A stretch of DNA of 64,000 nt from Cellulomonas fengjieae (lineage in GTDB: Bacteria > Actinomycetota > Actinomycetes > Actinomycetales > Cellulomonadaceae): the NCBI RefSeq assembly GCF_018388465.1, contig NZ_CP074404.1, positions 620,001 through 684,000 on the forward strand, in the 5' to 3' direction. Positions 1 through 64,000 of the stretch are shown here, piece by piece. The notes under the pieces were generated by a model. That model saw only the letters and a list, made by a program, of their open reading frames with translations. It was not told the DNA's origin and made no database searches. Both the position numbers and the translations under genes were made by a program. Numbering within the stretch: the first letter of the stretch is position 1; the number at the start of each line of letters is the position of its first letter.

Positions 1-1016
1 CTGTGCGCGGAGGTGGCGTCGGAGGTCCGCAGCACGCCGACGACGACCCAGGGCTGGCGGCCGATCTCACGGGTGAGCCAGCCGAGGATCGCGAGCACGA
101 ACGGGACGGGCAGCACGGCGGTGAGGAAGGCGTAGGCCGCCCGGCGGAACGGCAGCCGGAACAGGGCGCCCCCGATCATCAGGGCGAGCATCGGGAAGGC
201 ACCGAGGAACAGCGCGAAGCCACCCATGATCATGAACCCGAGCGCGACCTCGACGATCGGGGACTGCCCCGCGGCGGCGTCCTCGGTGAAGTACGAGAAC
301 TGGGAGAACCCGAACCCGACCGCAAGCAGCGCCCCGACCGCGCCGAGCACGACCCCGGTCCGCAGGGAGCGCTGGAACAGCTCGTCGTACCCCGTCTGCC
401 GCCGCAGGTGCCAGGCGCTGACCCCGATGACGACGAACCCGCCGGCGAGCAGGCACGCGCCGAGGACGTGCCCGAGCGAGAAGACCGCCGCGGGGTTGAG
501 GACGAGCGCGGTGGGGTCGGTGATGTGGGCGACGCCGTCGCGGAGCTCGTAGCCGACGGGGTTGCGCAGGAACCCGTTCGCGACCATGACGGCGAGCGCG
601 GAGGCGTACCCGGTCAGCACCACGAGCCAGAACACCGCGGTGTGCACCCACCGGTTCAGCTGGTGCCACCCGAACACCCACAGTCCCAGCAGCGTCGACT
701 CCAGGAAGAACGCGACCATCGTCTCGACGGCCAGAGGCGCTCCGAGCACCTCGCCGGCCACGTCGAGCAGCCCGGGGAAGTGCAGCCCGAACTGGAGCTC
801 CAGCAGGATCCCCGCGACGATGCCGAGCGCGTAGTTGACGAGGTACAGCTGTCCCCAGAACCGGGTGGCTCGCTCGTGCACCTCACGCCCCGTGACCGCC
901 CACCGGGTCTGGAAGATCGCGACCACGGGTCCCAGGCCCAGGGTCACGAGGACGAACAGGAAGTGGAAGCCGGCCAGCAGCGCGAACTGCGTGCGAGCGG
1001 CGTCGACGGCACTCAC
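1..1016 (-). CDS. cydA: Cytochrome bd ubiquinol oxidase subunit I (CydA), 3' part missing
   Basis: The minus strand is open from a GTG at 1016 to the window edge (338 codons), so the C-terminal part lies outside. The product is hydrophobic with repeated transmembrane helices. Its N-terminus (QFALLAGFHFLFVLVTLGLGP) matches the start of CydA, the haem b/d-carrying subunit that oxidises quinol and reduces O2 in the cytoplasmic membrane. The early His (residue 18) corresponds to the known high-spin haem ligand, and the SLGHVLGACLLAGG segment carries a second candidate ligand. A cydB gene would be expected beyond position 1. The gene diverges from the dehydrogenase lipoprotein gene. No clear Shine-Dalgarno is seen before the GTG, so the exact start is less certain than the family. 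Confidence 0.9.
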   Translation of the reverse strand, partial: MSAVDAARTQFALLAGFHFLFVLVTLGLGPVVAIFQTRWAVTGREVHERATRFWGQLYLVNYALGIVAGILLELQFGLHFPGLLDVAGEVLGAPLAVETMVAFFLESTLLGLWVFGWHQLNRWVHTAVFWLVVLTGYASALAVMVANGFLRNPVGYELRDGVAHITDPTALVLNPAAVFSLGHVLGACLLAGGFVVIGVSAWHLRRQTGYDELFQRSLRTGVVLGAVGALLAVGFGFSQFSYFTEDAAAGQSPIVEVALGFMIMGGFALFLGAFPMLALMIGGALFRLPFRRAAYAFLTAVLPVPFVLAILGWLTREIGRQPWVVVGVLRTSDATSAH

Positions 1017-1165
1017 GTGGGCGACGCTAGGTGCGCGAGACGGGCTGGGGCCGGTTCCCCGGGGGAAGATCGGGGACGGTTCCGGGTGGTCCCGGGAGCC
1101 GGTTCGGGGGCGACTCAGGGTGGTCCCGGAGTGCGGCGGCCGGTCGCTCGTGCTGGGGTGGCCGG

Positions 1166-2248
1166 ATGAGGTCGGGACTCGCGGCGGGGGCGGTCGTGCT
1201 CGCGGTCGTGCTCGCGGGCTGCAGCCCCGCCGGGACGCCGCAGGCTACGCCGACGAGCTCCTCGGCCGGCCAGTCCGCCGCGGTCAGCGACGTCGTCGAC
1301 GGCCTCGACGTGCCCTGGGGGCTCGCGTTCCTGCCGGACGGCGACGCTGTGGTGACGCTGCGCGACGACCCGGCGCTCGTGCTGGTCGGTCCCGACGGGT
1401 CGACGTCGGACGTGACCGGACCCGGTGCCGACGACCTCCTCGACGTCGTCGTCCCGGGCGGCGAGGGCGGTCTGCTCGGCGTCGCCGTGCTCGGGGCCGA
1501 GGGCTCGACCGTCGACCTGGCGCTGTACGCCACCGCGGCCGACGACAACCGGGTGCTGCGCGGCACGCTCGACGGGTCGGTCCTGGGCGAGCTGCGACCG
1601 GTCCTCACCGGCATCGAGAAGGCCGGGAACCACAACGGCGGCCGCCTCGCGGTCGGGCCGGACGGCTACCTGTACGTGGCCACCGGCGACGCGGGCGACC
1701 CGTCGTCGGCACAGGACCCGGACGGCCTGAACGGCAAGATCCTGCGCATCACGGCCGAGGGTGACCCGGCGCCGGGCAACCCGGACGAGGGCTCACCGGT
1801 GTGGAGCCTGGGGCACCGCAACGTGCAGGGGCTCGGTTGGGCGCCCGACGGCCGGATGTTCGCCTCCGAGTTCGGCCAGAGCACGTGGGACGAGCTCAAC
1901 GTCATCGAGCCGGGCGGCAACTACGGATGGCCGGAGGTCGAGGGGATGGGCGACGGCTTCGTCGAGCCGGTGGCCGTCTGGGCGACCACCGACGCGTCCC
2001 CGAGCGGCCTGGCCGTCACCGACGACGCCGTCTACCTGGCCGGGCTGCGCGGCGAGCGGCTGTGGCGGGTCCCGCTGACCGAGGACGGCGTCGGCACCCC
2101 GGAGGCGCTGCTCGACGGTGAGCACGGGCGGCTGCGTGCCGTCGAGCCCGCGCCCGACGGGTCGCTCTGGGTGGTCACGGGCAACACCGACGGTCGCGGA
2201 GCCGTGCGCCCGGGCGACGACCGCATCCTGCGGCTGGTCGTCGACTGA
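1166..2248 (+). CDS. PQQ-dependent sugar (aldose) dehydrogenase lipoprotein
   Basis: A 360-residue protein with an N-terminal signal peptide ending in a lipobox (VVLAGC), so it is predicted to be lipid-anchored outside the membrane. The mature part has the beta-propeller signatures of soluble glucose/sorbosone dehydrogenases: GGLLGVAV, NHNGGRLAVGPDGYLYVATGD, SLGHRNVQGL and EPGGNYGWP. Family members oxidise aldoses with pyrroloquinoline quinone. The substrate cannot be read here, and no PQQ biosynthesis genes are visible. The ATG at 1166 is chosen because it places the signal peptide at the N-terminus; the frame is open further upstream. About 150 bp separate it from the divergent cydA. Confidence 0.85.
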   Translation: MRSGLAAGAVVLAVVLAGCSPAGTPQATPTSSSAGQSAAVSDVVDGLDVPWGLAFLPDGDAVVTLRDDPALVLVGPDGSTSDVTGPGADDLLDVVVPGGEGGLLGVAVLGAEGSTVDLALYATAADDNRVLRGTLDGSVLGELRPVLTGIEKAGNHNGGRLAVGPDGYLYVATGDAGDPSSAQDPDGLNGKILRITAEGDPAPGNPDEGSPVWSLGHRNVQGLGWAPDGRMFASEFGQSTWDELNVIEPGGNYGWPEVEGMGDGFVEPVAVWATTDASPSGLAVTDDAVYLAGLRGERLWRVPLTEDGVGTPEALLDGEHGRLRAVEPAPDGSLWVVTGNTDGRGAVRPGDDRILRLVVD

Positions 2249-2331
2249 CCACACCCGCACGGTCGCCCCTCCGCCGAGTGCCGGGTGGGTGAGGCCGGTC
2301 CGCTCGCCCGCGCTTCGGTCCGCGCGCGTTT

Positions 2332-2429
2332 CCGATCCAGCCGCTCCTGGTGCGGGTGCGACCGACGAGGCCCCTGTGGCAGCCCACCCGCCCCACCTGA
2401 CACTCCGGCACCAGGAGCGGCTGGATCGG
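2332..2429. repeat. Perfect 22-bp inverted repeat element, copy 1
   Basis: Arms at 2332-2353 and 2408-2429 are perfect reverse complements over 22 bp and enclose 54 bp. A related element with 15 bp of the left end (TCCGATCCAGCCGCT) and 13 bp of the right end conserved lies at 3656-3749. The two copies bracket the AbiEi/DUF559 gene at 2612-3475. Together with a GC-rich leader, this is all I see in the 2249-2611 gap. It could be a MITE/REP-like element or a transcript hairpin. Confidence 0.8.
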
Positions 2430-2611
2430 GCACGGCCGATGGCGTCCGGTCGCGGCGGGTGCCCCGTGCGGCGGGTGCCCCGCGGCTGGCCCCGCCGCCG
2501 TCGCGCGTCCGCCGTCGCACCGAGCCGTCCCCAGCCCTGGTGCCGCGCGCGGGATCCACAGGTGGCGAGCGGGGCCCATCGGCGGATGCGGTCCTGCCGT
2601 CGGATGGGCCC

Positions 2612-3475
2612 GTGCAGGAATCGCTCACCGGTCGGCTGGCGGCACTGGGCGGTGTGGCTCGTCGACGAGATCTGGTGGTGCGTCGCGGCGACGTGGCGGC
2701 CCTGCAGCGCGCGCTGTCGACGCGTGCGGTCGTCCGGGTCGCCCACGGCATCTACGGACTGCCGGGCTGGTCGACCGCGGCGGCAGCTGCCGTCGCCCAC
2801 GGCGCCGCGCTCGGGTGCGTGACGGCGGTCGGTCATGCGGAGATCGCCGTCCTGCAGGTGCCGGTGCACCCGCACCTGTCGGTCCCTCGCAGTCGTGGCC
2901 GGACGCCGTCGACGTCACGCGACTCGATCCCCGCCGTGCTCCATCGTGAATCTGGGCGGCCCGCGGGGCGCGTCGTCGGCGTCCGCGCCGTCCCCCTCGA
3001 GTCGGCGCTCGCCAGGATGCTGGTGTGCTGCACCCCCGGGCAGGCGCTCGTCTCGATCGACAACGCGCTCCATCTCCGACGTACGACGACGGAGTCGATA
3101 CTGCGCAGCATCCCGGCAACCGCAGCAGTCCGTGCGCGACTGCTGCTCGGCCGAGCCGACGAACGCAGCCGCTCCCCGCTCGAGACGGTCGCGCGGCTCG
3201 CCCTGCGCGGTGCCGGGCTGCGTGTCGAGCCCGGAGTGGTGATCCCGATGGTGGGCGAGGTCGATCTGGTGGTGGAGGGTCGAGTGGTGGTCGAGCTCGA
3301 CGGGCTGGCGTACCACTCCGGCAGGCGCGAGTTCACCGAGGACCGGCGACGCGACCGAGAGCTCGTGATCCAGGGGTTCGTGGTGCTGCGGTTCACCGCG
3401 CAGGACGTCCTGGCCGACATCGCGAGAGTGGTCGCCACGGTTCGAGCGGCACTCGCGGCGCCGCGTCGTCGGTGA
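2612..3475 (+). CDS. AbiEi-type winged-helix / DUF559 (VSR-like nuclease fold) protein
   Basis: A 287-residue protein. Residues about 1-60 resemble the AbiEi antitoxin N-terminal winged helix (GGVARRRDLVVRRGDVAAL... HGIYGLPG). Residues about 190-280 resemble DUF559, a PD-(D/E)xK/VSR-like fold: EVDLVVEGRVVVELDG, then YHSGRREFTEDRRRDRELVIQGFVVLRF, with candidate acidic residues in EVD and ELD. Such fusions are common and often multicopy in actinobacteria, but their function is unproven. No partner toxin gene is adjacent. GTG 2612 is chosen as the start because the open frame upstream runs through the inverted repeat. Flanking repeats suggest possible mobility. Confidence 0.7.
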   Translation: MQESLTGRLAALGGVARRRDLVVRRGDVAALQRALSTRAVVRVAHGIYGLPGWSTAAAAAVAHGAALGCVTAVGHAEIAVLQVPVHPHLSVPRSRGRTPSTSRDSIPAVLHRESGRPAGRVVGVRAVPLESALARMLVCCTPGQALVSIDNALHLRRTTTESILRSIPATAAVRARLLLGRADERSRSPLETVARLALRGAGLRVEPGVVIPMVGEVDLVVEGRVVVELDGLAYHSGRREFTEDRRRDRELVIQGFVVLRFTAQDVLADIARVVATVRAALAAPRRR

Positions 3476-3551
3476 CGCGCCGGGCCGGATCGGGCGTCGC
3501 CCGCGCCACCCTGCCCACGTCACCCTGACCCACGTCACCCCTCGGCCCGCA

Positions 3552-3615
3552 CGCCCACCGGTCGAGCCGCCCACCGGTCGAAGCGCCCACCGGTCGAGCC
3601 GCCCACCGGTCGAGC
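3552..3615. repeat. Four tandem copies of a 16-bp unit
   Basis: The unit CGCCCACCGGTCGAGC occurs at 3552, 3568, 3584 and 3600. The second copy ends in AAG instead of AGC. The core ACCGGT is itself palindromic. Because 16 is not a multiple of three and the region is intergenic, copy number is free to vary. Confidence 0.85.
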
Positions 3616-3655
3616 CGCCGTGACCGAGGTCGGCGCGCGAAGCCCGTCCGCCGTG

Positions 3656-3749
3656 TCCGATCCAGCCGCTGTTGCGACCAGGGGGACCGGTGGTGCGCGG
3701 GGGGTGAAACAGGAGACACATCTGAATCTCCTGTCCCAGGAGCGGCTGT
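3656..3749. repeat. Inverted-repeat element, copy 2 (degenerate)
   Basis: The left end shares TCCGATCCAGCCGCT, and the right end CCAGGAGCGGCTG, with the perfect element at 2332-2429, in the same orientation. The centre differs and contains a separate hairpin, ACAGGAGA...TCTCCTGT, at about 3709-3734. Its position immediately past the DUF559 gene mirrors copy 1 immediately before it. Confidence 0.65.
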
Positions 3750-3846
3750 CTCCGACACGCTGCCGCGGCCGGCCGGCCGGGACAGCGCGGGACGTGTCTC
3801 CGACACGCCACCGGCAGCGGCCGGCCGGCCGGGACAGCGCGGGACG
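3747..3846. repeat. Two direct copies of a 48/52-bp GC-rich unit
   Basis: Units 3747-3794 and 3795-3846 each begin TGTCTCCGACACG, which can fold as a small hairpin. Each ends with the same 29-bp stretch containing CGGCCGGCCGGCCGG and ACAGCGCGGGACG. They differ in a 6 versus 10 nt spacer. The unit overlaps the right end of the preceding inverted-repeat element. Confidence 0.8.
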
Positions 3847-3945
3847 CGTGCGGTGGAGGAGTGTGGGGCGGAACGGCTGGTGGCGGGTGCCCCGGTGTGC
3901 GGGCCGCCCGACGGGCTACCCGGTCTGCTCACCTAGGATCGGCGC

Positions 3946-5739
3946 ATGTCCCGCATCCTCTCCGCCGTCGCGTGGCCCTACGCGAACGGCCCCCGCCACA
4001 TCGGTCACGTCGCCGGCTTCGGTGTCCCGTCGGACATCTTCAGCCGCTACATGCGGATGGCGGGCAACGAGGTGCTGATGGTCTCCGGCACCGACGAGCA
4101 CGGGACGCCGATCCTGGTGCTGGCCGAGCAGGAGGGCGTGAGCCCGCAGGAGCTGGCGGACCGGTACAACCGCGTGATCGTCGAGGACCTGACCAACCTC
4201 GGTCTGTCGTACGACCTGTTCACCCGCACGACGACGCGCAACCACTACGCGGTCGTGCAGGAGATGTTCCGCACGGTGCACAAGAACGGCTACATGGTCG
4301 AGCAGTCGGCCATGGGCGCCATCTCGCCGAGCACCGGCCGTACGCTGCCCGACCGGTACATCGAGGGCACCTGCCCCATCTGCGGGTACGACGGCGCGCG
4401 CGGCGACCAGTGCGACAACTGCGGCAACCAGCTGGACCCGGTCGACCTGATCAACCCGCACAGCCGGATCAACGGCGAGGTGCCCAAGTTCGTCGAGTCC
4501 AGCCACTTCTTCCTCGACCTGCCGGCGCTCGCGAGCGCGCTCGAGGCGTGGCTGAGCAGCCGCCAGGGCTGGCGCCCGAACGTCCTGAACTTCTCGCTCA
4601 ACCTCATCGACGACCTGCGCCCGCGCGCCATGACGCGGGACATCGACTGGGGCATCCCGGTGCCGTTGGCGGGCTGGGAGGACAACCCGAACAAGCGCCT
4701 GTACGTGTGGTTCGACGCGGTCATCGGCTACCTGTCGGCGTCGATCGAGTGGGCGCGCCGCAGCGGCGACCCCGAGGCGTGGCGCCCGTTCTGGAACGAC
4801 CCCGACGCCCTGAGCTACTACTTCATGGGCAAGGACAACATCACGTTCCACTCCCAGATCTGGCCGGCTGAGCTGCTGGCCTACGACGGGCGCGGGACGA
4901 AGGGCGGCTCACCGGGGAAGTTCGGCGCGCTGAACCTGCCCACCGAGGTGGTCTCGAGCGAGTTCCTCACCATGGAGGGCAAGCAGTTCAGCTCGTCGCG
5001 CGGCGTCGTCATCTACGTCCGTGACCTGCTGTCCCGCTACCAGCCGGACGCGCTGCGCTACTACCTGTCGGTCGCCGGGCCGGAGACTCAGGACTCCGAC
5101 TTCACGTGGGCGGACTTCAAGACGCGCACCAACTCCGAGCTGGTGGCGGGCTGGGGCAACCTGGTCAACCGCACGGCGAGCCTGATCCACAAGAACTTCG
5201 GCGAGATCCCGACCCCGGGTGCGCTGCAGCCGGTGGACCAGGGGCTCCTGGCGACGACGGCGGCGGGCTTCGGCACGGTCGGCGAGCTGCTCGAGCGGCA
5301 CCGGAACCGCGCCGCGGTCAGCGAGGCGATGCGCGTGGTGCAGGAGGCCAACCGGTACATCTCCGAGACCGAGCCGTGGAAGCTGACGGGGGACCGTGAG
5401 CGCCTGGGCACGGTGCTGCACACGGCCGCGCAGGCGGTCAGCGACGCCAACACGCTGCTGGCGCCGTTCCTGCCGCACTCGGCGCAGAAGGTGCACGAGA
5501 CGTTCGGTGGTACCGGCACGTTCTCGCCGCTGCCGCGCATCGACGAGGTCACCGACCTGGACGACGACACCCGGCACTACCCGGTCATCACGGGCGACTA
5601 CGAGCTGGGCCGGACCGTCGCGCCGTGGGACTCGACCCCGGTCGTGCCCGGCACCCCGGTGGCCAAGCCGGTGCCGGTGTTCACCAAGCTCGACGACTCG
5701 ATCGTCGAGGAGGAGCTCGAGCGGCTCCGGCAGGCCTGA
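3946..5739 (+). CDS. metG: Methionyl-tRNA synthetase
   Basis: A 597-residue cytoplasmic class I synthetase that charges tRNA-Met for translation. HIGH is at residues 18-21. The connective zinc knuckle has four cysteines (C143, C146, C156, C159; [17 protein letters not shown]). The KMSKS-equivalent is KQFSSSR near residues 346-352. The anticodon-binding helical domain follows, and there is no C-terminal EMAP/Arc1p-like dimer domain, so this is the short form usual in actinobacteria. The ATG follows a TAGGAT -10-like hexamer by 6 nt without a Shine-Dalgarno, so initiation is probably leaderless. The tatD gene follows directly. Confidence 0.97.
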
Positions 5740-6642
5740 GTGGCGCGCACCAGGGAGAAGGGCTGGCCCCCGCCACCCGAACCGCTGCCGGTCGCGGTCG
5801 TCGACAACCACACGCACCTGGACACCGTGGTGACGTGGCGGGCCGACGGCTGGGAGCCGGACCTGGACGCGCACCTCGAGCGGGCCGCGTCGGTCGGCGT
5901 GCCGCGCATGGTGCAGGTCGGCTGCGACCTCGACGCCATCACGTGGACCGACGAGGCGGTGCGCACCCACGAGCAGCTGCTCGGTGCCGTGGCCATCCAC
6001 CCCAACGAGGCCGTCCGGCACGCCGGCGTGCTCGAGACCGCACCGGACGGTCTGGAGCCTGAGCCGACCCACGAGGTGTCGCTGCCCGACGCGATCGCCC
6101 GCGTGGAGGCGGCGGCGCGAGGCAACTCCCGCATCCGAGCCATCGGCGAGACCGGCCTGGACCACTTCCGCGCCGGACCGCGGGGCCGGGCGGTCCAGCG
6201 CGAGGCGTTCCGCGCTCACATCGCGCTCGCCAAGGAGCTCGGGCTCGCGCTGCAGATCCACGACCGTGACGCCCACGACGAGGTCGTCGAGGTGCTGCTG
6301 GCCGACGGTGCGCCGGACCGCACGGTCTTCCACTGCTTCTCCGGTGACGCGGAGCTGGCACGGCTGGCCGTCTCCCACGGCTGGTACCTCTCGTTCGCCG
6401 GGCCCGTCTCGTTCGGCGCCAACGACGCCCTGCGCGAGGCGCTGCGCGAGGTGCCGCCGAGCCTGCTGCTCGTCGAGACGGACGCCCCGTACCTGACGGT
6501 CCACCCGTTCCGGGGCCGCCCCAACGCCCCCTACCTCCTGCCCGGGACGGTCCGGACGGTGGCTGACGTGACCGGTCGGCCGCTGGCGGACGTGTGCGCG
6601 GCGCTGGCCTCGACGTCGGAGGCCGTCTACGGGTCCTGGTGA
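5740..6642 (+). CDS. tatD: TatD family metal-dependent hydrolase/DNase
   Basis: A 300-residue TIM-barrel hydrolase. Metal-ligand motifs appear in order: DNHTHLD near residue 22, AIGETGLDHFR, LQIHDRDAHDE, FHCFSGD and VETDAPYL. Family members are divalent-metal 3'-5' exonucleases/DNases implicated in DNA repair, and some act on D-aminoacyl-tRNA. The GTG start abuts the metG stop (TGAGTG) with no gap, so the two are likely cotranscribed and translationally coupled. The metG-tatD-rpf order is a recognised actinobacterial arrangement. The protein is somewhat longer than E. coli TatD because of an insert around residues 105-125. Confidence 0.92.
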   Translation: MARTREKGWPPPPEPLPVAVVDNHTHLDTVVTWRADGWEPDLDAHLERAASVGVPRMVQVGCDLDAITWTDEAVRTHEQLLGAVAIHPNEAVRHAGVLETAPDGLEPEPTHEVSLPDAIARVEAAARGNSRIRAIGETGLDHFRAGPRGRAVQREAFRAHIALAKELGLALQIHDRDAHDEVVEVLLADGAPDRTVFHCFSGDAELARLAVSHGWYLSFAGPVSFGANDALREALREVPPSLLLVETDAPYLTVHPFRGRPNAPYLLPGTVRTVADVTGRPLADVCAALASTSEAVYGSW

Positions 6643-6694
6643 GGGCGCGGTGCCGCGCGGGCGTGGGTCAGTCGGGTGACCGGGTACCACGAGG

Positions 6695-6712
6695 GTCACG
6701 GATCGGTTACGG
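6695..6712 (+). promoter_or_regulatory. Direct repeat upstream of the first DUF348/G5 gene (MtrA-like site)
   Basis: GTCACGG (6695-6701) and GTTACGG (6706-6712) are spaced by ATCG, an 11-bp period that places both on one helix face. The same arrangement recurs at 8086-8103 before the second paralogue. Direct repeats of this kind are typical of OmpR-family regulators such as MtrA, which is known to control rpf genes in mycobacteria and corynebacteria. Assignment to MtrA is inference. TACGGT within the second half could also serve as a -10 box. Confidence 0.5.
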
Positions 6713-6771
6713 TCGGACCTGCGTCCAGGACGGGCGCAGCCCGTGGCAGCTCCACCGAGAGGATCCACCGC

Positions 6772-7971
6772 GTGACGCCGGAGCGGGAGCGTGCGACGAA
6801 CGGTCGCCGACTTCGTGGCCGCCGCGCCGTGCGTGTGGTGTCGCAGGCGGCCGTGCTGGCCATCGTGGCGGGCGCGACGAGCGCCTACGCGGTCCTGCAC
6901 AAGACGGTGACGGTCGACGTCGACGGCACGTCCGTGGAGGTCGAGGCCTTCGGCCGGACGGTCGAGGACATCCTCGCGAGCGGTGACATCGAGGTGGGCG
7001 AACGCGACCTCGTCGCACCCGCGCTCGACCAGCCGATCTCCCGTTCGGGTCAGATCGTAGTGCGGCACGGCCGCGAGCTGTCCCTCGAGGTGGACGGTGC
7101 GCAGCGTTCGGTGTGGACGACCGCGCTGACCGTGGGGGAGGCCGTCGACGGCCTCGGGCTGCGTGACGACGAGGTCCGCCTGTCGGCGTCCCGCTCCGCG
7201 GCCCTCGGCCGGGACACGCTGCGGGTCTCGACGCTCAAGACGATGCACCTCGTGGTCGACGGCCAGGTCATCGACGGCGTGAGCAGCGCCGCCACCGTCC
7301 GCGACGGGCTGCGGGACATCGGGCTCGTGCTGAACGAGGGCGACCAGGTCTCCGTGCCCCTCGACTCCACGGCGGTCGACGGCCTCGTCGTCCTGGTGAC
7401 CCGCGCCAGCACGAGCGGGGAGACGGTCACCGAGGCGATGCCGTTCGAGTCCACCGAGGTCGAGGACCCGGGCATGGTCAAGGGCAACACGGTCATCGCC
7501 ACCAAGGGCAAGGCCGGTGTCCGCACCACCACCTACGAGCTGCAGGTGGTCGGCGGCGTCGTCACGGGACGCACGCCGATCGCGTCGGTCGTCACGGTCC
7601 CGCCGGTCGCGCAGGTGACCAAGGTCGGCACCGCCGAGCTCCCCGACCCGTCCGTGGTCGCGGTCGCGCCGGGCACGGCCCAGGCCCTCGGCAAGGAGAT
7701 GGCGGCGGCCCGCGGCTGGGGCGACGACCAGTTCGCCTGCCTGCTCGCGCTGTGGAACAAGGAGAGCGGCTGGCGGGTCAACGCCGAGAACAAGTCGTCG
7801 GGCGCGTACGGCATCCCGCAGTCCCTCCCGGGCTCCAAGATGGCCACGGTGGCCGACGACTGGCGGACCAACCCGGCCACCCAGATCACCTGGGGCCTGA
7901 ACTACATCGGCGGACGCTACGGCGACCCGTGCGGCGCGTACGCCGCCAGCCAGGCCAAGGGCTGGTACTGA
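6772..7971 (+). CDS. DUF348-G5 cell-wall protein with C-terminal lysozyme-like (transglycosylase) domain
   Basis: A 399-residue secreted or membrane-anchored protein. An N-terminal basic stretch and hydrophobic segment (VVSQAAVLAIVAGATSAYAV) act as signal or anchor. Three DUF348 repeats follow, beginning at KTVTVDVDG, SLEVDG and HLVVDGQ, then a G5 domain (residues about 200-280). The C-terminal domain, about 90 residues, has the candidate catalytic Glu in ALWNKESGW and ends in KGWY, as in APF-like lytic transglycosylases rather than classic Rpf. GTG 6772 is chosen because GAGAGG lies 8 nt before it. The role is probably peptidoglycan cleavage during growth or resuscitation. It is a paralogue of the next gene, with a different catalytic end. 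Confidence 0.88.
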   Translation: MTPERERATNGRRLRGRRAVRVVSQAAVLAIVAGATSAYAVLHKTVTVDVDGTSVEVEAFGRTVEDILASGDIEVGERDLVAPALDQPISRSGQIVVRHGRELSLEVDGAQRSVWTTALTVGEAVDGLGLRDDEVRLSASRSAALGRDTLRVSTLKTMHLVVDGQVIDGVSSAATVRDGLRDIGLVLNEGDQVSVPLDSTAVDGLVVLVTRASTSGETVTEAMPFESTEVEDPGMVKGNTVIATKGKAGVRTTTYELQVVGGVVTGRTPIASVVTVPPVAQVTKVGTAELPDPSVVAVAPGTAQALGKEMAAARGWGDDQFACLLALWNKESGWRVNAENKSSGAYGIPQSLPGSKMATVADDWRTNPATQITWGLNYIGGRYGDPCGAYAASQAKGWY

Positions 7972-7981
7972 GTCGATTCGT

Positions 7982-8001
7982 CCTGTGAGTCGGCTCACAG
8001 G
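7982..8001. promoter_or_regulatory. CRP/GlxR-type palindrome or short terminator hairpin
   Basis: CCTGTGAGTCGGCTCACAGG is a perfect palindrome with arms CCTGTGAG and CTCACAGG around TCGG. It contains TGTGA-N6-TCACA, the CRP-family consensus. It starts 10 bp after the stop of the first rpf-like gene and lies about 340 bp before the second. CRP is known to control rpfA in M. tuberculosis. The short stem with a 4-nt loop could instead end transcription of the upstream gene. Confidence 0.5.
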
Positions 8002-8085
8002 TCCTGACGTGCGGAAACGCTCGAAGCCGGGGGGAAACGGACCTCCGCGCTAGCGCATCGGCCGCCTCCTGCGCTCGACATATCG

Positions 8086-8103
8086 ATCACGATTCGGTTA
8101 CGG
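8086..8103 (+). promoter_or_regulatory. Direct repeat upstream of rpf (MtrA-like site)
   Basis: ATCACGA (8086-8092) and GTTACGG (8097-8103) have the same 11-bp period as the pair at 6695-6712. The two 24-bp environments agree at 20 positions, although the flanking DNA is otherwise unrelated. TACGGT could be a -10 box with TCGACA 18 bp upstream. Confidence 0.5.
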
Positions 8104-8339
8104 TCGATCCGCCCTGAGACCTGGACGTCGGCCCGAGAAACGAGCCGCGGACGTCCCGCGGGGTGGTCGGCGCCCCGCTCGAGTGGGCCGCCGTGACGGC
8201 CGGATCGGGGATCCGGGACCGACGGGAGACACCCCCCTCCGGGTGTCCGCAGAGCCTCGAACGTGAGGCCCACCGCCGGGTGCCGCTGACGCGGTGCGCT
8301 CCAGCCCCCGTGCCCGGGCACATTGACGGCTGGAGCCCC

Positions 8340-9584
8340 GTGCAGTTCTCGAACCTGATCCCTGGCAAGTCCGCGCGATCCCGCGCCACGTCCGACACCC
8401 CGGACGAGACCCGTATCCCGGACCGCAGGTCGGGCCGAGCACGCATCCTGCCCATCGCCGCCGCCGCCACGGTGCTCGTCCTCGCGGGCGGGTCGGCGGC
8501 GGTCGCCCACGCGCACAAGACGGTGACGCTCGACGTCAACGGCGACGTCTCGAAGGTCAGCACGTTCGCCGGCTCCGTCGACGGGATCCTGGAGGAGGAG
8601 GGCATCGTCGTCGGCGAGCGCGATGTCGTCAGCCGGACCGGCGCGCTGCCCGACGGTGCCGAGATCGTCGTGCGTCACGCGCACCAGGTCGCGGTGAACG
8701 TCGACGGTCAGGAGTCGTCCGTCTGGACGACCGCGCTGTCCGCCGACGAGGCCCTCGACTCCCTGTCCGCCCGTGGCCAGGCCGTCGCGCTCGTCGCGTC
8801 GCGGTCCGCCGCCGGTGGCCGCCCCGAGCTGGCGCTCGACCTGACGCTGCGCGGCCCGGCCGACGTGCTGGTGGACGGCGGCACGCTCGTCGTCGCCGAC
8901 GCCGACGCCTCGGTCGCCCAGGTGCTGGGCGAGCTCGGCGTCGAGCTGAACGCGCTCGACCGGGTGTCGGTGGTCCGCAACGAGGCCGGACGCGTGCAGG
9001 TGGTCGTGAACCGCGTGCTCGTCCAGGACGTCGCATCCACGCACGAGGTCCCGTTCGCGTCGAGCACCCAGCAGGACGGCTCGCGCTACACCGACCAGAA
9101 GCGCACGCTGACCGCCGGTGTCCCCGGCGTCCGCACGCTCGTCGAGCGCGTCACCACGGTCGACGGTGTCGAGTCGGGCCGCGTCACGGTGTCCGATGGG
9201 GTCACCCAGGCGCCGGTCGACGAGGTTCTCAGCGTCGGCACGAAGACCCGCCCGGCCCCCACTCCCGCCCCGACGCGTCCGGCGACCCCCGCGGCCCCCG
9301 CGGCCCCCGCGACTGGCTCGCCCGTCACGGCCGGCGGCAGTGCCGACTCGCTCAACTGGGCGGCGCTCGCCCGCTGCGAGTCGGGCGGCAACCCGTCGAT
9401 CGTGTCCTCGACCGGCAAGTACCACGGCCTCTACCAGTTCTCGGTGGCCACGTGGCAGGCCGTCGGTGGCGCCGGGCTGCCCTCGCAGGCGTCGCCCGAC
9501 GAGCAGACCGCCCGCGCGAAGATGCTCTACAACCGCTCCGGTGCCGGCCAGTGGCCGCACTGCGGGAAGAACCTCTTCAGCTGA
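8340..9584 (+). CDS. rpfB: Resuscitation-promoting factor (DUF348-G5-Rpf), RpfB type
   Basis: A 414-residue secreted protein with an N-terminal hydrophobic segment ([21 protein letters not shown]). Three DUF348 repeats start at [16 protein letters not shown] and [10 protein letters not shown]5 domain, a Pro/Ala/Thr linker, and a C-terminal Rpf lysozyme-like domain of about 75 residues follow. The Rpf domain begins [16 protein letters not shown], with the catalytic Glu in RCESGG, and ends [14 protein letters not shown]. Rpf proteins cleave peptidoglycan and wake dormant actinobacterial cells. The start is uncertain: GTG 8340 follows a weak GGAG, while the frame stays open to 8163. It lies next to rsmA as in mycobacteria. 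Confidence 0.92.
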
Positions 9585-9591
9585 GCCCCTG

Positions 9592-9628
9592 CAGAACCCC
9601 CGCCCGGTCGTCCTGGGCGGGGGTTCTG
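9592..9628 (+). terminator. Strong stem-loop terminator after rpfB
   Basis: A perfect 14-bp stem (CAGAACCCCCGCCC with its complement) encloses a 9-nt loop, 8 nt past the rpfB stop. Only a short T-poor tail follows, as is usual in high-GC actinobacteria. Confidence 0.85.
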
Positions 9629-9652
9629 TCGTGCTCGCCTAGGCTCGTGCGC

Positions 9653-10591
9653 ATGCCCACCACCACCACGCTGCTCGGACCTGCGGAGATCCGCCGGCTC
9701 GCCGAGCGCGCGGGCGTCCGCCCGACCAAGCAGCTCGGGCAGAACTTCGTGCTCGACGGCGGCACGGTCCGCAAGATCGTGCGCCAGGCCGACGTCGGCG
9801 AGGGAGATCGCGTGGTCGAGGTCGGCCCGGGTCTCGGGTCGCTCACGCTCGGGCTGCTCGAGGCGGGTGCCGACGTGGTCGCCGTCGAGATCGACCCGAC
9901 GCTCGCGCGGCTGCTGCCCGACACGGTCGTCCGGCACGTCCCCGGGCTGACGGTCCACGCGGGTGCGGACGACGAGCCCGTGGTCCTCCGCGACGAGGCC
10001 GGCCGCGACCGGCTGACGATCGTGCTCGCCGACGCGCTCGACGTGCACGCGCTGCCCGGCCCCCCGCCCGTCGCGCTCGTCGCCAACCTGCCCTACAACG
10101 TCTCCGTGCCGGTGCTGCTCACGTTCCTCGAGCGCTTCGACTCCCTCGAGCGCGTGCTCGTCATGGTGCAGGCGGAGGTGGCCGACCGGCTCGCCGCACC
10201 CCCGGGCAGCCGCACCTACGGGGTGCCGTCCGCCAAGGCGGCCTGGTACGCCTCGGCCCGCCGCACGGCGACCGTCGGCCGATCCGTCTTCTGGCCGGCG
10301 CCCAACGTCGACTCGGCGCTGGTCCGGTTCGACCGCCGCGAGCCGCCCGTGACCGACGCGCCCCGCGAGGCCGTCTTCGCGGTGGTGGACGCCGCGTTCG
10401 CGCAGCGCCGCAAGATGCTGCGGTCCGCGCTGTCCAGCCTGGCCGGGTCGGCGGATGCCGCCGTCGCCGCGCTCGAGGCGGCCGGGGTGGACCCGCAGGC
10501 CCGGGGCGAGCGGGTGGACATCGCGGAGTTCGCGCGCATCGCCGAGCACCTCGGGCCCGTGCGCGGCCGACCTGGCACAGTGGAGCCGTGA
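9653..10591 (+). CDS. rsmA: 16S rRNA (adenine1518-N6/adenine1519-N6)-dimethyltransferase
   Basis: A 312-residue KsgA/RsmA enzyme that dimethylates two adjacent adenines in the 3' helix of 16S rRNA late in 30S assembly. Visible motifs are [10 protein letters not shown], the SAM-binding [26 protein letters not shown], the catalytic NLPYN ([14 protein letters not shown]) and the C-terminal [13 protein letters not shown] 9653 lies 7 nt after TAGGCT, a -10-like hexamer, without a Shine-Dalgarno, suggesting leaderless translation. The stop overlaps the ispE start by 4 nt (GTGA). Confidence 0.96.
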
Positions 10592-11526
10592 CGCTGACCC
10601 CCGTGGCCCCGCTGCCCGAGCGCGAGGTCAGGGTCCGTGCGCCCGGCAAGGTCAACCTGTCGCTGCGGGTCGGCCCCCGCGAGGACGACGGGTACCACGC
10701 CGTCTCGACCGTGTTCCAGGCCGTCTCGGTGTTCGAGGAGGTCGTGGCGACGGCCGCGGACCGCCGCGTGCTCACGGTGAGCGGCCCGCAGGCCGAGCTG
10801 GTCCCGACCGACGACACCAACCTCGCGCTGCGTGCGGCGTCGCTGCTGGCCGAGCGGGCCGGCATCGACGACGGCGTGCACCTGCACCTGCACAAGGGGG
10901 TGCCGGTCGCCGGGGGCATGGCCGGTGGCTCCGCGGACGCGGCCGCCGCGCTGGTGGCGTGCGACGCCCTGTGGAGCACCGGGCTGAGCCGGGAGGACCT
11001 GTTGCAGCTCGCGGCCGAGCTGGGCTCCGACGTCCCGTTCTCGCTGGCGGGGCACACCGCGGTGGGCTCCGGACGCGGGCACCTGCTCACGCCCGCGCTG
11101 AGCCGGGGCGAGTTCCACTGGGCGTTCGCGGTCCAGGACCGAGGGCTGTCGACCGCCGCGGTCTACGCCGCGTTCGACGAGCTGCACGGCTCGGCACTGA
11201 TCCCGAGCCAGGACGACGACGTCCCGCTGATGCAGGCCCTGCGTGCGGGAGATCCCCGAGCGCTCGGCGCGGCGCTGCACAACGACCTGCAGATGGCGGC
11301 GCTCGAGCTCGACCCCGGCCTGGCGGAGCCGCTCGCGGTCGCGCAGGACGCAGGCGCCCTCGGCGTGGTCGTGTCCGGCTCCGGCCCCACGGTCGCGGCC
11401 CTCGGGCGCAGCCGTCAGCACGCGCTGGTGCTCGCCGCCGCGTTCACCGCGGCGGGCGTCGCCGACCGCGTCCTGACCGCCGCGGGACCCGTGGCGGGCG
11501 CCCGCGTGGTCAGCTCCGCCGACTGA
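10588..11526 (+). CDS. ispE: 4-diphosphocytidyl-2-C-methyl-D-erythritol kinase
   Basis: A 312-residue GHMP kinase of the MEP isoprenoid pathway that phosphorylates CDP-methylerythritol. It shows the substrate motif [11 protein letters not shown], the ATP-binding glycine loop [18 protein letters not shown], and the C-terminal GSGPTVAAL motif. The GTG start overlaps the rsmA stop by 4 nt, so rsmA-ispE is a coupled operon. The ends and length fit the family. Confidence 0.95.
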
Positions 11527-11540
11527 CGTCCCGGTGTCCC

Positions 11541-11583
11541 TTGACATTCCGGACGACTCGGCAATACTTAAGCACATGCTTAA
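11541..11583 (+). promoter_or_regulatory. Promoter and palindromic operator of the ArsR/SRPBCC operon
   Basis: TTGACA (11541-11546) and ATACTT (11564-11569) are separated by 17 bp, the best sigma-70-type promoter in the window. The perfect palindrome TTAAGCACATGCTTAA (11568-11583) covers the presumed start point and the ATG (11576), so a bound repressor would block transcription. The -10 box is 6 nt from the ATG, implying a leaderless mRNA. Confidence 0.75.
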
Positions 11584-11911
11584 CGATGGCGAGCTGGACA
11601 AGGTCTTCAAGGCCCTGTCCGACGCGACCCGCCGCGCCATGGTCGAACGGCTGGTGCGCGGTCCGGTCTCGGTCAGCGGGCTCGCCGCACCGTTCGCGAT
11701 GTCCCTACCCGCGATCCACCAGCACCTCGCGGTGCTCGAGGACGCCGGCATCGTCACCTCGCACAAGATCGGCCGGGTCCGCACGGTCCAGCTCGCCCCC
11801 GGCGCCCTCGCCGGCGCGGGGGAGTGGATGGGCCGCCAGCGGCTCCCCGCCGAGCGCCGGCTCGACCGGCTCGGCGACCACCTCAGCAGCACCGACCCGA
11901 CAGGAGCATGA
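11576..11911 (+). CDS. ArsR-family winged-helix repressor
   Basis: A 111-residue protein with the compact ArsR/SmtB fold: KVFKALSDATRRAMVERLVRGPVSVSGLA, then the recognition helix region AMSLPAIHQHLAVLEDAGIV and the wing HKIGRVRTVQL. No cysteine pair typical of metal sensors is visible, so it belongs to the non-metal type commonly paired with SRPBCC genes. The operator overlaps its own start codon, so autorepression is likely. The stop overlaps the next start by 4 nt (ATGA). Confidence 0.88.
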   Translation: MLNDGELDKVFKALSDATRRAMVERLVRGPVSVSGLAAPFAMSLPAIHQHLAVLEDAGIVTSHKIGRVRTVQLAPGALAGAGEWMGRQRLPAERRLDRLGDHLSSTDPTGA

Positions 11912-12387
11912 CCATGTCCACGGAGACCACCAGCACCCCCACCGCCACGCACGCGACCTTCGTCGTCGAGCGCACCTTCGACGCCGGCCTGGACCGGGTG
12001 TGGGACGCGTTCGCCGTCCCCGAGCAGCACGCGCAGTGGTTCGGCGCGGACCCCGGCTTCGAGGAGACCGAGGCGTCCGAGGACTTCCGCGTCGGCGGGC
12101 AGGCCGTGCAGGACGGCCAGTGGCACGACGGGCCCACCAGCCGGTACGTCGCCACGTACACCGACATCGTCGAGCGGCGGCGGATCGTGTCCACCTACGA
12201 CATGTGGGTGGGTGGCGAGCACCTGTCGACGTCGCTGTCCACCGTCGAGCTCGACGCCGTCGACGGCGGGACCCGCGTGACGTACACCGAGCAGGGCGTC
12301 TTCCTGGACGGCACCGAGGACGGCGGCCAGCGGCAGGCCGGCTTCCAGGGCATCTTCGACGCGCTGGCGGCCTACCTGGCCCGGTGA
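11908..12387 (+). CDS. SRPBCC (AHSA1-like) domain protein
   Basis: A 159-residue single-domain START/Bet v1-like protein. It shows VERTFDAGLDRVWDAFAVPEQHAQWFG at the N-terminus and GTRVTYTEQGVFLDG...RQAGFQGIFDALAAYL at the C-terminus, the standard AHSA1 pattern. These proteins bind hydrophobic ligands; the ligand here is unknown. It is translated with the ArsR repressor (ATGA overlap), a widespread pairing in actinobacteria that suggests the repressor controls a response in which this protein binds or modifies the effector. Confidence 0.87.
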   Translation: MTMSTETTSTPTATHATFVVERTFDAGLDRVWDAFAVPEQHAQWFGADPGFEETEASEDFRVGGQAVQDGQWHDGPTSRYVATYTDIVERRRIVSTYDMWVGGEHLSTSLSTVELDAVDGGTRVTYTEQGVFLDGTEDGGQRQAGFQGIFDALAAYLAR

Positions 12388-12393
12388 ACGCGA

Positions 12394-12432
12394 CCTGCCG
12401 GAGGGTGGTGCCGCGGCTCCACCACCGGCAGG
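12394..12432 (+). terminator. Stem-loop between the SRPBCC gene and the lipoprotein gene
   Basis: CCTGCCGG (12394-12401) pairs with CCGGCAGG (12425-12432), with further GGTGG/CCACC pairing inside. It follows the stop by 6 nt and ends just before the lipoprotein start region. Besides terminating, it could hide the GCAGG that serves as ribosome site for ATG 12442. Confidence 0.55.
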
Positions 12433-12441
12433 ATGCGCCCC

Positions 12442-13161
12442 ATGCGCACCACGACGCGGATCCTGGTCACCGGCATGTGCGTGGTCGCCCTCGCGGGCTG
12501 CGCCTCGGCAGAGCCGCCCGCGCAGGAACCGGGCTCGACGGTCACCGACCCCTCGCCCACCGCGTCGCCCTCGCCGTCCGCCTCGCCCTCGACCCCGGCC
12601 CCGGTGGCCGACGTCCCGCCCGAGGTGATGCTGCCCGCGACCGCCTGGGAGAACCTCGGCCCGGACGCCGCGCGGGAGGAGTCGGCGGGTGTGCTCGAGT
12701 GGCGCGTCCCGGAGGCCTGCGCCGCCGGGAGCCCGGCCACCGCCGTGGCGATGCGCACCGTCCAGACGGGTACCGGCGAGGTCGAGTCGCCCTTCGGCGT
12801 GCACCAGGTCGCCGTGCTGGCCGACGCCGACGCCGCCGTGGCCGAGATGGACCGGCTGGCTGCCGCGCTGGCGGGGTGCACGCCCACCCCACCCGGTGAC
12901 CCGACGGTGTATGTCGCGGAGCCGCTGGCCGTCGGCGCACAGGGGATCGGGCTCGCCACCGTCTACTACCCGCCGCCCGAGGGGAGCTCGATCGACGACG
13001 CGATGGGCACCTACCTCACCGTCACGCGCCGGGGGAACGCCGTCTCGCTCGTGGGGCTGCACAGCGGCGAGGGCCGGGTCGGGGTCGCCCGGCAGACCGT
13101 CGTGCCGGGTGCCCAGGCCGCGTGGGAGCTGCTGTGCTCCTACGACTCCGCGGGCTGCTGA
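12442..13161 (+). CDS. Secreted lipoprotein of unknown function
   Basis: About 239 residues. The signal peptide ends in a lipobox (VVALAGC), followed by a Pro/Ser/Thr-rich tether (residues about 20-55) and a globular domain with five cysteines that could form disulfides (CAAGS, LAGCTP, LLCSYDSAGC). The layout, tether plus small cysteine-containing domain, resembles actinobacterial PknH-like sensor domains, but I do not see enough to name it. ATG 12442 is preferred over ATG 12433 because GCAGG (12428-12432) gives proper spacing only to the later one. It probably faces the cell wall. Confidence 0.7.
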   Translation: MRTTTRILVTGMCVVALAGCASAEPPAQEPGSTVTDPSPTASPSPSASPSTPAPVADVPPEVMLPATAWENLGPDAAREESAGVLEWRVPEACAAGSPATAVAMRTVQTGTGEVESPFGVHQVAVLADADAAVAEMDRLAAALAGCTPTPPGDPTVYVAEPLAVGAQGIGLATVYYPPPEGSSIDDAMGTYLTVTRRGNAVSLVGLHSGEGRVGVARQTVVPGAQAAWELLCSYDSAGC

Positions 13162-13226
13162 CGCCCGACCGTCGGCCCGGCCGTGGGCACGTAGCGGTGC
13201 GCGGGGGCGGGTAACCTTCACAGGAC

Positions 13227-15035
13227 ATGGCTCACCTACTCGGCGCGGATCGCGTCACGCTGGCGCTGGGTACGCGCACCCTTCTTGACGAGGTCTCGCT
13301 CGGGCTGGACGACGGCCAGCGGATCGGCGTCGTCGGCCCCAACGGCGCCGGCAAGTCCACCCTGCTGCGCGTCCTGTCCGGCCTGCAGGAGCCCGACGAC
13401 GGCCGCGTCACGCGGCTCAGCGGCGTGCGCGTGGCCGTGCTCGACCAGCGCGACGACCTGCTGCCGGGCAGCACCGTCCTCGACGTCGTGCACGGGTCCG
13501 CCGACGAGCACGCCTGGGCCAGCGACTCCCGCATCCGCTCGGTGCACGCCGGGCTGCTGGCGGACGTGGCGCTGGACGCCGACGTCGCGAGCCTCTCCGG
13601 CGGCCAGCGCCGCCGGGTCGCCCTGGCCGCGCTGCTGGTCCGTGACGACGAGGTGCTCGTCCTCGACGAGCCGACCAACCACCTCGACGTCGAGGGGGTG
13701 GCGTGGCTCGCCGCCCACCTGGTCGAGCGGTACACGCGCTCGAACGGTGCCCTCGTGGTCGTCACGCACGACCGCTGGTTCCTCGACGCGGTCTGCACCC
13801 GGACGTGGGAGGTGCACGACGGGACGGTCGACCAGTACGACGGCGGGTACGCCGCCTACGTGCTGGCGCGCGCCGAGCGGGCACGCACGGCGTCGACCAC
13901 CGAGGAGAAGCGGCAGAACCTGCTGCGCAAGGAGCTCGCCTGGCTGCGCCGCGGCGCACCGGCCCGCACCTCCAAGCCGAAGTTCCGCATCGACGCGGCC
14001 AACGCGCTGATCGAGAACGAGCCGCCGCCGCGCGACCAGCTGAGCCTGACCCGGATGGCGACCGCCCGGCTGGGCAAGGACGTGCTCGACATCGAGGACG
14101 CCTCGGTGGTCTACGGCGACCGGGTGCTCCTGCACGACATCACGTGGCGGCTGGGTCCGGGCGACCGGATCGGCCTGGTCGGGGTCAACGGCGCGGGCAA
14201 GACCACGCTGCTGCGGCTGCTGTCCGGGCGGCAGCAGCCGACGACAGGCCGGGTCAAGCGCGGCAAGACGGTGCAGGTGGCCGAGCTGACCCAGGACGTC
14301 GAGGACCTGGACGAGCTGGCCGACCTGCGGGTGATCGAGGTGATCGAGAGCGAGAAGCGCTCGGTCGTCGTCGACGGCAAGGAGCTGACCGCGGCCCAGC
14401 TGGTCGAGCGCCTCGGGTTCGACCGCGAGCGCTCCCGCACGCCGGTGCGCGACCTGTCCGGTGGCGAGCGCCGCCGGCTGCAGCTGCTGCGCCTGCTCGT
14501 CGGCGAGCCCAACGTGCTGCTGCTCGACGAGCCGACCAACGACCTGGACACCGACACCCTGGCCGCGCTCGAGGACCTGCTCGACGGCTGGCCGGGGACG
14601 CTGATCGTCGTCTCGCACGACCGGTACCTGCTCGAGCGCGTGTGCGACACCCAGATGGCGCTGCTGGGCGACGGCCTGCTCCGCCAGCTGCCCGGCGGCG
14701 TCGAGCAGTACCTGGACCTGCGGCGGACCGCGCTCGTCGGCGGCGGGACCGCGACGGCCGCGTCACCGCTGAGCGCCCAGGCGCGGACCGACCCGCCGGC
14801 CGCGGCGACCGAGGTGTCCGCCGCCGACCTGCGCACCGCGCGCAAGGAGATCGCCCGGATCGAGCGCCGGCTGTCGCGGATCGCGGACCAGGAGGCGGTC
14901 CTGCACCAGCGCATGTCCGAGCAGGCGACCGACCACCAGGCCGTGACCGCGCTCGACGCGGAGCTGCGGGCGCTCGCCGCCGAGAAGGACGAGCTCGAGG
15001 CCGCCTGGCTGGAGGCCGCCGAGATCGTCGGCTGA
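13227..15035 (+). CDS. ABC-F family ATPase (Uup/EttA-like)
   Basis: A 602-residue soluble protein with two ATPase domains and no membrane segments. Domain 1 has Walker A GPNGAGKST, signature LSGGQRRR and Walker B VLVLDEPTNHLD. Domain 2 has GVNGAGKTT, LSGGERRR and VLLLDEPTNDLD. A charged linker (residues about 215-270) joins them, and a C-terminal coiled coil of about 70 residues follows. ABC-F proteins act on the ribosome, relieving stalled translation, and some give antibiotic protection. The position after ispE is common in actinobacteria, favouring a housekeeping role. TAACCT (13212-13217) lies 9 nt before the ATG, fitting a nearly leaderless transcript. Confidence 0.93.
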   Translation: MAHLLGADRVTLALGTRTLLDEVSLGLDDGQRIGVVGPNGAGKSTLLRVLSGLQEPDDGRVTRLSGVRVAVLDQRDDLLPGSTVLDVVHGSADEHAWASDSRIRSVHAGLLADVALDADVASLSGGQRRRVALAALLVRDDEVLVLDEPTNHLDVEGVAWLAAHLVERYTRSNGALVVVTHDRWFLDAVCTRTWEVHDGTVDQYDGGYAAYVLARAERARTASTTEEKRQNLLRKELAWLRRGAPARTSKPKFRIDAANALIENEPPPRDQLSLTRMATARLGKDVLDIEDASVVYGDRVLLHDITWRLGPGDRIGLVGVNGAGKTTLLRLLSGRQQPTTGRVKRGKTVQVAELTQDVEDLDELADLRVIEVIESEKRSVVVDGKELTAAQLVERLGFDRERSRTPVRDLSGGERRRLQLLRLLVGEPNVLLLDEPTNDLDTDTLAALEDLLDGWPGTLIVVSHDRYLLERVCDTQMALLGDGLLRQLPGGVEQYLDLRRTALVGGGTATAASPLSAQARTDPPAAATEVSAADLRTARKEIARIERRLSRIADQEAVLHQRMSEQATDHQAVTALDAELRALAAEKDELEAAWLEAAEIVG

Positions 15036-15044
15036 CGGACGGTG

Positions 15045-15064
15045 GCCCGGGTGCGGCACCGGGC
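15045..15064. terminator. Bidirectional stem-loop between convergent ABC-F and MFS genes
   Basis: GCCCGG (15045-15050) pairs with CCGGGC (15059-15064), and a bulged G precedes inner TGC/GCA pairs. It fills the 32-bp gap between two converging genes. Confidence 0.5.
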
Positions 15065-15067
15065 TCG

Positions 15068-16243
15068 TCAGGCCTCGCGGCGCATGCTGCGCAGGCCGAG
15101 CGCCGACGCGACCCCCATGGTCACCAGCGCACCCAGCTCGACGAGCAGGGGCGCGGTCCACCCGCCGCTGGAAGTGTGCACGGCACCGAGGACGCTCGGG
15201 CCGAGCGCGGCGCAGCTGTAGCCGACGGTCTGCACGGTCGCCGACATCCGGCGCGCGGCGGCGGGGGAGCCGGCGGTCGACGCGATCACCGTGAAGATGA
15301 CGGCGAAGTTCCCGCCCTGCGCGACGCCCGCGAACGTGCACCACAGGGCCCACCACGACGGGGCCAGCAGCAGACCCACGGGGAGCGTCAGCCACCCGAG
15401 CACGATCACGGCGGAGACGGCAGCGACGGGCGCGCGCCGACCCAGGGCGACGGGCACAGCGATCCCGCCGAGCATCCCGAACAGCTGGAAGAAGGCCGCG
15501 GCGCCACCGGACGCGGCCCGCTCGAGCCCGAGCGTGTCCTGCAGCACCGACGGGAGCCAGGCGCTGATCGCGAAGTAGCTGAACGACTGCCCCGCGAACG
15601 CGACGGCCAGGAACCACGTGACCGGCCTGCGCCACACCGCGGGGGCCGCGGATGCGGCCACCACGACGACCGGCTCGGGGCGCCCGACCGGGAACGCGCG
15701 CTGCCAGGCCACGAGCGCCACCACGGCGAGCAGACCCCACGACGCGAGCGCCCACCGCCAGCCGACGAGGTCGGCGAGGGGCGCGGTCAGGGTGGTGGTC
15801 AGCACGCTGCCGCCGTTGAGCGCCGCGGTGTACAGGCCGGTGACGCGCGGCACGTGCCCCGGGAAGTCGCGGCTGATCACCACGGGGACGGCGACGTTGC
15901 CCGCGGTGATGGCGACCCCGATGAGCACCGTGCCCACCAGGGCGGTGCCGAAGCCGTCGGAGACCCGGAGCACCGTGCCGACCAGGATCGTGACCAGCGA
16001 GGCGGCGACGACACGCCCGGTGCCGAGGCGGCCCAGCAGCACCGCCATGAGGGGTGTGGCCAGCGCGAAGCACAGGACGGGGATCCCGGTGAGCAGGCCC
16101 ACACCCGCGGCGGTCAGGCCGAGGCCCGTGCGGACGTCGTCCACCACGGGGGCGAGCGCGGTGATCGGCGCGCGCAGGTTGAGCGCGTACAGCAGGACGG
16201 CGGCGAGCAGCACGCCGCGGGCGGCGGACCGTGCGGCGGTCAT
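15068..16243 (-). CDS. MFS transporter, CynX/NimT (cyanate-type) family
   Basis: A 391-residue membrane protein with about twelve hydrophobic segments. Its N-terminal motif ALNLRAPITALAPVVDDVRTGLGLTAAGVGLL is diagnostic for the CynX/NimT/YycB group of major facilitator proteins, which export or import small anions and nitroimidazole-like compounds. The substrate here is unknown. It begins 4 bp after the stop of the MarR gene upstream, so the regulator and transporter form an operon, suggesting drug- or metabolite-induced transport. Confidence 0.9.
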   Translation of the reverse strand: MTAARSAARGVLLAAVLLYALNLRAPITALAPVVDDVRTGLGLTAAGVGLLTGIPVLCFALATPLMAVLLGRLGTGRVVAASLVTILVGTVLRVSDGFGTALVGTVLIGVAITAGNVAVPVVISRDFPGHVPRVTGLYTAALNGGSVLTTTLTAPLADLVGWRWALASWGLLAVVALVAWQRAFPVGRPEPVVVVAASAAPAVWRRPVTWFLAVAFAGQSFSYFAISAWLPSVLQDTLGLERAASGGAAAFFQLFGMLGGIAVPVALGRRAPVAAVSAVIVLGWLTLPVGLLLAPSWWALWCTFAGVAQGGNFAVIFTVIASTAGSPAAARRMSATVQTVGYSCAALGPSVLGAVHTSSGGWTAPLLVELGALVTMGVASALGLRSMRREA

Positions 16244-16247
16244 GCCC

Positions 16248-16772
16248 TCACGACGCGTCGAAGGGCGCGGTCACCTCGCGCAGCAGATCGGCCAACCGGT
16301 CGCGGTCGGCCTCGTCGAGGTCGCCCAGCAGGCCACGCTCGACGTCCAGCAGGTCGGCGAAGGCGGCGTCCACCCGGGCCAGTCCTGCCGGCGTGAGCTG
16401 GACCAGGACGCCGCGACGGTCGTCCGGGGCGGGCATCCGCTCGACCAGCCCGTGCTCCGCCAGCCGGTCGATGCGGTTGGTCATGGTGCCGCTGGTCACC
16501 AGCGTCTGCGTGAGCAGCGCACCGGGTGAGAGCCGGTACGGCGCACCGGCGCGGCGCAGCGCGGACAGCACGTCGAACTCCCACGTCTCGAGGTCGTGCC
16601 GCGCGAACGCCGAGCGGCGCGCCAGGTCGAGGTGCCGGGCCAGCCGGCTGACGCGGGACAGGACCGTCAGGGGGCGGACGTCCAGGTCCGGCCGCTCGCG
16701 CTCCCAGGCGAGGACGATGCGATCGACCTCGTCGCGGGACCCCGGGGCGTCCGGGGACGTGCCTGCCACCAT
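16248..16772 (-). CDS. MarR-family transcriptional regulator
   Basis: A 174-residue regulator with the MarR winged-helix pattern: LARRSAFARHDLETWEFDVLSALRRAG, then LLTQTLVTSGTMTNRIDRLAEHGLVERMPAPDDRRGVLVQLT. ATG 16772 is preferred over the in-frame TTG at 16796. The DNA just upstream carries TTGACGTCGA, with a GACGTC palindrome, which may be its operator. It likely controls the downstream MFS gene and itself in response to a small ligand. Confidence 0.88.
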   Translation of the reverse strand: MVAGTSPDAPGSRDEVDRIVLAWERERPDLDVRPLTVLSRVSRLARHLDLARRSAFARHDLETWEFDVLSALRRAGAPYRLSPGALLTQTLVTSGTMTNRIDRLAEHGLVERMPAPDDRRGVLVQLTPAGLARVDAAFADLLDVERGLLGDLDEADRDRLADLLREVTAPFDAS

Positions 16773-16820
16773 GCTCAGGAGATTACTCGACGTCAACAGA
16801 GATCCCGGCGAGGACGTCCG

Positions 16821-17453
16821 TCAGCTGCGCGTCAGCGTGGGCCTGCGCTCGAGCGCCGACAGCCCGTTCCAGGCGAGGTTGACCAGGTGCGCCGCGACCA
16901 CGTTCTTGCTCGGGCTGCGCGCGTCGAGCCACCACTGACCCGTCAGGGCGACCATGCCGACGAGCATCTGGGCGTAGATCGGCGCGGTCTTGGGGTCCTG
17001 CCCCTGCTTCTTGAACTCGTCCGCCAGCAGGTGCTCGACCTGCGAGGCCACGTCCCCGATCAGGCTGGAGAACGTTCCGGTCGCCTGCGCGACGGGGGAG
17101 TCGCGGACCAGGATCCGGAAGCCGTCCTCGGACGTCTCGATGTACCCGAGGAGCGCCAGCGCGGTCCGCTCGACGAGCGCCTTCGGGTGGCCCCCGACCT
17201 CGAGCGCGCTGGTCAGCGCGCCGGTCAGGGCCTGGACCTCGCGGTCGACGACGACCGCGTAGATGCCTTCCTTGCCGCCGAAGTGCTCGTAGACGACGGG
17301 CTTGGAGACCTCGGCGCGGGCGGCGATCTCCTCGATGCTCGTGCCGTCGAAACCCTTCTCCGCGAACAGGCGCCGTGACACGTCCACCAGCTGCGCGCGC
17401 CGCTGCGCCCCTGTCATGCGGGCGCGGGGCATGCGCTTGTTGTCGGTGGCCAC
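16821..17453 (-). CDS. TetR-family transcriptional regulator
   Basis: About 210 residues. The N-terminal helix-turn-helix is QLVDVSRRLFAEKGFDGTSIEEIAARAEVSKPVVYEHFGGKEGIYAVVVDRE; the C-terminal part is a helical ligand domain. A TetR gene next to tRNA-Gln/glmU on the opposite strand also occurs in mycobacteria (Rv1019 neighbourhood), so it belongs to the conserved backbone rather than to the MarR-MFS pair. GTG 17453 is taken as the start; ATG 17432 is an alternative. The effector is unknown. Confidence 0.88.
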   Translation of the reverse strand: MATDNKRMPRARMTGAQRRAQLVDVSRRLFAEKGFDGTSIEEIAARAEVSKPVVYEHFGGKEGIYAVVVDREVQALTGALTSALEVGGHPKALVERTALALLGYIETSEDGFRILVRDSPVAQATGTFSSLIGDVASQVEHLLADEFKKQGQDPKTAPIYAQMLVGMVALTGQWWLDARSPSKNVVAAHLVNLAWNGLSALERRPTLTRS

Positions 17454-17534
17454 GCGCCCATCATGCCGTGACTGGTCCGCGGAGCCCGGCAGAACCCTGG
17501 CAGAATTGGCGACCGCGACGTGTGGGGGCGTCGG

Positions 17535-17606
17535 TCCGCCCTGGTGTAACGGCAGCACGCCGGCCTTTGGAGCCGTGCAGTCCAGGTTCGAATCCTGGGG
17601 GCGGAG
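17535..17606 (+). tRNA. tRNA-Gln (anticodon UUG)
   Basis: A 72-nt cloverleaf. The acceptor stem TCCGCCC pairs with GGGCGGA, the D-arm is GTGT/GCAC, and the anticodon loop CTTTGGA has anticodon TTG. The T-arm is CCAGG-TTCGAAT-CCTGG, and the discriminator is G. CCA is not encoded. The anticodon stem has one C/T mismatch at its outer pair. A CAGAAT hexamer at 17501-17506 is a plausible -10 box. Its position beside glmU is conserved in actinobacteria. Confidence 0.93.
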
Positions 17607-17784
17607 CATCCCGGCCAGTGGCCCTGGCGCCGCGGAGCCCGGGCCTCCTGGGCGCACGGCTTCCCCCTGACGACCCGGACGCGGCCTGACCCGGCCTGAG
17701 GGGTCCGTGCGCGGCGGTAGAGTGCACGGTGCGCACGAGATTCACCGCCCGATCTCCGGGCAGATCCGCGAGGAGCACCCCCAG

Positions 17785-19395
17785 GTGACGTTCCCCCGCC
17801 CAGCCGCCGTCGTCATCCTCGCCGCAGGTGAAGGAACCCGGATGCGCTCGGCGACTCCCAAGGTCCTGCACACCCTGGCCGGCCGCAGCATGCTCGGTCA
17901 CGCACTGGCCACCGCCCGCGGGCTCGATCCCGGCCGTGTGCTGGTCGTCGTCCGGCACGAGCGTGACCAGGTCGCGGCCCACGTGGCCGAGGTCGACCCG
18001 CACGCGCTGCTGGCCGACCAGGACGACATCCCCGGCACGGGCCGTGCGGTCCAGGTCGCGATGACGGCGCTCGACGCCGCCGCCCAGGCCGCCGCGGCGG
18101 CGGACACGACCGTCGGGTCGGCCACGCACGCCCAGGTCCAGGGGGCCGTCGTCGTCATCGCCGGCGACGTCCCGCTGCTCGACGCGGGCACGCTGCAGGA
18201 GCTGCTCGAGGCCCACCACGCGGACGGCAACGCCGTGACGGTGCTCACCACCCAGGTGGCGGACCCCACGGGGTACGGCCGCATCCTGCGCGAGCCCGGC
18301 ACGGGTGACGTCCTCGGCATCGTCGAGGAGAAGGACGCCGACGACGCCCAGCGCGCGATCACCGAGATCAACTCCTCGATCTACGTCTTCGACGCCACGG
18401 TGCTGCGCTCGGCGCTGGGCCGGCTGGGCCGCGACAACGCCCAGGGCGAGGTCTACCTGACCGACGTGCTGGCGATCGCGCGGGCCGACGGCGGTCACGT
18501 GCGGGCGCTGCAGACCGACGACCCGGTGCTGGTCGAGGGTGTCAACGACCGCGTCCAGCTGTCGGTGCTGCGCGCGGAGATGAACCGCCGCATCCTCGAG
18601 GGCTGGATGCGCGAGGGCGTGACGGTCGTCGACCCGGCAAGCACGTGGGTCGACGTGGACGTCGAGCTCGAGCGCGACGTCACGATCCTGCCGGGCACGC
18701 AGCTGCACGGCGCCACCGTCGTCCGCGAGGGTGCGACGGTCGGCCCCGACACCACGCTGACCGACGTCGAGGTCGGCGAGCGGGCGAGCGTCGTGCGGAC
18801 GCACGGGTCGCTGGCGGTGATTGGACCGGATGCTCGGGTCGGCCCGTTCGCGTACCTGCGTCCCGGGACCGTGCTGGGGGAGAGCGGCAGGATCGGCACG
18901 TTCGTGGAGACCAAGAACGCGCAGATCGGTACCGGCTCCAAGATCCCGCACCTGTCCTACGTGGGAGACGCGACCATCGGCGAGTACACGAACATCGGCG
19001 CCGCGTCGGTGACCGTCAACTACGACGGCGTCAACAAGCACCACACCACCATCGGCTCGCACGCCCGCACGGGGGCCGACAACATGTTCGTCGCGCCGGT
19101 CACCATCGGTGACGGCGCGTACACGGGGGCCGGCAGCGTGATCCGTCGCGACGTGCCCTCCGGGGCGCTCGGCGTCAGCGCCGGTGCCCAGCGCAACATC
19201 GAGGGCTGGGTCCTGCGCGCACGCGCCGGGACCCCGGCCGCCGCGGCCGTCGCCCGGCCGTCGGTCGACGACGAGCTCTCCCCCCAGGCCCGTGCCGAGC
19301 GCGGACGCGCCACGGCCGCCGCCGCCGACGTACCACCGACCCCGCCGCCTGCCCTGCCGGACTCCGGCTCGACCGCGAAGGACTCCGCACGATGA
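17785..19395 (+). CDS. glmU: Bifunctional N-acetylglucosamine-1-phosphate uridyltransferase / glucosamine-1-phosphate acetyltransferase
   Basis: A 536-residue enzyme that makes UDP-GlcNAc for peptidoglycan and surface polymers. The N-terminal nucleotidyltransferase has [18 protein letters not shown]. The C-terminal half is a left-handed beta-helix with hexapeptide repeats and the acetyltransferase region [24 protein letters not shown]. The last 60 or so residues are a Pro/Ala-rich, probably disordered tail, as in mycobacterial GlmU. GTG 17785 follows GAGGAG by 9 nt. TAGAGT at 17718-17723 may be the -10 box. It overlaps prs by 4 nt (ATGA). Confidence 0.95.
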
Positions 19396-20375
19396 CCGGG
19401 ATCATCTCCTCGGACGGCGAGAAGCGTCTCGTGCTCCTCACGGGACGGGCACACCCCGACCTGGCCACCAGTGTCGCGACCCACCTCGGGATCGACCTGC
19501 TGCCGACCACCACCTACGAGTTCGCGAACGGGGAGATCTACACCCGGTTCGGGGAGTCCGTGCGCGGCGCCGACACGTTCGTGCTGCAGTCGCACTCGTC
19601 GCCGATCAACACGTGGATCATGGAGCAGCTGCTCATGGTCGACGCGCTCAAGCGGGCGTCGGCCAAGACGATCACCGTGGTGGCGCCGTTCTACGGCTAC
19701 GCGCGTCAGGACAAGAAGCACCGCGGCCGCGAGCCGATCTCCGCGCGGCTCATGGCGGACCTCTTCCGGACCGCCGGCGCCGACCGCCTGATGAGCGTCG
19801 ACCTGCACGCCGCGCAGATCCAGGGCTTCTTCGACGGCCCCGTGGACCACCTGTGGGCCATGCCGATCCTCACGGAGTACGTGCGCAGCCGCGTCGACAC
19901 CTCCAACGTCACGGTCGTCTCGCCCGACGCCGGGCGCATCCGCGTGGCCGAGCAGTGGGCCGCCAAGCTGGGCGGCGGACCGCTGGCGTTCGTGCACAAG
20001 ACGCGCGACATCCGCAGCCCCAACAAGACGGTCGCCAACCGCGTGGTCGGTGACGTCGAGGGCCGCAGCTGCGTGCTCGTCGACGACCTCATCGACACCG
20101 CCGGGACGATCACCGGCGCGGTGCGCGTGCTCATGGAGGCCGGCGCCAAGGACGTCATCGTCGCCGCGACGCACGGGGTGCTCTCGGACCCCGCCGTCGA
20201 CCGCCTGCAGAACTGCGGTGCGCGCGAGGTCGTCATCACGGACACGCTGCCCATCGCCGAGGACCGCCGCTTCCCGCAGCTGACGGTGCTGTCGATCGCA
20301 CCCCTCATCGCGCGGGCCATCCGCGAGGTGTTCGACGACGGCTCGGTGACGTCGCTCTTCGACGGCCAGGCCTGA
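19392..20375 (+). CDS. prs: Ribose-phosphate pyrophosphokinase
   Basis: A 327-residue class I PRPP synthetase that converts ribose 5-phosphate and ATP to PRPP for nucleotide, His and Trp synthesis. Motifs are [13 protein letters not shown], the ATP site [42 protein letters not shown] and the PRPP-binding loop [14 protein letters not shown]. Translation is coupled to glmU by a 4-nt overlap. Pairing a UDP-GlcNAc enzyme with PRPP synthesis is conserved across actinobacteria. Confidence 0.96.
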
Positions 20376-20384
20376 GCACCCGGA

Positions 20385-20406
20385 CCGTGCGGCGGGGGCC
20401 GCACGG
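20385..20406 (+). terminator. Terminator of the glmU-prs operon
   Basis: CCGTGCGGC (20385-20393) and GCCGCACGG (20398-20406) form a perfect 9-bp stem with a four-G loop, 10 nt past the prs stop. Confidence 0.8.
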
Positions 20407-20484
20407 GTGACACACGTCCGGATCGTGCGTTTCTGACCGGTTTCATCCTTGACCGGCCGGTCGTCGAGCCGTCGATGATGCGCC

Positions 20485-21729
20485 ATGAAGAACGAGCCGC
20501 GGCGATTCGAGTCGCTCGACGGCCTTCGCGGCCTGGCCGCGCTGAGCGTCGTGGCCTACCACGCGATGCTCGCCGTCCCGGCCTTCGCGGCGTTCTACGT
20601 GGCAGACGAGACCTCGCCGCCCTCGACTGTCCAGTGGTGGTTCGCGGAGGGGCCGTTGCGCCTGCTCGTCCCGGGCCACGAGGCCGTCCTCGTATTCTTC
20701 GCGCTCAGCGGTTTCGTCCTCACGCTGCCGCTGCTGCGGGGTGCGACGACCCTGCGGCACTGGGCGGTGTACTACCCGCGCCGGCTCCTGCGCCTCTACC
20801 TGCCGGTGTGGGGGTCGATCGCCGTCGCCGTCGCGCTCGCCCTGCTGGTGCCGCGCGACTCGTCGGCGGACAGCGCCTGGCTCCAGGACCATGCGGACCC
20901 GACGGTGCAGAGCACCGTCAGGACGAGCTACCTGCTGCTGGGCACGTCCAGCGTCAACTCGCCGCTGTGGTCGCTCACGTGGGAGGTGTGGTTCTCGCTG
21001 CTGCTACCGGTGCTCTGGTTCCTGATCAGGCTGGTCCGCGCGGACCGCTGGTGGCTCCCCGCGATGGCGCTCCTGGTCGCGATCTCGTGCGTCTCGCTCG
21101 TCCCCGGGGTCCGCAGCGCGCTGCCGGCCTCCGGGCTCACGGGTGGGCTGCTCGAGTACCTGCCGGTGTTCGGCCTGGGGATGCTCCTCGCGATGAGACT
21201 CGACGCCATCAGGGCCTGGGGCGCCCGCGTCCGGTCGTGGTGGCCGTACGTCCTCGGGGCCGCGTTCCTTCTGTGGGTGCCCGGTCTGGGGCCCCGCTTC
21301 CCGGACCTCGCACCCGTGTGGCTCGCATGCTCGCTCGTGGGCGTCGTGCTCGTGATGGCCGTCGCGCTGGAGTCGCCACCGGTCCACGCTCTGTTGACCA
21401 CCCGGTCGCTGGGCTGGGCCGGGTCCCGGTCGTTCAGCATCTACCTGACGCACGAGCCGCTGATCGTCGCGGCGGCGCTGCTGCTCGCGGTGGATGGCTG
21501 GCTGCCGTGGATGCTCGTGCTCGTCCCGGTGGTCGCCGTCGTCCTGCTCGTCGGTGAGGGCTTCTACCGCGTGGTCGAGCGTCCCGCGCACCTGGCGTCC
21601 CAGGCGACGGGTCGTGCCCTGTCCCGGCGGCTCGGGCTGACACCCCCCGCGGGCACGGCGGCGCCGACGGCCGGCGCGGTGCTCGCGGCCGCCCCGTCGG
21701 GCGCAGCTGCGCCGGGACGCGAGCCGTAG
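20485..21729 (+). CDS. Acyltransferase family 3 (OafA/YrhL-like) membrane protein
   Basis: A 414-residue protein with about ten hydrophobic segments. It starts with the family motif FESLDGLRGLAALSVVAYHAML, whose His is the likely catalytic residue, and has VLVFFALSGFVLTLPLLRG and the late SFSIYLTHEPLIV. Such proteins transfer acyl groups (often acetyl) to extracytoplasmic sugars. The Ala/Pro-rich C-terminal tail is probably disordered. It is absent from the conserved gene order, so it is likely an insertion between prs and rplY. It may modify the polysaccharide made by the locus beyond pth; a second acyltransferase lies at the other end of that locus. Confidence 0.88.
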   Translation: MKNEPRRFESLDGLRGLAALSVVAYHAMLAVPAFAAFYVADETSPPSTVQWWFAEGPLRLLVPGHEAVLVFFALSGFVLTLPLLRGATTLRHWAVYYPRRLLRLYLPVWGSIAVAVALALLVPRDSSADSAWLQDHADPTVQSTVRTSYLLLGTSSVNSPLWSLTWEVWFSLLLPVLWFLIRLVRADRWWLPAMALLVAISCVSLVPGVRSALPASGLTGGLLEYLPVFGLGMLLAMRLDAIRAWGARVRSWWPYVLGAAFLLWVPGLGPRFPDLAPVWLACSLVGVVLVMAVALESPPVHALLTTRSLGWAGSRSFSIYLTHEPLIVAAALLLAVDGWLPWMLVLVPVVAVVLLVGEGFYRVVERPAHLASQATGRALSRRLGLTPPAGTAAPTAGAVLAAAPSGAAAPGREP

Positions 21730-21956
21730 GCGGACGGATCTCGAAGTTGGGGCGGGCCACCCGTCTCAGGTAGTCTCTTCAGGTTGCCTCGGCGAGGGAC
21801 GAAGGACGGTCGGCAAAGTCTGACGACCACCTGCGCTCCGTGATCGACTGGGCGAGCGCCTCCGCGTGCCCGTCCTGCGTCCCGCGTCGAGGCCACCACC
21901 ACTGTCGAACCTGCGTCGCCCGGCGTCCGCCGCGCACGCCACGCCATCACACCGTC

Positions 21957-21980
21957 ACGTCGGCGACACTGCGCCGACGT
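21957..21980 (+). promoter_or_regulatory. Hairpin close to the rplY ribosome-binding site
   Basis: ACGTCGGCG and CGCCGACGT form a perfect 9-bp stem with loop ACACTG. It ends 18 nt before the GTG and 7 nt before the GGGGAG ribosome site, in an otherwise gene-free leader (21730-21998). A role in control of L25 translation is possible but unproven. Confidence 0.45.
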
Positions 21981-21998
21981 CAGCACTGGGGAGTACAC

Positions 21999-22622
21999 GT
22001 GTCCGAGATCAAGCTGGTCGCCACCACCCGCACCGAGTTCGGCAAGGGCGCGGCCCGTCGGCTGCGCCGCGCGCACCAGGTTCCGGCCGTCCTGTACGGG
22101 CACGGCTCCGACCCGCTGCACGTCGCGCTCCCGGGCCACGAGACGATGCTCGCGGTCAAGCAGGCCAACGCGCTGTTCGCCGTCGAGCTCGACGGCAAGA
22201 CCACACTGGCCATCACCAAGGACGTCCAGCGCGACGTCGTGAAGAACACGATCGAGCACGTGGACCTGCTCATCGTGACGAAGGGCGAGAAGGTCGCCGT
22301 CGACGTCCAGGTCCACGTCGTGGGCGAGTCCTACCCCGGCACGATCCACGTCTTCGAGACGCAGGCGCTGTCGCTCGAGGTGGAGGCCACGCACATCCCC
22401 ACCGAGGTCCAGGTCTCGATCGAGGGCCTGACCGGTGGTGCCACCATCACCGCCGGCGAGATCCCCCTGCCCGAGGGTGCCACCCTGCTCAGCGACCCGG
22501 ACCTCACGGTCATCGCGATCAGCGTCCCGCACGCCTCGGCCGAGGACGTCGCGGCCGACGAGGCTGCCGCGGACCTGGCTGCGTCGCAGTCGGCCGCGTC
22601 CGCCGCTGCAGCCGAGGCCTGA
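21999..22622 (+). CDS. rplY: 50S ribosomal protein L25/general stress protein Ctc
   Basis: A 207-residue protein of the long L25 (TL5/Ctc) type. The N-terminal 5S-rRNA-binding domain shows [26 protein letters not shown]...HVALPGHE. The C-terminal beta-domain shows [41 protein letters not shown]. An Ala/Asp-rich tail follows. GTG 21999 is preceded by GGGGAG at 8 nt. It precedes pth, as is usual in actinobacteria. Confidence 0.95.
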
Positions 22623-22640
22623 GCCGCCCAGTAGTCCCGC

Positions 22641-22675
22641 GACGCCCGGTACCGTTCCTGACGGTGCCGGGCGTC
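22641..22675 (+). terminator. Stem-loop between rplY and pth
   Basis: A 15-bp stem with one T-G wobble (GACGCCCGG..ACCGT with ACGGTGCCGGGCGTC) and a 5-nt loop, 18 nt past the rplY stop. It may only attenuate transcription into pth, which starts 38 nt later. Confidence 0.75.
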
Positions 22676-22713
22676 GTCGTGCCCGCCCCGAACCCGCACG
22701 AGGAGACCCACCG

Positions 22714-23334
22714 ATGAGCGACGGACCCTGGCTGGTCGTCGGCCTCGGCAACCCCGGACCGCAGTACGCGGGCAACCGGCACAACGTCGGGCAGATGGTG
22801 CTCGACGAGCTCGCGCGGCGCACCGGCGTGACGTTCGGCGCGCGCGCGTCGGGCCTGCTGTCGCGCCGGCCGCAGGCCGCCGTCGCGGAGGCCAGGCTCG
22901 GGGTGCTGCCCGGTGGCGCCCCGGGGCCGCGCGTGGTGCTCGCCAAGCCGACCACCTACATGAACGTCTCGGGCGGGCCCGTCGCGGCGCTCGCCAAGTA
23001 CTACGACGTGCCGCTCGAGCGCACGGTGCTGGTGCACGACGAGCTCGACATCCCTTTCGCGGACGTCCGCCTCAAGCGCGGCGGCGGCGAGGGCGGCCAC
23101 AACGGCCTCCGGGACACGAGCAAGGCGCTGGGCTCCAAGGACTACCTGCGCGTGCGGGTCGGCGTCGGGCGGCCTCCCGGGCGCATGGACCCCGCCGACT
23201 ACGTGCTCCGGGACTTCGCGAAGAGCGAGCTGAAGGACCTCCCGTGGCTGGTCGACGCGGCCGCCGACGCCGTCGAGCTGCTGATCACCCAGGGGCTCGA
23301 GGCCGCGCAGCTGAAGTTCCACACCAAGGCCTGA
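22714..23334 (+). CDS. pth: Peptidyl-tRNA hydrolase
   Basis: A 206-residue enzyme that cleaves the ester of peptidyl-tRNAs dropped from ribosomes. It shows [20 protein letters not shown] with the catalytic His after [26 protein letters not shown] and [33 protein letters not shown]. An AGGAG site precedes ATG 22714. This is the last backbone gene before the polysaccharide locus; mfd resumes the backbone at 50202. Confidence 0.96.
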
Positions 23335-23352
23335 CCAGGCCGTCCGGGGCCG

Positions 23353-23403
23353 TTCACCGGCCCTTCACCCCTTGGTGGGTGAATCGCCACGAAAAGGGGT
23401 GAA
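23353..23403. promoter_or_regulatory. Array of TTCACC(C) heptamers upstream of the initiating glycosyltransferase
   Basis: TTCACC(C) occurs at 23353 and 23364, and its complement GGGTGAA at 23377 and 23397. The outer pair forms a perfect 10-bp inverted repeat (TTCACCCCTT with AAGGGGTGAA) around 20 nt. It lies between the pth stop and the leader of the sugar transferase. TATAGC near 23440 could be a -10 element. It may be an operator or the pth terminator. Further TTCACCC heptamers stand before other genes of the locus. Confidence 0.45.
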
Positions 23404-23485
23404 ATCGGACAGAAGGTGCCCTTACGGTCGAAATCCGCCTATAGCCTCCGTTAGTCACGACGATCGTGTCGAACGGGGGAGCAAG

Positions 23486-25015
23486 ATGACACTGACCGCC
23501 GACCGCGGTGCCGACTGGTCCGGAGAGTCGTTCGAGCGCAGACGCGCCTCGACGCAGCCGCGCAGGTCATGGGCGTCGCGCCAGCCGTTCGAGCGTCGCC
23601 GCACCCCGCTGAACGCGGACCCGTCGCTGCGCGCGCTCGCCTGGCGCTCGGTCGGTCCCCGGTACGCCGTGGCGACCGCCGGGCTCGACGCGTTCGTCGC
23701 GACCGGCGTCGGCGCCGCGCTGCTCGCACCCCACTACTCGTTGGCCCTCGCCGCCGCGCTGGCGGCAGGCGGTGCCGCCGTGTTCGTCGCCTCGGTCGCT
23801 CTCGGGCAGGGCTATCGCCGTGAGCTCCTGGGTGACGGACCCCGCGAGTTCCAGTCGGTCCTGCGCTCGTCCGTCGCGCTCGCGATCCTCCTGATGGTCC
23901 TCGGCTTCCTGCTGGGTGTCGACGTGCCGCGCGAGCTCGTGCTCGTCGGCGTGCCGGCCCTCGCCGGCCTCGCGTGCCTGGCCCGTCACCTGCACCGGCG
24001 GCGGCTGCACGGCATCCGCCGCGACGGGTCCGCGATGATGAGCACGATCCTCGTCGGCGACGAGGGCTCCGCCCGCCGCGTGATCGCCGACCTCGCCCGG
24101 GCCGCCCACCACGGGTACCGGGTGGACGGCGTGTGCCTGCCCGACCTGTCCGCGGGGGTCGCGATCGACGGCGTCCCGGTGGTCGGCGGGACCGCGGACG
24201 TCGTCCAGGTCGTCGCCGACCGGGCCGCCGAGGTCGTCATCGTCACGGGGTCCACCCTCAGCGGGGACGCCCTGCGCCGGCTGTCCTGGGCCCTCGGCCG
24301 GGCCGGTGCGCACATGGTCGTCGCGCCCGACATCGTGGAGGTCTCCGGACCGCGCCTCACCGTGCGTCCGACGGCGGGGCTGTCCCTGCTCGAGGTGGAG
24401 GTGGACTCGCCACGACGGCGGCTGGTCGCCAAGTCGGTGATCGACATGACGCTCGCGACCCTCGGGCTGCTGGCCGTGCTGCCGGTCCTGCTCGGCGCCG
24501 CGCTCGCCATCCGCCTCACCTCGGCCGGCCCGGCGTTCTTCCGCCAGACCCGCGTCGGCGTGGACGGTGCCCCCTTCACCATCTGGAAGCTCCGGACCAT
24601 GTACGTCGACGCCGACGCCCGCCGGGACGCGCTGCTCGCGCAGAGCGAGGGCAACGGCGTGCTGTTCAAGATGCGCAGGGACCCGCGCGTCACCACGGTC
24701 GGCCGCGTGCTGCGCAAGTACTCGCTCGACGAGCTCCCGCAGCTCTGGAACGTGGTGCGCGGCGACATGTCGCTCGTCGGACCGCGGCCGCCGCTCGAGT
24801 CCGAGGTCCGGCAGTACGAGGACGAGGTGCACCGCCGTCTGCGGGTCAAGCCGGGCCTCACCGGTCTGTGGCAGGTCAGCGGACGCTCCGACCTCGACTG
24901 GGACGAGTCCGTGCGGCTCGACCTGCGCTACGTCGACAACTGGTCGGTGGCCATGGACCTGATGATCCTGTGGAAGACCGGGCGCGCCGTGCTCGGCGGT
25001 TCCGGCGCGTACTGA
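23486..25015 (+). CDS. Initiating polyprenyl glycosylphosphotransferase (bacterial sugar transferase)
   Basis: A 509-residue membrane protein. After a basic N-terminus there are four hydrophobic segments (about residues 55-165), a cytoplasmic Rossmann-like region (MSTILVGDEGSARRVIADL), a further membrane segment near residue 320, and the C-terminal catalytic domain. That domain shows FFRQTRVGVDGAPFTIWKLRTM, KYSLDELPQLWNVVRGDMSLVGPRPPL and PGLTGLWQVSGRS. Family members transfer a sugar phosphate to undecaprenyl phosphate, the first step of polysaccharide assembly. GGGGGAG precedes ATG 23486. It opens the locus. Confidence 0.94.
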   Translation: MTLTADRGADWSGESFERRRASTQPRRSWASRQPFERRRTPLNADPSLRALAWRSVGPRYAVATAGLDAFVATGVGAALLAPHYSLALAAALAAGGAAVFVASVALGQGYRRELLGDGPREFQSVLRSSVALAILLMVLGFLLGVDVPRELVLVGVPALAGLACLARHLHRRRLHGIRRDGSAMMSTILVGDEGSARRVIADLARAAHHGYRVDGVCLPDLSAGVAIDGVPVVGGTADVVQVVADRAAEVVIVTGSTLSGDALRRLSWALGRAGAHMVVAPDIVEVSGPRLTVRPTAGLSLLEVEVDSPRRRLVAKSVIDMTLATLGLLAVLPVLLGAALAIRLTSAGPAFFRQTRVGVDGAPFTIWKLRTMYVDADARRDALLAQSEGNGVLFKMRRDPRVTTVGRVLRKYSLDELPQLWNVVRGDMSLVGPRPPLESEVRQYEDEVHRRLRVKPGLTGLWQVSGRSDLDWDESVRLDLRYVDNWSVAMDLMILWKTGRAVLGGSGAY

Positions 25016-25088
25016 GCGTCGCCGAGAGGCGCACCCGTCGGCACCGGCCGGCCGACAGCAGACCCCGATGCGTGGACAAGGAGACCAG

Positions 25089-25541
25089 ATGCACCGCGAG
25101 CGCGAGGGTGGCGTCGTCGGCTACGTGCCGGGCGGCTTCGACATGCTGCACATCGGTCACCTCAACGTGCTGCGCGCGGCTCGGGCGCGGTGCGACCGCC
25201 TGGTGGTCGGCGTGGCCGTCGACGACTCGCTGCTGGCGATGAAGGGCCGGCTCCCGGTCATCCCGCATCATGAGCGCATGGAGCTCGTCGCCAGCCTCAG
25301 GTTCGTCGACGACGTGGTGTCCGACTTCTCCCAGGACAAGCGGGTCGCCTGGCACGCCCACCCCTTCGACGTCCTCTTCAAGGGCGACGACTGGAAGGGC
25401 ACGCCCAAGGGAGAGCGGCTGGAGGCCGAGATGGCCGAGCTCGGGGCGCTGGTCGTCTACCTCCCGTACACGGCGTCGACCTCGTCGACCATGCTGCGCC
25501 AGTTCCTCACCGTGGGCGTGGCCGTGGAGGGTGTCGCCTGA
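25089..25541 (+). CDS. Cytidylyltransferase-like protein (TagD-type nucleotidyltransferase)
   Basis: A 150-residue single-domain nucleotidyltransferase. It has GYVPGGFDMLHIGHLNVLRAA with the HxGH signature and ends with YTASTSSTMLRQ, matching the ISTT/SSS-like motif of glycerol-3-phosphate cytidylyltransferases. Enzymes of this type make CDP-glycerol or a related CDP-alcohol. AAGGAG sits 5 nt before ATG 25089; an upstream in-frame ATG at 25068 lacks such a site. The stop overlaps the next start (TGATG). A CDP-alcohol phosphatidyltransferase lies one gene downstream, suggesting a joint pathway. Confidence 0.85.
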   Translation: MHREREGGVVGYVPGGFDMLHIGHLNVLRAARARCDRLVVGVAVDDSLLAMKGRLPVIPHHERMELVASLRFVDDVVSDFSQDKRVAWHAHPFDVLFKGDDWKGTPKGERLEAEMAELGALVVYLPYTASTSSTMLRQFLTVGVAVEGVA

Positions 25542-26701
25542 TGCCCCTGTCGGTCGCCATGGTGGGAACCCGCGGGGTCCCGGCGCGGTACGGGGGCTTC
25601 GAGACGGCGGTCGAGGAGATCGGCACCCGGCTCGCCGCCCGGGGGCACGCCGTGCGGGTGTACTGCCGCACGGGGAACTCGGAGACCACCGAGGTGTACC
25701 GCGGCATGGAGCTGGTCACGCTGCCCGCACTGCGGCAGCGCTCGCTGGAGACGCTGAGCCACACCGGGCTGTCGGCCCTGCACCTGCTGACGCACCGGAC
25801 CGACGTGGCGATGGTCTTCAACGCGGCGAACGCCCCGTGGCTGCCGGTCCTGCGCGCGGCGCGCGTCCCGGTGGCCACGCACGTCGACGGCCTGGAGTGG
25901 AAGCGCGCGAAGTGGGGACCGACGGGTCGCCGGTACTACCGGGCGGCGGAGACGGCGTCGGTGCGGATGTCGGACGCCCTGATCGCCGACGCGCAGGGCA
26001 TCAGCGACTACTACAGCGCCGAGTACGGCGTCCCCACGACCCTGATCAGCTACGGGGCACCGGTCCTGACGGACCCGGTGAGCGACCGGCTCCCCGAGCT
26101 CGGCCTCGAGCGGCACGGGTTCCACCTCGTGGTCGCCCGGTTCGAGCCGGAGAACCACGTGGACCGCATCGTCGAGGGGTTCGTCGCGAGCGACGCCGCG
26201 CTGCCGCTCGTCGTCGTGGGCTCCGCGCCGTACTCCGACGCGTACACGGCGCGCATCCGGGCGCTCGCGGCCGGCGACCCGCGGGTGCGGCTGGTGGGCG
26301 GAGTCTGGGACCAGGACCTGCTCGACCAGCTCTACGGCAACGCCCTGACGTACCTGCACGGGCACTCCGTCGGCGGGACCAACCCGTCGCTCCTGCGGGC
26401 CATCGGCGCGGGTGCGGCCACGATCGCCTACGACGTGGACTTCAACCGCGAGGTGCTGCGGGCCGACGGGGAGTACTTCCGGACGCCCGCCGACGTCGCC
26501 GCGGCCGTGGTCCGCGCCGAGCGCGACACCGACGGCGAGCTGGCCCGGGGCAAACGGCTGCAGGGGCGGGCCGGCGAGTACGACTGGGACGAGGTCGCCG
26601 ACGGGTACGAGCGCCTGGCCTACGCGCTGCACTCCCGATCCACCCCCGGGCCGCGCCGGACGGCGCGCCGGGGCACCCGACCCTCTGGAGCAGCGCGATG
26701 A
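25541..26701 (+). CDS. GT4 glycosyltransferase (DUF1972-type N-terminus)
   Basis: A 386-residue cytoplasmic or membrane-associated glycosyltransferase. The N-terminus SVAMVGTRGVPARYGGFETAVEEIGTRLAARGH is the DUF1972 signature of rhamnosyltransferase-like GT4 enzymes. The C-terminal Rossmann domain has LVVARFEPENHVDRIVEGF and HSVGGTNPSLLRAIGAG with candidate catalytic glutamates. The sugar is unknown. It is coupled to its neighbours by 1-nt and 4-nt overlaps. Confidence 0.9.
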   Translation: MPLSVAMVGTRGVPARYGGFETAVEEIGTRLAARGHAVRVYCRTGNSETTEVYRGMELVTLPALRQRSLETLSHTGLSALHLLTHRTDVAMVFNAANAPWLPVLRAARVPVATHVDGLEWKRAKWGPTGRRYYRAAETASVRMSDALIADAQGISDYYSAEYGVPTTLISYGAPVLTDPVSDRLPELGLERHGFHLVVARFEPENHVDRIVEGFVASDAALPLVVVGSAPYSDAYTARIRALAAGDPRVRLVGGVWDQDLLDQLYGNALTYLHGHSVGGTNPSLLRAIGAGAATIAYDVDFNREVLRADGEYFRTPADVAAAVVRAERDTDGELARGKRLQGRAGEYDWDEVADGYERLAYALHSRSTPGPRRTARRGTRPSGAAR

Positions 26702-27438
26702 CCGAGACCTACGCCGAGACGCTGCGGCGGCTCGGCTCGGCGCAGAAGGGTGCCGCACGCAGCGCGCCCGCGTACTCGCGCTTCGTGAACCGCAAGCTCG
26801 GCCGGGTGCTCGCGGCGTGGGCGTACCAGCGCGGGCTCTCGCCCAACGCGGTGACCGGGATCAGCGCGCTCTTCACGTTCAGCGGCGTCGCGCTGCTGGC
26901 CCTGGTTCCGCCGTCGTGGACCGTGGGCGTCGTCGTGAGCGCCCTGCTCGTCCTGGGGTACGCGTGGGACTCCGCGGACGGTCAGGTCGCCCGCCTGACG
27001 GGGACGGGCAGCGCCGCCGGGGAGTGGCTCGACCACGTGGTCGACGCCACCAAGATCGCCGCACTGCCCCTCGCCCTGCTCGTGGGGAGCTACCGCTTCA
27101 CCGACGTGTCCGACGGCTGGCTGCTGGTCCCGATCGCCAACGCGGTCGTCGGGTCGGCCCTGTTCTTCGCGATGATCCTCACGGAGCAGCTGCGCCGGGC
27201 GCACGGCGTCGTGTCGCAGGCGGCGACGGGCGGTCGCTCCCCGTGGCTGCGGTCCGTGCTCGTGATGCCGACGGACTACGGCCTCCTGTGCCTGAGCTTC
27301 CTGCTGTACGGCAGCACGGCGGCGTTCCTGTGGGTCTACGCCGCCCTGACCGCGTGCACCGCCGGCTACCTGGTCCTGGCCCTGCGCAAGTGGTTCGTCG
27401 AGGTGCGAGAGCTGTCGCGATCGCGCGTCCCGGCATGA
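26698..27438 (+). CDS. CDP-alcohol phosphatidyltransferase
   Basis: A 246-residue membrane enzyme with about six helices. The catalytic signature is intact: DSADGQVARLTGTGSAAGEWLDHVVDA, that is D-x2-D-G-x2-A-R-x8-G-x3-D-x3-D. It transfers a phosphoalcohol or phosphatidyl group from a CDP-linked donor to an acceptor. With the cytidylyltransferase two genes upstream it may add a polyol phosphate or make a phosphoglycolipid anchor. Both ends overlap neighbouring genes by 4 nt (ATGA), so it is part of a tight operon. Confidence 0.9.
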   Translation: MTETYAETLRRLGSAQKGAARSAPAYSRFVNRKLGRVLAAWAYQRGLSPNAVTGISALFTFSGVALLALVPPSWTVGVVVSALLVLGYAWDSADGQVARLTGTGSAAGEWLDHVVDATKIAALPLALLVGSYRFTDVSDGWLLVPIANAVVGSALFFAMILTEQLRRAHGVVSQAATGGRSPWLRSVLVMPTDYGLLCLSFLLYGSTAAFLWVYAALTACTAGYLVLALRKWFVEVRELSRSRVPA

Positions 27439-28400
27439 CGTCGACCGGCCGGACCGGTGTGGTCGTCGTGAACTACGGCTCGCACGAGCTGCTCGCGACG
27501 AACCTCGCCGCCACCGTGCGGTCCGAGCGGGGGCCGCGGGACGACCTGATCGTCGTGGTGGTGGACAGCTACCGGAGCGACGCCGAGCGCGACCAGGTGC
27601 GGGCGCTCGCGGCAGCCTCCGGGTGGGAGCTGGTGGCGCCGGCCACCAACGTGGGCTTCGGCGGCGGCGCGAACCTGGGCGTCGCGCGCGCCGTCGAGCT
27701 GGACGCCACGGCCGTCGTCGTGCTCAACCCGGATCTCGCGATCGCTGCCGGCGACCTCGACACCCTGGTGGACCGCGTCCGGCGTGAACCGGACGCGCTC
27801 GTGGCGCCGCGGATCGTGCGACCCGACGGGTCGCCGTACGCGCTCGGGACCACGGACCTGGTGCTGCACGACGGGACCATGCGCGCCAGCTCGCGCCGGC
27901 CGCCGGGGGCCGAGCCCGACTCGTACGAGGAGTGGCTGTCCGGGGCGTGCCTCGCCTTCGGCGCGGGCCTGTGGGCGCGGGTGGGCGGCTTCGACGAGGA
28001 CTACTTCCTCTACTGGGAGGACGTCGACTTCTCCCACCGGGTCCTGCGGGCCGGCGGACGGCTGGTCGTCGAGCACGCGGCCACGGCCGTGCACGACGAG
28101 GGGGGCACCCAGGACAGGCGGAGCGCACGCGCCAAGTCGGAGACGTACTACTACTACAGCATCCGGAACCGGATGCTCTTCGCCGCCCGCTGGCTCGCCC
28201 CGCAGACCCGTCGGCGGTGGCTCCGCACGGCGCCGACGGCCGCCCGCGCGGTGATCCTGCAGGGCGGCCGACGCCAGCTGCTCACGTCTGTCGCGCCGTG
28301 GCGCGCCGGGTGGCGCGGGGTGCGCGACGGCATCCGCCTGGCGCGGGAGGCGGGTCAGCCGCGACGCGCCCGCAACGCGCGAACGTACGCGTCGCGATGA
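27435..28400 (+). CDS. GT2 glycosyltransferase, rhamnosyltransferase (WbbL)-like
   Basis: A 321-residue GT-A enzyme. It shows VVVVNYGSHELLATNL, NVGFGGGANLGVA, the metal-binding VVLNPDLA and GGFDEDYFLYWEDVDFSHRVLRAG, a combination typical of WbbL-like rhamnosyltransferases. The C-terminal YYYYSIRNRMLFAARWL may contact the membrane. The start overlaps the previous gene by 4 nt. Its last 46 nt are also the end of the convergent gene on the other strand. Confidence 0.92.
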   Translation: MTSTGRTGVVVVNYGSHELLATNLAATVRSERGPRDDLIVVVVDSYRSDAERDQVRALAAASGWELVAPATNVGFGGGANLGVARAVELDATAVVVLNPDLAIAAGDLDTLVDRVRREPDALVAPRIVRPDGSPYALGTTDLVLHDGTMRASSRRPPGAEPDSYEEWLSGACLAFGAGLWARVGGFDEDYFLYWEDVDFSHRVLRAGGRLVVEHAATAVHDEGGTQDRRSARAKSETYYYYSIRNRMLFAARWLAPQTRRRWLRTAPTAARAVILQGGRRQLLTSVAPWRAGWRGVRDGIRLAREAGQPRRARNARTYASR

Positions 28401-29374
28401 GCCGTGCCCACGGCGGCCCAGCCGCGCCGGGACAGGTCGGGCCGGTCGGAGCGCGGGAGCCGGGCGGCACGCACGGCGTCCTGGAGCTGGCGGCCCGACA
28501 GGTCCCCGTCGAACATGTGGATCCAGCCGGGGCCGACCTCCGCGGCGATGGCGGCGTTCGCGTCGTTCCTGGGCACCAGCACGGGACGGTCCAGCGAGAG
28601 GGCCAGCAGGATCGTGCTGGAGTTGTGCATGTGCCGGAACGGCAGCGCGACGAGCTCGCAGGACGTCACCACGCGCACGAGGTCCGCGTCGTCCAGGTAG
28701 CGCAGGTCGAACGTCACGGCGTCGTCGCCCGCCGCGGCCGCGCGCACGTCGCGCTCGAGCTCGGCCGTGGACGGCTTGCCCGCCACGACCAGCGAGAGGG
28801 TCTCGTCCTGCGCGTGCGCCTCTACGAACGCGGCGACCAGCCCTTCGACGTTCTTGTACCGGCGGACGAGCCCGGCGTAGCCGATGCGCCCCGCCTGCGC
28901 CTCCTCGTGCGCCGCGCCCGCGAACCAGTCGCGGTAGTGCCCGAGCAGGACGGTCACGGCCGGTGTGCCCGGGGGCAGCGGGGTGGTCTCGTTGAGCCCG
29001 ATCCGCAGCGTCGTCCACCGGTCGACCAGGCGCAGGTACAGGTAGTCGAGGCGGGTCATCCCGGTGGGCAGCTCGAGGTTGTGGACCGTGCGGACGATCG
29101 GGACCCGGAACAGCCGGACGCGCGCCAGGAACGCGAACGCCAGCGCGCGCCGCACGATGCGGCGGGGACGCGTCCGACCGGAGAGCCTCGTCTCCGGCCA
29201 GTGCAGGTGGACGACGTCGTAGCCGCCCCGCAGCGCGCGACCGTAGGAGAAGAACAGCGGTTCGACCCCCGACGTGGACTCGAGTGCCCGGTGCAGCATG
29301 ACGATGTAGGGGTTGGCGGTCGGCAGCAGCTTCTCGAACGGCTGGAGGACGCGGATCGGTCGATCGGGTGCCAC
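28355..29374 (-). CDS. Glycosyltransferase (GT4-like fold)
   Basis: A 339-residue protein. It has RVLQPFEKLLPTANPYIVMLHRALE at the N-terminus, YDVVHLHWPET, a central IVRTVHNLELPTG and the C-terminal donor domain GLVRRYKNVEGLVAAF...LPFRHMHNSSTILLALSLDRPVLVP. This resembles GT4 enzymes that carry HLHWPE motifs. GTG 29374 is preceded by GAGGAG. It is transcribed against the preceding operon and diverges from the next gene with only 43 bp between starts. Confidence 0.82.
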   Translation of the reverse strand: MAPDRPIRVLQPFEKLLPTANPYIVMLHRALESTSGVEPLFFSYGRALRGGYDVVHLHWPETRLSGRTRPRRIVRRALAFAFLARVRLFRVPIVRTVHNLELPTGMTRLDYLYLRLVDRWTTLRIGLNETTPLPPGTPAVTVLLGHYRDWFAGAAHEEAQAGRIGYAGLVRRYKNVEGLVAAFVEAHAQDETLSLVVAGKPSTAELERDVRAAAAGDDAVTFDLRYLDDADLVRVVTSCELVALPFRHMHNSSTILLALSLDRPVLVPRNDANAAIAAEVGPGWIHMFDGDLSGRQLQDAVRAARLPRSDRPDLSRRGWAAVGTAHRDAYVRALRARRG

Positions 29375-29417
29375 GGGCTCCTCGAGAGCGGTGCGATGCG
29401 GACAGGGGGGTGGGCTC

Positions 29418-30461
29418 GTGGGTGACGCTAGCGTGCGCGGTCGACGCAGCGGGACGCCGCGAGCGGCTGAAAACGCCACCGACGGCACGGCCCCCGGTCG
29501 GGGCGCGGACCTCGTCGACGTCACGGTGGCCGTCCTGACCTTCCGCCGCAACGAGGAGCTCGCGACGCTCCTGCCGTTGCTCGTGCGGGAGATCGACGCG
29601 CTCGCCGCGACGCGCGAGCCGGGCTTCACGACGGAGGTCGTCGTCGTCGACAACGACCCGGCACGCGGTGCCGAGCACCTGGTCGGTGCCTTCCGCGCCG
29701 ACCGCGTCCGGTACGCGGCCGAGCCGACGGCGGGGATCGCCGCGGCGCGCAACCGCGCGCTGAGCGAGGCGGGACGCTCCCGGCTCCTCGTGTTCATCGA
29801 CGACGACGAGCGGCCGGTCGAGGGGTGGCTGACCCGGATCGTCGGCACGCACGGCGAGCTCGGTCCTGCGGCCGTCGCCGGACCGGTCCGCTCGCGGTTC
29901 GAGGGTGACCTCGACCCCTGGATCGAGGCGGGGGGCTTCTTCCGCCGGGTGCACAACGAGCACCTGCGCACGGGCGACCGGGTGCCCGCCGCAGCGACGA
30001 ACAACCTGCTGCTCGACATGACGGTGGTGCGGCGCCACGGTCTCCGGTTCGACGAGTCGCTGGGCCTGTCGGGCGGCGAGGACACGCTCTTCACGCGCGC
30101 TCTCGTGGCGGCCGGAGGGACGATCGTGTGGTGCCGGGAGGCCGAGGTCATCGACGTCGTGCCCGCCGCCCGGATGACCCGACGGTTCGTCCTGAGCCGC
30201 GTCTACTCGCACTCGAACGTCTCGGTGGGCGCCCTGCTCCGGCTGGCCGGGAGCCCGGCGCGGCGGGGTGCCGTCCGTGCCCGGTACCTCGTGATCGGTT
30301 CCGGCCGGACCGTGCTCGGCGCGGCCCGTGCCGTGGCCGGTACCGTCGTCCGCCGTGCGGACCTCCAGGCCTCCGGCATGAGGCTCGTCGCGCGGGGCGC
30401 GGGGTCGATCGTCGCGGTCGCGGGCCGACGCACCGAGGAGTACCGCCGAGACCAGGGGTGA
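29418..30461 (+). CDS. GT2 glycosyltransferase
   Basis: A 347-residue enzyme with a GT-A domain: VTVAVLTFRRNEELATLLPLL, VVVVDNDPARGA, PTAGIAAARNRAL, the DxD-like FIDDDERP and GLSGGEDTLFTRALVAAGG. C-terminal amphipathic helices follow. The exact start is unclear: GTG 29418 follows GGGGGTGGG, and the frame is open upstream. The 43-bp gap to the divergent glycosyltransferase must hold both promoters or overlap the coding ends. Confidence 0.85.
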   Translation: MGDASVRGRRSGTPRAAENATDGTAPGRGADLVDVTVAVLTFRRNEELATLLPLLVREIDALAATREPGFTTEVVVVDNDPARGAEHLVGAFRADRVRYAAEPTAGIAAARNRALSEAGRSRLLVFIDDDERPVEGWLTRIVGTHGELGPAAVAGPVRSRFEGDLDPWIEAGGFFRRVHNEHLRTGDRVPAAATNNLLLDMTVVRRHGLRFDESLGLSGGEDTLFTRALVAAGGTIVWCREAEVIDVVPAARMTRRFVLSRVYSHSNVSVGALLRLAGSPARRGAVRARYLVIGSGRTVLGAARAVAGTVVRRADLQASGMRLVARGAGSIVAVAGRRTEEYRRDQG

Positions 30462-30606
30462 TCCGGGTTCCGCCGGGCACCGGTGGGCCGGGACGAATGC
30501 GGGCGAGCCGGGCGAACCTCACCCGCTGCGCACCCCGTGCGGCCCGCGACCGGCGGATATCGTCGGGAGCCACCCCCCGTGCCGTGCCCGTCGACAGGAC
30601 TGCCCG

Positions 30607-31950
30607 ATGACGACCGATCTCAACCGCACGGCGTCAGCCACGCGGCAGGTCGGGTCCACCGCCGTGGCGAAGGTGCTCGTCATGGGCGTCACGGGCGTCG
30701 CCGGGATCGTGACGAGCCGGTTGATCATCGAGCACTACGGCGTCGACGCCTTCGCCCAGTACGGGTTGCTCACGGCGCTGTCGTCGCTGCTCCCGTTCGC
30801 GGACCTCGGCATCGCGGCCGTCCTGATCAACGTGGTGGCCTCGTCGGCGAACGCCCGGACCGACCCGGAGGTGCGCCGGACGATCACGTCGGCCCTGCGC
30901 ATCCTGCTCGTCTCCGCCTCGGTGATCGCCGGTGTGAGCCTGCTCATCGGTGCGCTGGGCCTGTGGCCGACGTTGCTGGGCGACGGGCTGGTCCCCGGGG
31001 ACGGGAGCCGCGCGGCGACGCTGAGCATGGTGGTGTTCGCCCTCGCGCTCCCGCTCGCGGTCGGTCAGCGGCTGCTGGTGGCGTCCGGGCAGGCGGCCAA
31101 GGCCACCGTGATCAGCGGCCTCGGCTCGCCGATCGTCCTCGGCGTGGTGGCGCTGGCGGTGGCGCTCACCTGGTCGATCGGTCCGTACGTCGCCGTCGTC
31201 TCGTACGCCGCGAACGCCGTGGTGGCCGTCGTGTGCCTCGTGGTCGCCGCCCGCATGCTGTCGCCCCAGGTGGTGGCGGCGGCGAAGGACGTCCCCCGCC
31301 TGCGGTCGGTGCGCGGGGTCAGCGTCATCCACGTCGCGGGCCCGATGCTGGTGCAGATGGTCGCGCTGCCCATCGCGATGCAGACCGACCGGCTGCTGCT
31401 CAGCCACCTCGCCCCGACCGCCGAGCTCGCCCAGTACAACTTCGGGGCGCAGATGTTCGGGCTGATCAACGCCACGGTCGGCGCGGCGGGCGTCGCGCTG
31501 TGGCCCATCTACGCGCGGGCGCGCGCCAACGACCAGGTGCGCAGCCCGCTACGGCCGACGCTCGTCTTCGGCGGGGTAGCGCTCGGCCTCGGCCTCCTGC
31601 TCTGGCTCGTCCTGCCGATCGCCACCGAGGTCGTGACGCAGGGCAAGATCACGCTCACCTGGCCGCTCGTGGCGAGCTTCGTGCTGTTCGTGACGTTCCA
31701 GGCGCTCAAGTTCCCGTCGGGCATGTACATGACGGACGCCCGCGGCCTGCGGTTCCAGGTCCTGCCCATCCTGCTCATGGTCCCGCTCAACCTGGCCCTG
31801 TCGTGGCTGCTCATCGCGCCGCTGGGCGCGGCCGGGCCGGTGCTGGGGTCGACGGTCGCCGTGCTGCTGTGCCAGGTGCTGCCCAACGCCTGGTACGTGC
31901 GGCGCGACCTGGGACGGCGGCGCCTGGCGGCTGCTGCTCAGCTGCCCTGA
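30607..31950 (+). CDS. Wzx-type polysaccharide/oligosaccharide flippase
   Basis: A 447-residue membrane protein with about 12-14 helices. It has the MOP-family layout (N-terminal STAVAKVLVMGVTGVAGIVTSRLIIEHYG, middle FGAQMFGLINATVGAAGVALWPIYARA). Such proteins flip undecaprenyl-linked repeat units to the outer face. A 145-bp gap precedes it, so it probably has its own promoter. Its last 13 bp overlap the end of the convergent glycosyltransferase. Confidence 0.88.
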   Translation: MTTDLNRTASATRQVGSTAVAKVLVMGVTGVAGIVTSRLIIEHYGVDAFAQYGLLTALSSLLPFADLGIAAVLINVVASSANARTDPEVRRTITSALRILLVSASVIAGVSLLIGALGLWPTLLGDGLVPGDGSRAATLSMVVFALALPLAVGQRLLVASGQAAKATVISGLGSPIVLGVVALAVALTWSIGPYVAVVSYAANAVVAVVCLVVAARMLSPQVVAAAKDVPRLRSVRGVSVIHVAGPMLVQMVALPIAMQTDRLLLSHLAPTAELAQYNFGAQMFGLINATVGAAGVALWPIYARARANDQVRSPLRPTLVFGGVALGLGLLLWLVLPIATEVVTQGKITLTWPLVASFVLFVTFQALKFPSGMYMTDARGLRFQVLPILLMVPLNLALSWLLIAPLGAAGPVLGSTVAVLLCQVLPNAWYVRRDLGRRRLAAAAQLP

Positions 31951-33227
31951 CGGCCCGTCCCGGGTCGCACGGCCTGCGCGTACCACCCGTCGACGAGGGC
32001 GGGCAGCCGGTCCGCCGACCAGGAGTCGTGGGGGGTGCCGGGCTCGGCCAGTGCGCGGACCAGCTCACGCGCGAGGTTGCCCACGAGGTCACCGTCGAGG
32101 TCGACGACGCGCGCGTTCCTGCCGGCCAGCACCGGCGGTCCACCCAGCGGCAGGCACACGACAGGACAGCCGAGCGCGCTCGCCTCGGCGGCCACCCACC
32201 CGGCCTGGTCGTGCATGGACGGGAAGAGCATGGCGTCCGCGCCGGCGAACGCCGCGAGCACCTCGTCGCGCGGCCGGTGGCCGAGGAAACGGACGCGGTC
32301 GGTCACCCCTCGTCGTGCCGCCCGCCGCCGCAGCGCCGCCAGCTCGTACCCGGTGCCGTAGACGTCGAGCCGCCAGGTGGAGACCTCGGGGCGGGCCAGC
32401 GCGTCGATCGCGAGGCGTCCGCCCTTCCAGGCCAGGAGCCGGGCGGCGAAGACCGCCACCGGGCCGGTGTGCGGCTCGTCGCGCACGGGTGCCGGGAGCC
32501 GGCCGAACGCGGCGTTCGGGTGCACGGTCACGGGGGCGTGGGGACCGAACCGCTCCGCCACGTCGGGGTTCTGCGCCACGACGAGGGCCGCCCGGCGGGC
32601 CGCGCGGTCGCCCCAGATCCGCCGCGGCACGCCGCTCGCGACGACGCGGACGAGCTCCGTCGCGGTGCCGCGCACGCCGAGCCAGGGCGCGAGCCTGCGG
32701 ACGGGCAGGCGTGACGCGCCCCCGACCGGACCCCAGACCAGGGCGGGCCCCGCGATCTGCGCGGCGCCGCACGGCAGCCAGTCGTTGGCGAACGTCACGT
32801 GGTGGACCACGTCGAAGCGCAGCTCGTCGTGGAGCGTGCGGCCGAGTCGGGCGAACGCCCGCTGCCACGCCGCGTAGTACCAGTAGACGTCCCAGGACCG
32901 GCGCTTGAGCGCCCTGATCCGGTCGGGGAGGTCGAGGTACCGGACCCGGAGCCGCGCCGCCAGCTCGGGGTCGTCCGCGAGGGCCGCCTCGACCGCCGTC
33001 CGGAACCGTGGCCGGGTGACCACCCAGACGTCGTGGTGCCGGGCGGCCGCCACGGCGAACGCCCAGCCCGCACCGGCCTCGGGCTCCTCGAGCGGACCGC
33101 ACGCGTAGGCGCTGACCAGGACGCGCAGGCGTCCCTGTGCGTCGGCCGCGCTCACCGCGTCGCCTGCCGCCGCGCTCACCGCGTCGCCTGCCGCCGCGCT
33201 CACCGCGTCGCCTGCCGCCGCGCTCAC
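31938..33227 (-). CDS. GT4 glycosyltransferase with repeat-encoded N-terminus
   Basis: About 429 residues. The N-terminus is encoded by a 24-bp tandem repeat (AAAGDAVS units). Then come RVLVSAYACGPLEEPEAGAGWAFAVA, the acceptor-domain motif VVHHVTFANDWLP and VWGPVGGA, and the donor domain VFAARLLAWKGGRLAIDALA, HDQAGWVAAEASALGCPVVCL. GTG 33227 overlaps the upstream stop (GTGA). Equivalent in-frame GTGs lie in each repeat at 33203, 33179 and 33155, so up to four start sites exist. It is downstream of, and coupled to, another GT4 gene. Confidence 0.85.
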   Translation of the reverse strand: MSAAAGDAVSAAAGDAVSAAAGDAVSAADAQGRLRVLVSAYACGPLEEPEAGAGWAFAVAAARHHDVWVVTRPRFRTAVEAALADDPELAARLRVRYLDLPDRIRALKRRSWDVYWYYAAWQRAFARLGRTLHDELRFDVVHHVTFANDWLPCGAAQIAGPALVWGPVGGASRLPVRRLAPWLGVRGTATELVRVVASGVPRRIWGDRAARRAALVVAQNPDVAERFGPHAPVTVHPNAAFGRLPAPVRDEPHTGPVAVFAARLLAWKGGRLAIDALARPEVSTWRLDVYGTGYELAALRRRAARRGVTDRVRFLGHRPRDEVLAAFAGADAMLFPSMHDQAGWVAAEASALGCPVVCLPLGGPPVLAGRNARVVDLDGDLVGNLARELVRALAEPGTPHDSWSADRLPALVDGWYAQAVRPGTGRQGS

Positions 33228-33246
33228 CGCGTCGCCTGCCGCCGCG
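33145..33246. repeat. 24-bp tandem repeat (four copies) spanning a stop/start junction
   Basis: The unit GCCGCGCTCACCGCGTCGCCTGCC begins at 33145, 33169, 33193 and 33217, identical in all four copies, with 6 more bases to 33246. Each copy carries the GTGA junction on the minus strand. Only the outermost TGA (33224-33226) is in frame to stop the upstream gene; each GTG is in frame with the downstream gene. Copy-number change adds or removes 8 codons without a frameshift. Confidence 0.93.
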
Positions 33247-34384
33247 CGGCGGTGCGTCCCAGCACCTGGGCGATCTGCTCGCGGTACCGGCCCGCGCCGA
33301 ACCGGTCCCGCGCGGACGCCAGGCCCGCGGCCGCGAGCGCGGCAGCCCTGTCCGGGTCGTCGTAGAGCTCCCGGAGCCGGCCCGCCAGCGCGGGGGCGTC
33401 GTCCACCGGCGCGAGCAGGCCGGTCCCGTCCGTGACGATCTCGGTCAGGCCCTGCACGGCGGAGGCGACGACGGGGCGTTCGGCCAGCATGGCCTCGACG
33501 GCGACGTTCCCGAACGGCTCGGCCCGCGACGGCACGACCACCGCGTGCGCCTCGCCGAGCGGTACCCAGACGGGGTTGACGTAGCCGTGGAACCGGACGG
33601 CTCCCCGCAGATCGGCCTCGTCGGCGCGTCGCCGCAGCTGGTCCTCGAACCACTCGTAGCCCGGGAAGACGTCACCGAACAGGTCGAGCACGGCGTCGGC
33701 GCCGCCGGCGCGCAGCAGGGCCACCGCCTCGAGCGCCACGTCGGTGCCCTTGCGGGGCGACAGGCGCCCCACCAGGGCGATGCGGAACGGCTGACCGGGA
33801 CGGCGACGTGCCGCGGGCAGGGGGTCGGGCGGCCCTTCCATGCCGTTGTAGACGAGCTCCGTGCGACGGGCGAGAGCCGGGAGCACCTGCGTCAGGGCGC
33901 GGCGGGCCGCGGCGGAGTTGACCACCACGCGGTGGGCGAGCAGGAGGGGCGCGGCGAGCAGCGCCCGGACCGGCCACGGCTGCGCCTCCTCCGCCTCGTG
34001 CACGTGGCAGACGACCTGCCGGCGGGCCAGCCGGGCGGCCAGGACCCACACCGGCTCGGTCAGCGTGTTCACCCACACCGCGGCGGCCCCCGAGGCGACG
34101 ACGTCCCGGCGGATCGTCCACAGCGCCCGCACGGTCGCCACGACGAGCCCGGGCAGACGCCGGGGCGCGAGCAGGGACTTGCTCAGCACGGGGAACTCCG
34201 TGATGCGGACGTCGGCGCCACGGGCGAGGAGGTGCGCGACGAGCGGGCCGGTGCGGGGGAGCGTGACGGTCACGGCCCAGCCCGCGTCGCGGAACCCCTC
34301 GATCGACGCCAGGAGCTGCAGGTCGGAGCCGTACAGGTCGGGTGACGGGTGAGCGACGATCACGAGGGGTTTCCCGGGCGGCAT
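33224..34384 (-). CDS. GT4 glycosyltransferase
   Basis: A 386-residue enzyme with a two-domain GT-B fold. It has PLVIVAHPSPDLYGSDLQLLASIEGFRDAGW, WVNTLTEPVWVLAARLARRQVVCHVHEAEEAQ, RIALVGRLSPRKGTDVALEAVALL and VPSRAEPFGNVAVEAMLAERPVVAS with the family E-x7-E. The sugar is unknown. It diverges from the small membrane-anchored gene at 34532 across 147 bp that contain a TTCACCC heptamer at 34434. The stop lies in the 24-bp tandem repeat and overlaps the next start. Confidence 0.9.
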   Translation of the reverse strand: MPPGKPLVIVAHPSPDLYGSDLQLLASIEGFRDAGWAVTVTLPRTGPLVAHLLARGADVRITEFPVLSKSLLAPRRLPGLVVATVRALWTIRRDVVASGAAAVWVNTLTEPVWVLAARLARRQVVCHVHEAEEAQPWPVRALLAAPLLLAHRVVVNSAAARRALTQVLPALARRTELVYNGMEGPPDPLPAARRRPGQPFRIALVGRLSPRKGTDVALEAVALLRAGGADAVLDLFGDVFPGYEWFEDQLRRRADEADLRGAVRFHGYVNPVWVPLGEAHAVVVPSRAEPFGNVAVEAMLAERPVVASAVQGLTEIVTDGTGLLAPVDDAPALAGRLRELYDDPDRAAALAAAGLASARDRFGAGRYREQIAQVLGRTAARRQATR

Positions 34385-34531
34385 GGGTCGATTAAACCGG
34401 TGGCCCACGGCCTGTGCCGCGACGGCGGTCGAGTTCACCCGCGCCCGGCTCGTCCGTGTCTGCGTCGGTCGGCCTATGCTGCCCGGACCCGGGCAGTGCG
34501 CCGGTGTGGAGCGGGACAGGCGGGGGATCCG

Positions 34532-35200
34532 ATGAGCACCGACACGGCACCGAGCTGGTGGCGCAACCGGACCTGGCAGTGGGTCGCGGTGGCCGTCGCG
34601 GTCGTCGGGGTGGTCCTCGCGGTGGTCCTGACCCGTCCTGCGTCCGGTTCCCCGACCGACGCGGCGACCGGCCCGGCGCCCTCCGCGACCACGAGCCCGA
34701 GCGCCGGCGCCTCGCCGACCGGCGCGGTGTCGGCCGACCCGGGCGCCGCCCCGTCGGCCCCGGTCACCGCCGAACCGCAGCCGGCCGTCCCCGAGCCGCT
34801 CCCGACCGCCGTCCTGCCGCTTGACTCCCAGGCCGAGGCGGCCACGGGTGTCGCCATCCGCGTGGCCCAGCTCGAGTCCGTCGAGGGCGAGGCCGTCCAG
34901 GCGGGCGACGTCGGCGGGCCCGCGCTGCGGGTCACGGTCGAGGTCACCAACACCACGACGAGCGAGGCCGACCTGTCCGCAGCGGTGGTCAACCTCTACC
35001 ACGGCGCCGAGCTGACGCCGGCGTCGCCTCTCCTGAGGCCCGGCGGGCGCACGCTGCCCGGCTCCGTCGGCGCCGGACAGGCCGTCACGGGCGTGTACCT
35101 GTTCTCGGTCCCGGCGGCGGCGCGCGAGCAGGTCCGGGTCGAGGTCGACGCGCAGCTGGGCGGCCCCGTCGTCGCGTTCGAGGGCCCCGCGCCCCGCTGA
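34532..35200 (+). CDS. Membrane-anchored protein with Pro/Ala/Thr tether and C-terminal beta domain
   Basis: A 222-residue protein of unknown function. One N-terminal membrane segment (WQWVAVAVAVVGVVLAVVL) is followed by about 70 residues rich in Ala, Pro, Ser and Thr. A C-terminal domain follows (VAIRVAQLESVEGEAVQAGDVGGPALRVTVEVTN...LRPGGRTLPGSVGAGQAVTGVYLFSVP), whose pattern resembles DUF4352-like immunoglobulin folds that sit outside the membrane. ATG 34532 is supported by the membrane segment and a GGGGGA upstream. It is followed by the giant secreted protein and may cooperate with it; this is inference. Confidence 0.75.
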   Translation: MSTDTAPSWWRNRTWQWVAVAVAVVGVVLAVVLTRPASGSPTDAATGPAPSATTSPSAGASPTGAVSADPGAAPSAPVTAEPQPAVPEPLPTAVLPLDSQAEAATGVAIRVAQLESVEGEAVQAGDVGGPALRVTVEVTNTTTSEADLSAAVVNLYHGAELTPASPLLRPGGRTLPGSVGAGQAVTGVYLFSVPAAAREQVRVEVDAQLGGPVVAFEGPAPR

Positions 35201-35222
35201 CCCAGGGCGCCCGGGGGCCGGT

Positions 35223-35310
35223 TTCACCCGCATGCCGCACGGGTTCACCCGCCGAACGGCTCCGGCTGCGACCGGTACACCCGTAATGTCCGAAAAGTCA
35301 TACAGTGTGC
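35223..35310 (+). promoter_or_regulatory. Upstream region of the giant PKD protein: TTCACCC pair and ACAGTGTGC motif
   Basis: TTCACCC occurs at 35223 and 35244, a 21-bp spacing (two helical turns). ACAGTGTGC at 35302-35310 lies 64 nt before the ATG. The same 9-mer lies about 50 nt upstream of the beta-helix gene on the other strand (48398-48406). These are candidate regulator sites; no classical promoter is obvious. Confidence 0.4.
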
Positions 35311-35374
35311 CACCGCTCCCGCCCCCCGTCCGGTGTCGGCGACCGCTGTCGGAGACGTCTCGATCGAGGACATC

Positions 35375-38300
35375 ATGGGCATCGTCACCACTGCACTCCG
35401 CCGCGGCGCCGTCGCGTCGGTGGCTGCCGCCTCCCTCGTCGTGAGCGGCCTGGTGGCTGGCGTCGGTGCCGCGCCCGCGGCCGCGGCGAGCGACCCGACG
35501 CTGCCGATCACGGTGAGCGCCGACGCCCTGCCCACGGTCCAGATCGACGGTGTGGTCTGGCGGCAGCTGGTCGTCGGGAACACCGTGTACGTCGCCGGCA
35601 AGTTCTCGTTCGCGCGCCCGGCCGGTTCCGCCGCCGGGACCAACCAGACGGCGCGCAACAACATGCTGGCCTACGACCTGACGACCGGCGCCCTGATCAC
35701 CAGCTTCGCCCCGTCGTTCAACGCCCAGGTCAAGGACCTGGCCGTCTCCGCGGACGGCAGGACGCTCTACGCGGGGGGTTCCTTCACGACCGTCAACGGG
35801 CAGACCCGCAACCGGGTCGCCGCGCTGGACATCCCGAGCGGCACGCTCAAGAGCTGGGCGCCCTCGGTGAACGCCGCGGTGCAGGGTCTGGCGGTGCACG
35901 GGTCGAAGGTCTACCTGGGCGGCGTGTTCACCACCGTCGGCGGGCAGGCGCGTCCTCGCGTCGCGGCCGTGGACGCGTCCTCGGGCGCCGTCCAGCCGTT
36001 CGTCGCGGCGGTCGACGACAACCAGGTCAATGCCGTGGTCGTCGCGCCCGACGGCCTGTCCGTGGTCATCGCCGGGAACTTCACCACGGTCGGCGGGGCC
36101 TCTAGCCCTGGGTACGGACTCGCGCGGCTCGACGCGGCGTCGGGCGCGTCGCTGCCCCTGCCGGTCAACTCGGAGATCCGCAACGGCGGCCCCAGCTCGG
36201 CCATCGGGAGCCTGTCCACCAACGGCACCTACTTCTACGGGACGGGCTGGCACTACGGCGACGGCGGCAACTCGGAGGGCACGTTCGCCGCCTCGTGGGC
36301 CACCGGAGAGCTGGTGTGGCTCGAGGACTGCCACGGCGACACCTACTCCGCGGCTCCGGTGGGCGACGTCGTCTACCTCGCGAGCCACAAGCACTACTGC
36401 GGCAACAGCGGCGGCTTCCCGCAGAACGAGCCGTGGACGTTCCAGCACGGCACGGCCGTCACGAACGACGTGCGCGGCACGAACACCGCCGACATCTACG
36501 GCTACGAGGACCACCCCGGGACCCCGCGCCCGGAGTTCCTCGAGTGGTACCCGACCTTCACACCCGGCAACGCGACCGGCGCCAACCAGGGCCCCTGGAC
36601 CGTCGCCGGCAACTCGAGCTACGTGCTCTTCGGCGGCGAGTTCATGGGCGTCAACGGCAAGGCGCAGCAGGGCCTCGTCCGGTTCGCGAACCGCTCGATC
36701 GCCCCGAAGAAGGTCGGTCCGGCCAACAAGGGGCCGTTCTTCGGTCTGAGCGTGCTGTCGTACCGCAGCGGCCAGGTCCGACTGAGCTGGCCCGGCAACC
36801 CGGACAAGGACGACGACACGGTGGTCTACGACGTGTACCGGCAGTCGACCGCCACCGCACCGATCTACAGCCGGACGATCAGCGCGCCGTTCTGGAAGCA
36901 GCCCCGCACGACCTTCACGGACACGACCCAGGCGCCCGGCTCGGCGCAGCGGTACAAGGTCGTCGCCACCGACCCCGACGGCAACAGGGCCGAGTCGGAC
37001 TGGATGAACGTGACGGTGAGCTCCGAGGAGCTGAGCCCGTACGCGCAGGGCGTCCTCGACGACGCGGCCACCTCGTTCTGGCGGCTGGGTGAGGCGTCCG
37101 GCACGACGGCGTTCGACTGGGCGGGCACCGACGACCTGACGACCGGTGCCGGCGTCACACGTGGTGCTGCCGGTGCGATCGACGGCGACCCGAACACGGC
37201 GTCGACCTTCAGCGGCACCTCCACGGGGTCGGGCGCGACGGCGACACCGGTCGCGGCGCCCAACACGTTCACCGCGGAGGCGTGGATCAAGACGACCACG
37301 ACGTCCGGCGGGAAGATCATCGGTTTCGCCAGCTCCAGGACGGGCAACTCCGGGTCCTACGACCGGCACGTCTACATGGCGAACAACGGCCGGATCGTCT
37401 TCGGTGCGTACACCGGACAGACCCGCACGGTGACCTCCACGACCTCGTACAACGACGGTGCCTGGCACCACGTGGTGGCGACCCTCGGCGCCAACGGCAT
37501 GCAGCTGTACGTCGACGGCAAGCGCGTCGCCCAGCGCGGCGACACGACGAGCGGCCAGGACTACCAGGGGTACTGGCGGGTCGGTGGCGACAACCTCGGC
37601 GGCTGGCCGAGCCAGCCCACGAGCGCGTACTTCTCGGGCGCCATCGACGACGTCGCGGTCTACCCGTCGGTGCTGTCCACCCAGCAGATCCGCGAGCACT
37701 ACACGGACTCCGGGCGCACGGTCGACCTCCCGCCGGCGCCCGCCGACGCCTACGGCAAGGCCGTCTACGACGCCGAGCCCGACCTGTACTGGCGGTTCAA
37801 CGAGTCGTCGGGCTCCACGGTCAACGACGCCGGCCCCGGCGGCAACGGCGGCACGCTCACCGGCTCGTTCACGCGGCAGTCGACGGGGGCCCTCACCGGC
37901 GTCGCCGGCAACCGTTCGGTGACGTTCGGCAGCGCGGGCGGCCACGCGTACAGCACGGCCGCGTTCACGAACCCGGCCGGCTACACGCTCGAGGGGTGGT
38001 TCTCCACCACGAGCACGCGCGGCGGCAAGGTCGTGGGCTTCGGCGGCTCCCAGACGGGGGAGTCGGGCAGCTACGACCGCCACGTCTACATGGAGGACGA
38101 CGGTCAGCTGGTGTTCGGCACGTGGACCGGCGTGACCAACACGGTGACGACACCGGCGTCCTACAACGACGGCAGCTGGCACCACGTCATGGCGACGCAG
38201 GGTGCCGACGGCATGGCGTTGTACCTCGACGGCCAGCTCGTCGGGACGAACCCGGCGACCGGCGCCCAGGACTACGCCGGCTACTGGCGGGTCGGCGGCG

Positions 38301-41245
38301 ACACGACGTGGGGCTCCACCTCGCCCTACCTCGCCGGCCGCTACGACGAGTTCGCGGTCTACTCCCGCGCGCTGAGCGCGAACGACGCGCTCCTGCACCA
38401 CGGCCTCGGGTCGGACGGCGTCGCGCCGAACCTGCCGCCGACGTCGACGTTCACGGCCCAGGTGGCCGGGCGGTCGCTGACGGTCGACGGCGCGGCCTCC
38501 GCCGACTCGGACGGTTCCGTCCAGGACTACGCGTGGGACTTCGGTGACGGCGCGACGGCCACGACGCCGACCGCCCAGCACGCCTACCCGCGTGCCGGCA
38601 CGTACGTGGTGACCCTGACCGTCACGGACGACGGCGGCGCGACCGGCGTGTCCCAGCAGTCGGTGACGGTGGTGAACGCCCCGCCGTCGGCGGCGTTCAT
38701 GGTGACCGGACAGCAGTTCCTCGAGGTCACGCTGGACGGGTCCGCGTCGAGCGACCCGGACGGCGACCTCGTCGACGCCACGTGGGACTTCGGTGACGGC
38801 ACGACGGGCACCGGGACCACCACCCAGCACACGTTCGCCGCCGGGGGGACCTACCCGGTCACCCTCAGCGTCACGGACGACGACGGCGCCACCCGCTCGG
38901 TCACGCACGACGTGGTCGTCGCGCCGAACAAGGCTCCCGTGGCGGCGTTCACGTCGACCGTCTCGGCGCTCACCGTCCAGGTCGACGGCACGTCGTCCAG
39001 CGACCCCGACGGAGCCGTCGCGTCCTACGCCTGGACGTTCGGTGACGCGGGGACGGCCACGACACCGACCGCCGTGCACACCTTCGACGCACCCGGCACC
39101 TACCCGGTCACCCTCACGGTGACCGACCCGCAGGGCCTGCAGGACTCGGTGACCCGGTCGGTCACGGTCACCACGAACGAGGCGCCGGTCGCGGTGATCA
39201 CCCCGACCGTCGCGGACCTGTCGATCAACGTGGCGTCCGCGGGGTCGGCCGACCCCGACGGCTCGATCGTCGCGTACCTGTGGGAGTTCGGCGACGGGGC
39301 GACGGCGACCACCGCGTCGGCCCAGCACACCTACGCCGCACCCGGGACCTACCCCGTCACGCTCACCGTGACGGACAACCTCGGTGCGACGGGCACGTCG
39401 TCGGTGCCGGTCGAGGTCACGGCGCCCGTCGTGTTCGCGACCGACTACTTCTCCCGCACCGCGGCCACGGGCTGGGGCACCGCCGACGTCGGCGGCGCCT
39501 GGACCCTGTCCGGAGCGGCCTCGCAGTACCGCGTGGCCGGCGGGGTCGGTGTCGCGTCCCTGAACACGGCCGGCGTGGCGCCGCGCGGCCAGCTGCGGAC
39601 GGTCAGCGCGGCGGACATTGACGTGACGGCCCAGGTGTCCCTGGACAAGCTGGGCAACGGAGGCGGCACGTACGTCTCCCTGACCAGCCGGGCCAGCGGC
39701 TGGGGGAGCCTCTACCGCGAGAAGATCTGGGTGCGGTCCGTCGGCACGGTCGCGCTGTCCCTCACGCGCCAGACGACCACCGAGGCGGTCCTCGCGCAGG
39801 TGAACGTGCCCGGGCTGACCCTCACGCCGGGGGCCGTGCTCCGGACGCGGTTCCAGACGCAGGGCTCCAACCCCACCACCCTGCGTGCCCGGGTGTGGCT
39901 CGACGGGACGGCGGAGCCGACGACCTGGCAGGTCACGTCCACCGACTCCACCGCGGAGCTGCAGGACGCCGGTGCGATCGGGATCGACACCAGCCTGTCC
40001 GGCTCGGCGACGAACGCCCCCGTGGTGATCTCGCTGGACAACCTCTACGCGGGCCGCATCGGCGCCGCCGGACCGGCGAACCAGGCACCGCAGGCCGCGT
40101 TCACCGCGGCGGCCACGGACCTGCAGGTCTCCGTGGACGGATCGGCGTCCCACGACCCCGACGGGGCGATCGCCTCGTACGCGTGGGACTTCGACGGCGT
40201 CGCCAAGACCGGCAGCACCGCGAGCCACACGTTCGCGGCGACCGGCACCTATCCCGTGCGGCTGACGGTCACCGACAACCAGGGGGCGACGGCGACCGTC
40301 ACGCAGCAGGTCAGCGTCACGGCGCCGCCGGCGGCCAACCAGCTCCCGGTGGCGGCCTTCACGCAGACCACCACGGACCTGACGGTCGCGGTCGACGGCT
40401 CGTCGTCGAGCGACCCCGATGGGTCGGTCGTCTCGTACGCCTGGGACTTCGCGGGCACGCCGGCGACCGGGGTGACCGCGGCGCACACGTTCCCGGACAC
40501 GGGCACCTACCCGGTCACCCTCACGGTGACGGACGACCGTGGGGGCACCGCGACGACGACGCAGCAGATCAGCGTGGTCGCGCCGCCCCTGCCGGGGGAG
40601 GTCGTCCTGGCCGAGGACACGTTCGCGCGGACGCTCGCCACGGGCTGGGGCACCGCCACGACGGGTGGAGCGTGGACCCTGTACGGCGGCGCGTCCCAGT
40701 ACGGCGTCAACCCGGGCGTGGGGCTGTTCCGGCTCAACGCGGCGGGTGCCCTGCCCCGGGTACAGCTGCAGGGCGTGTCCGCGACCGACATCGACATGAG
40801 CTCGCGGTTCTCGCTCGACAAGCTCGGCAGCGGCGGCGGGACCTTCTACTCGCTCACCGGCCGCACCGCCGGGTGGGGCAGCATGTACCGCGGCAAGGTC
40901 TGGGTGAAGTCCACCGGGGTCGTGAACCTCGCGCTCACCCGGATCGCGGGTGGTACCGAGGCCACGCTCGCCCAGGTGAACCTGGCGGACCCGACCCTCG
41001 TCGCGGGGGACGTGCTCAACGCGCGGCTCCAGGCCGTCGGCTCGAACCCGACCACCCTGCGGCTGCGGGTCTGGAAGGACGGCACGACGGAGCCGACGAC
41101 GTGGCAGGTGAGCGCGACGGACTCCACGGCCGAGCTCCAGGACGCCGGCGGTGTCGGCATCGACACCAACCTCAGCGGCTCCGCGACCAACGCGCCGCTG
41201 GCCATCCAGGTCCAGAAGTTCAAGGTGATCGTGCCGGTGCCGTAG
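35375..41245 (+). CDS. Giant secreted propeller-LamG-PKD multidomain protein
   Basis: 1956 residues. A signal peptide (residues 1-38, ending APAAAAS) is followed by a beta-propeller-like region (about 50-450) with repeated LYAGGSFTTVNGQTRNRVAALD units, and an FnIII-like segment (about 470-550). Then come two LamG-type domains (about 553-782 and 789-1019; both with SYDRHVYM and SYNDG-WHHV), four PKD domains (about 1022-1350; WDFGDG), an unnamed GWG domain (about 1352-1565), two more PKD domains (1569-1740), and a second GWG domain to the end. No LPxTG signal or C-terminal anchor is visible. It is likely a secreted carbohydrate-binding or adhesin protein. It is isolated between the polysaccharide genes and ends at a strong terminator. 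Confidence 0.9.
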   Translation: MGIVTTALRRGAVASVAAASLVVSGLVAGVGAAPAAAASDPTLPITVSADALPTVQIDGVVWRQLVVGNTVYVAGKFSFARPAGSAAGTNQTARNNMLAYDLTTGALITSFAPSFNAQVKDLAVSADGRTLYAGGSFTTVNGQTRNRVAALDIPSGTLKSWAPSVNAAVQGLAVHGSKVYLGGVFTTVGGQARPRVAAVDASSGAVQPFVAAVDDNQVNAVVVAPDGLSVVIAGNFTTVGGASSPGYGLARLDAASGASLPLPVNSEIRNGGPSSAIGSLSTNGTYFYGTGWHYGDGGNSEGTFAASWATGELVWLEDCHGDTYSAAPVGDVVYLASHKHYCGNSGGFPQNEPWTFQHGTAVTNDVRGTNTADIYGYEDHPGTPRPEFLEWYPTFTPGNATGANQGPWTVAGNSSYVLFGGEFMGVNGKAQQGLVRFANRSIAPKKVGPANKGPFFGLSVLSYRSGQVRLSWPGNPDKDDDTVVYDVYRQSTATAPIYSRTISAPFWKQPRTTFTDTTQAPGSAQRYKVVATDPDGNRAESDWMNVTVSSEELSPYAQGVLDDAATSFWRLGEASGTTAFDWAGTDDLTTGAGVTRGAAGAIDGDPNTASTFSGTSTGSGATATPVAAPNTFTAEAWIKTTTTSGGKIIGFASSRTGNSGSYDRHVYMANNGRIVFGAYTGQTRTVTSTTSYNDGAWHHVVATLGANGMQLYVDGKRVAQRGDTTSGQDYQGYWRVGGDNLGGWPSQPTSAYFSGAIDDVAVYPSVLSTQQIREHYTDSGRTVDLPPAPADAYGKAVYDAEPDLYWRFNESSGSTVNDAGPGGNGGTLTGSFTRQSTGALTGVAGNRSVTFGSAGGHAYSTAAFTNPAGYTLEGWFSTTSTRGGKVVGFGGSQTGESGSYDRHVYMEDDGQLVFGTWTGVTNTVTTPASYNDGSWHHVMATQGADGMALYLDGQLVGTNPATGAQDYAGYWRVGGDTTWGSTSPYLAGRYDEFAVYSRALSANDALLHHGLGSDGVAPNLPPTSTFTAQVAGRSLTVDGAASADSDGSVQDYAWDFGDGATATTPTAQHAYPRAGTYVVTLTVTDDGGATGVSQQSVTVVNAPPSAAFMVTGQQFLEVTLDGSASSDPDGDLVDATWDFGDGTTGTGTTTQHTFAAGGTYPVTLSVTDDDGATRSVTHDVVVAPNKAPVAAFTSTVSALTVQVDGTSSSDPDGAVASYAWTFGDAGTATTPTAVHTFDAPGTYPVTLTVTDPQGLQDSVTRSVTVTTNEAPVAVITPTVADLSINVASAGSADPDGSIVAYLWEFGDGATATTASAQHTYAAPGTYPVTLTVTDNLGATGTSSVPVEVTAPVVFATDYFSRTAATGWGTADVGGAWTLSGAASQYRVAGGVGVASLNTAGVAPRGQLRTVSAADIDVTAQVSLDKLGNGGGTYVSLTSRASGWGSLYREKIWVRSVGTVALSLTRQTTTEAVLAQVNVPGLTLTPGAVLRTRFQTQGSNPTTLRARVWLDGTAEPTTWQVTSTDSTAELQDAGAIGIDTSLSGSATNAPVVISLDNLYAGRIGAAGPANQAPQAAFTAAATDLQVSVDGSASHDPDGAIASYAWDFDGVAKTGSTASHTFAATGTYPVRLTVTDNQGATATVTQQVSVTAPPAANQLPVAAFTQTTTDLTVAVDGSSSSDPDGSVVSYAWDFAGTPATGVTAAHTFPDTGTYPVTLTVTDDRGGTATTTQQISVVAPPLPGEVVLAEDTFARTLATGWGTATTGGAWTLYGGASQYGVNPGVGLFRLNAAGALPRVQLQGVSATDIDMSSRFSLDKLGSGGGTFYSLTGRTAGWGSMYRGKVWVKSTGVVNLALTRIAGGTEATLAQVNLADPTLVAGDVLNARLQAVGSNPTTLRLRVWKDGTTEPTTWQVSATDSTAELQDAGGVGIDTNLSGSATNAPLAIQVQKFKVIVPVP

Positions 41246-41256
41246 GCGACCGGTGA

Positions 41257-41297
41257 CGACGAGGGCGCCCGGGCTCGTCTCCCCGGCGCCCTCGTCG
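41257..41297. terminator. Bidirectional terminator between convergent genes
   Basis: A perfect 13-bp stem, CGACGAGGGCGCC (41257-41269) with GGCGCCCTCGTCG (41285-41297), and a 15-nt loop fill the 54-bp gap between the giant protein gene and the converging glycosyltransferase. Confidence 0.85.
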
Positions 41298-41299
41298 CG

Positions 41300-42421
41300 T
41301 CACGGCCCGAACATCCACTCCTCGGCGGCCGAGCGGCCGTCGCGGTCGGGCAGGTCGGCCAGCACCGCCTCGCGGTCACGCGGCCGCAGGAGGGCGGCGC
41401 CGAGCGCGGCGGCCAGCCCGGCGGCGCCCGTGCTGCTGGGGGCGACGTGGTGCCCGTGCGCGAGGAGCCACTCGGCGAGGCCGGTCTGCTCGGAGGTGAC
41501 CACCGTGCACCCGTGCTGCAGGCCCTCCACGATCGGCAGACCGACCTGCTCCCGCCAGGTCGCCGACGGGCGGGACGGCAGGACGAGGACCGACGACCGT
41601 CGCAGGACGGCGTGGATGGTGGGTCGCGGGGGGTCCTCGACCAGCTCGACGTGGTCGTCGGCGGCCGCGAGCTCGCGCGCCTGCGCGGCAAGCTCACCCA
41701 TCCCGACGAGGGTGAGCGTGGCGCCGGGTACTGCGGACGAGACGGCGGGCCAGGCCTCGAGCAGCTCGACGAATCCCTTGCGCGTGGCGAACGCGCCCAG
41801 GAACAGCAGCGACAGCGGGCGGGGCGGCTCGCCCTGCGCGCAGGTGCAGGCCGCGGGGAGCGCGGGCACCAGCATCCGACGCTGCCGGCGCGGCGTGCGC
41901 CGGTACAGGTCGCCGTACAGGTCCTCGGCCGCCGAGGTGCCGAAGGCGATCCGGTCCACCCGGGAGTGCACCCAGCGCGACAGGCCGATGCTCAGGGCGC
42001 GGCCGGCGCGGCCGCGCAACCCGTGCGCCTGCCACTCGCGGCGCGGGTCGCTGTTGGCGATCGCGTAGCAGACGACACGGGGGCGCACGCCGCGGCGCCC
42101 CAGGCTCCGCACCTCCACGGCGGCCAGCGCAAGCGCTGCCCGGCGGACGCCCGGGAGGTACGCCGGCTCGGTGAGCTCCAGGACCTGCGGGGGAGCACCG
42201 GCCAGCAGTCGGGCGGCCTCGCGGTCGGAGGCCTGGCGGGCGTCCACGCCCGCTGCCGTCGACTCGTCGAAGTCGTAGCGGCGGCGGGCGTAGAGCACCG
42301 TGACGTGCGGGCTCCCGGTCGCGCGCTCGAGATGAGCCGTCCGGGCCTGGTGGTAGAGCTTGACGTGCGACGCGAGGGGACGGGTGCCGACCGCCGCCGG
42401 GGCGTCGTCAGGACGTGGCAA
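41300..42421 (-). CDS. GT4 glycosyltransferase with probable TTG start
   Basis: About 373 residues. It has HVTVLYARRRYDFDES at the N-terminus, the central RVDRIAFGTSAAEDLYGDLYRRTPRRQRRMLVPALP, and the donor domain LLFLGAFATRKGFVELLEAW...LVLPSRPSATWREQVGLPIVEGLQHGCTVVTSE with the GT4 E-x7-E-like pattern. No ATG or GTG fits. TTG 42421 follows GGAG by 7 nt and overlaps the upstream gene by 14 nt, so translation is likely coupled. The N-terminal 20 residues are therefore uncertain. Confidence 0.8.
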   Translation of the reverse strand: MPRPDDAPAAVGTRPLASHVKLYHQARTAHLERATGSPHVTVLYARRRYDFDESTAAGVDARQASDREAARLLAGAPPQVLELTEPAYLPGVRRAALALAAVEVRSLGRRGVRPRVVCYAIANSDPRREWQAHGLRGRAGRALSIGLSRWVHSRVDRIAFGTSAAEDLYGDLYRRTPRRQRRMLVPALPAACTCAQGEPPRPLSLLFLGAFATRKGFVELLEAWPAVSSAVPGATLTLVGMGELAAQARELAAADDHVELVEDPPRPTIHAVLRRSSVLVLPSRPSATWREQVGLPIVEGLQHGCTVVTSEQTGLAEWLLAHGHHVAPSSTGAAGLAAALGAALLRPRDREAVLADLPDRDGRSAAEEWMFGP

Positions 42422-44177
42422 CGACGTTCTCCGCACCGGTCGAGGCGCCCTTGGCGGGCCTCTTGCCGGTCCGCGCACCGTCGGCGGGGCGCTCGAGGGC
42501 GGGTGCGCTCTGCTCGTCCGGTGCCCGCTCGTCGGGTGCCTGCTCGTCGGGTGCCTGCTCGACCGCCACCTGCTCGTCGACCACGTGCTCGTCGACCACG
42601 AGCTGGTCCGCCGCGGGCTCCGCCGCCGGCGTCGTGGCGTCGCCGGCCGGCGCCTCGGGCGCGTGCTCGCCACCCGCGGCAGGCGTCGCCGCCTCGGTCG
42701 CCTCGGCCGTGCCGTCGTCGGACGTGCGCGCGTCCCGCCCGGCGGACGTCGGCTCGCCGCCGACGCCGCGGGCCGAGGGGGGAACCGGTGTGCCTGCGGC
42801 GGGTCGGTGGCGGCCGCGCCGCCGCTGCTTCAGGGGGCCCACGTCGTAGCCGTACGACGACGGGCTCTCGGCACCGCGGGTGCCCGTCGCCACGACGCCG
42901 AGGATGCGCGCGCCGACGGCCTCGACCGACTCGAGCGCCGCCCGCACCTGCTGCCGGCGGACCTGGCGCAGCCCGATCACCATGAGCACGCCGTCGGTCG
43001 CGCGGCCGACGACCGACGCGTCGACCACCGGCAGCACCGGCGGGGTGTCGAAGACGACGAGGTCGTAGCTGGCGGCCGCGGCCGCGATCAGGTCCCGCAT
43101 GGCGTCGGAGTCGAGCAGCTGGCTCGGGTTCGGCGGGACCTCGCCGGTCGTCAGGACGTGCAGGTTGGTGCGCCCCCACGTCTGCACGACCTCGTCGAGG
43201 GTCGCCCGCCCGATCAGCACCGTCGTCAGCCCGGCGGCCGACTCGATGTGGAGGGCGTCCGCGACCGCCGGTCGACGCAGGTCGGCGTCGACCAGGAGGA
43301 CGGAGGCGCCCTTCTCGGCGGCCGCCAGCGCCAGGTTGATCGCCGTCGAGGTCTTGCCCTCGTGCGCCGTCGCCGAGGTCACCACGATGGAGCGGAGCTG
43401 GTGCACCGTGTCGAGGTACTGCAGGTTGGTCTGGACCCGCCGGAAGCCCTCGGCACGCACGGAGCGGGGATCGTCGAGGACCGTCGTCCGGGCCCGCCTG
43501 CCATCACGGATCCAGTGCACGGCACCGAGGATCGGGTAGCGCGTGAGCTTCGCGACGTCGGCCGACGTGCGGACCCTGGTGTCGAGCGCGGCCGCGGCGA
43601 GGGCGAAGGCCAGGCCGAGCGCGAAGCCCGCGGCGACGCCGGCCGCCAGCAGGACGCGCTTGTTCGGCGCGAACGGGTAGGACGGGGTCGCCGCCGGCGA
43701 GACGGTGGACAGCGAGATCGCCTCCTCGCCGTCGGGCGCGTTCGACGAGAGGTCGCCGACCTTCACGGCGAGCTGCGCACCCACGGCGTCGGCCACGGCG
43801 GCCGCACGGCTCGGGTCCGGGTCGGTCACCGAGATCTCGATGATGAAGGTGTTGAGCGGGCTCGACGCGCTCACGGAGCGGCCGAGGGAACCGGCGCTGA
43901 CGTCGAGGTCCAGCTCGTCGATGACGGGCTGGAGCACCACGGGCATGCTCGCGAGCTGGACGAACGACTCGATGGAGTTCTGGACGAACGTCGAGCCCTG
44001 GACCAGCTCTCCGGCCGTCTGCCCGCCGTTGAGCGAGACGTAGACCTTGGTGCTCGCCTTGTACATGGGCGTCAGGCTCTGCGCGTAGAGGAATCCGAGC
44101 ACGCCGCCGATGGCAGTGAGCGCGACGATCACCGCCCAGCGCTTGCGCAGGGCAAGGATGTAGTCACGCAGGTCCAT
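42408..44177 (-). CDS. Fused Wzz chain-length regulator / BY-kinase-like ATPase
   Basis: A 589-residue protein. The Wzz domain lies between two membrane helices (about residues 14-34 and 173-195) with PxxP-like PSYPFAPNKRVLLAAG. The cytoplasmic CpsD/Wzc domain follows, with Walker A in TSATAHEGKTSTAINLA, A' VLLVDADLRRP and Walker B YDLVVFDTPP. It should control polymer length and export. The tail of about 150 residues is Ala/Pro/Asp/Glu-rich with DEQAP-type repeats. It holds only the SSYGYDVG tyrosines instead of the usual tyrosine cluster. The start overlaps the upstream membrane protein by 14 nt. Confidence 0.9.
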   Translation of the reverse strand: MDLRDYILALRKRWAVIVALTAIGGVLGFLYAQSLTPMYKASTKVYVSLNGGQTAGELVQGSTFVQNSIESFVQLASMPVVLQPVIDELDLDVSAGSLGRSVSASSPLNTFIIEISVTDPDPSRAAAVADAVGAQLAVKVGDLSSNAPDGEEAISLSTVSPAATPSYPFAPNKRVLLAAGVAAGFALGLAFALAAAALDTRVRTSADVAKLTRYPILGAVHWIRDGRRARTTVLDDPRSVRAEGFRRVQTNLQYLDTVHQLRSIVVTSATAHEGKTSTAINLALAAAEKGASVLLVDADLRRPAVADALHIESAAGLTTVLIGRATLDEVVQTWGRTNLHVLTTGEVPPNPSQLLDSDAMRDLIAAAAASYDLVVFDTPPVLPVVDASVVGRATDGVLMVIGLRQVRRQQVRAALESVEAVGARILGVVATGTRGAESPSSYGYDVGPLKQRRRGRHRPAAGTPVPPSARGVGGEPTSAGRDARTSDDGTAEATEAATPAAGGEHAPEAPAGDATTPAAEPAADQLVVDEHVVDEQVAVEQAPDEQAPDERAPDEQSAPALERPADGARTGKRPAKGASTGAENVVATS

Positions 44178-45582
44178 CTGCGGCAGCTCCGTTCGTCGTG
44201 CCGGGTTTGGTCATGATCCCACGGCGTAAATCCCCCGGTGGGTCCGGGAGCGGGTCAAGTTCGGCGGCGCGACCCGGCGGTGCCGTCGGCCGCCTCGTCA
44301 GGAGCAGGCCGAGGCACAGCATCGCGATGGGGGCCGAGCTGAGGGTGGGGCTGAAGCACAGGTTCCACAGCGTCAGGAGGGCGGCGAAGAGCATGACGGC
44401 GGGGGCGGCCCGCGCGGTGATGCCCGTGACGATCCCGCGTACGACGACGACGAACAGGGTGAGCGCGAGGACCAGGCCGGGCAGGCCGAGCCACGCCCAC
44501 AGCTCCCCGATGCCCGAGTGCAGCACGAAGCTGCTGCCGAACAGGTAGGTCTCGACGTAGTTGTTGTCCGGGTCGTAGTTGATCCCGACCATGCCGGTCT
44601 TGGCGACCTGGATCTCGGCAGCGTTGGGCACGACCCCGAGGCCGAAGCCCGCGGGGAACTCGCGCAGCAGGGCGGCAGCCGCGGCGAGCTCCGGACGCCC
44701 CCCGACCACCAGGTTGCCCGACTGGTGGAGCTGCAGCAGTGTGCGTTCCCGGGCGGCCTCGCCCAGCAGACCTTCGAGGATCACGGCCTGCCCGAGCGAG
44801 TACGCCGCGTAGGCCAGGCCCGCCAGCATCACCGTCGCGCGCGCGGCGGCCACGCCGTGCGACCGCGGCGGCCTGCGCAGCTGCCACGCCATCATGACCG
44901 CGACCAGCACGAGGATCGCTGCGGGGGACCGACCCCCGGCGGCGACCGACGCGGCGGCCAGCAGGACGGCCACGACGACCTCGGCCCAGCGCCGGCCCGC
45001 ACGCAGCGCGAGGGACAGCGCGATCACGGTCACCGGAGTCGCGAACCCGAAGCGCCACGGGCTGATCGAGAAGTTCCCGTCCGTCCGGATGGCCGCGAGC
45101 ATGCCGATGCCGAACAGCAGACCGATGAGCCACAGGGGCAGCTTGGTGCGCGCCCAGAGCAGGAAGCCGACGCCGACGGCGACGCCGACGAGCGTGCCGC
45201 CGTAGAGGATCTGGCCCGCACGGTGGACCACGTGGTCGGCGCTCGCCAGATCGGCCAGCCACACCCCCGTGACGAGCGCGACGACGAGCAGGGTCCCGAG
45301 CAGGGGGGCGAAGCGGTAGGACGCCGCGGTCCGCAGCCAGACCGGTGCGAGGAGCACGAGCGCGACCGTCGCGACGGAGACGCCTGACACGACGGGCAGG
45401 CCGGTGCCGAGGAGGACGACCAGCCCGGCGGCGACGATCCGCTCGAACCAGACCCAGGTGCCGGCGAAGGGATCGGGCGCGGGCCCCGCGTCGGCGGGCG
45501 TCGACCTCGCCGGGTGGGGAGGTGCCGGCGGGTGCGGGGATGGGGAGCTCTGCATCCGGTGGTCCTGGGAGACGTCCGCCAT
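44164..45582 (-). CDS. O-antigen ligase/polymerase-like (Wzy-type) membrane protein
   Basis: A 472-residue protein with a Pro/Ser-rich cytoplasmic start and about twelve membrane helices. A large outside loop precedes the last helices and includes the region LREFPAGFGLGVVPNA...DPDNNYVETYLFGSSFVLHSGIGELWAWLGLPGLVLAL, the usual Wzy_C/O-antigen ligase pattern. It should polymerise or ligate lipid-linked repeats. ATG 45582 follows GGAAGGAAG; the frame is open to 45624. It overlaps the Wzz/kinase gene by 14 nt, so polymerase and length regulator are coupled. Confidence 0.87.
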   Translation of the reverse strand: MADVSQDHRMQSSPSPHPPAPPHPARSTPADAGPAPDPFAGTWVWFERIVAAGLVVLLGTGLPVVSGVSVATVALVLLAPVWLRTAASYRFAPLLGTLLVVALVTGVWLADLASADHVVHRAGQILYGGTLVGVAVGVGFLLWARTKLPLWLIGLLFGIGMLAAIRTDGNFSISPWRFGFATPVTVIALSLALRAGRRWAEVVVAVLLAAASVAAGGRSPAAILVLVAVMMAWQLRRPPRSHGVAAARATVMLAGLAYAAYSLGQAVILEGLLGEAARERTLLQLHQSGNLVVGGRPELAAAAALLREFPAGFGLGVVPNAAEIQVAKTGMVGINYDPDNNYVETYLFGSSFVLHSGIGELWAWLGLPGLVLALTLFVVVVRGIVTGITARAAPAVMLFAALLTLWNLCFSPTLSSAPIAMLCLGLLLTRRPTAPPGRAAELDPLPDPPGDLRRGIMTKPGTTNGAAADGPA

Positions 45583-45713
45583 CGGCGTGCTTCCTTCCCC
45601 AGGGGTGCCCACCGGGCAGTACACCGTCCGCCAAGGCTAGCCGCCGAGGGCGCGACCGCCGAGGCAGGGGTGGATGAACTCCCGGCGGCACGCCCTCGGG
45701 GGCGGTCGGCGTC

Positions 45714-48347
45714 CTACTTCTTCACCGTCGTGATCGCGCCGATCGCGCCGATCGCGCCGTTCCAGCCCGGCGAGACCCGCAGAGCGGCGGCGACGTCCGC
45801 GGGAACCCCGGCAGGCCGGACCGCTGCCTTGGCGGCGGCGGTCACCGCGAAGGCGGAGTCCACGACGGCGGGGCCCTCCAGCAGGACGGAGCTGCGGTCG
45901 TAGCCATGGCCGGCCGTCATGGCGGCCAGCGACTTGTAGGTCTGGAAGGCGGCGGACCCGTTGGCGAGGCAGGCGACGTTCGCGGGCGACGTCGGCCCGG
46001 TCCGGTGGTACAGGTTCGTGTCGAACGCCAGGTTCATGTTCTTCGCGTACCGGGTCTGTGTCGTGTCCTGGACCAGCAGCGGGCAGGTGGCTCCGGGCGG
46101 GAACGCGATGACGTTGTTCTGGAACCGGATCGACCTGATCTGCAGCGGGAACGCCGGATCCGGCCATGTCCGCTCGTCCTGGAAGAGGCGAACAGCCCAC
46201 TGTCCGTTCCCGACGAGCGTGTTGTTCCAGACCGAGACCGAGCCCGAGTCGATGATGTCGATCCCCGCGCGCCCGTTGTTCACGAAGTGGTTGCCGGCGA
46301 TCAGCGCACCCTCGCTGATCTCGTACATGAGGCCGTCGGAGCCGTTGTTGCTGAACGTGTTCCGCGCGATCGTCGTCCGGAGGTTGTAGACGTCGAACCA
46401 CAAGCCGTTCGTCGTGTTGGAGTCGAACAGGCTGTCGGTCACCGAGAAGTCGTCCGACTCGGAGATCTTGATGCCGCCGGACGACGGCTCCCGGTTGAAG
46501 CGCTCGGTGTTGTTCCGCGAGAAGACCGACGCGGTGATCGTGGAGCCGTCGGACGTGTTCGCGCCCAGGCCCAGGAGCCCGTTGTCGACCGCGGTGATGT
46601 TCCGGAACGTGTGCCCGTCCGCCCAGGCGAAGACGCCGATCGTCGCGTTGTCCTCGACGACCAGGTTCTCCAGGGTGATGTTCGGCATCTCGGCGCTGAT
46701 GGCACCGAACGCCGAGAGGTGGTTGGCGTACCGGCGGATGCCGAGACCGCGCACGGTCGTGCCCTCACCCTGGATCTGCACGCCCTTGACCAGCGTGCTC
46801 GCGTCGACGGCGTGCCCGTTCGGGTCGGAGCCGATGACGAGCCGCTTGGCACCTCTGTCGACGAAGAACGTGCCGGGGCGCACGGCGCCGGCGGAGCCGA
46901 CCTGGGCCAGCGGCGCACCGTCGATCCACACCTGGTCCGGGTACCCGGCCATCGGGTAGGCCGGGTCGACGAAGCGGGAGGAGTCGTCGGCACCGCGGAT
47001 GTAGGACACGGTGTGGTCGAACGCGTAGTTCCAGCCGTCGACGTACCAGGTGGAGCCGCTGCGGACCCAGCCCGTGACGCGCGAGCTTCCGTCGAACCAG
47101 ACGGCCTCCTTCGGGTACGACTGGATCACGAGCTTCTTGCGCTGCGGCACGAAGACGGACTCGTGGTAGACGCCGGCCCGCAGCACGATGGTCGAGCCCG
47201 TCGGCGCCCGGTCGATGGCGGTCTGCGCGCTGCCGTACGGGGAGGCGGCCGTGCCGCTCCCGCCGGTGGTCCCGAGGGGTGCCGCGAAGATCGCGCCGGC
47301 GGGGACCGCATAGCTCGTGCTGCCGACCGGTGCGGAGCCGACCGCCGAGGTGGCGGGCTGCGACGGCTGCGGCGCGGGCGCCGGTGCCGCGGTGGCGGTC
47401 GGGGTCGCCGTCGGGCTCGGGGCCGCGGTCGGCGCGGGACCCGGCGCCGCCGTGGCGGTGGGGGAGGGAGTGGGCTTCACGGTGGGGGTCGGCGTGGGGG
47501 TCGGCTTCGGCGTGGCCGACGCGGTGGGCGTCGGCGTGGTGCTCGGTCCGGACAGGGCCAGCCGGGACACGACGAGGTCGTCGACGTCCGTGGTCAGCGC
47601 GCTCGACGCGGAGGAGAGGTAGCCGCGCACCGCGATCGACCCGGTGGCCAGCCGCTGCGCGCTCGAGTCGGTCGCCTTGGCCCGCCACGCCGGGGTGGCG
47701 GTGCCGACCGGCCAGGCCCGCGCCCAGACGTCGACGCTCGTGCTGCCGGTGGCCTGCAGCTCGAAGGCGACCTTCTGCTTCGCCGCGACCGTGAACGGCA
47801 GGGCGCGCTCGGCGACGAGCGTCGTCTCCGAGCCGCCGCCGTTGCGCCGCACCAGGTGCAGCGTCGCGGTGCCGGAGCGTCCGAGCCGGAGCGTCGCCCG
47901 GTAGGACTTCCCATCCTGGGCACGGACGTCGAGCGAGGTGAACGCGCCGTTGCCGGCCGTCGGTGCGCTGGTGGCCGCCACGGCGACGGCGACCCGGGTG
48001 TCGGTTGCCGTGACCGACGGGACGGCGAGGGTCACGTTCCTGCCGGGCGCCAGGGCGATGTGCCCGGCTCCCGAGGAGGTGGACGACGCGCCCGGGGCGG
48101 AGCTCGTCCAGGCTTGCCCGCTCGTGGCCACACCCCAGCCGGACGCGGTGGTCCGGGAGAACGTGTCCGACACGAGGGTCGCTACGGGCGAGTACACAGG
48201 GGGGTCCGCCAGCACGGCCGGTGCGACGGCGATGCCGGCCGCGAACGCTGAGGCGACGACGACGATCGGCGCGGCCCGGCGCCACCGGCGCCGGGTTCCT
48301 GTCGAGATGGTCAATGTCATCCCCTGTCGCAGTGCCGCGTGACGCAT
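45714..48347 (-). CDS. Secreted right-handed parallel beta-helix protein with N-terminal GWG domain
   Basis: About 877 residues. A signal peptide (TRRRWRRAAPIVVVASAFAAGIAVAPAVLA) is followed by a GWG-type domain (DTFSRTTASGWGVATSGQAWTSS, about 200 residues), a long Pro/Thr/Ala linker, then DUF1565-like and pectate-lyase-like beta-helix repeats (GSTIVLRAGVYHESVFVPQ; NITLENLVVEDNATIGVFAW; IARNTFSNNGSDGLMYE). It may bind or cleave polysaccharide, possibly the polymer made here. ATG 48347 is used; ATG 48320 also gives a signal peptide. The C-terminus contains a GAI triplet repeat. Confidence 0.88.
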   Translation of the reverse strand: MRHAALRQGMTLTISTGTRRRWRRAAPIVVVASAFAAGIAVAPAVLADPPVYSPVATLVSDTFSRTTASGWGVATSGQAWTSSAPGASSTSSGAGHIALAPGRNVTLAVPSVTATDTRVAVAVAATSAPTAGNGAFTSLDVRAQDGKSYRATLRLGRSGTATLHLVRRNGGGSETTLVAERALPFTVAAKQKVAFELQATGSTSVDVWARAWPVGTATPAWRAKATDSSAQRLATGSIAVRGYLSSASSALTTDVDDLVVSRLALSGPSTTPTPTASATPKPTPTPTPTVKPTPSPTATAAPGPAPTAAPSPTATPTATAAPAPAPQPSQPATSAVGSAPVGSTSYAVPAGAIFAAPLGTTGGSGTAASPYGSAQTAIDRAPTGSTIVLRAGVYHESVFVPQRKKLVIQSYPKEAVWFDGSSRVTGWVRSGSTWYVDGWNYAFDHTVSYIRGADDSSRFVDPAYPMAGYPDQVWIDGAPLAQVGSAGAVRPGTFFVDRGAKRLVIGSDPNGHAVDASTLVKGVQIQGEGTTVRGLGIRRYANHLSAFGAISAEMPNITLENLVVEDNATIGVFAWADGHTFRNITAVDNGLLGLGANTSDGSTITASVFSRNNTERFNREPSSGGIKISESDDFSVTDSLFDSNTTNGLWFDVYNLRTTIARNTFSNNGSDGLMYEISEGALIAGNHFVNNGRAGIDIIDSGSVSVWNNTLVGNGQWAVRLFQDERTWPDPAFPLQIRSIRFQNNVIAFPPGATCPLLVQDTTQTRYAKNMNLAFDTNLYHRTGPTSPANVACLANGSAAFQTYKSLAAMTAGHGYDRSSVLLEGPAVVDSAFAVTAAAKAAVRPAGVPADVAAALRVSPGWNGAIGAIGAITTVKK

Positions 48348-48361
48348 GGCGTGTTTGCCCT

Positions 48362-48406
48362 GGTTGTCGCATTCGGCATTGGTTGTCGGGGAGTTTTGCA
48401 CACTGT
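48362..48406 (-). promoter_or_regulatory. Direct repeat and ACAGTGTGC motif before the beta-helix gene
   Basis: Read on the minus strand, CGACAACC occurs twice (48381-48388 and 48362-48369, 19-bp period), the second ending 15 bp before ATG 48347. ACAGTGTGC lies at 48398-48406. The 9-mer is shared with the upstream region of the giant PKD protein. Confidence 0.4.
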
Positions 48407-48775
48407 GGGGTGAGTTCTGCGGGCCAACCGTCACTCGTTCGGCCGAACTACGGCTGCCGACCCGGCGGACGGGTACCCGGTCGGGTTCCCCGGGCTCGCC
48501 GGGCGCCGCGCCGGGTCGCCGTGTCACCCGCCGGGTACGGGTGCGCGCCGGGTGGCGCGCTCCGGCGCGAGGGCGGCAGCGGCCGTCGTCGCGGGGTCGC
48601 GGCGTCGACGCAGGTCAGCCTGGCGGTCACGGCGGGGAGCCGGGCGGGGGCGTCGCGCGGCTGCGTTTTCGGTTGCCGGACGCACCTCTGCACGCGGCGC
48701 GGGCCCCGTCGCAACCGGCCGCCGCGGGCGTCGAGCAGTGCCGTCGGGGTGGGCGGCGGATCGCACCTCTACCAA

Positions 48776-48793
48776 ATGTGAGGTAGGTCACAT
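48776..48793. promoter_or_regulatory. Perfect CRP/GlxR-type operator
   Basis: ATGTGAGGTAGGTCACAT has perfect 6-bp arms and contains TGTGA-NN-TA-NN-TCACA, the consensus reported for GlxR, the actinobacterial cAMP-binding CRP homologue. It lies 45 bp past the end of the acyltransferase gene and about 430 bp before the beta-helix gene. Confidence 0.6.
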
Positions 48794-48837
48794 GTCCAGG
48801 GTGTGGATCGTCCGGTGGCCCAGTCCCAGGCCCCGAC

Positions 48838-49953
48838 TCACGCGACCGGTGCCGGCCGCGCGGCGTCTGGCACGTCCGCCTCGGCGGGCTCGTCGGCCCG
48901 CAGGTCCGCCGCCGGCTCCGGCGCGCGGCTGTGGACCACGCGGTGCTCGTTGTGCCGCAGCGTCCGCGTGAGGGGGCGCTCGACCAGCTGGTAGATCACC
49001 GCGGCCGTCCCGATCGAGACGAGGACGGACAGCACGGCGGCCACCCGGTTGTCGATCAGGCCCGCGCGGGCGAGAGCCACGGGCACTAGCGGGGCGATCA
49101 GCGGGTGGAACAGGTAGATGGAGTACGAGGCGTCGCCCAGGAAGAGCGCCTGTGGCACTAGCACCCGGTGCAGGAACGGCTCCGCCGCGATCACGCACAT
49201 GACCAGCGCCGAGACGCTGACCATCCGCAGGGGGGAGTGGCTGCCCCAGCTGAACCCGCCGGGGACCACGGCGATCAGCAGCGAGAGGCCGACCAGGCCG
49301 AGCGCGACCCGGCCGGCCCACGGGCGCCAGCGCACCGACATCACGAGCTTGCCGAACGTCATTCCGATCACGAAGTACAGGACGATCGGGTTGAAGTGGT
49401 ACTCCCACACCGGCCAGGTCGGCGGACGGAGGTAGCCCCCCACCGCGAAGACCGCCAGCACGGCGCTGGAGAACAGGTAGGGACTCACCCGCAACGCCAG
49501 ACCGATGGTGAACACGAGGTAGAAGAGCATCTCGAACAGCAGGGTCCAGCCGACTCCGAGCAGCACGCCCGTGTCACCGTCCGGGCTGCGCGTCGGGAGG
49601 AAGAAGTACGAGGTGAGGACCCGCTCGGGGGACAGCGCCGCGTTGACCGCGGCCGCGGGCAGGATCAGGAGCGTCGCGATCTTGACGGTGGTCGCGATCC
49701 AGTACATGGGCGCGATCCGGATGATGCGGCGGTACCCGAAGCGTGCCGCGCCCAGGGGGTCGCGGCTGAAGCTCGGCGAGCTCACCATCATCACGAAGCC
49801 GGAGATGACGAAGAAGATGTCGACCCCGACCGCGCCGAACCAGAAGTACCCGCCCGAGGTGTCGAGCCGCTGCGAGGCGTACCAGGTGCTGTGCGTGATG
49901 ACGACGAGGAGGGCCGCACCGAACCGGAGGGCCTGGACGCCGTCGAAGCGCAT
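48838..49953 (-). CDS. Acyltransferase family 3 membrane protein
   Basis: A 371-residue protein with about ten membrane segments. It starts FDGVQALRFGAALLVVITHSTWYAS with the family His and has VGVDIFFVISGFVMMVSS, RRIIRIAPMYWIATT and SYSIYLFHPLIAPLVPVA. Such enzymes O-acylate surface sugars, so it may decorate the exported polymer. The Ala/Asp/Glu-rich C-terminal tail is cytoplasmic or disordered. It closes the polysaccharide locus and diverges from mfd; a GGGTGAA heptamer (50036) lies between the two. Confidence 0.9.
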   Translation of the reverse strand: MRFDGVQALRFGAALLVVITHSTWYASQRLDTSGGYFWFGAVGVDIFFVISGFVMMVSSPSFSRDPLGAARFGYRRIIRIAPMYWIATTVKIATLLILPAAAVNAALSPERVLTSYFFLPTRSPDGDTGVLLGVGWTLLFEMLFYLVFTIGLALRVSPYLFSSAVLAVFAVGGYLRPPTWPVWEYHFNPIVLYFVIGMTFGKLVMSVRWRPWAGRVALGLVGLSLLIAVVPGGFSWGSHSPLRMVSVSALVMCVIAAEPFLHRVLVPQALFLGDASYSIYLFHPLIAPLVPVALARAGLIDNRVAAVLSVLVSIGTAAVIYQLVERPLTRTLRHNEHRVVHSRAPEPAADLRADEPAEADVPDAARPAPVA

Positions 49954-50201
49954 GAGTGCAATCCCCCCTCTATCGGTCCAAAGCGGTCAGGCCACCAGGG
50001 TCGCAGCCGCGGCGAGGGAGGCACACCGGCCGCGAGGGTGAAGATTGCGTGAGGCCGGCTCGACGGGGCACGGCCCGGTGGCGGCGGCGGTCCGGCGCGG
50101 GCCCGCGGATGTCCGACGGGCCTCGTAGAATCCTGGTACACCCCGCCTCCCTCGTGGATCCGGGGCGTTCGCGCTGCGTTCGTCGAACTTCGAAGGACCT
50201 C

Positions 50202-53876
<3,675 letters not shown>

Positions 53877-53955
53877 CGCCGGACCGCGGACGGGGGTACC
53901 CCGGCTCGGGGCCTACGATGACCCCGATCGGCGAGCGACGACGCAGGAGGTCCTG

Positions 53956-54540
53956 GTGGTGCAGTGGCGTAGGGGTGTGCGGGCAGCGGGTGTGCTCGTG
54001 GCACTCACGACGACGGCGGGTCTCGCGGGGTGCGCGGGCCAGCCCGGCGCGGCCGCGGTGGTCGACGGCACGGCGATCCCGACGGCCGACGTGGGCGTCG
54101 CCCTGACCGAGCTCATGCCGTACTTCGAGGGCGTGACCACGACGAACGTGCTGGCCGTGCTGGTCCAGGAGCCGACGGTCGTCGAGCTGGCCGAGGAGAA
54201 CGGGGTCGGGGTCTCCGACCAGGACGCGCACGACCTGCTCGACCAGGTGGTCGAGCAGAAGGTGGCCGGGCTCACGGCCACGTTCAGCGAGCCGTCGGTC
54301 GCGGTCGCCCGCTACTCGATCGCCTTCACCAACCTGCAGGGCCTGCCCGAGGCGGCCGAGGTCGGCGAGGAGATCGAGAGCCGGCTGCAGGCCCTCGACG
54401 TCGAGATCAACCCGCGCTTCGGGTCGATCGAGGACGGCAACCAGGTGGTCGCTCCCGTCCCGGTGCCCTGGCTGGTCGGACCGCAGGCACCCGCGCCGTC
54501 CGACGAGGCCACCCCGGAGCCGGCGCCCTCCGCACCGTGA
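53956..54540 (+). CDS. SurA N-terminal-like lipoprotein
   Basis: A 194-residue protein. The signal peptide ends in the lipobox LAGC, and a small helical domain follows (AAVVDGTAIPTADVGVALTEL... VSDQDAHDLLDQVVEQKVAGLTATF), resembling the N-terminal part of SurA/PrsA-like chaperones but without a PPIase domain. A Pro-rich tail follows. A lipoprotein between mfd and mazG or eno is also found in mycobacteria (lpqU position), although homology to it is not shown. GTG 53956 has GGAGG at 5 nt; TACGAT about 40 nt upstream could be its promoter. It overlaps mazG by 4 nt. Confidence 0.8.
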   Translation: MVQWRRGVRAAGVLVALTTTAGLAGCAGQPGAAAVVDGTAIPTADVGVALTELMPYFEGVTTTNVLAVLVQEPTVVELAEENGVGVSDQDAHDLLDQVVEQKVAGLTATFSEPSVAVARYSIAFTNLQGLPEAAEVGEEIESRLQALDVEINPRFGSIEDGNQVVAPVPVPWLVGPQAPAPSDEATPEPAPSAP

Positions 54541-55178
54541 CGCCGCAGGGTCCGCCGCCCGGCGACGACTCCGTGCGCGCCCTCGTGCGCGTGATGGACC
54601 GGTTGCGCTCGCCGGGCGGCTGCCCCTGGGACGCCCAGCAGACCCACGAGTCGCTGGTGCCGTACGCGCTCGAGGAGGCCTACGAGCTCGCCGAGGCGAT
54701 CGAGACGGGCGACCGGCCAGGTCTGCGCGAGGAGCTGGGCGACCTGCTCCTGCAGGTGGTGTTCCACGCGCGGATCGCCACCGAGCACCCGACCGACCCC
54801 TTCGACCTGGACGACGTGGCCGCCGACCTCGTCGCCAAGCTCGTGCGCCGGCACCCGCACGTGTTCGAGGACGCCCGCGTGGAGGGCGACGTGCACGTCC
54901 AGTGGGACCGGCTGAAGAACGCGGAGAAGCAGCGCGCCTCGGCGCTGGACGGCGTCCCGCTCGCCCTGGGTGCGCTCGCCCGGGCGCAGAAGATCGCCGC
55001 GCGGGCGGGCCGCGCCGGGCTGTCGGCCGTGCCCGCGGGCGACGGGCTGGGGGAGCGGCTGCTCGCCCTGGTCCTGGAGGCCGAGGCGGCCGGAGTCGAC
55101 GCCGAAGGTGCGCTGCGGCGCAGCGCGGCCGCGTGGGAGCAGGACCTTCGGGCCGGGGAGAGCTCCGCCGGGTCCTGA
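54537..55178 (+). CDS. mazG: MazG nucleoside triphosphate pyrophosphohydrolase
   Basis: A 213-residue house-cleaning enzyme that hydrolyses (d)NTPs to NMP and pyrophosphate. The all-alpha MazG fold shows GGCPWDAQQTHESLVPYALEEAYELAEAIE and LREELGDLLLQVVFHARIA, with the EExxE/ExxD metal ligands intact. A single full domain plus a partial second one is usual for actinobacterial MazG. It is coupled to the lipoprotein gene by GTGA. Confidence 0.93.
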   Translation: MTPQGPPPGDDSVRALVRVMDRLRSPGGCPWDAQQTHESLVPYALEEAYELAEAIETGDRPGLREELGDLLLQVVFHARIATEHPTDPFDLDDVAADLVAKLVRRHPHVFEDARVEGDVHVQWDRLKNAEKQRASALDGVPLALGALARAQKIAARAGRAGLSAVPAGDGLGERLLALVLEAEAAGVDAEGALRRSAAAWEQDLRAGESSAGS

Positions 55179-55211
55179 TAGGCAGTTCGGCCGGACATCC
55201 GTCCAGCAGAA

Positions 55212-55250
55212 GGAAAGCGCTTGCCGCACGGGAGTGGGGCCCCGTAACGT
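55212..55250 (+). promoter_or_regulatory. Promoter of pntAB with LacI/cre-like palindrome
   Basis: TTGCCG (55221-55226) and TAACGT (55245-55250) are spaced 18 bp. The palindrome AAGCGCTT (55215-55222), within GGAAAGCGCTTGCC, overlaps the -35 box. AGCGCT-centred palindromes are typical operators of LacI-family sugar regulators. No LacI gene is in this window. Confidence 0.5.
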
Positions 55251-55322
55251 GCCCGTGGCCACCATGATGAGCCCGACACGTCCGGCGGCTGCCCTGCCCC
55301 GACCACTCGGAGGACCGCACCG

Positions 55323-56879
<1,557 letters not shown>

Positions 56880-56883
56880 CGCC

Positions 56884-58266
56884 GTGCTCACCTCCCTGGC
56901 CCAGGCCGTCTACATCGCCGCCGCCGTGCTGTTCATCCTCAGCCTCGCGGGGCTGTCCAAGCAGGAGTCCGCCCGTCGCGGCAACCTCGCCGGCATGGCG
57001 GGCATGGCCCTGGCGCTCGTCGCGACCGTCGCGCTCGCCCTCCAGCGCTCGGAGCGTCCGGTCGAGGTCACCGCGGCGCTGATCCTCGTCGTGTTCCTCG
57101 TCGGTGCCACCGTCGGTACGTGGCAGGCGCGTCGCGTCGAGATGACGCAGATGCCCGAGCTCATCGCGATCCTGCACTCGTTCGTCGGCCTCGCCGCCGT
57201 CCTCGTGGGGTACAACTCGTTCCTCACCGAGCCGTCCGACGCGGCGCACCTGGTGGAGGTCTTCCTCGGCGTGCTCATCGGCGCCGTGACGTTCACCGGG
57301 TCGGTCGTCGCCTACCTCAAGCTGTCCACGCGGATCGCGTCGGCACCCCTGATGCTTCCCGGCCGCAACTACCTGAACCTCGGCATGGTCGTGGCCTGCG
57401 CGGCGCTGCTGGCCTGGTTCCTGGACACCGGCGGCGTCCTGCCGCTGCTGGCGATGACGGTGGTCGCGCTCGCCCTCGGCTGGCACCTGGTCGCCTCGAT
57501 CGGCGGCGGCGACATGCCCGTCGTGGTCTCGATGCTCAACTCCTACTCCGGGTGGGCGGCCGCGGCGGCCGGCTTCATGCTCAGCAACGACCTGCTCATC
57601 GTCACCGGTGCGCTCGTCGGGTCCTCCGGTGCGATCCTCAGCTACCTCATGTGCAAGGCCATGAACCGGTCGTTCGTGAGCGTCATCCTCGGCGGGTACG
57701 GCACCGCGGGCGGCACGGTCGTCGCGTCGGACACCGAGCTGGGCGAGTACCACGAGATCCTGCCGCCCGAGGCGGCCGAGCTGCTGCTCGACGCCCGCCG
57801 GGTCGTCATCACGCCCGGGTACGGCATGGCCGTCGCCAAGGCGCAGTACCCCGTCGCCGAGCTCGTCGCCAAGCTGCGCGCGCGGGGCATCGAGGTCCGC
57901 TTCGGGGTGCACCCCGTCGCCGGCCGGCTGCCGGGGCACATGAACGTGCTGCTCGCCGAGGCGAAGGTGCCGTACGACATCGTGCTCGAGATGGACGAGA
58001 TCAACGGCGACCTGGCGGACACCGACGTCGTGCTGGTGATCGGCGCCAACGACACGGTGAACCCGGCGGCGCTCGACGACCCGTCCTCACCCATCGCCGG
58101 GATGCCGGTCCTGGAGGTGTGGAACGCGGCCCGCGTCATCGTGTTCAAGCGGTCGATGGCCACGGGCTACGCGGGCGTGCAGAACCCGCTCTTCTTCCGG
58201 GAGAACACCTCGATGCTCTTCGGCGACGCCAAGGACCAGGTCGAGCGGATCACGGCCGCGCTCTGA
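56884..58266 (+). CDS. pntB: NAD(P) transhydrogenase subunit beta
   Basis: A 460-residue membrane subunit. About eight to nine N-terminal helices form the proton channel ([34 protein letters not shown]). The C-terminal NADP(H)-binding domain shows [47 protein letters not shown] and [17 protein letters not shown] 56884 lies 4 bp after pntA. With PntA it forms the complete enzyme. Confidence 0.95.
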
Positions 58267-58323
58267 GGTCGGGGCGTCCCACCAGTCGAAGGGCCTACGG
58301 CGGGCGCCCGACGACGCCAGTAG

Positions 58324-59643
<1,320 letters not shown>

Positions 59644-59654
59644 CGTACTGCACT

Positions 59655-59692
59655 CGAAGGCCGGTCGCCCCGCAGGGGGTGGCCGGCCTTCG
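59655..59692 (+). terminator. Terminator after eno
   Basis: CGAAGGCCGG (59655-59664) and CCGGCCTTCG (59683-59692) form a 10-bp stem, with inner CCCC/GGGG pairing, 11 nt past the eno stop. Confidence 0.8.
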
Positions 59693-59792
59693 GCGCGTCA
59701 GGGGGTCGACGGCTCGTGGGTGATCACCGTCCGCCGCGCCACGGGGAGCGACGTCCGCGCCCAGCGGTGCCCCCCGGGGCAGAATCGACGCC

Positions 59793-60509
59793 ATGTCCGC
59801 CCCCCGCCGTCCGGCGTCCCCGAGCGCCCCGGGCCGACGCCCGTCGGCACCGCGGCCCGGCGCCTCGACCCCCGCGGCGAACGTGCCGCGCGGGAACACA
59901 GGCGGACGGTCGGCGCCTCGTTCGGGCGCCACTCCACGCGTCGGCGCCACGCCGTCCTCGTCGCCCCGCCCGTCCTCGTCGCGACCGGCGGCCTCCCGCC
60001 CCGCCACCCGCGGGGCCGCCACGCCGCCCCGCGGGAACCCGCGTGCGGAGCGCGTCCAGGTGCGGGTGCCGCGGCTGTTCACCGTGCGTGCGCTGGTGTT
60101 CTCCTGCGTGCTGCTCCTGGCGTTCGTGCTGGTGTACCCGACGTTGCGGTCGTACCTGCAGCACCGCGCCGAGGTGGACGAGCTGCGGGTGCAGGTGGAG
60201 GCCGCGCGGCAGCGCAACGCCGACCTGGCCGACGACGTGCTGCGCTGGGAGGACGAGGCGTTCGTGCGGGCGCAGGCGCGTGAGCGGCTCTCGTTCGTGA
60301 TGCCGGGGGAGAAGGCGTTCCGGGTGGTCGACCCGGAGATCGTGCCCGACACGGCGCCCACCGCCCCGGGCCCGGCCTCCGCGCTCGACGCCGGTTCGAT
60401 GCTGCCCTGGTACGCGACGGTCTGGGAGTCGGTGGAGGAGGCGGGTAAGGCCCCGGCGCCGGGCGACAATGGGACGACTGAGCCGCCCACGCCGCCCGCG
60501 GGTGGCTGA
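59793..60509 (+). CDS. Septum formation initiator (DivIC/FtsB-like)
   Basis: A 238-residue bitopic protein. The N-terminal cytoplasmic region of about 90 residues is Pro/Ser/Arg-rich and disordered. One membrane helix (LFTVRALVFSCVLLLAFVLVYPTL) is followed by a coiled coil (LQHRAEVDELRVQVEAARQRNADLADDVLRW) and the DivIC motif DEAFVRAQARERLSFVMPGEKAF. It would act with FtsL and FtsQ in the divisome. CAGAAT (59781-59786) lies 6 nt before the ATG, suggesting a leaderless transcript. The position after eno is conserved in actinobacteria. Confidence 0.92.
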   Translation: MSAPRRPASPSAPGRRPSAPRPGASTPAANVPRGNTGGRSAPRSGATPRVGATPSSSPRPSSSRPAASRPATRGAATPPRGNPRAERVQVRVPRLFTVRALVFSCVLLLAFVLVYPTLRSYLQHRAEVDELRVQVEAARQRNADLADDVLRWEDEAFVRAQARERLSFVMPGEKAFRVVDPEIVPDTAPTAPGPASALDAGSMLPWYATVWESVEEAGKAPAPGDNGTTEPPTPPAGG

Positions 60510-60534
60510 CTCCCCCGCGCGAACGGACCGACCT

Positions 60535-61035
60535 GTGTCTCCCTCTTTCGATGCCGTGTCCGAGCAGGACATCGCCGTGCTGGCCGAGCAGCTGGGCCGC
60601 CCCCCGCGAGGCGTCGTCGGGATCGCCGCGCGCTGCGTCTGCGGGCGACCGCTCGTCGTGCGCACCGCCCCGCGCCTGGACGACGGCACCCCGTTCCCCA
60701 CCACGTACTACCTGACGTGCCCGCCCGCGGTGGCCGCGGTGAGCACGCTCGAGGCCGGTGGCCTGATGAAGGAGCTGACGGCGCGGCTTGCCGAGGACGA
60801 GGAGCTCGCCGCCGCCTACCGCCGCGCGCACGAGGCCTACCTGGCGGACCGAGAGGCCCTCGGGCACGTCGAGGAGATCGCGGGCATCTCCGCCGGGGGC
60901 ATGCCGACGCGCGTCAAGTGCCTGCACGTCCTGGTCGGCCACGCCCTCGCGGCGGGCCCGGGCGTCAACCCGATCGGCGACGAGGCCCTGGCCCTCATCC
61001 GCGACGAGTGGCGCCCGGACCGCTGCACCTGCTGA
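60535..61035 (+). CDS. DUF501 family protein
   Basis: A 166-residue protein found almost only in actinobacteria between divIC and ppx. It shows VGIAARCVCGRPLVVRTAPRLDDGTPFPTTYYLTCPP and the highly conserved GMPTRVKCLHVLVGHALAAGPGVNPIGDEAL. The pattern of cysteines and histidine (CVC, LTC, KCLHVLVGH) suggests metal or iron-sulphur binding, but its function is unknown. GTG 60535 is chosen since ATG 60469 would overlap the previous gene by 41 nt; GTG 60556 is also possible. Confidence 0.87.
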   Translation: MSPSFDAVSEQDIAVLAEQLGRPPRGVVGIAARCVCGRPLVVRTAPRLDDGTPFPTTYYLTCPPAVAAVSTLEAGGLMKELTARLAEDEELAAAYRRAHEAYLADREALGHVEEIAGISAGGMPTRVKCLHVLVGHALAAGPGVNPIGDEALALIRDEWRPDRCTC

Positions 61036-61043
61036 CCTCGTTG

Positions 61044-61148
61044 CGTCCGAGCAGATGTGGCCTATGACCGGCATCTGCTCGGACGTTCTGCGTGGTGACC
61101 TCGTTGCGTCCGAGCAGATGTGGCCCAGGACCCGCATCTGCTCGGACG
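61044..61148. repeat. Two 42-bp palindromes, 63 bp apart, upstream of ppx
   Basis: Each has arms CGTCCGAGCAGATG and CATCTGCTCGGACG (61044-61057/61072-61085 and 61107-61120/61135-61148) around a 14-nt loop. The pair is a direct tandem repeat; the preceding GACCTCGTTG is also duplicated (61034 and 61097). A related pair lies downstream of ppx. Confidence 0.93.
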
Positions 61149-61181
61149 CTGCGGGGGAGCGTCGGTGGGAGGATGGGCGGC

Positions 61182-62135
61182 GTGACTCGTGTGGCTGCCA
61201 TCGACTGCGGGACCAACTCGATCCGACTCCTCGTCGCGGACGTGGATCCCGACGCCGGGACCCTGGTGGACCTGGACCGGCGGATGGAGGTCGTCCGCCT
61301 GGGCCAAGGCGTCGACCGGACCGGCCGCATCGCCCCGGAGGCGCTGGTGCGCACGCTCGACGCCGCCCGCCGGTACAACGACATCTGCACGGGCCTCGGG
61401 GTCGAGGCGATCCGGTTCGTCGCCACGTCGGCGTCGCGTGACGCGGAGAACCGCGCCGACTTCGTGTCCGGCGTGCACGACGCGCTCGGCGTCGAGCCCG
61501 AGGTCGTCGCCGGGCACGAGGAGGCCGAGCTGTCTTTCCGCGGCGCGACGGGCGTGCTCGGCGCCCGGCACCCGGGACCGTTCCTCGTCGTGGACCTGGG
61601 TGGCGGCTCCACCGAGCTGGTGCTCGGCACGACGGCTCCGGAGGCCGCGTTCTCCATGGACATCGGCTGCGTGCGGATGACCGAGCGCCACCTGCGCAGC
61701 GACCCGCCGACCGCCGTCGAGATCGCCGCCGCGCACGCCGACGTCGCCGCCGCGCTCGACACCGCATCGGCCGTCGTGCCGCTGGGCAAGACCGTGACCC
61801 TCGTCGGCCTGGCCGGGACGGTCACGACGGTGACCGCGCACGGTCTCGGGCTGCCGGCCTACGACCCCGCCGCCATCGACGGCTCGGTGCTGCCGGTCGA
61901 CGTGGTGCTCGCCGCGTGCGACGACCTGCTGACCCGCACGCGCGAGGACCGTGCCGCGCTGGGCTTCATGCACCCCGGCCGCGTCGACGTCGTCGGCGCC
62001 GGGGCCCTGGTCTGGGCGGACGTCATCCGGCGGGTGCGCGACGACGTCGCCGCCGCCGGCGGTCGGCTGACCGAGGTGGTCACCTCGGAGCACGACATCC
62101 TCGACGGCATCGCCTGGAGCATCGCCACCCGCTGA
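61182..62135 (+). CDS. ppx: Exopolyphosphatase / pppGpp phosphohydrolase (Ppx/GppA)
   Basis: A 317-residue ASKHA-fold hydrolase. It has RVAAIDCGTNSIRLLVADVD, VRFVATSASRDAENRADF, PFLVVDLGGGSTELVLG and VGLAGTVTTVTAHGLGLPAYDP. It is the short, single-domain form of the family (as in mycobacterial Ppx1, Rv1026 position) that degrades polyphosphate and/or pppGpp. GTG 61182 has GGAGG 9 nt upstream; ATG 61173 is too close to that site. It is isolated by palindromic repeats on both sides, one pair lying between it and DUF501. Confidence 0.94.
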   Translation: MTRVAAIDCGTNSIRLLVADVDPDAGTLVDLDRRMEVVRLGQGVDRTGRIAPEALVRTLDAARRYNDICTGLGVEAIRFVATSASRDAENRADFVSGVHDALGVEPEVVAGHEEAELSFRGATGVLGARHPGPFLVVDLGGGSTELVLGTTAPEAAFSMDIGCVRMTERHLRSDPPTAVEIAAAHADVAAALDTASAVVPLGKTVTLVGLAGTVTTVTAHGLGLPAYDPAAIDGSVLPVDVVLAACDDLLTRTREDRAALGFMHPGRVDVVGAGALVWADVIRRVRDDVAAAGGRLTEVVTSEHDILDGIAWSIATR

Positions 62136-62148
62136 CCTCCACCCCGGA

Positions 62149-62253
62149 CGTCCGAGCAGAAGTGGGCTATAGCCGCCATCTGCTCGGACGTTGCCGTGGG
62201 GGTACGCGGGGCGTCCGAGTAGAAGTGGGCTATAGCCGCCATCTGCTCGGACG
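62149..62253. repeat. Two related palindromes, 63 bp apart, downstream of ppx
   Basis: Arms CGTCCGAGCAGA/TCTGCTCGGACG lie at 62149-62160 and 62179-62190. A second copy, with one base change in the left arm (GAGTAGA), runs from 62212 to 62253. The loops carry GGCTATAGCC, itself a palindrome. The copy spacing of 63 bp equals that of the upstream pair. Confidence 0.93.
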
Positions 62254-62289
62254 TTGCGGGTTTGAGGGGGCGCGACACGCCCTGGCGCG

Positions 62290-62353
62290 TTGTGGACAGT
62301 AGTGCGCAATGTGTAATAGCGTCTCGCCTGCGGGAGCCGGAGGGGGCTCCCGC
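62290..62353 (+). promoter_or_regulatory. Promoter and leader hairpin of the PadR operon
   Basis: TTGTGG (62290-62295) and TAATAG (62314-62319) are spaced 18 bp. A 9-bp perfect hairpin, GCGGGAGCC/GGCTCCCGC (62330-62353), lies at the presumed 5' end of the transcript, about 75 nt before the PadR ATG. The AT-rich core around the -10 box may be the PadR operator. Confidence 0.5.
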
Positions 62354-62429
62354 GCCAGCACGCCGGCTCGGTGCCGTCGGTCGCCCACCCGGGCGGCCGG
62401 CGGCACCGGGACGCGGAACCGGAGGACGC

Positions 62430-62759
62430 ATGGACACCACACAGCTGCTCAAGGGTGTGCTCGACCTGGCAGTGCTCGCCGTGGTCTCCGACGAGGACGG
62501 CTACGGCTACGACGTCGTCCGCCGGCTGCGCGCCGCGGGCATCGAGGAGGTCGGGGACGCCTCGGTGTACGGCACGCTGCGGCGCCTGTACTCGTCGGGA
62601 GCCCTGACGTCCTACGTGGTGCCCAGCGACGAGGGACCGCACCGCAAGTACTACGGCATCAACGCGCAGGGCCGGGCGATGCTCGAGGCCCAGCGCAAGG
62701 ACTGGCAGGAGTTCGCAGGCACGATGGGCCGCCTGCTCAAGACGGAGGTCGTGCGATGA
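62430..62759 (+). CDS. PadR-family transcriptional regulator
   Basis: A 109-residue winged-helix protein with the compact PadR-s2 form: LLKGVLDLAVLAVVSDEDGYGYDVVRRLRAAG, DASVYGTLRRLYSSGALTSYVVPSDEGPHRKYYGINAQGRAML. GGAGG precedes ATG 62430. It overlaps the next gene by 4 nt (ATGA), a common arrangement in which PadR controls a membrane protein gene and itself. Confidence 0.92.
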   Translation: MDTTQLLKGVLDLAVLAVVSDEDGYGYDVVRRLRAAGIEEVGDASVYGTLRRLYSSGALTSYVVPSDEGPHRKYYGINAQGRAMLEAQRKDWQEFAGTMGRLLKTEVVR

Positions 62760-63877
62760 GCGTGCTGGACACCACCGAGGTTCTCGACGTCGCCGGCTAC
62801 GCAGCCGCCGTGCGGCGCAGCCTGGTCGACCTCGGTCCGGAGCTGGTCGACGACCTCACCGACGACCTCGAGGCCGACCTGGCGGAGGCGCTGGGCGACG
62901 AGCGCCACGTCGCGCACGGCCGCGGCGTGCTGGAGCAGTTCGGGCCGCCCGAGGAGTACGCCGCGGAGCTGCGCGCAGCGGCGGGGCTCGCGCCGGCGGA
63001 GTCCCGGCGGCGCGTGCGGCTGTTCAGGGACCCGGTGGAGGACGGCCGGCGGCTGGGGCACTGGGCGTTGCGACGACTGCGCGCGCAGACGTGGTGGGCG
63101 CCGGTCGAGGCCTTCCTGATCGCGCTGCGACCGGTCTGGTGGCTGCTGCGCGGGTGGGTCGGGTTCTCGGTGCTGAACTACGTGCTGGGCGGGGCGCGGA
63201 TCGAGTTCATCCCCCGCGAGCCCGTGCTGCTGCTGGTGCTGGCGCTGTGCATCGTGGTCAGCGTCCAGTGGGGGCGCGGTGCGTGGCTGCAGTCGCGCTC
63301 GGTCTCCTGGGTGGGTGTGCTCGGGAACGCGACGGCGGTGGTCCTGCTGCTCCCCGTCCTCGCGACGGTCCAGGACCAGACCAGCCATCGCGACGCGGTC
63401 TACGACTCCTACGTCGCGGGGGCGTTCCACGGTGGCGTCCCGACGACCGTCGTCGAGGAGAAGCCGATGGACGGGGTCGTCGTGGACGGCATGGTGGTGA
63501 GCAACCTGTTCGTCTACGACGCCGAGGGCAACCCCCTCAGCGACGTGCAGGTCTACGACGACCGGGGACGACCGGTCCGCACCACGTTCGACAACGGCTT
63601 GGAGCAGTACTGGTTCCCCGAGGCCACGGAGCCGTGGTCGTTCGTCAGTCGGGTGGACTCCGACGGCCGCGCGCGGTGGAACGTCTACCCGCTGCAGGGT
63701 GCGCCGACGTCCGAGTTCACCTACGACGACGACGGGATGCGGGTGCTCCCCACCGGGACCAGCCCGGCGACGCCCCCGTGGCCGTTCGCCAAGGCGCCGG
63801 CGCTCGAGGCCTCGGCCGACGCCGAGATCGCGGCGGAGGGCGCGACCCCGTCGCCGACACCGACGACCGCTCCCTGA
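62756..63877 (+). CDS. Membrane protein with DUF1700-like N-terminus
   Basis: A 373-residue protein of unknown function. The N-terminal helical domain (YAAAVRRSLVDLGPELVDDLTDDLEADLAEAL...QFGPPEEYAAELRAAAG) resembles the DUF1700/HAAS region often paired with PadR regulators. About three to four membrane segments follow (residues about 120-215), then a predicted external domain (NLFVYDAEGNPLSDVQVYDDRGRPVRTTF...WSFVSRVDSDGRARWNVYPL) and a Pro/Thr-rich tail. It may sense or respond to envelope stress with its regulator; this is inference. Confidence 0.82.
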   Translation: MSVLDTTEVLDVAGYAAAVRRSLVDLGPELVDDLTDDLEADLAEALGDERHVAHGRGVLEQFGPPEEYAAELRAAAGLAPAESRRRVRLFRDPVEDGRRLGHWALRRLRAQTWWAPVEAFLIALRPVWWLLRGWVGFSVLNYVLGGARIEFIPREPVLLLVLALCIVVSVQWGRGAWLQSRSVSWVGVLGNATAVVLLLPVLATVQDQTSHRDAVYDSYVAGAFHGGVPTTVVEEKPMDGVVVDGMVVSNLFVYDAEGNPLSDVQVYDDRGRPVRTTFDNGLEQYWFPEATEPWSFVSRVDSDGRARWNVYPLQGAPTSEFTYDDDGMRVLPTGTSPATPPWPFAKAPALEASADAEIAAEGATPSPTPTTAP

Positions 63878-63957
63878 GGCACCCCGGGAGCGCAGTGTGC
63901 GCATGATCACCGGGATCTGGGTGCACGCAGGCCTGCCCGCGCGGCTACCGTGGAAGC

Positions 63958-64000
63958 ATGTCTATGCCTGCGTCCGATGTCGCCACGACGACCACTGCGG
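63958..64000 (+). CDS. Start of a gene running off the window
   Basis: An ATG at 63958 opens a frame of 14 codons to the window end (MSMPASDVATTTTA). It lies 80 bp after the PadR-operon membrane gene. The product cannot be identified from so few residues, and the start itself is only probable. Confidence 0.4.
   Translation, partial: MSMPASDVATTTTA

Follow-up and report, generated by a model that had tools for sequence, protein, structure and literature searches.

The paired palindromes that surround ppx in Cellulomonas fengjieae are an ordinary arrangement for a dispersed palindrome family, and the finding reported here is this family together with a nuclease that is associated with it. Genomes with the nuclease have one gene for it, a few have two, and the gene is located between arrays of the palindromes. 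We propose, with a probability of roughly 0.65, that the palindromes are non-autonomous 42-bp satellites of this dedicated, non-HUH nuclease, analogous to REP/RAYT pairs without belonging to them. The nuclease would be the agent that copies the palindromes.

The window, which is the whole 64-kb stretch of DNA that was analyzed, corresponds to bases 620001 to 684000 of the 3,989,908-bp C. fengjieae chromosome (genome label G000), and its relevant features are listed in Table 1. The original prediction described two pairs of 42-bp palindromes flanking ppx, each with a start-to-start distance of 63 bp, and the coordinates of both pairs are confirmed. The arm CGTCCGAGCAGA is present in all four palindromes, with a single change in the fourth, and GGCTATAGCC occurs in the loops of the downstream pair, also as described. 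A scan allowing ≤3 mismatches finds exactly these four copies in the window and none in each of 100 shuffles, which agrees with the earlier statement that the window contains no further copy. As RNA, the four palindromes fold with -25.9 to -32.8 kcal/mol (z, -6.0 to -8.2). A search of Rfam gave sub-threshold chance matches and nothing else.

Table 1. Features around ppx in the window, and the palindromes of scaffold MT837139
Feature	Position	Strand	Remarks
42-bp palindrome 1, AGCAGATG dialect	61044..61085	.	8 bp past the DUF501 stop
21-bp spacer, upstream pair	61086..61106	.	Final 11 bp are a copy of the flank left of palindrome 1
42-bp palindrome 2	61107..61148	.	Window sequence scan
42-bp palindrome 3, GGCTATAGCC center	62149..62190	.	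13 bp past the ppx stop
21-bp spacer, downstream pair	62191..62211	.	Resembles neither flank
42-bp palindrome 4, one arm change, CGTCCGAGTAGA	62212..62253	.	
ppx, Ppx/GppA phosphatase, bracketed housekeeping gene, outside the element	61173..62135	+	Pfam PF02541, 3.6e-53
DUF501 gene, upstream of ppx	60556..61035	+	Pfam PF04417, 2.6e-43
PadR-like regulator gene, downstream of ppx	62430..62759	+	Pfam PF03551, 2.4e-16
MT837139 palindromes	3342-3383 and 4406-4447 (of the scaffold)		Ends GGTGATGCA/TGCATCACC; 42 bp between ends, paired out to 44

A search of the whole chromosome, which had been suggested as a check, shows that the palindrome is dispersed. It finds 30 palindromes with the 12-nt arms used originally (≤3 mismatches; none in the reversed control) and 34 copies with 9-nt arms (≤1 mismatch), of which 22 are exact and 12 have one mismatch. 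These copies mostly sit at the 3' ends of genes: by our own gene calls, 16 of the 32 placed copies are between convergent genes, 16 are between co-directional genes, and none is between divergent genes. An additional copy at 352943, outside those 32, falls within a called gene. The 22 C. fengjieae sites adjoin varied housekeeping genes with no common function, as judged by eye, which argues against a special role for ppx. These results support the conclusion that the palindromes are a dispersed REP/MITE-like element and not a ppx-specific signal. Some sites touch phosphate-related genes (ppx and ppa, and also a gene that we take to be PhoU-like), which is probably due to chance. The third of the chromosome from ~1.43 to 2.66 Mb has no family copy with ≤1 end mismatch, and this copy-free region may mirror replication-terminus or accessory regions.

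Across the genus, the wider family follows the pattern CGTCCG-N30-CGGACG and is nearly always 42 bp long. A geometry scan of 81 Cellulomonas genomes, with 9-nt arms and 16 to 36 inner bases allowed, gave 75 matches in 15 genomes; 66 are 42 bp long, including all 22 in C. fengjieae, and the other 9 are 37 to 48 bp long (G005, G022, G023, G024, G062, G063, and G066). The core that the species have in common is RACGTCCG at both palindrome ends, and the first seven positions of this half-site consensus are paired in 98 to 100% of cases. The interior varies between species, with AGC, AGG, CAC, and CGG arm dialects, and within one copy both arms usually match. Start-to-start distances of 61 to 63 bp make up 55 of the 68 neighbor spacings shorter than 250 bp; another 6 are 40 bp, where two copies have the end CG in common. 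Both members have equal polarity in all 19 scorable pairs. There is no clear strand bias relative to replication (11 versus 8, with the origin taken to be near base 1) or to genes (7 versus 4 and 22 versus 12). Random 20-kb samples are too sparse to count subfamilies. Seven of the 185 elements overlap called genes, four of them chance-like (1 to 2 end mismatches) and three apparently real. All seven were excluded from the pairing and mismatch analyses, the three real-looking ones were kept in the pooled profile, and one of these three, L024, was kept in the polarity, shared-site, and spacer/flank comparisons. Three genomes carry double labels (G062 is URHD0024, G063 is Leaf395, and G089 is C. 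terrae); their loci are distinct, and no element is counted twice.

Of the 185 copies from Cellulomonas species, 168 have two called neighbors; among these, 73 are between convergent genes, 95 are between co-directional genes (51 in the -- and 44 in the ++ orientation), and none is in a divergent gap, as compared with 75 divergent gaps among 519 comparison junctions in the same loci. Counted by independent sites, the figure is 0 of 108 (P of about 5e-8). This placement, with most copies at most a few tens of base pairs away from a stop codon and many of them flanked by convergent genes, as well as the strong RNA folding, would suit hairpins that act as bidirectional terminators or as stabilizers of mRNA 3' ends, their sequence sharing being an incidental spread of good terminators. 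We consider this explanation unlikely. The T-tract of an intrinsic terminator is found neither after the window hairpins nor in the pooled palindrome profile, which has no T-rich flank. Mismatches on the sense strand are G-U in 78 cases and A-C in 77, so that selection at the RNA level is not evident (in ordinary hairpins the numbers are 21 and 10, a difference with a P of only 0.08). Furthermore, terminators leave the 42-bp unit, the 61- to 63-bp geometry, and the linkage to a nuclease gene unexplained, and 2 of the 18 copies sampled in other genera are in divergent gaps. The pairing at positions 10 to 14 covaries within C. humilata and JH27-2, where 0 to 4 of 1,000 shuffles attain it, and does not clearly do so in C. 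fengjieae (52 of 1,000) or G053 (290). The narrower suggestion that the hairpins insulate ppx mRNA is weakened by the lack of a U-tract terminator and of a G-U excess, and by a close relative, Root930 (G065), in which no 42-bp CGTCCG palindrome was found on either flank of ppx.

The gene ppx is found in all 81 genus genomes, and we scanned 50 of its loci, a few without one flank, for palindromes. In 9 of the 10 loci with the most similar ppx (C. fengjieae itself counted), 42-bp CGTCCG palindromes are present on one or both sides, the tenth locus being that of Root930, and none were found at the other 40 scanned loci. G022 has a row of four after ppx, C. humilata has two or three on each side, and G062 has, before ppx, a pair with a different arm dialect that retains the 63-bp period. 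The original prediction had linked a local regulatory role to palindromes that are absent elsewhere and perfectly conserved at ppx; the result is the opposite, and the ppx copies vary between species. The ppx site is common to species, and its content turns over. The ppx loci of G068, G023, and G002 (L063, L070, and L076) contain other repeated or hairpin words, for example GCGAGACCGTCAC... and a long AACAATCGCAGAGCGATCGC hairpin, and such words beside ppx in other Cellulomonas clades are possibly further palindrome families.

In a comparison with partial sets from the other species, 17 of the 22 C. fengjieae sites are occupied at the orthologous position in another species. A C. fengjieae copy has a mean identity of 0.80 with other copies in its own genome, 0.635 with the most similar copy at the orthologous position in other species (36 comparisons in 15 listed groups), and 0.604 with non-orthologous copies elsewhere. 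In this concerted evolution, species have sites in common, but each comes to carry arm sequences of its own. A simple 63-bp tandem duplication was rejected as the origin of the pairs: of 54 pairs, 5 have a spacer that resembles the left flank and 2 have one that resembles the right flank (by chance, 1.5 and 2.3%), and among 19 pairs whose two palindromes have ≥90% identity, 15 have a spacer unlike either flank. The pair upstream of ppx belongs to the remaining 4. The homogenized unit is therefore ~42 bp, not 63 bp. Of the duplicated REP/MITE-type element proposed earlier, the dispersed, REP/MITE-like character is supported and the simple duplication is not.

In C. fengjieae, palindrome clusters at 362555-362659 and 363734-363775 enclose ~1 kb that was left empty by a codon-based gene caller. 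The enclosed frame of ~328 amino acids has an NlpC/P60 gene on one side and the pyrophosphatase gene ppa on the other. Of 15 other chosen genomes, 8 have an ortholog with 59 to 71% identity, and a search of 221 family genomes at an E value of <1e-20 finds the same 9 genus genomes only (81 in the genus). All 9 genes are bracketed by palindromes. In 7 genomes, the locus has no intact gene: the neighbors are adjacent and the gene is absent in G005, G020, G046, G047, and G002; the gene is gone and two palindromes remain in G063; and one palindrome and a 20-amino-acid nuclease remnant (E value, 0.002) remain beside ppa in C. terrae (L281, 1415-1474). G005, G020, G046, and G047 have one match each to ACGTCCG-N30-CGGACGT, and the 12 element-bearing genomes have 9 to 54. 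Nuclease presence fits palindrome abundance in 13 of 16 genomes. The three misfits (G089, G063, and G002) are the 3 of 12 element-bearing Cellulomonas genomes without an intact ortholog; two of them show deletion, and G002 is element bearing yet has neither nuclease remnant nor palindrome at the locus.

Between C. fengjieae and G053 or C. humilata, identity is 69 to 70% for the nuclease, as compared with 81% for NlpC/P60, 99 to 100% for ppa, and 92 to 94% for ppx. The low identity relative to these proteins and a dN/dS of 0.09 to 0.21 show that the nuclease evolves fast yet under purifying selection. When the two clusters flanking the gene are excluded, 9 of 24 C. fengjieae sites are ≤200 kb from the nuclease, versus 2.4 expected (P of 3e-4, uncorrected for the several radii tried).

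The protein, of ~320 amino acids, probably has an N-terminal winged helix. In the predicted structure, it has a PD-(D/E)XK-like core fold, and the C-terminal domain is modeled as DUF559/Vsr/I-Bth0305I type, with the homing endonuclease I-Bth0305I as the best structural match. Residues E219, D221, D250, E261, D263, and H267 are invariant in 22 nuclease sequences, which suggests that these acidic and histidine residues are catalytic. Confidence in the AlphaFold model is low (mean pLDDT, 55.6); the pLDDT is 70 to 92 over most of residues 221 to 320 but 52 to 57 at residues 261 to 280, which hold part of the putative active site. Foldseek gave no match below an E value of 0.02, its top, insignificant match being an AbiEi antitoxin. 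The Pfam DUF559 model has no hit in the C. fengjieae protein and scores 13.6 against a cutoff of 20.6 in a homolog, and a sequence search of the PDB with the nuclease returned nothing relevant.

A profile built from 8 nuclease orthologs matches 30 of the 221 family genomes, in 11 of 25 genera. The palindromes beside the homologs in the ten other genera are TGTCAG-N30-CTGACA, also 42 bp long, except at the first G193 copy, which has CGTCCG; pairs at 61 to 63 bp are their commonest spacing. In a strict scan of the 30 best loci, 28 have at least one palindrome and 18 have palindromes on both sides, with lengths of 42 bp (70 times) and 37 bp (once), and none were found in 285 random segments or beside 12 distant paralogs. 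The random control applies to the strict scan only. When 16 loci were scanned more widely and with looser settings, 12 further nuclease copies were found to have palindromes on both sides, so that the two scans give bracketing on both sides in 30 of 33 nuclease copies from 11 genera. The homologs of G164 (copy 1) and G156 each contain a single in-frame stop within the matched region. Many of these genomes contain a distant DUF559/AbiEi-like paralog that adjoins a transporter gene, presumably Nramp/MntH-like, and has no flanking 42-bp palindromes. No match to the nuclease was found in a plasmid search, and 14 pattern matches in viral contigs gave none that was confirmed. An unverified human-fecal scaffold deposited as "Bacteriophage sp.," MT837139, encodes a 32%-identical homolog with a matching palindrome on each side (Table 1); with a GC content of 73%, it is possibly bacterial DNA.

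The palindrome type tracks the nuclease even within one genome: in all three two-nuclease genomes (G193, G138, and G164), each copy has its own type. In a tree of the nucleases, the second copy of G138 clusters with G134 and the second copy of G164 with G156, and the palindromes are alike within each group. Misfits are G161, which is less alike, and G164 copy 1, which pairs with the unlike G210; C. fengjieae (AGCAGATG) is placed among CACTC species. A Mantel test, which does not separate co-evolution from joint descent, gives an r of 0.38 (28 copies) and 0.30 (18 copies) with a P of 0.0005; the tree and this test leave out 5 of the 33 nuclease copies, which are truncated or partial. It is very improbable, in our estimation, that the palindromes are ordinary REP/MITE relics left behind by an unrelated transposase that has since been lost and that the nuclease is a passenger between copies. 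Relics would agree with the lack of observed transposition and with the three element-bearing genomes without the nuclease, but not with bracketing in 11 genera by palindromes with differing ends, with the tracking of type inside single genomes, or with the empty paralog and random-segment controls. Nor was a Y1/RAYT transposase (PF01797) found in C. fengjieae or 15 relatives (0 of 16 genomes; 5 of 14 named control genomes are positive), so that the RAYT/Y1 link that had been anticipated is not supported.

Dialect tracking in two-copy genomes is also what would be seen if the palindromes are operators or chromosome-organizing sites to which the winged-helix nuclease, or some other protein, binds, in which case selection for binding, not copying, keeps the geometry and dialects change together. 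The conservation of sites, the AbiEi antitoxin match, and lengths that, from the spacings, would be near 4 and 6 helical turns are consistent with such binding. We regard it as rather unlikely, because Cellulomonas copies avoid the divergent gaps that hold promoters, several dialects occur in one genome (for example, in C. humilata and G193), dispersed copies have whole interiors in common, and the clustering around the nuclease gene is a better fit to spread. In G182, of which 300 kb was sampled in fifteen segments, all 11 copies are ≤60 kb from the nuclease and 10 are ≤12.1 kb from it; six segments were chosen near the gene, and the nine evenly spaced ones have no copies. In G193, both families are dispersed over two contigs, with 5 CGTCCG and 20 TGTCAG copies of 42 bp; at the loose setting, CGTCCG palindromes of other lengths occur as well.

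REPINs are grouped with REP/BIME-RAYT systems. Like these systems, the present family consists of extragenic palindromes at 3' gene ends with species-specific dialects, and it has an enzyme gene that evolves fast and lies between cognate palindromes, whose type follows the enzyme and whose abundance follows its presence. RAYT (TnpA-REP) enzymes are reported to be always flanked by their own REPs, to co-evolve with them, and to evolve fast, and REP abundance follows their presence (Nunvar 2010, PMC2817692); the bracketing, fast evolution, and co-divergence seen here are analogous, with another enzyme. Unlike REP/RAYT systems, the enzyme is DUF559/Vsr-like and not HUH Y1, there is no unpaired GTAG end tag in the half-site consensus or pairing profile, and the unit is nearly always 42 bp with a 61- to 63-bp same-polarity period. 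CGTC REPs, as described by Di Nocera 2013 (PMC3733652), have an unpaired CGTC tag, an 8- to 9-bp stem, a 4- to 5-nt loop, and mostly a CCA tail; they are placed at 3' gene ends, and no dedicated transposase is known for them. Our palindromes resemble them in placement and in having CGTC or TGTC at the ends. In contrast, the CGTC is paired here, the first uninterrupted stem of the four copies in the window measures 12 to 17 bp, and the folding of half-sites exceeds that of shuffled versions slightly or not at all. A structure of HH dimers of CGTC mini-hairpins was rejected, as AG-group half-sites fold worse than those with shuffled interiors (-1.41 versus -1.84) and CA-group half-sites gain only slightly (-2.27 versus -1.83). 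Since the defining features that were tested are lacking, the family is not a member of REP/RAYT or CGTC REPs. EDxHD (Vsr-like) homing endonucleases, including I-Bth0305I (structure 3r3p), are covered in a review (PMC3943268). Unlike these, the palindrome-linked gene has no intron or intein seen around it, has palindromes on both sides instead of lying inside such an element, and has dispersed satellites. DUF559/NGO0050 proteins (3hrl) are also close to the nuclease, but the distant paralogs in the same genomes are unflanked.

The parallel with the RAYT facts suggests, by analogy, that the nuclease may recognize its own palindrome ends and that cutting may start copying. As satellites of the nuclease, the palindromes would be bound at their ends, with the winged helix on ACGTCCG or TGTCAG and a dimer across the 42 bp, adjacent sites being about six helical turns apart. 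Cutting would then trigger copying of the 42-bp unit, mostly over short distances and with a preference for existing copies or the positions next to them. Old sites would be overwritten repeatedly, giving species dialects at old positions, and tolerance of insertions at 3' gene ends would account for the placement there; the palindromes may additionally have gained a function for the host at 3' ends. We observed no transposition, and the compared loci yielded neither a target duplication nor a clean pair of empty and filled alleles; the stability of sites disfavors frequent jumping. The near-identical pairs with unrelated spacers also count against the satellite reading.

We recognized no paper linking DUF559/Vsr-like proteins to dispersed palindromes among the matches listed from the open-access literature, subscription papers being outside this scope. 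Four lines of evidence tie the nuclease to the palindromes, namely, bracketing, presence and absence, dialect matching within genomes, and co-divergence, and they make the origin of transposase-less palindromes directly testable. We suggest tentatively, at somewhat less than even odds, that the family represents a new class of bacterial mobile DNA, in which 42-bp palindromic satellites in helically phased 61- to 63-bp arrays are spread and homogenized by a homing-type DUF559/Vsr-like nuclease. Such nucleases would perhaps be the missing enzyme class for other palindromes without a transposase, for example, CGTC REPs, a REP-like family that has no known enzyme (PMC3733652). The family is also a natural case of dispersed 42-bp sequences that are overwritten in place.
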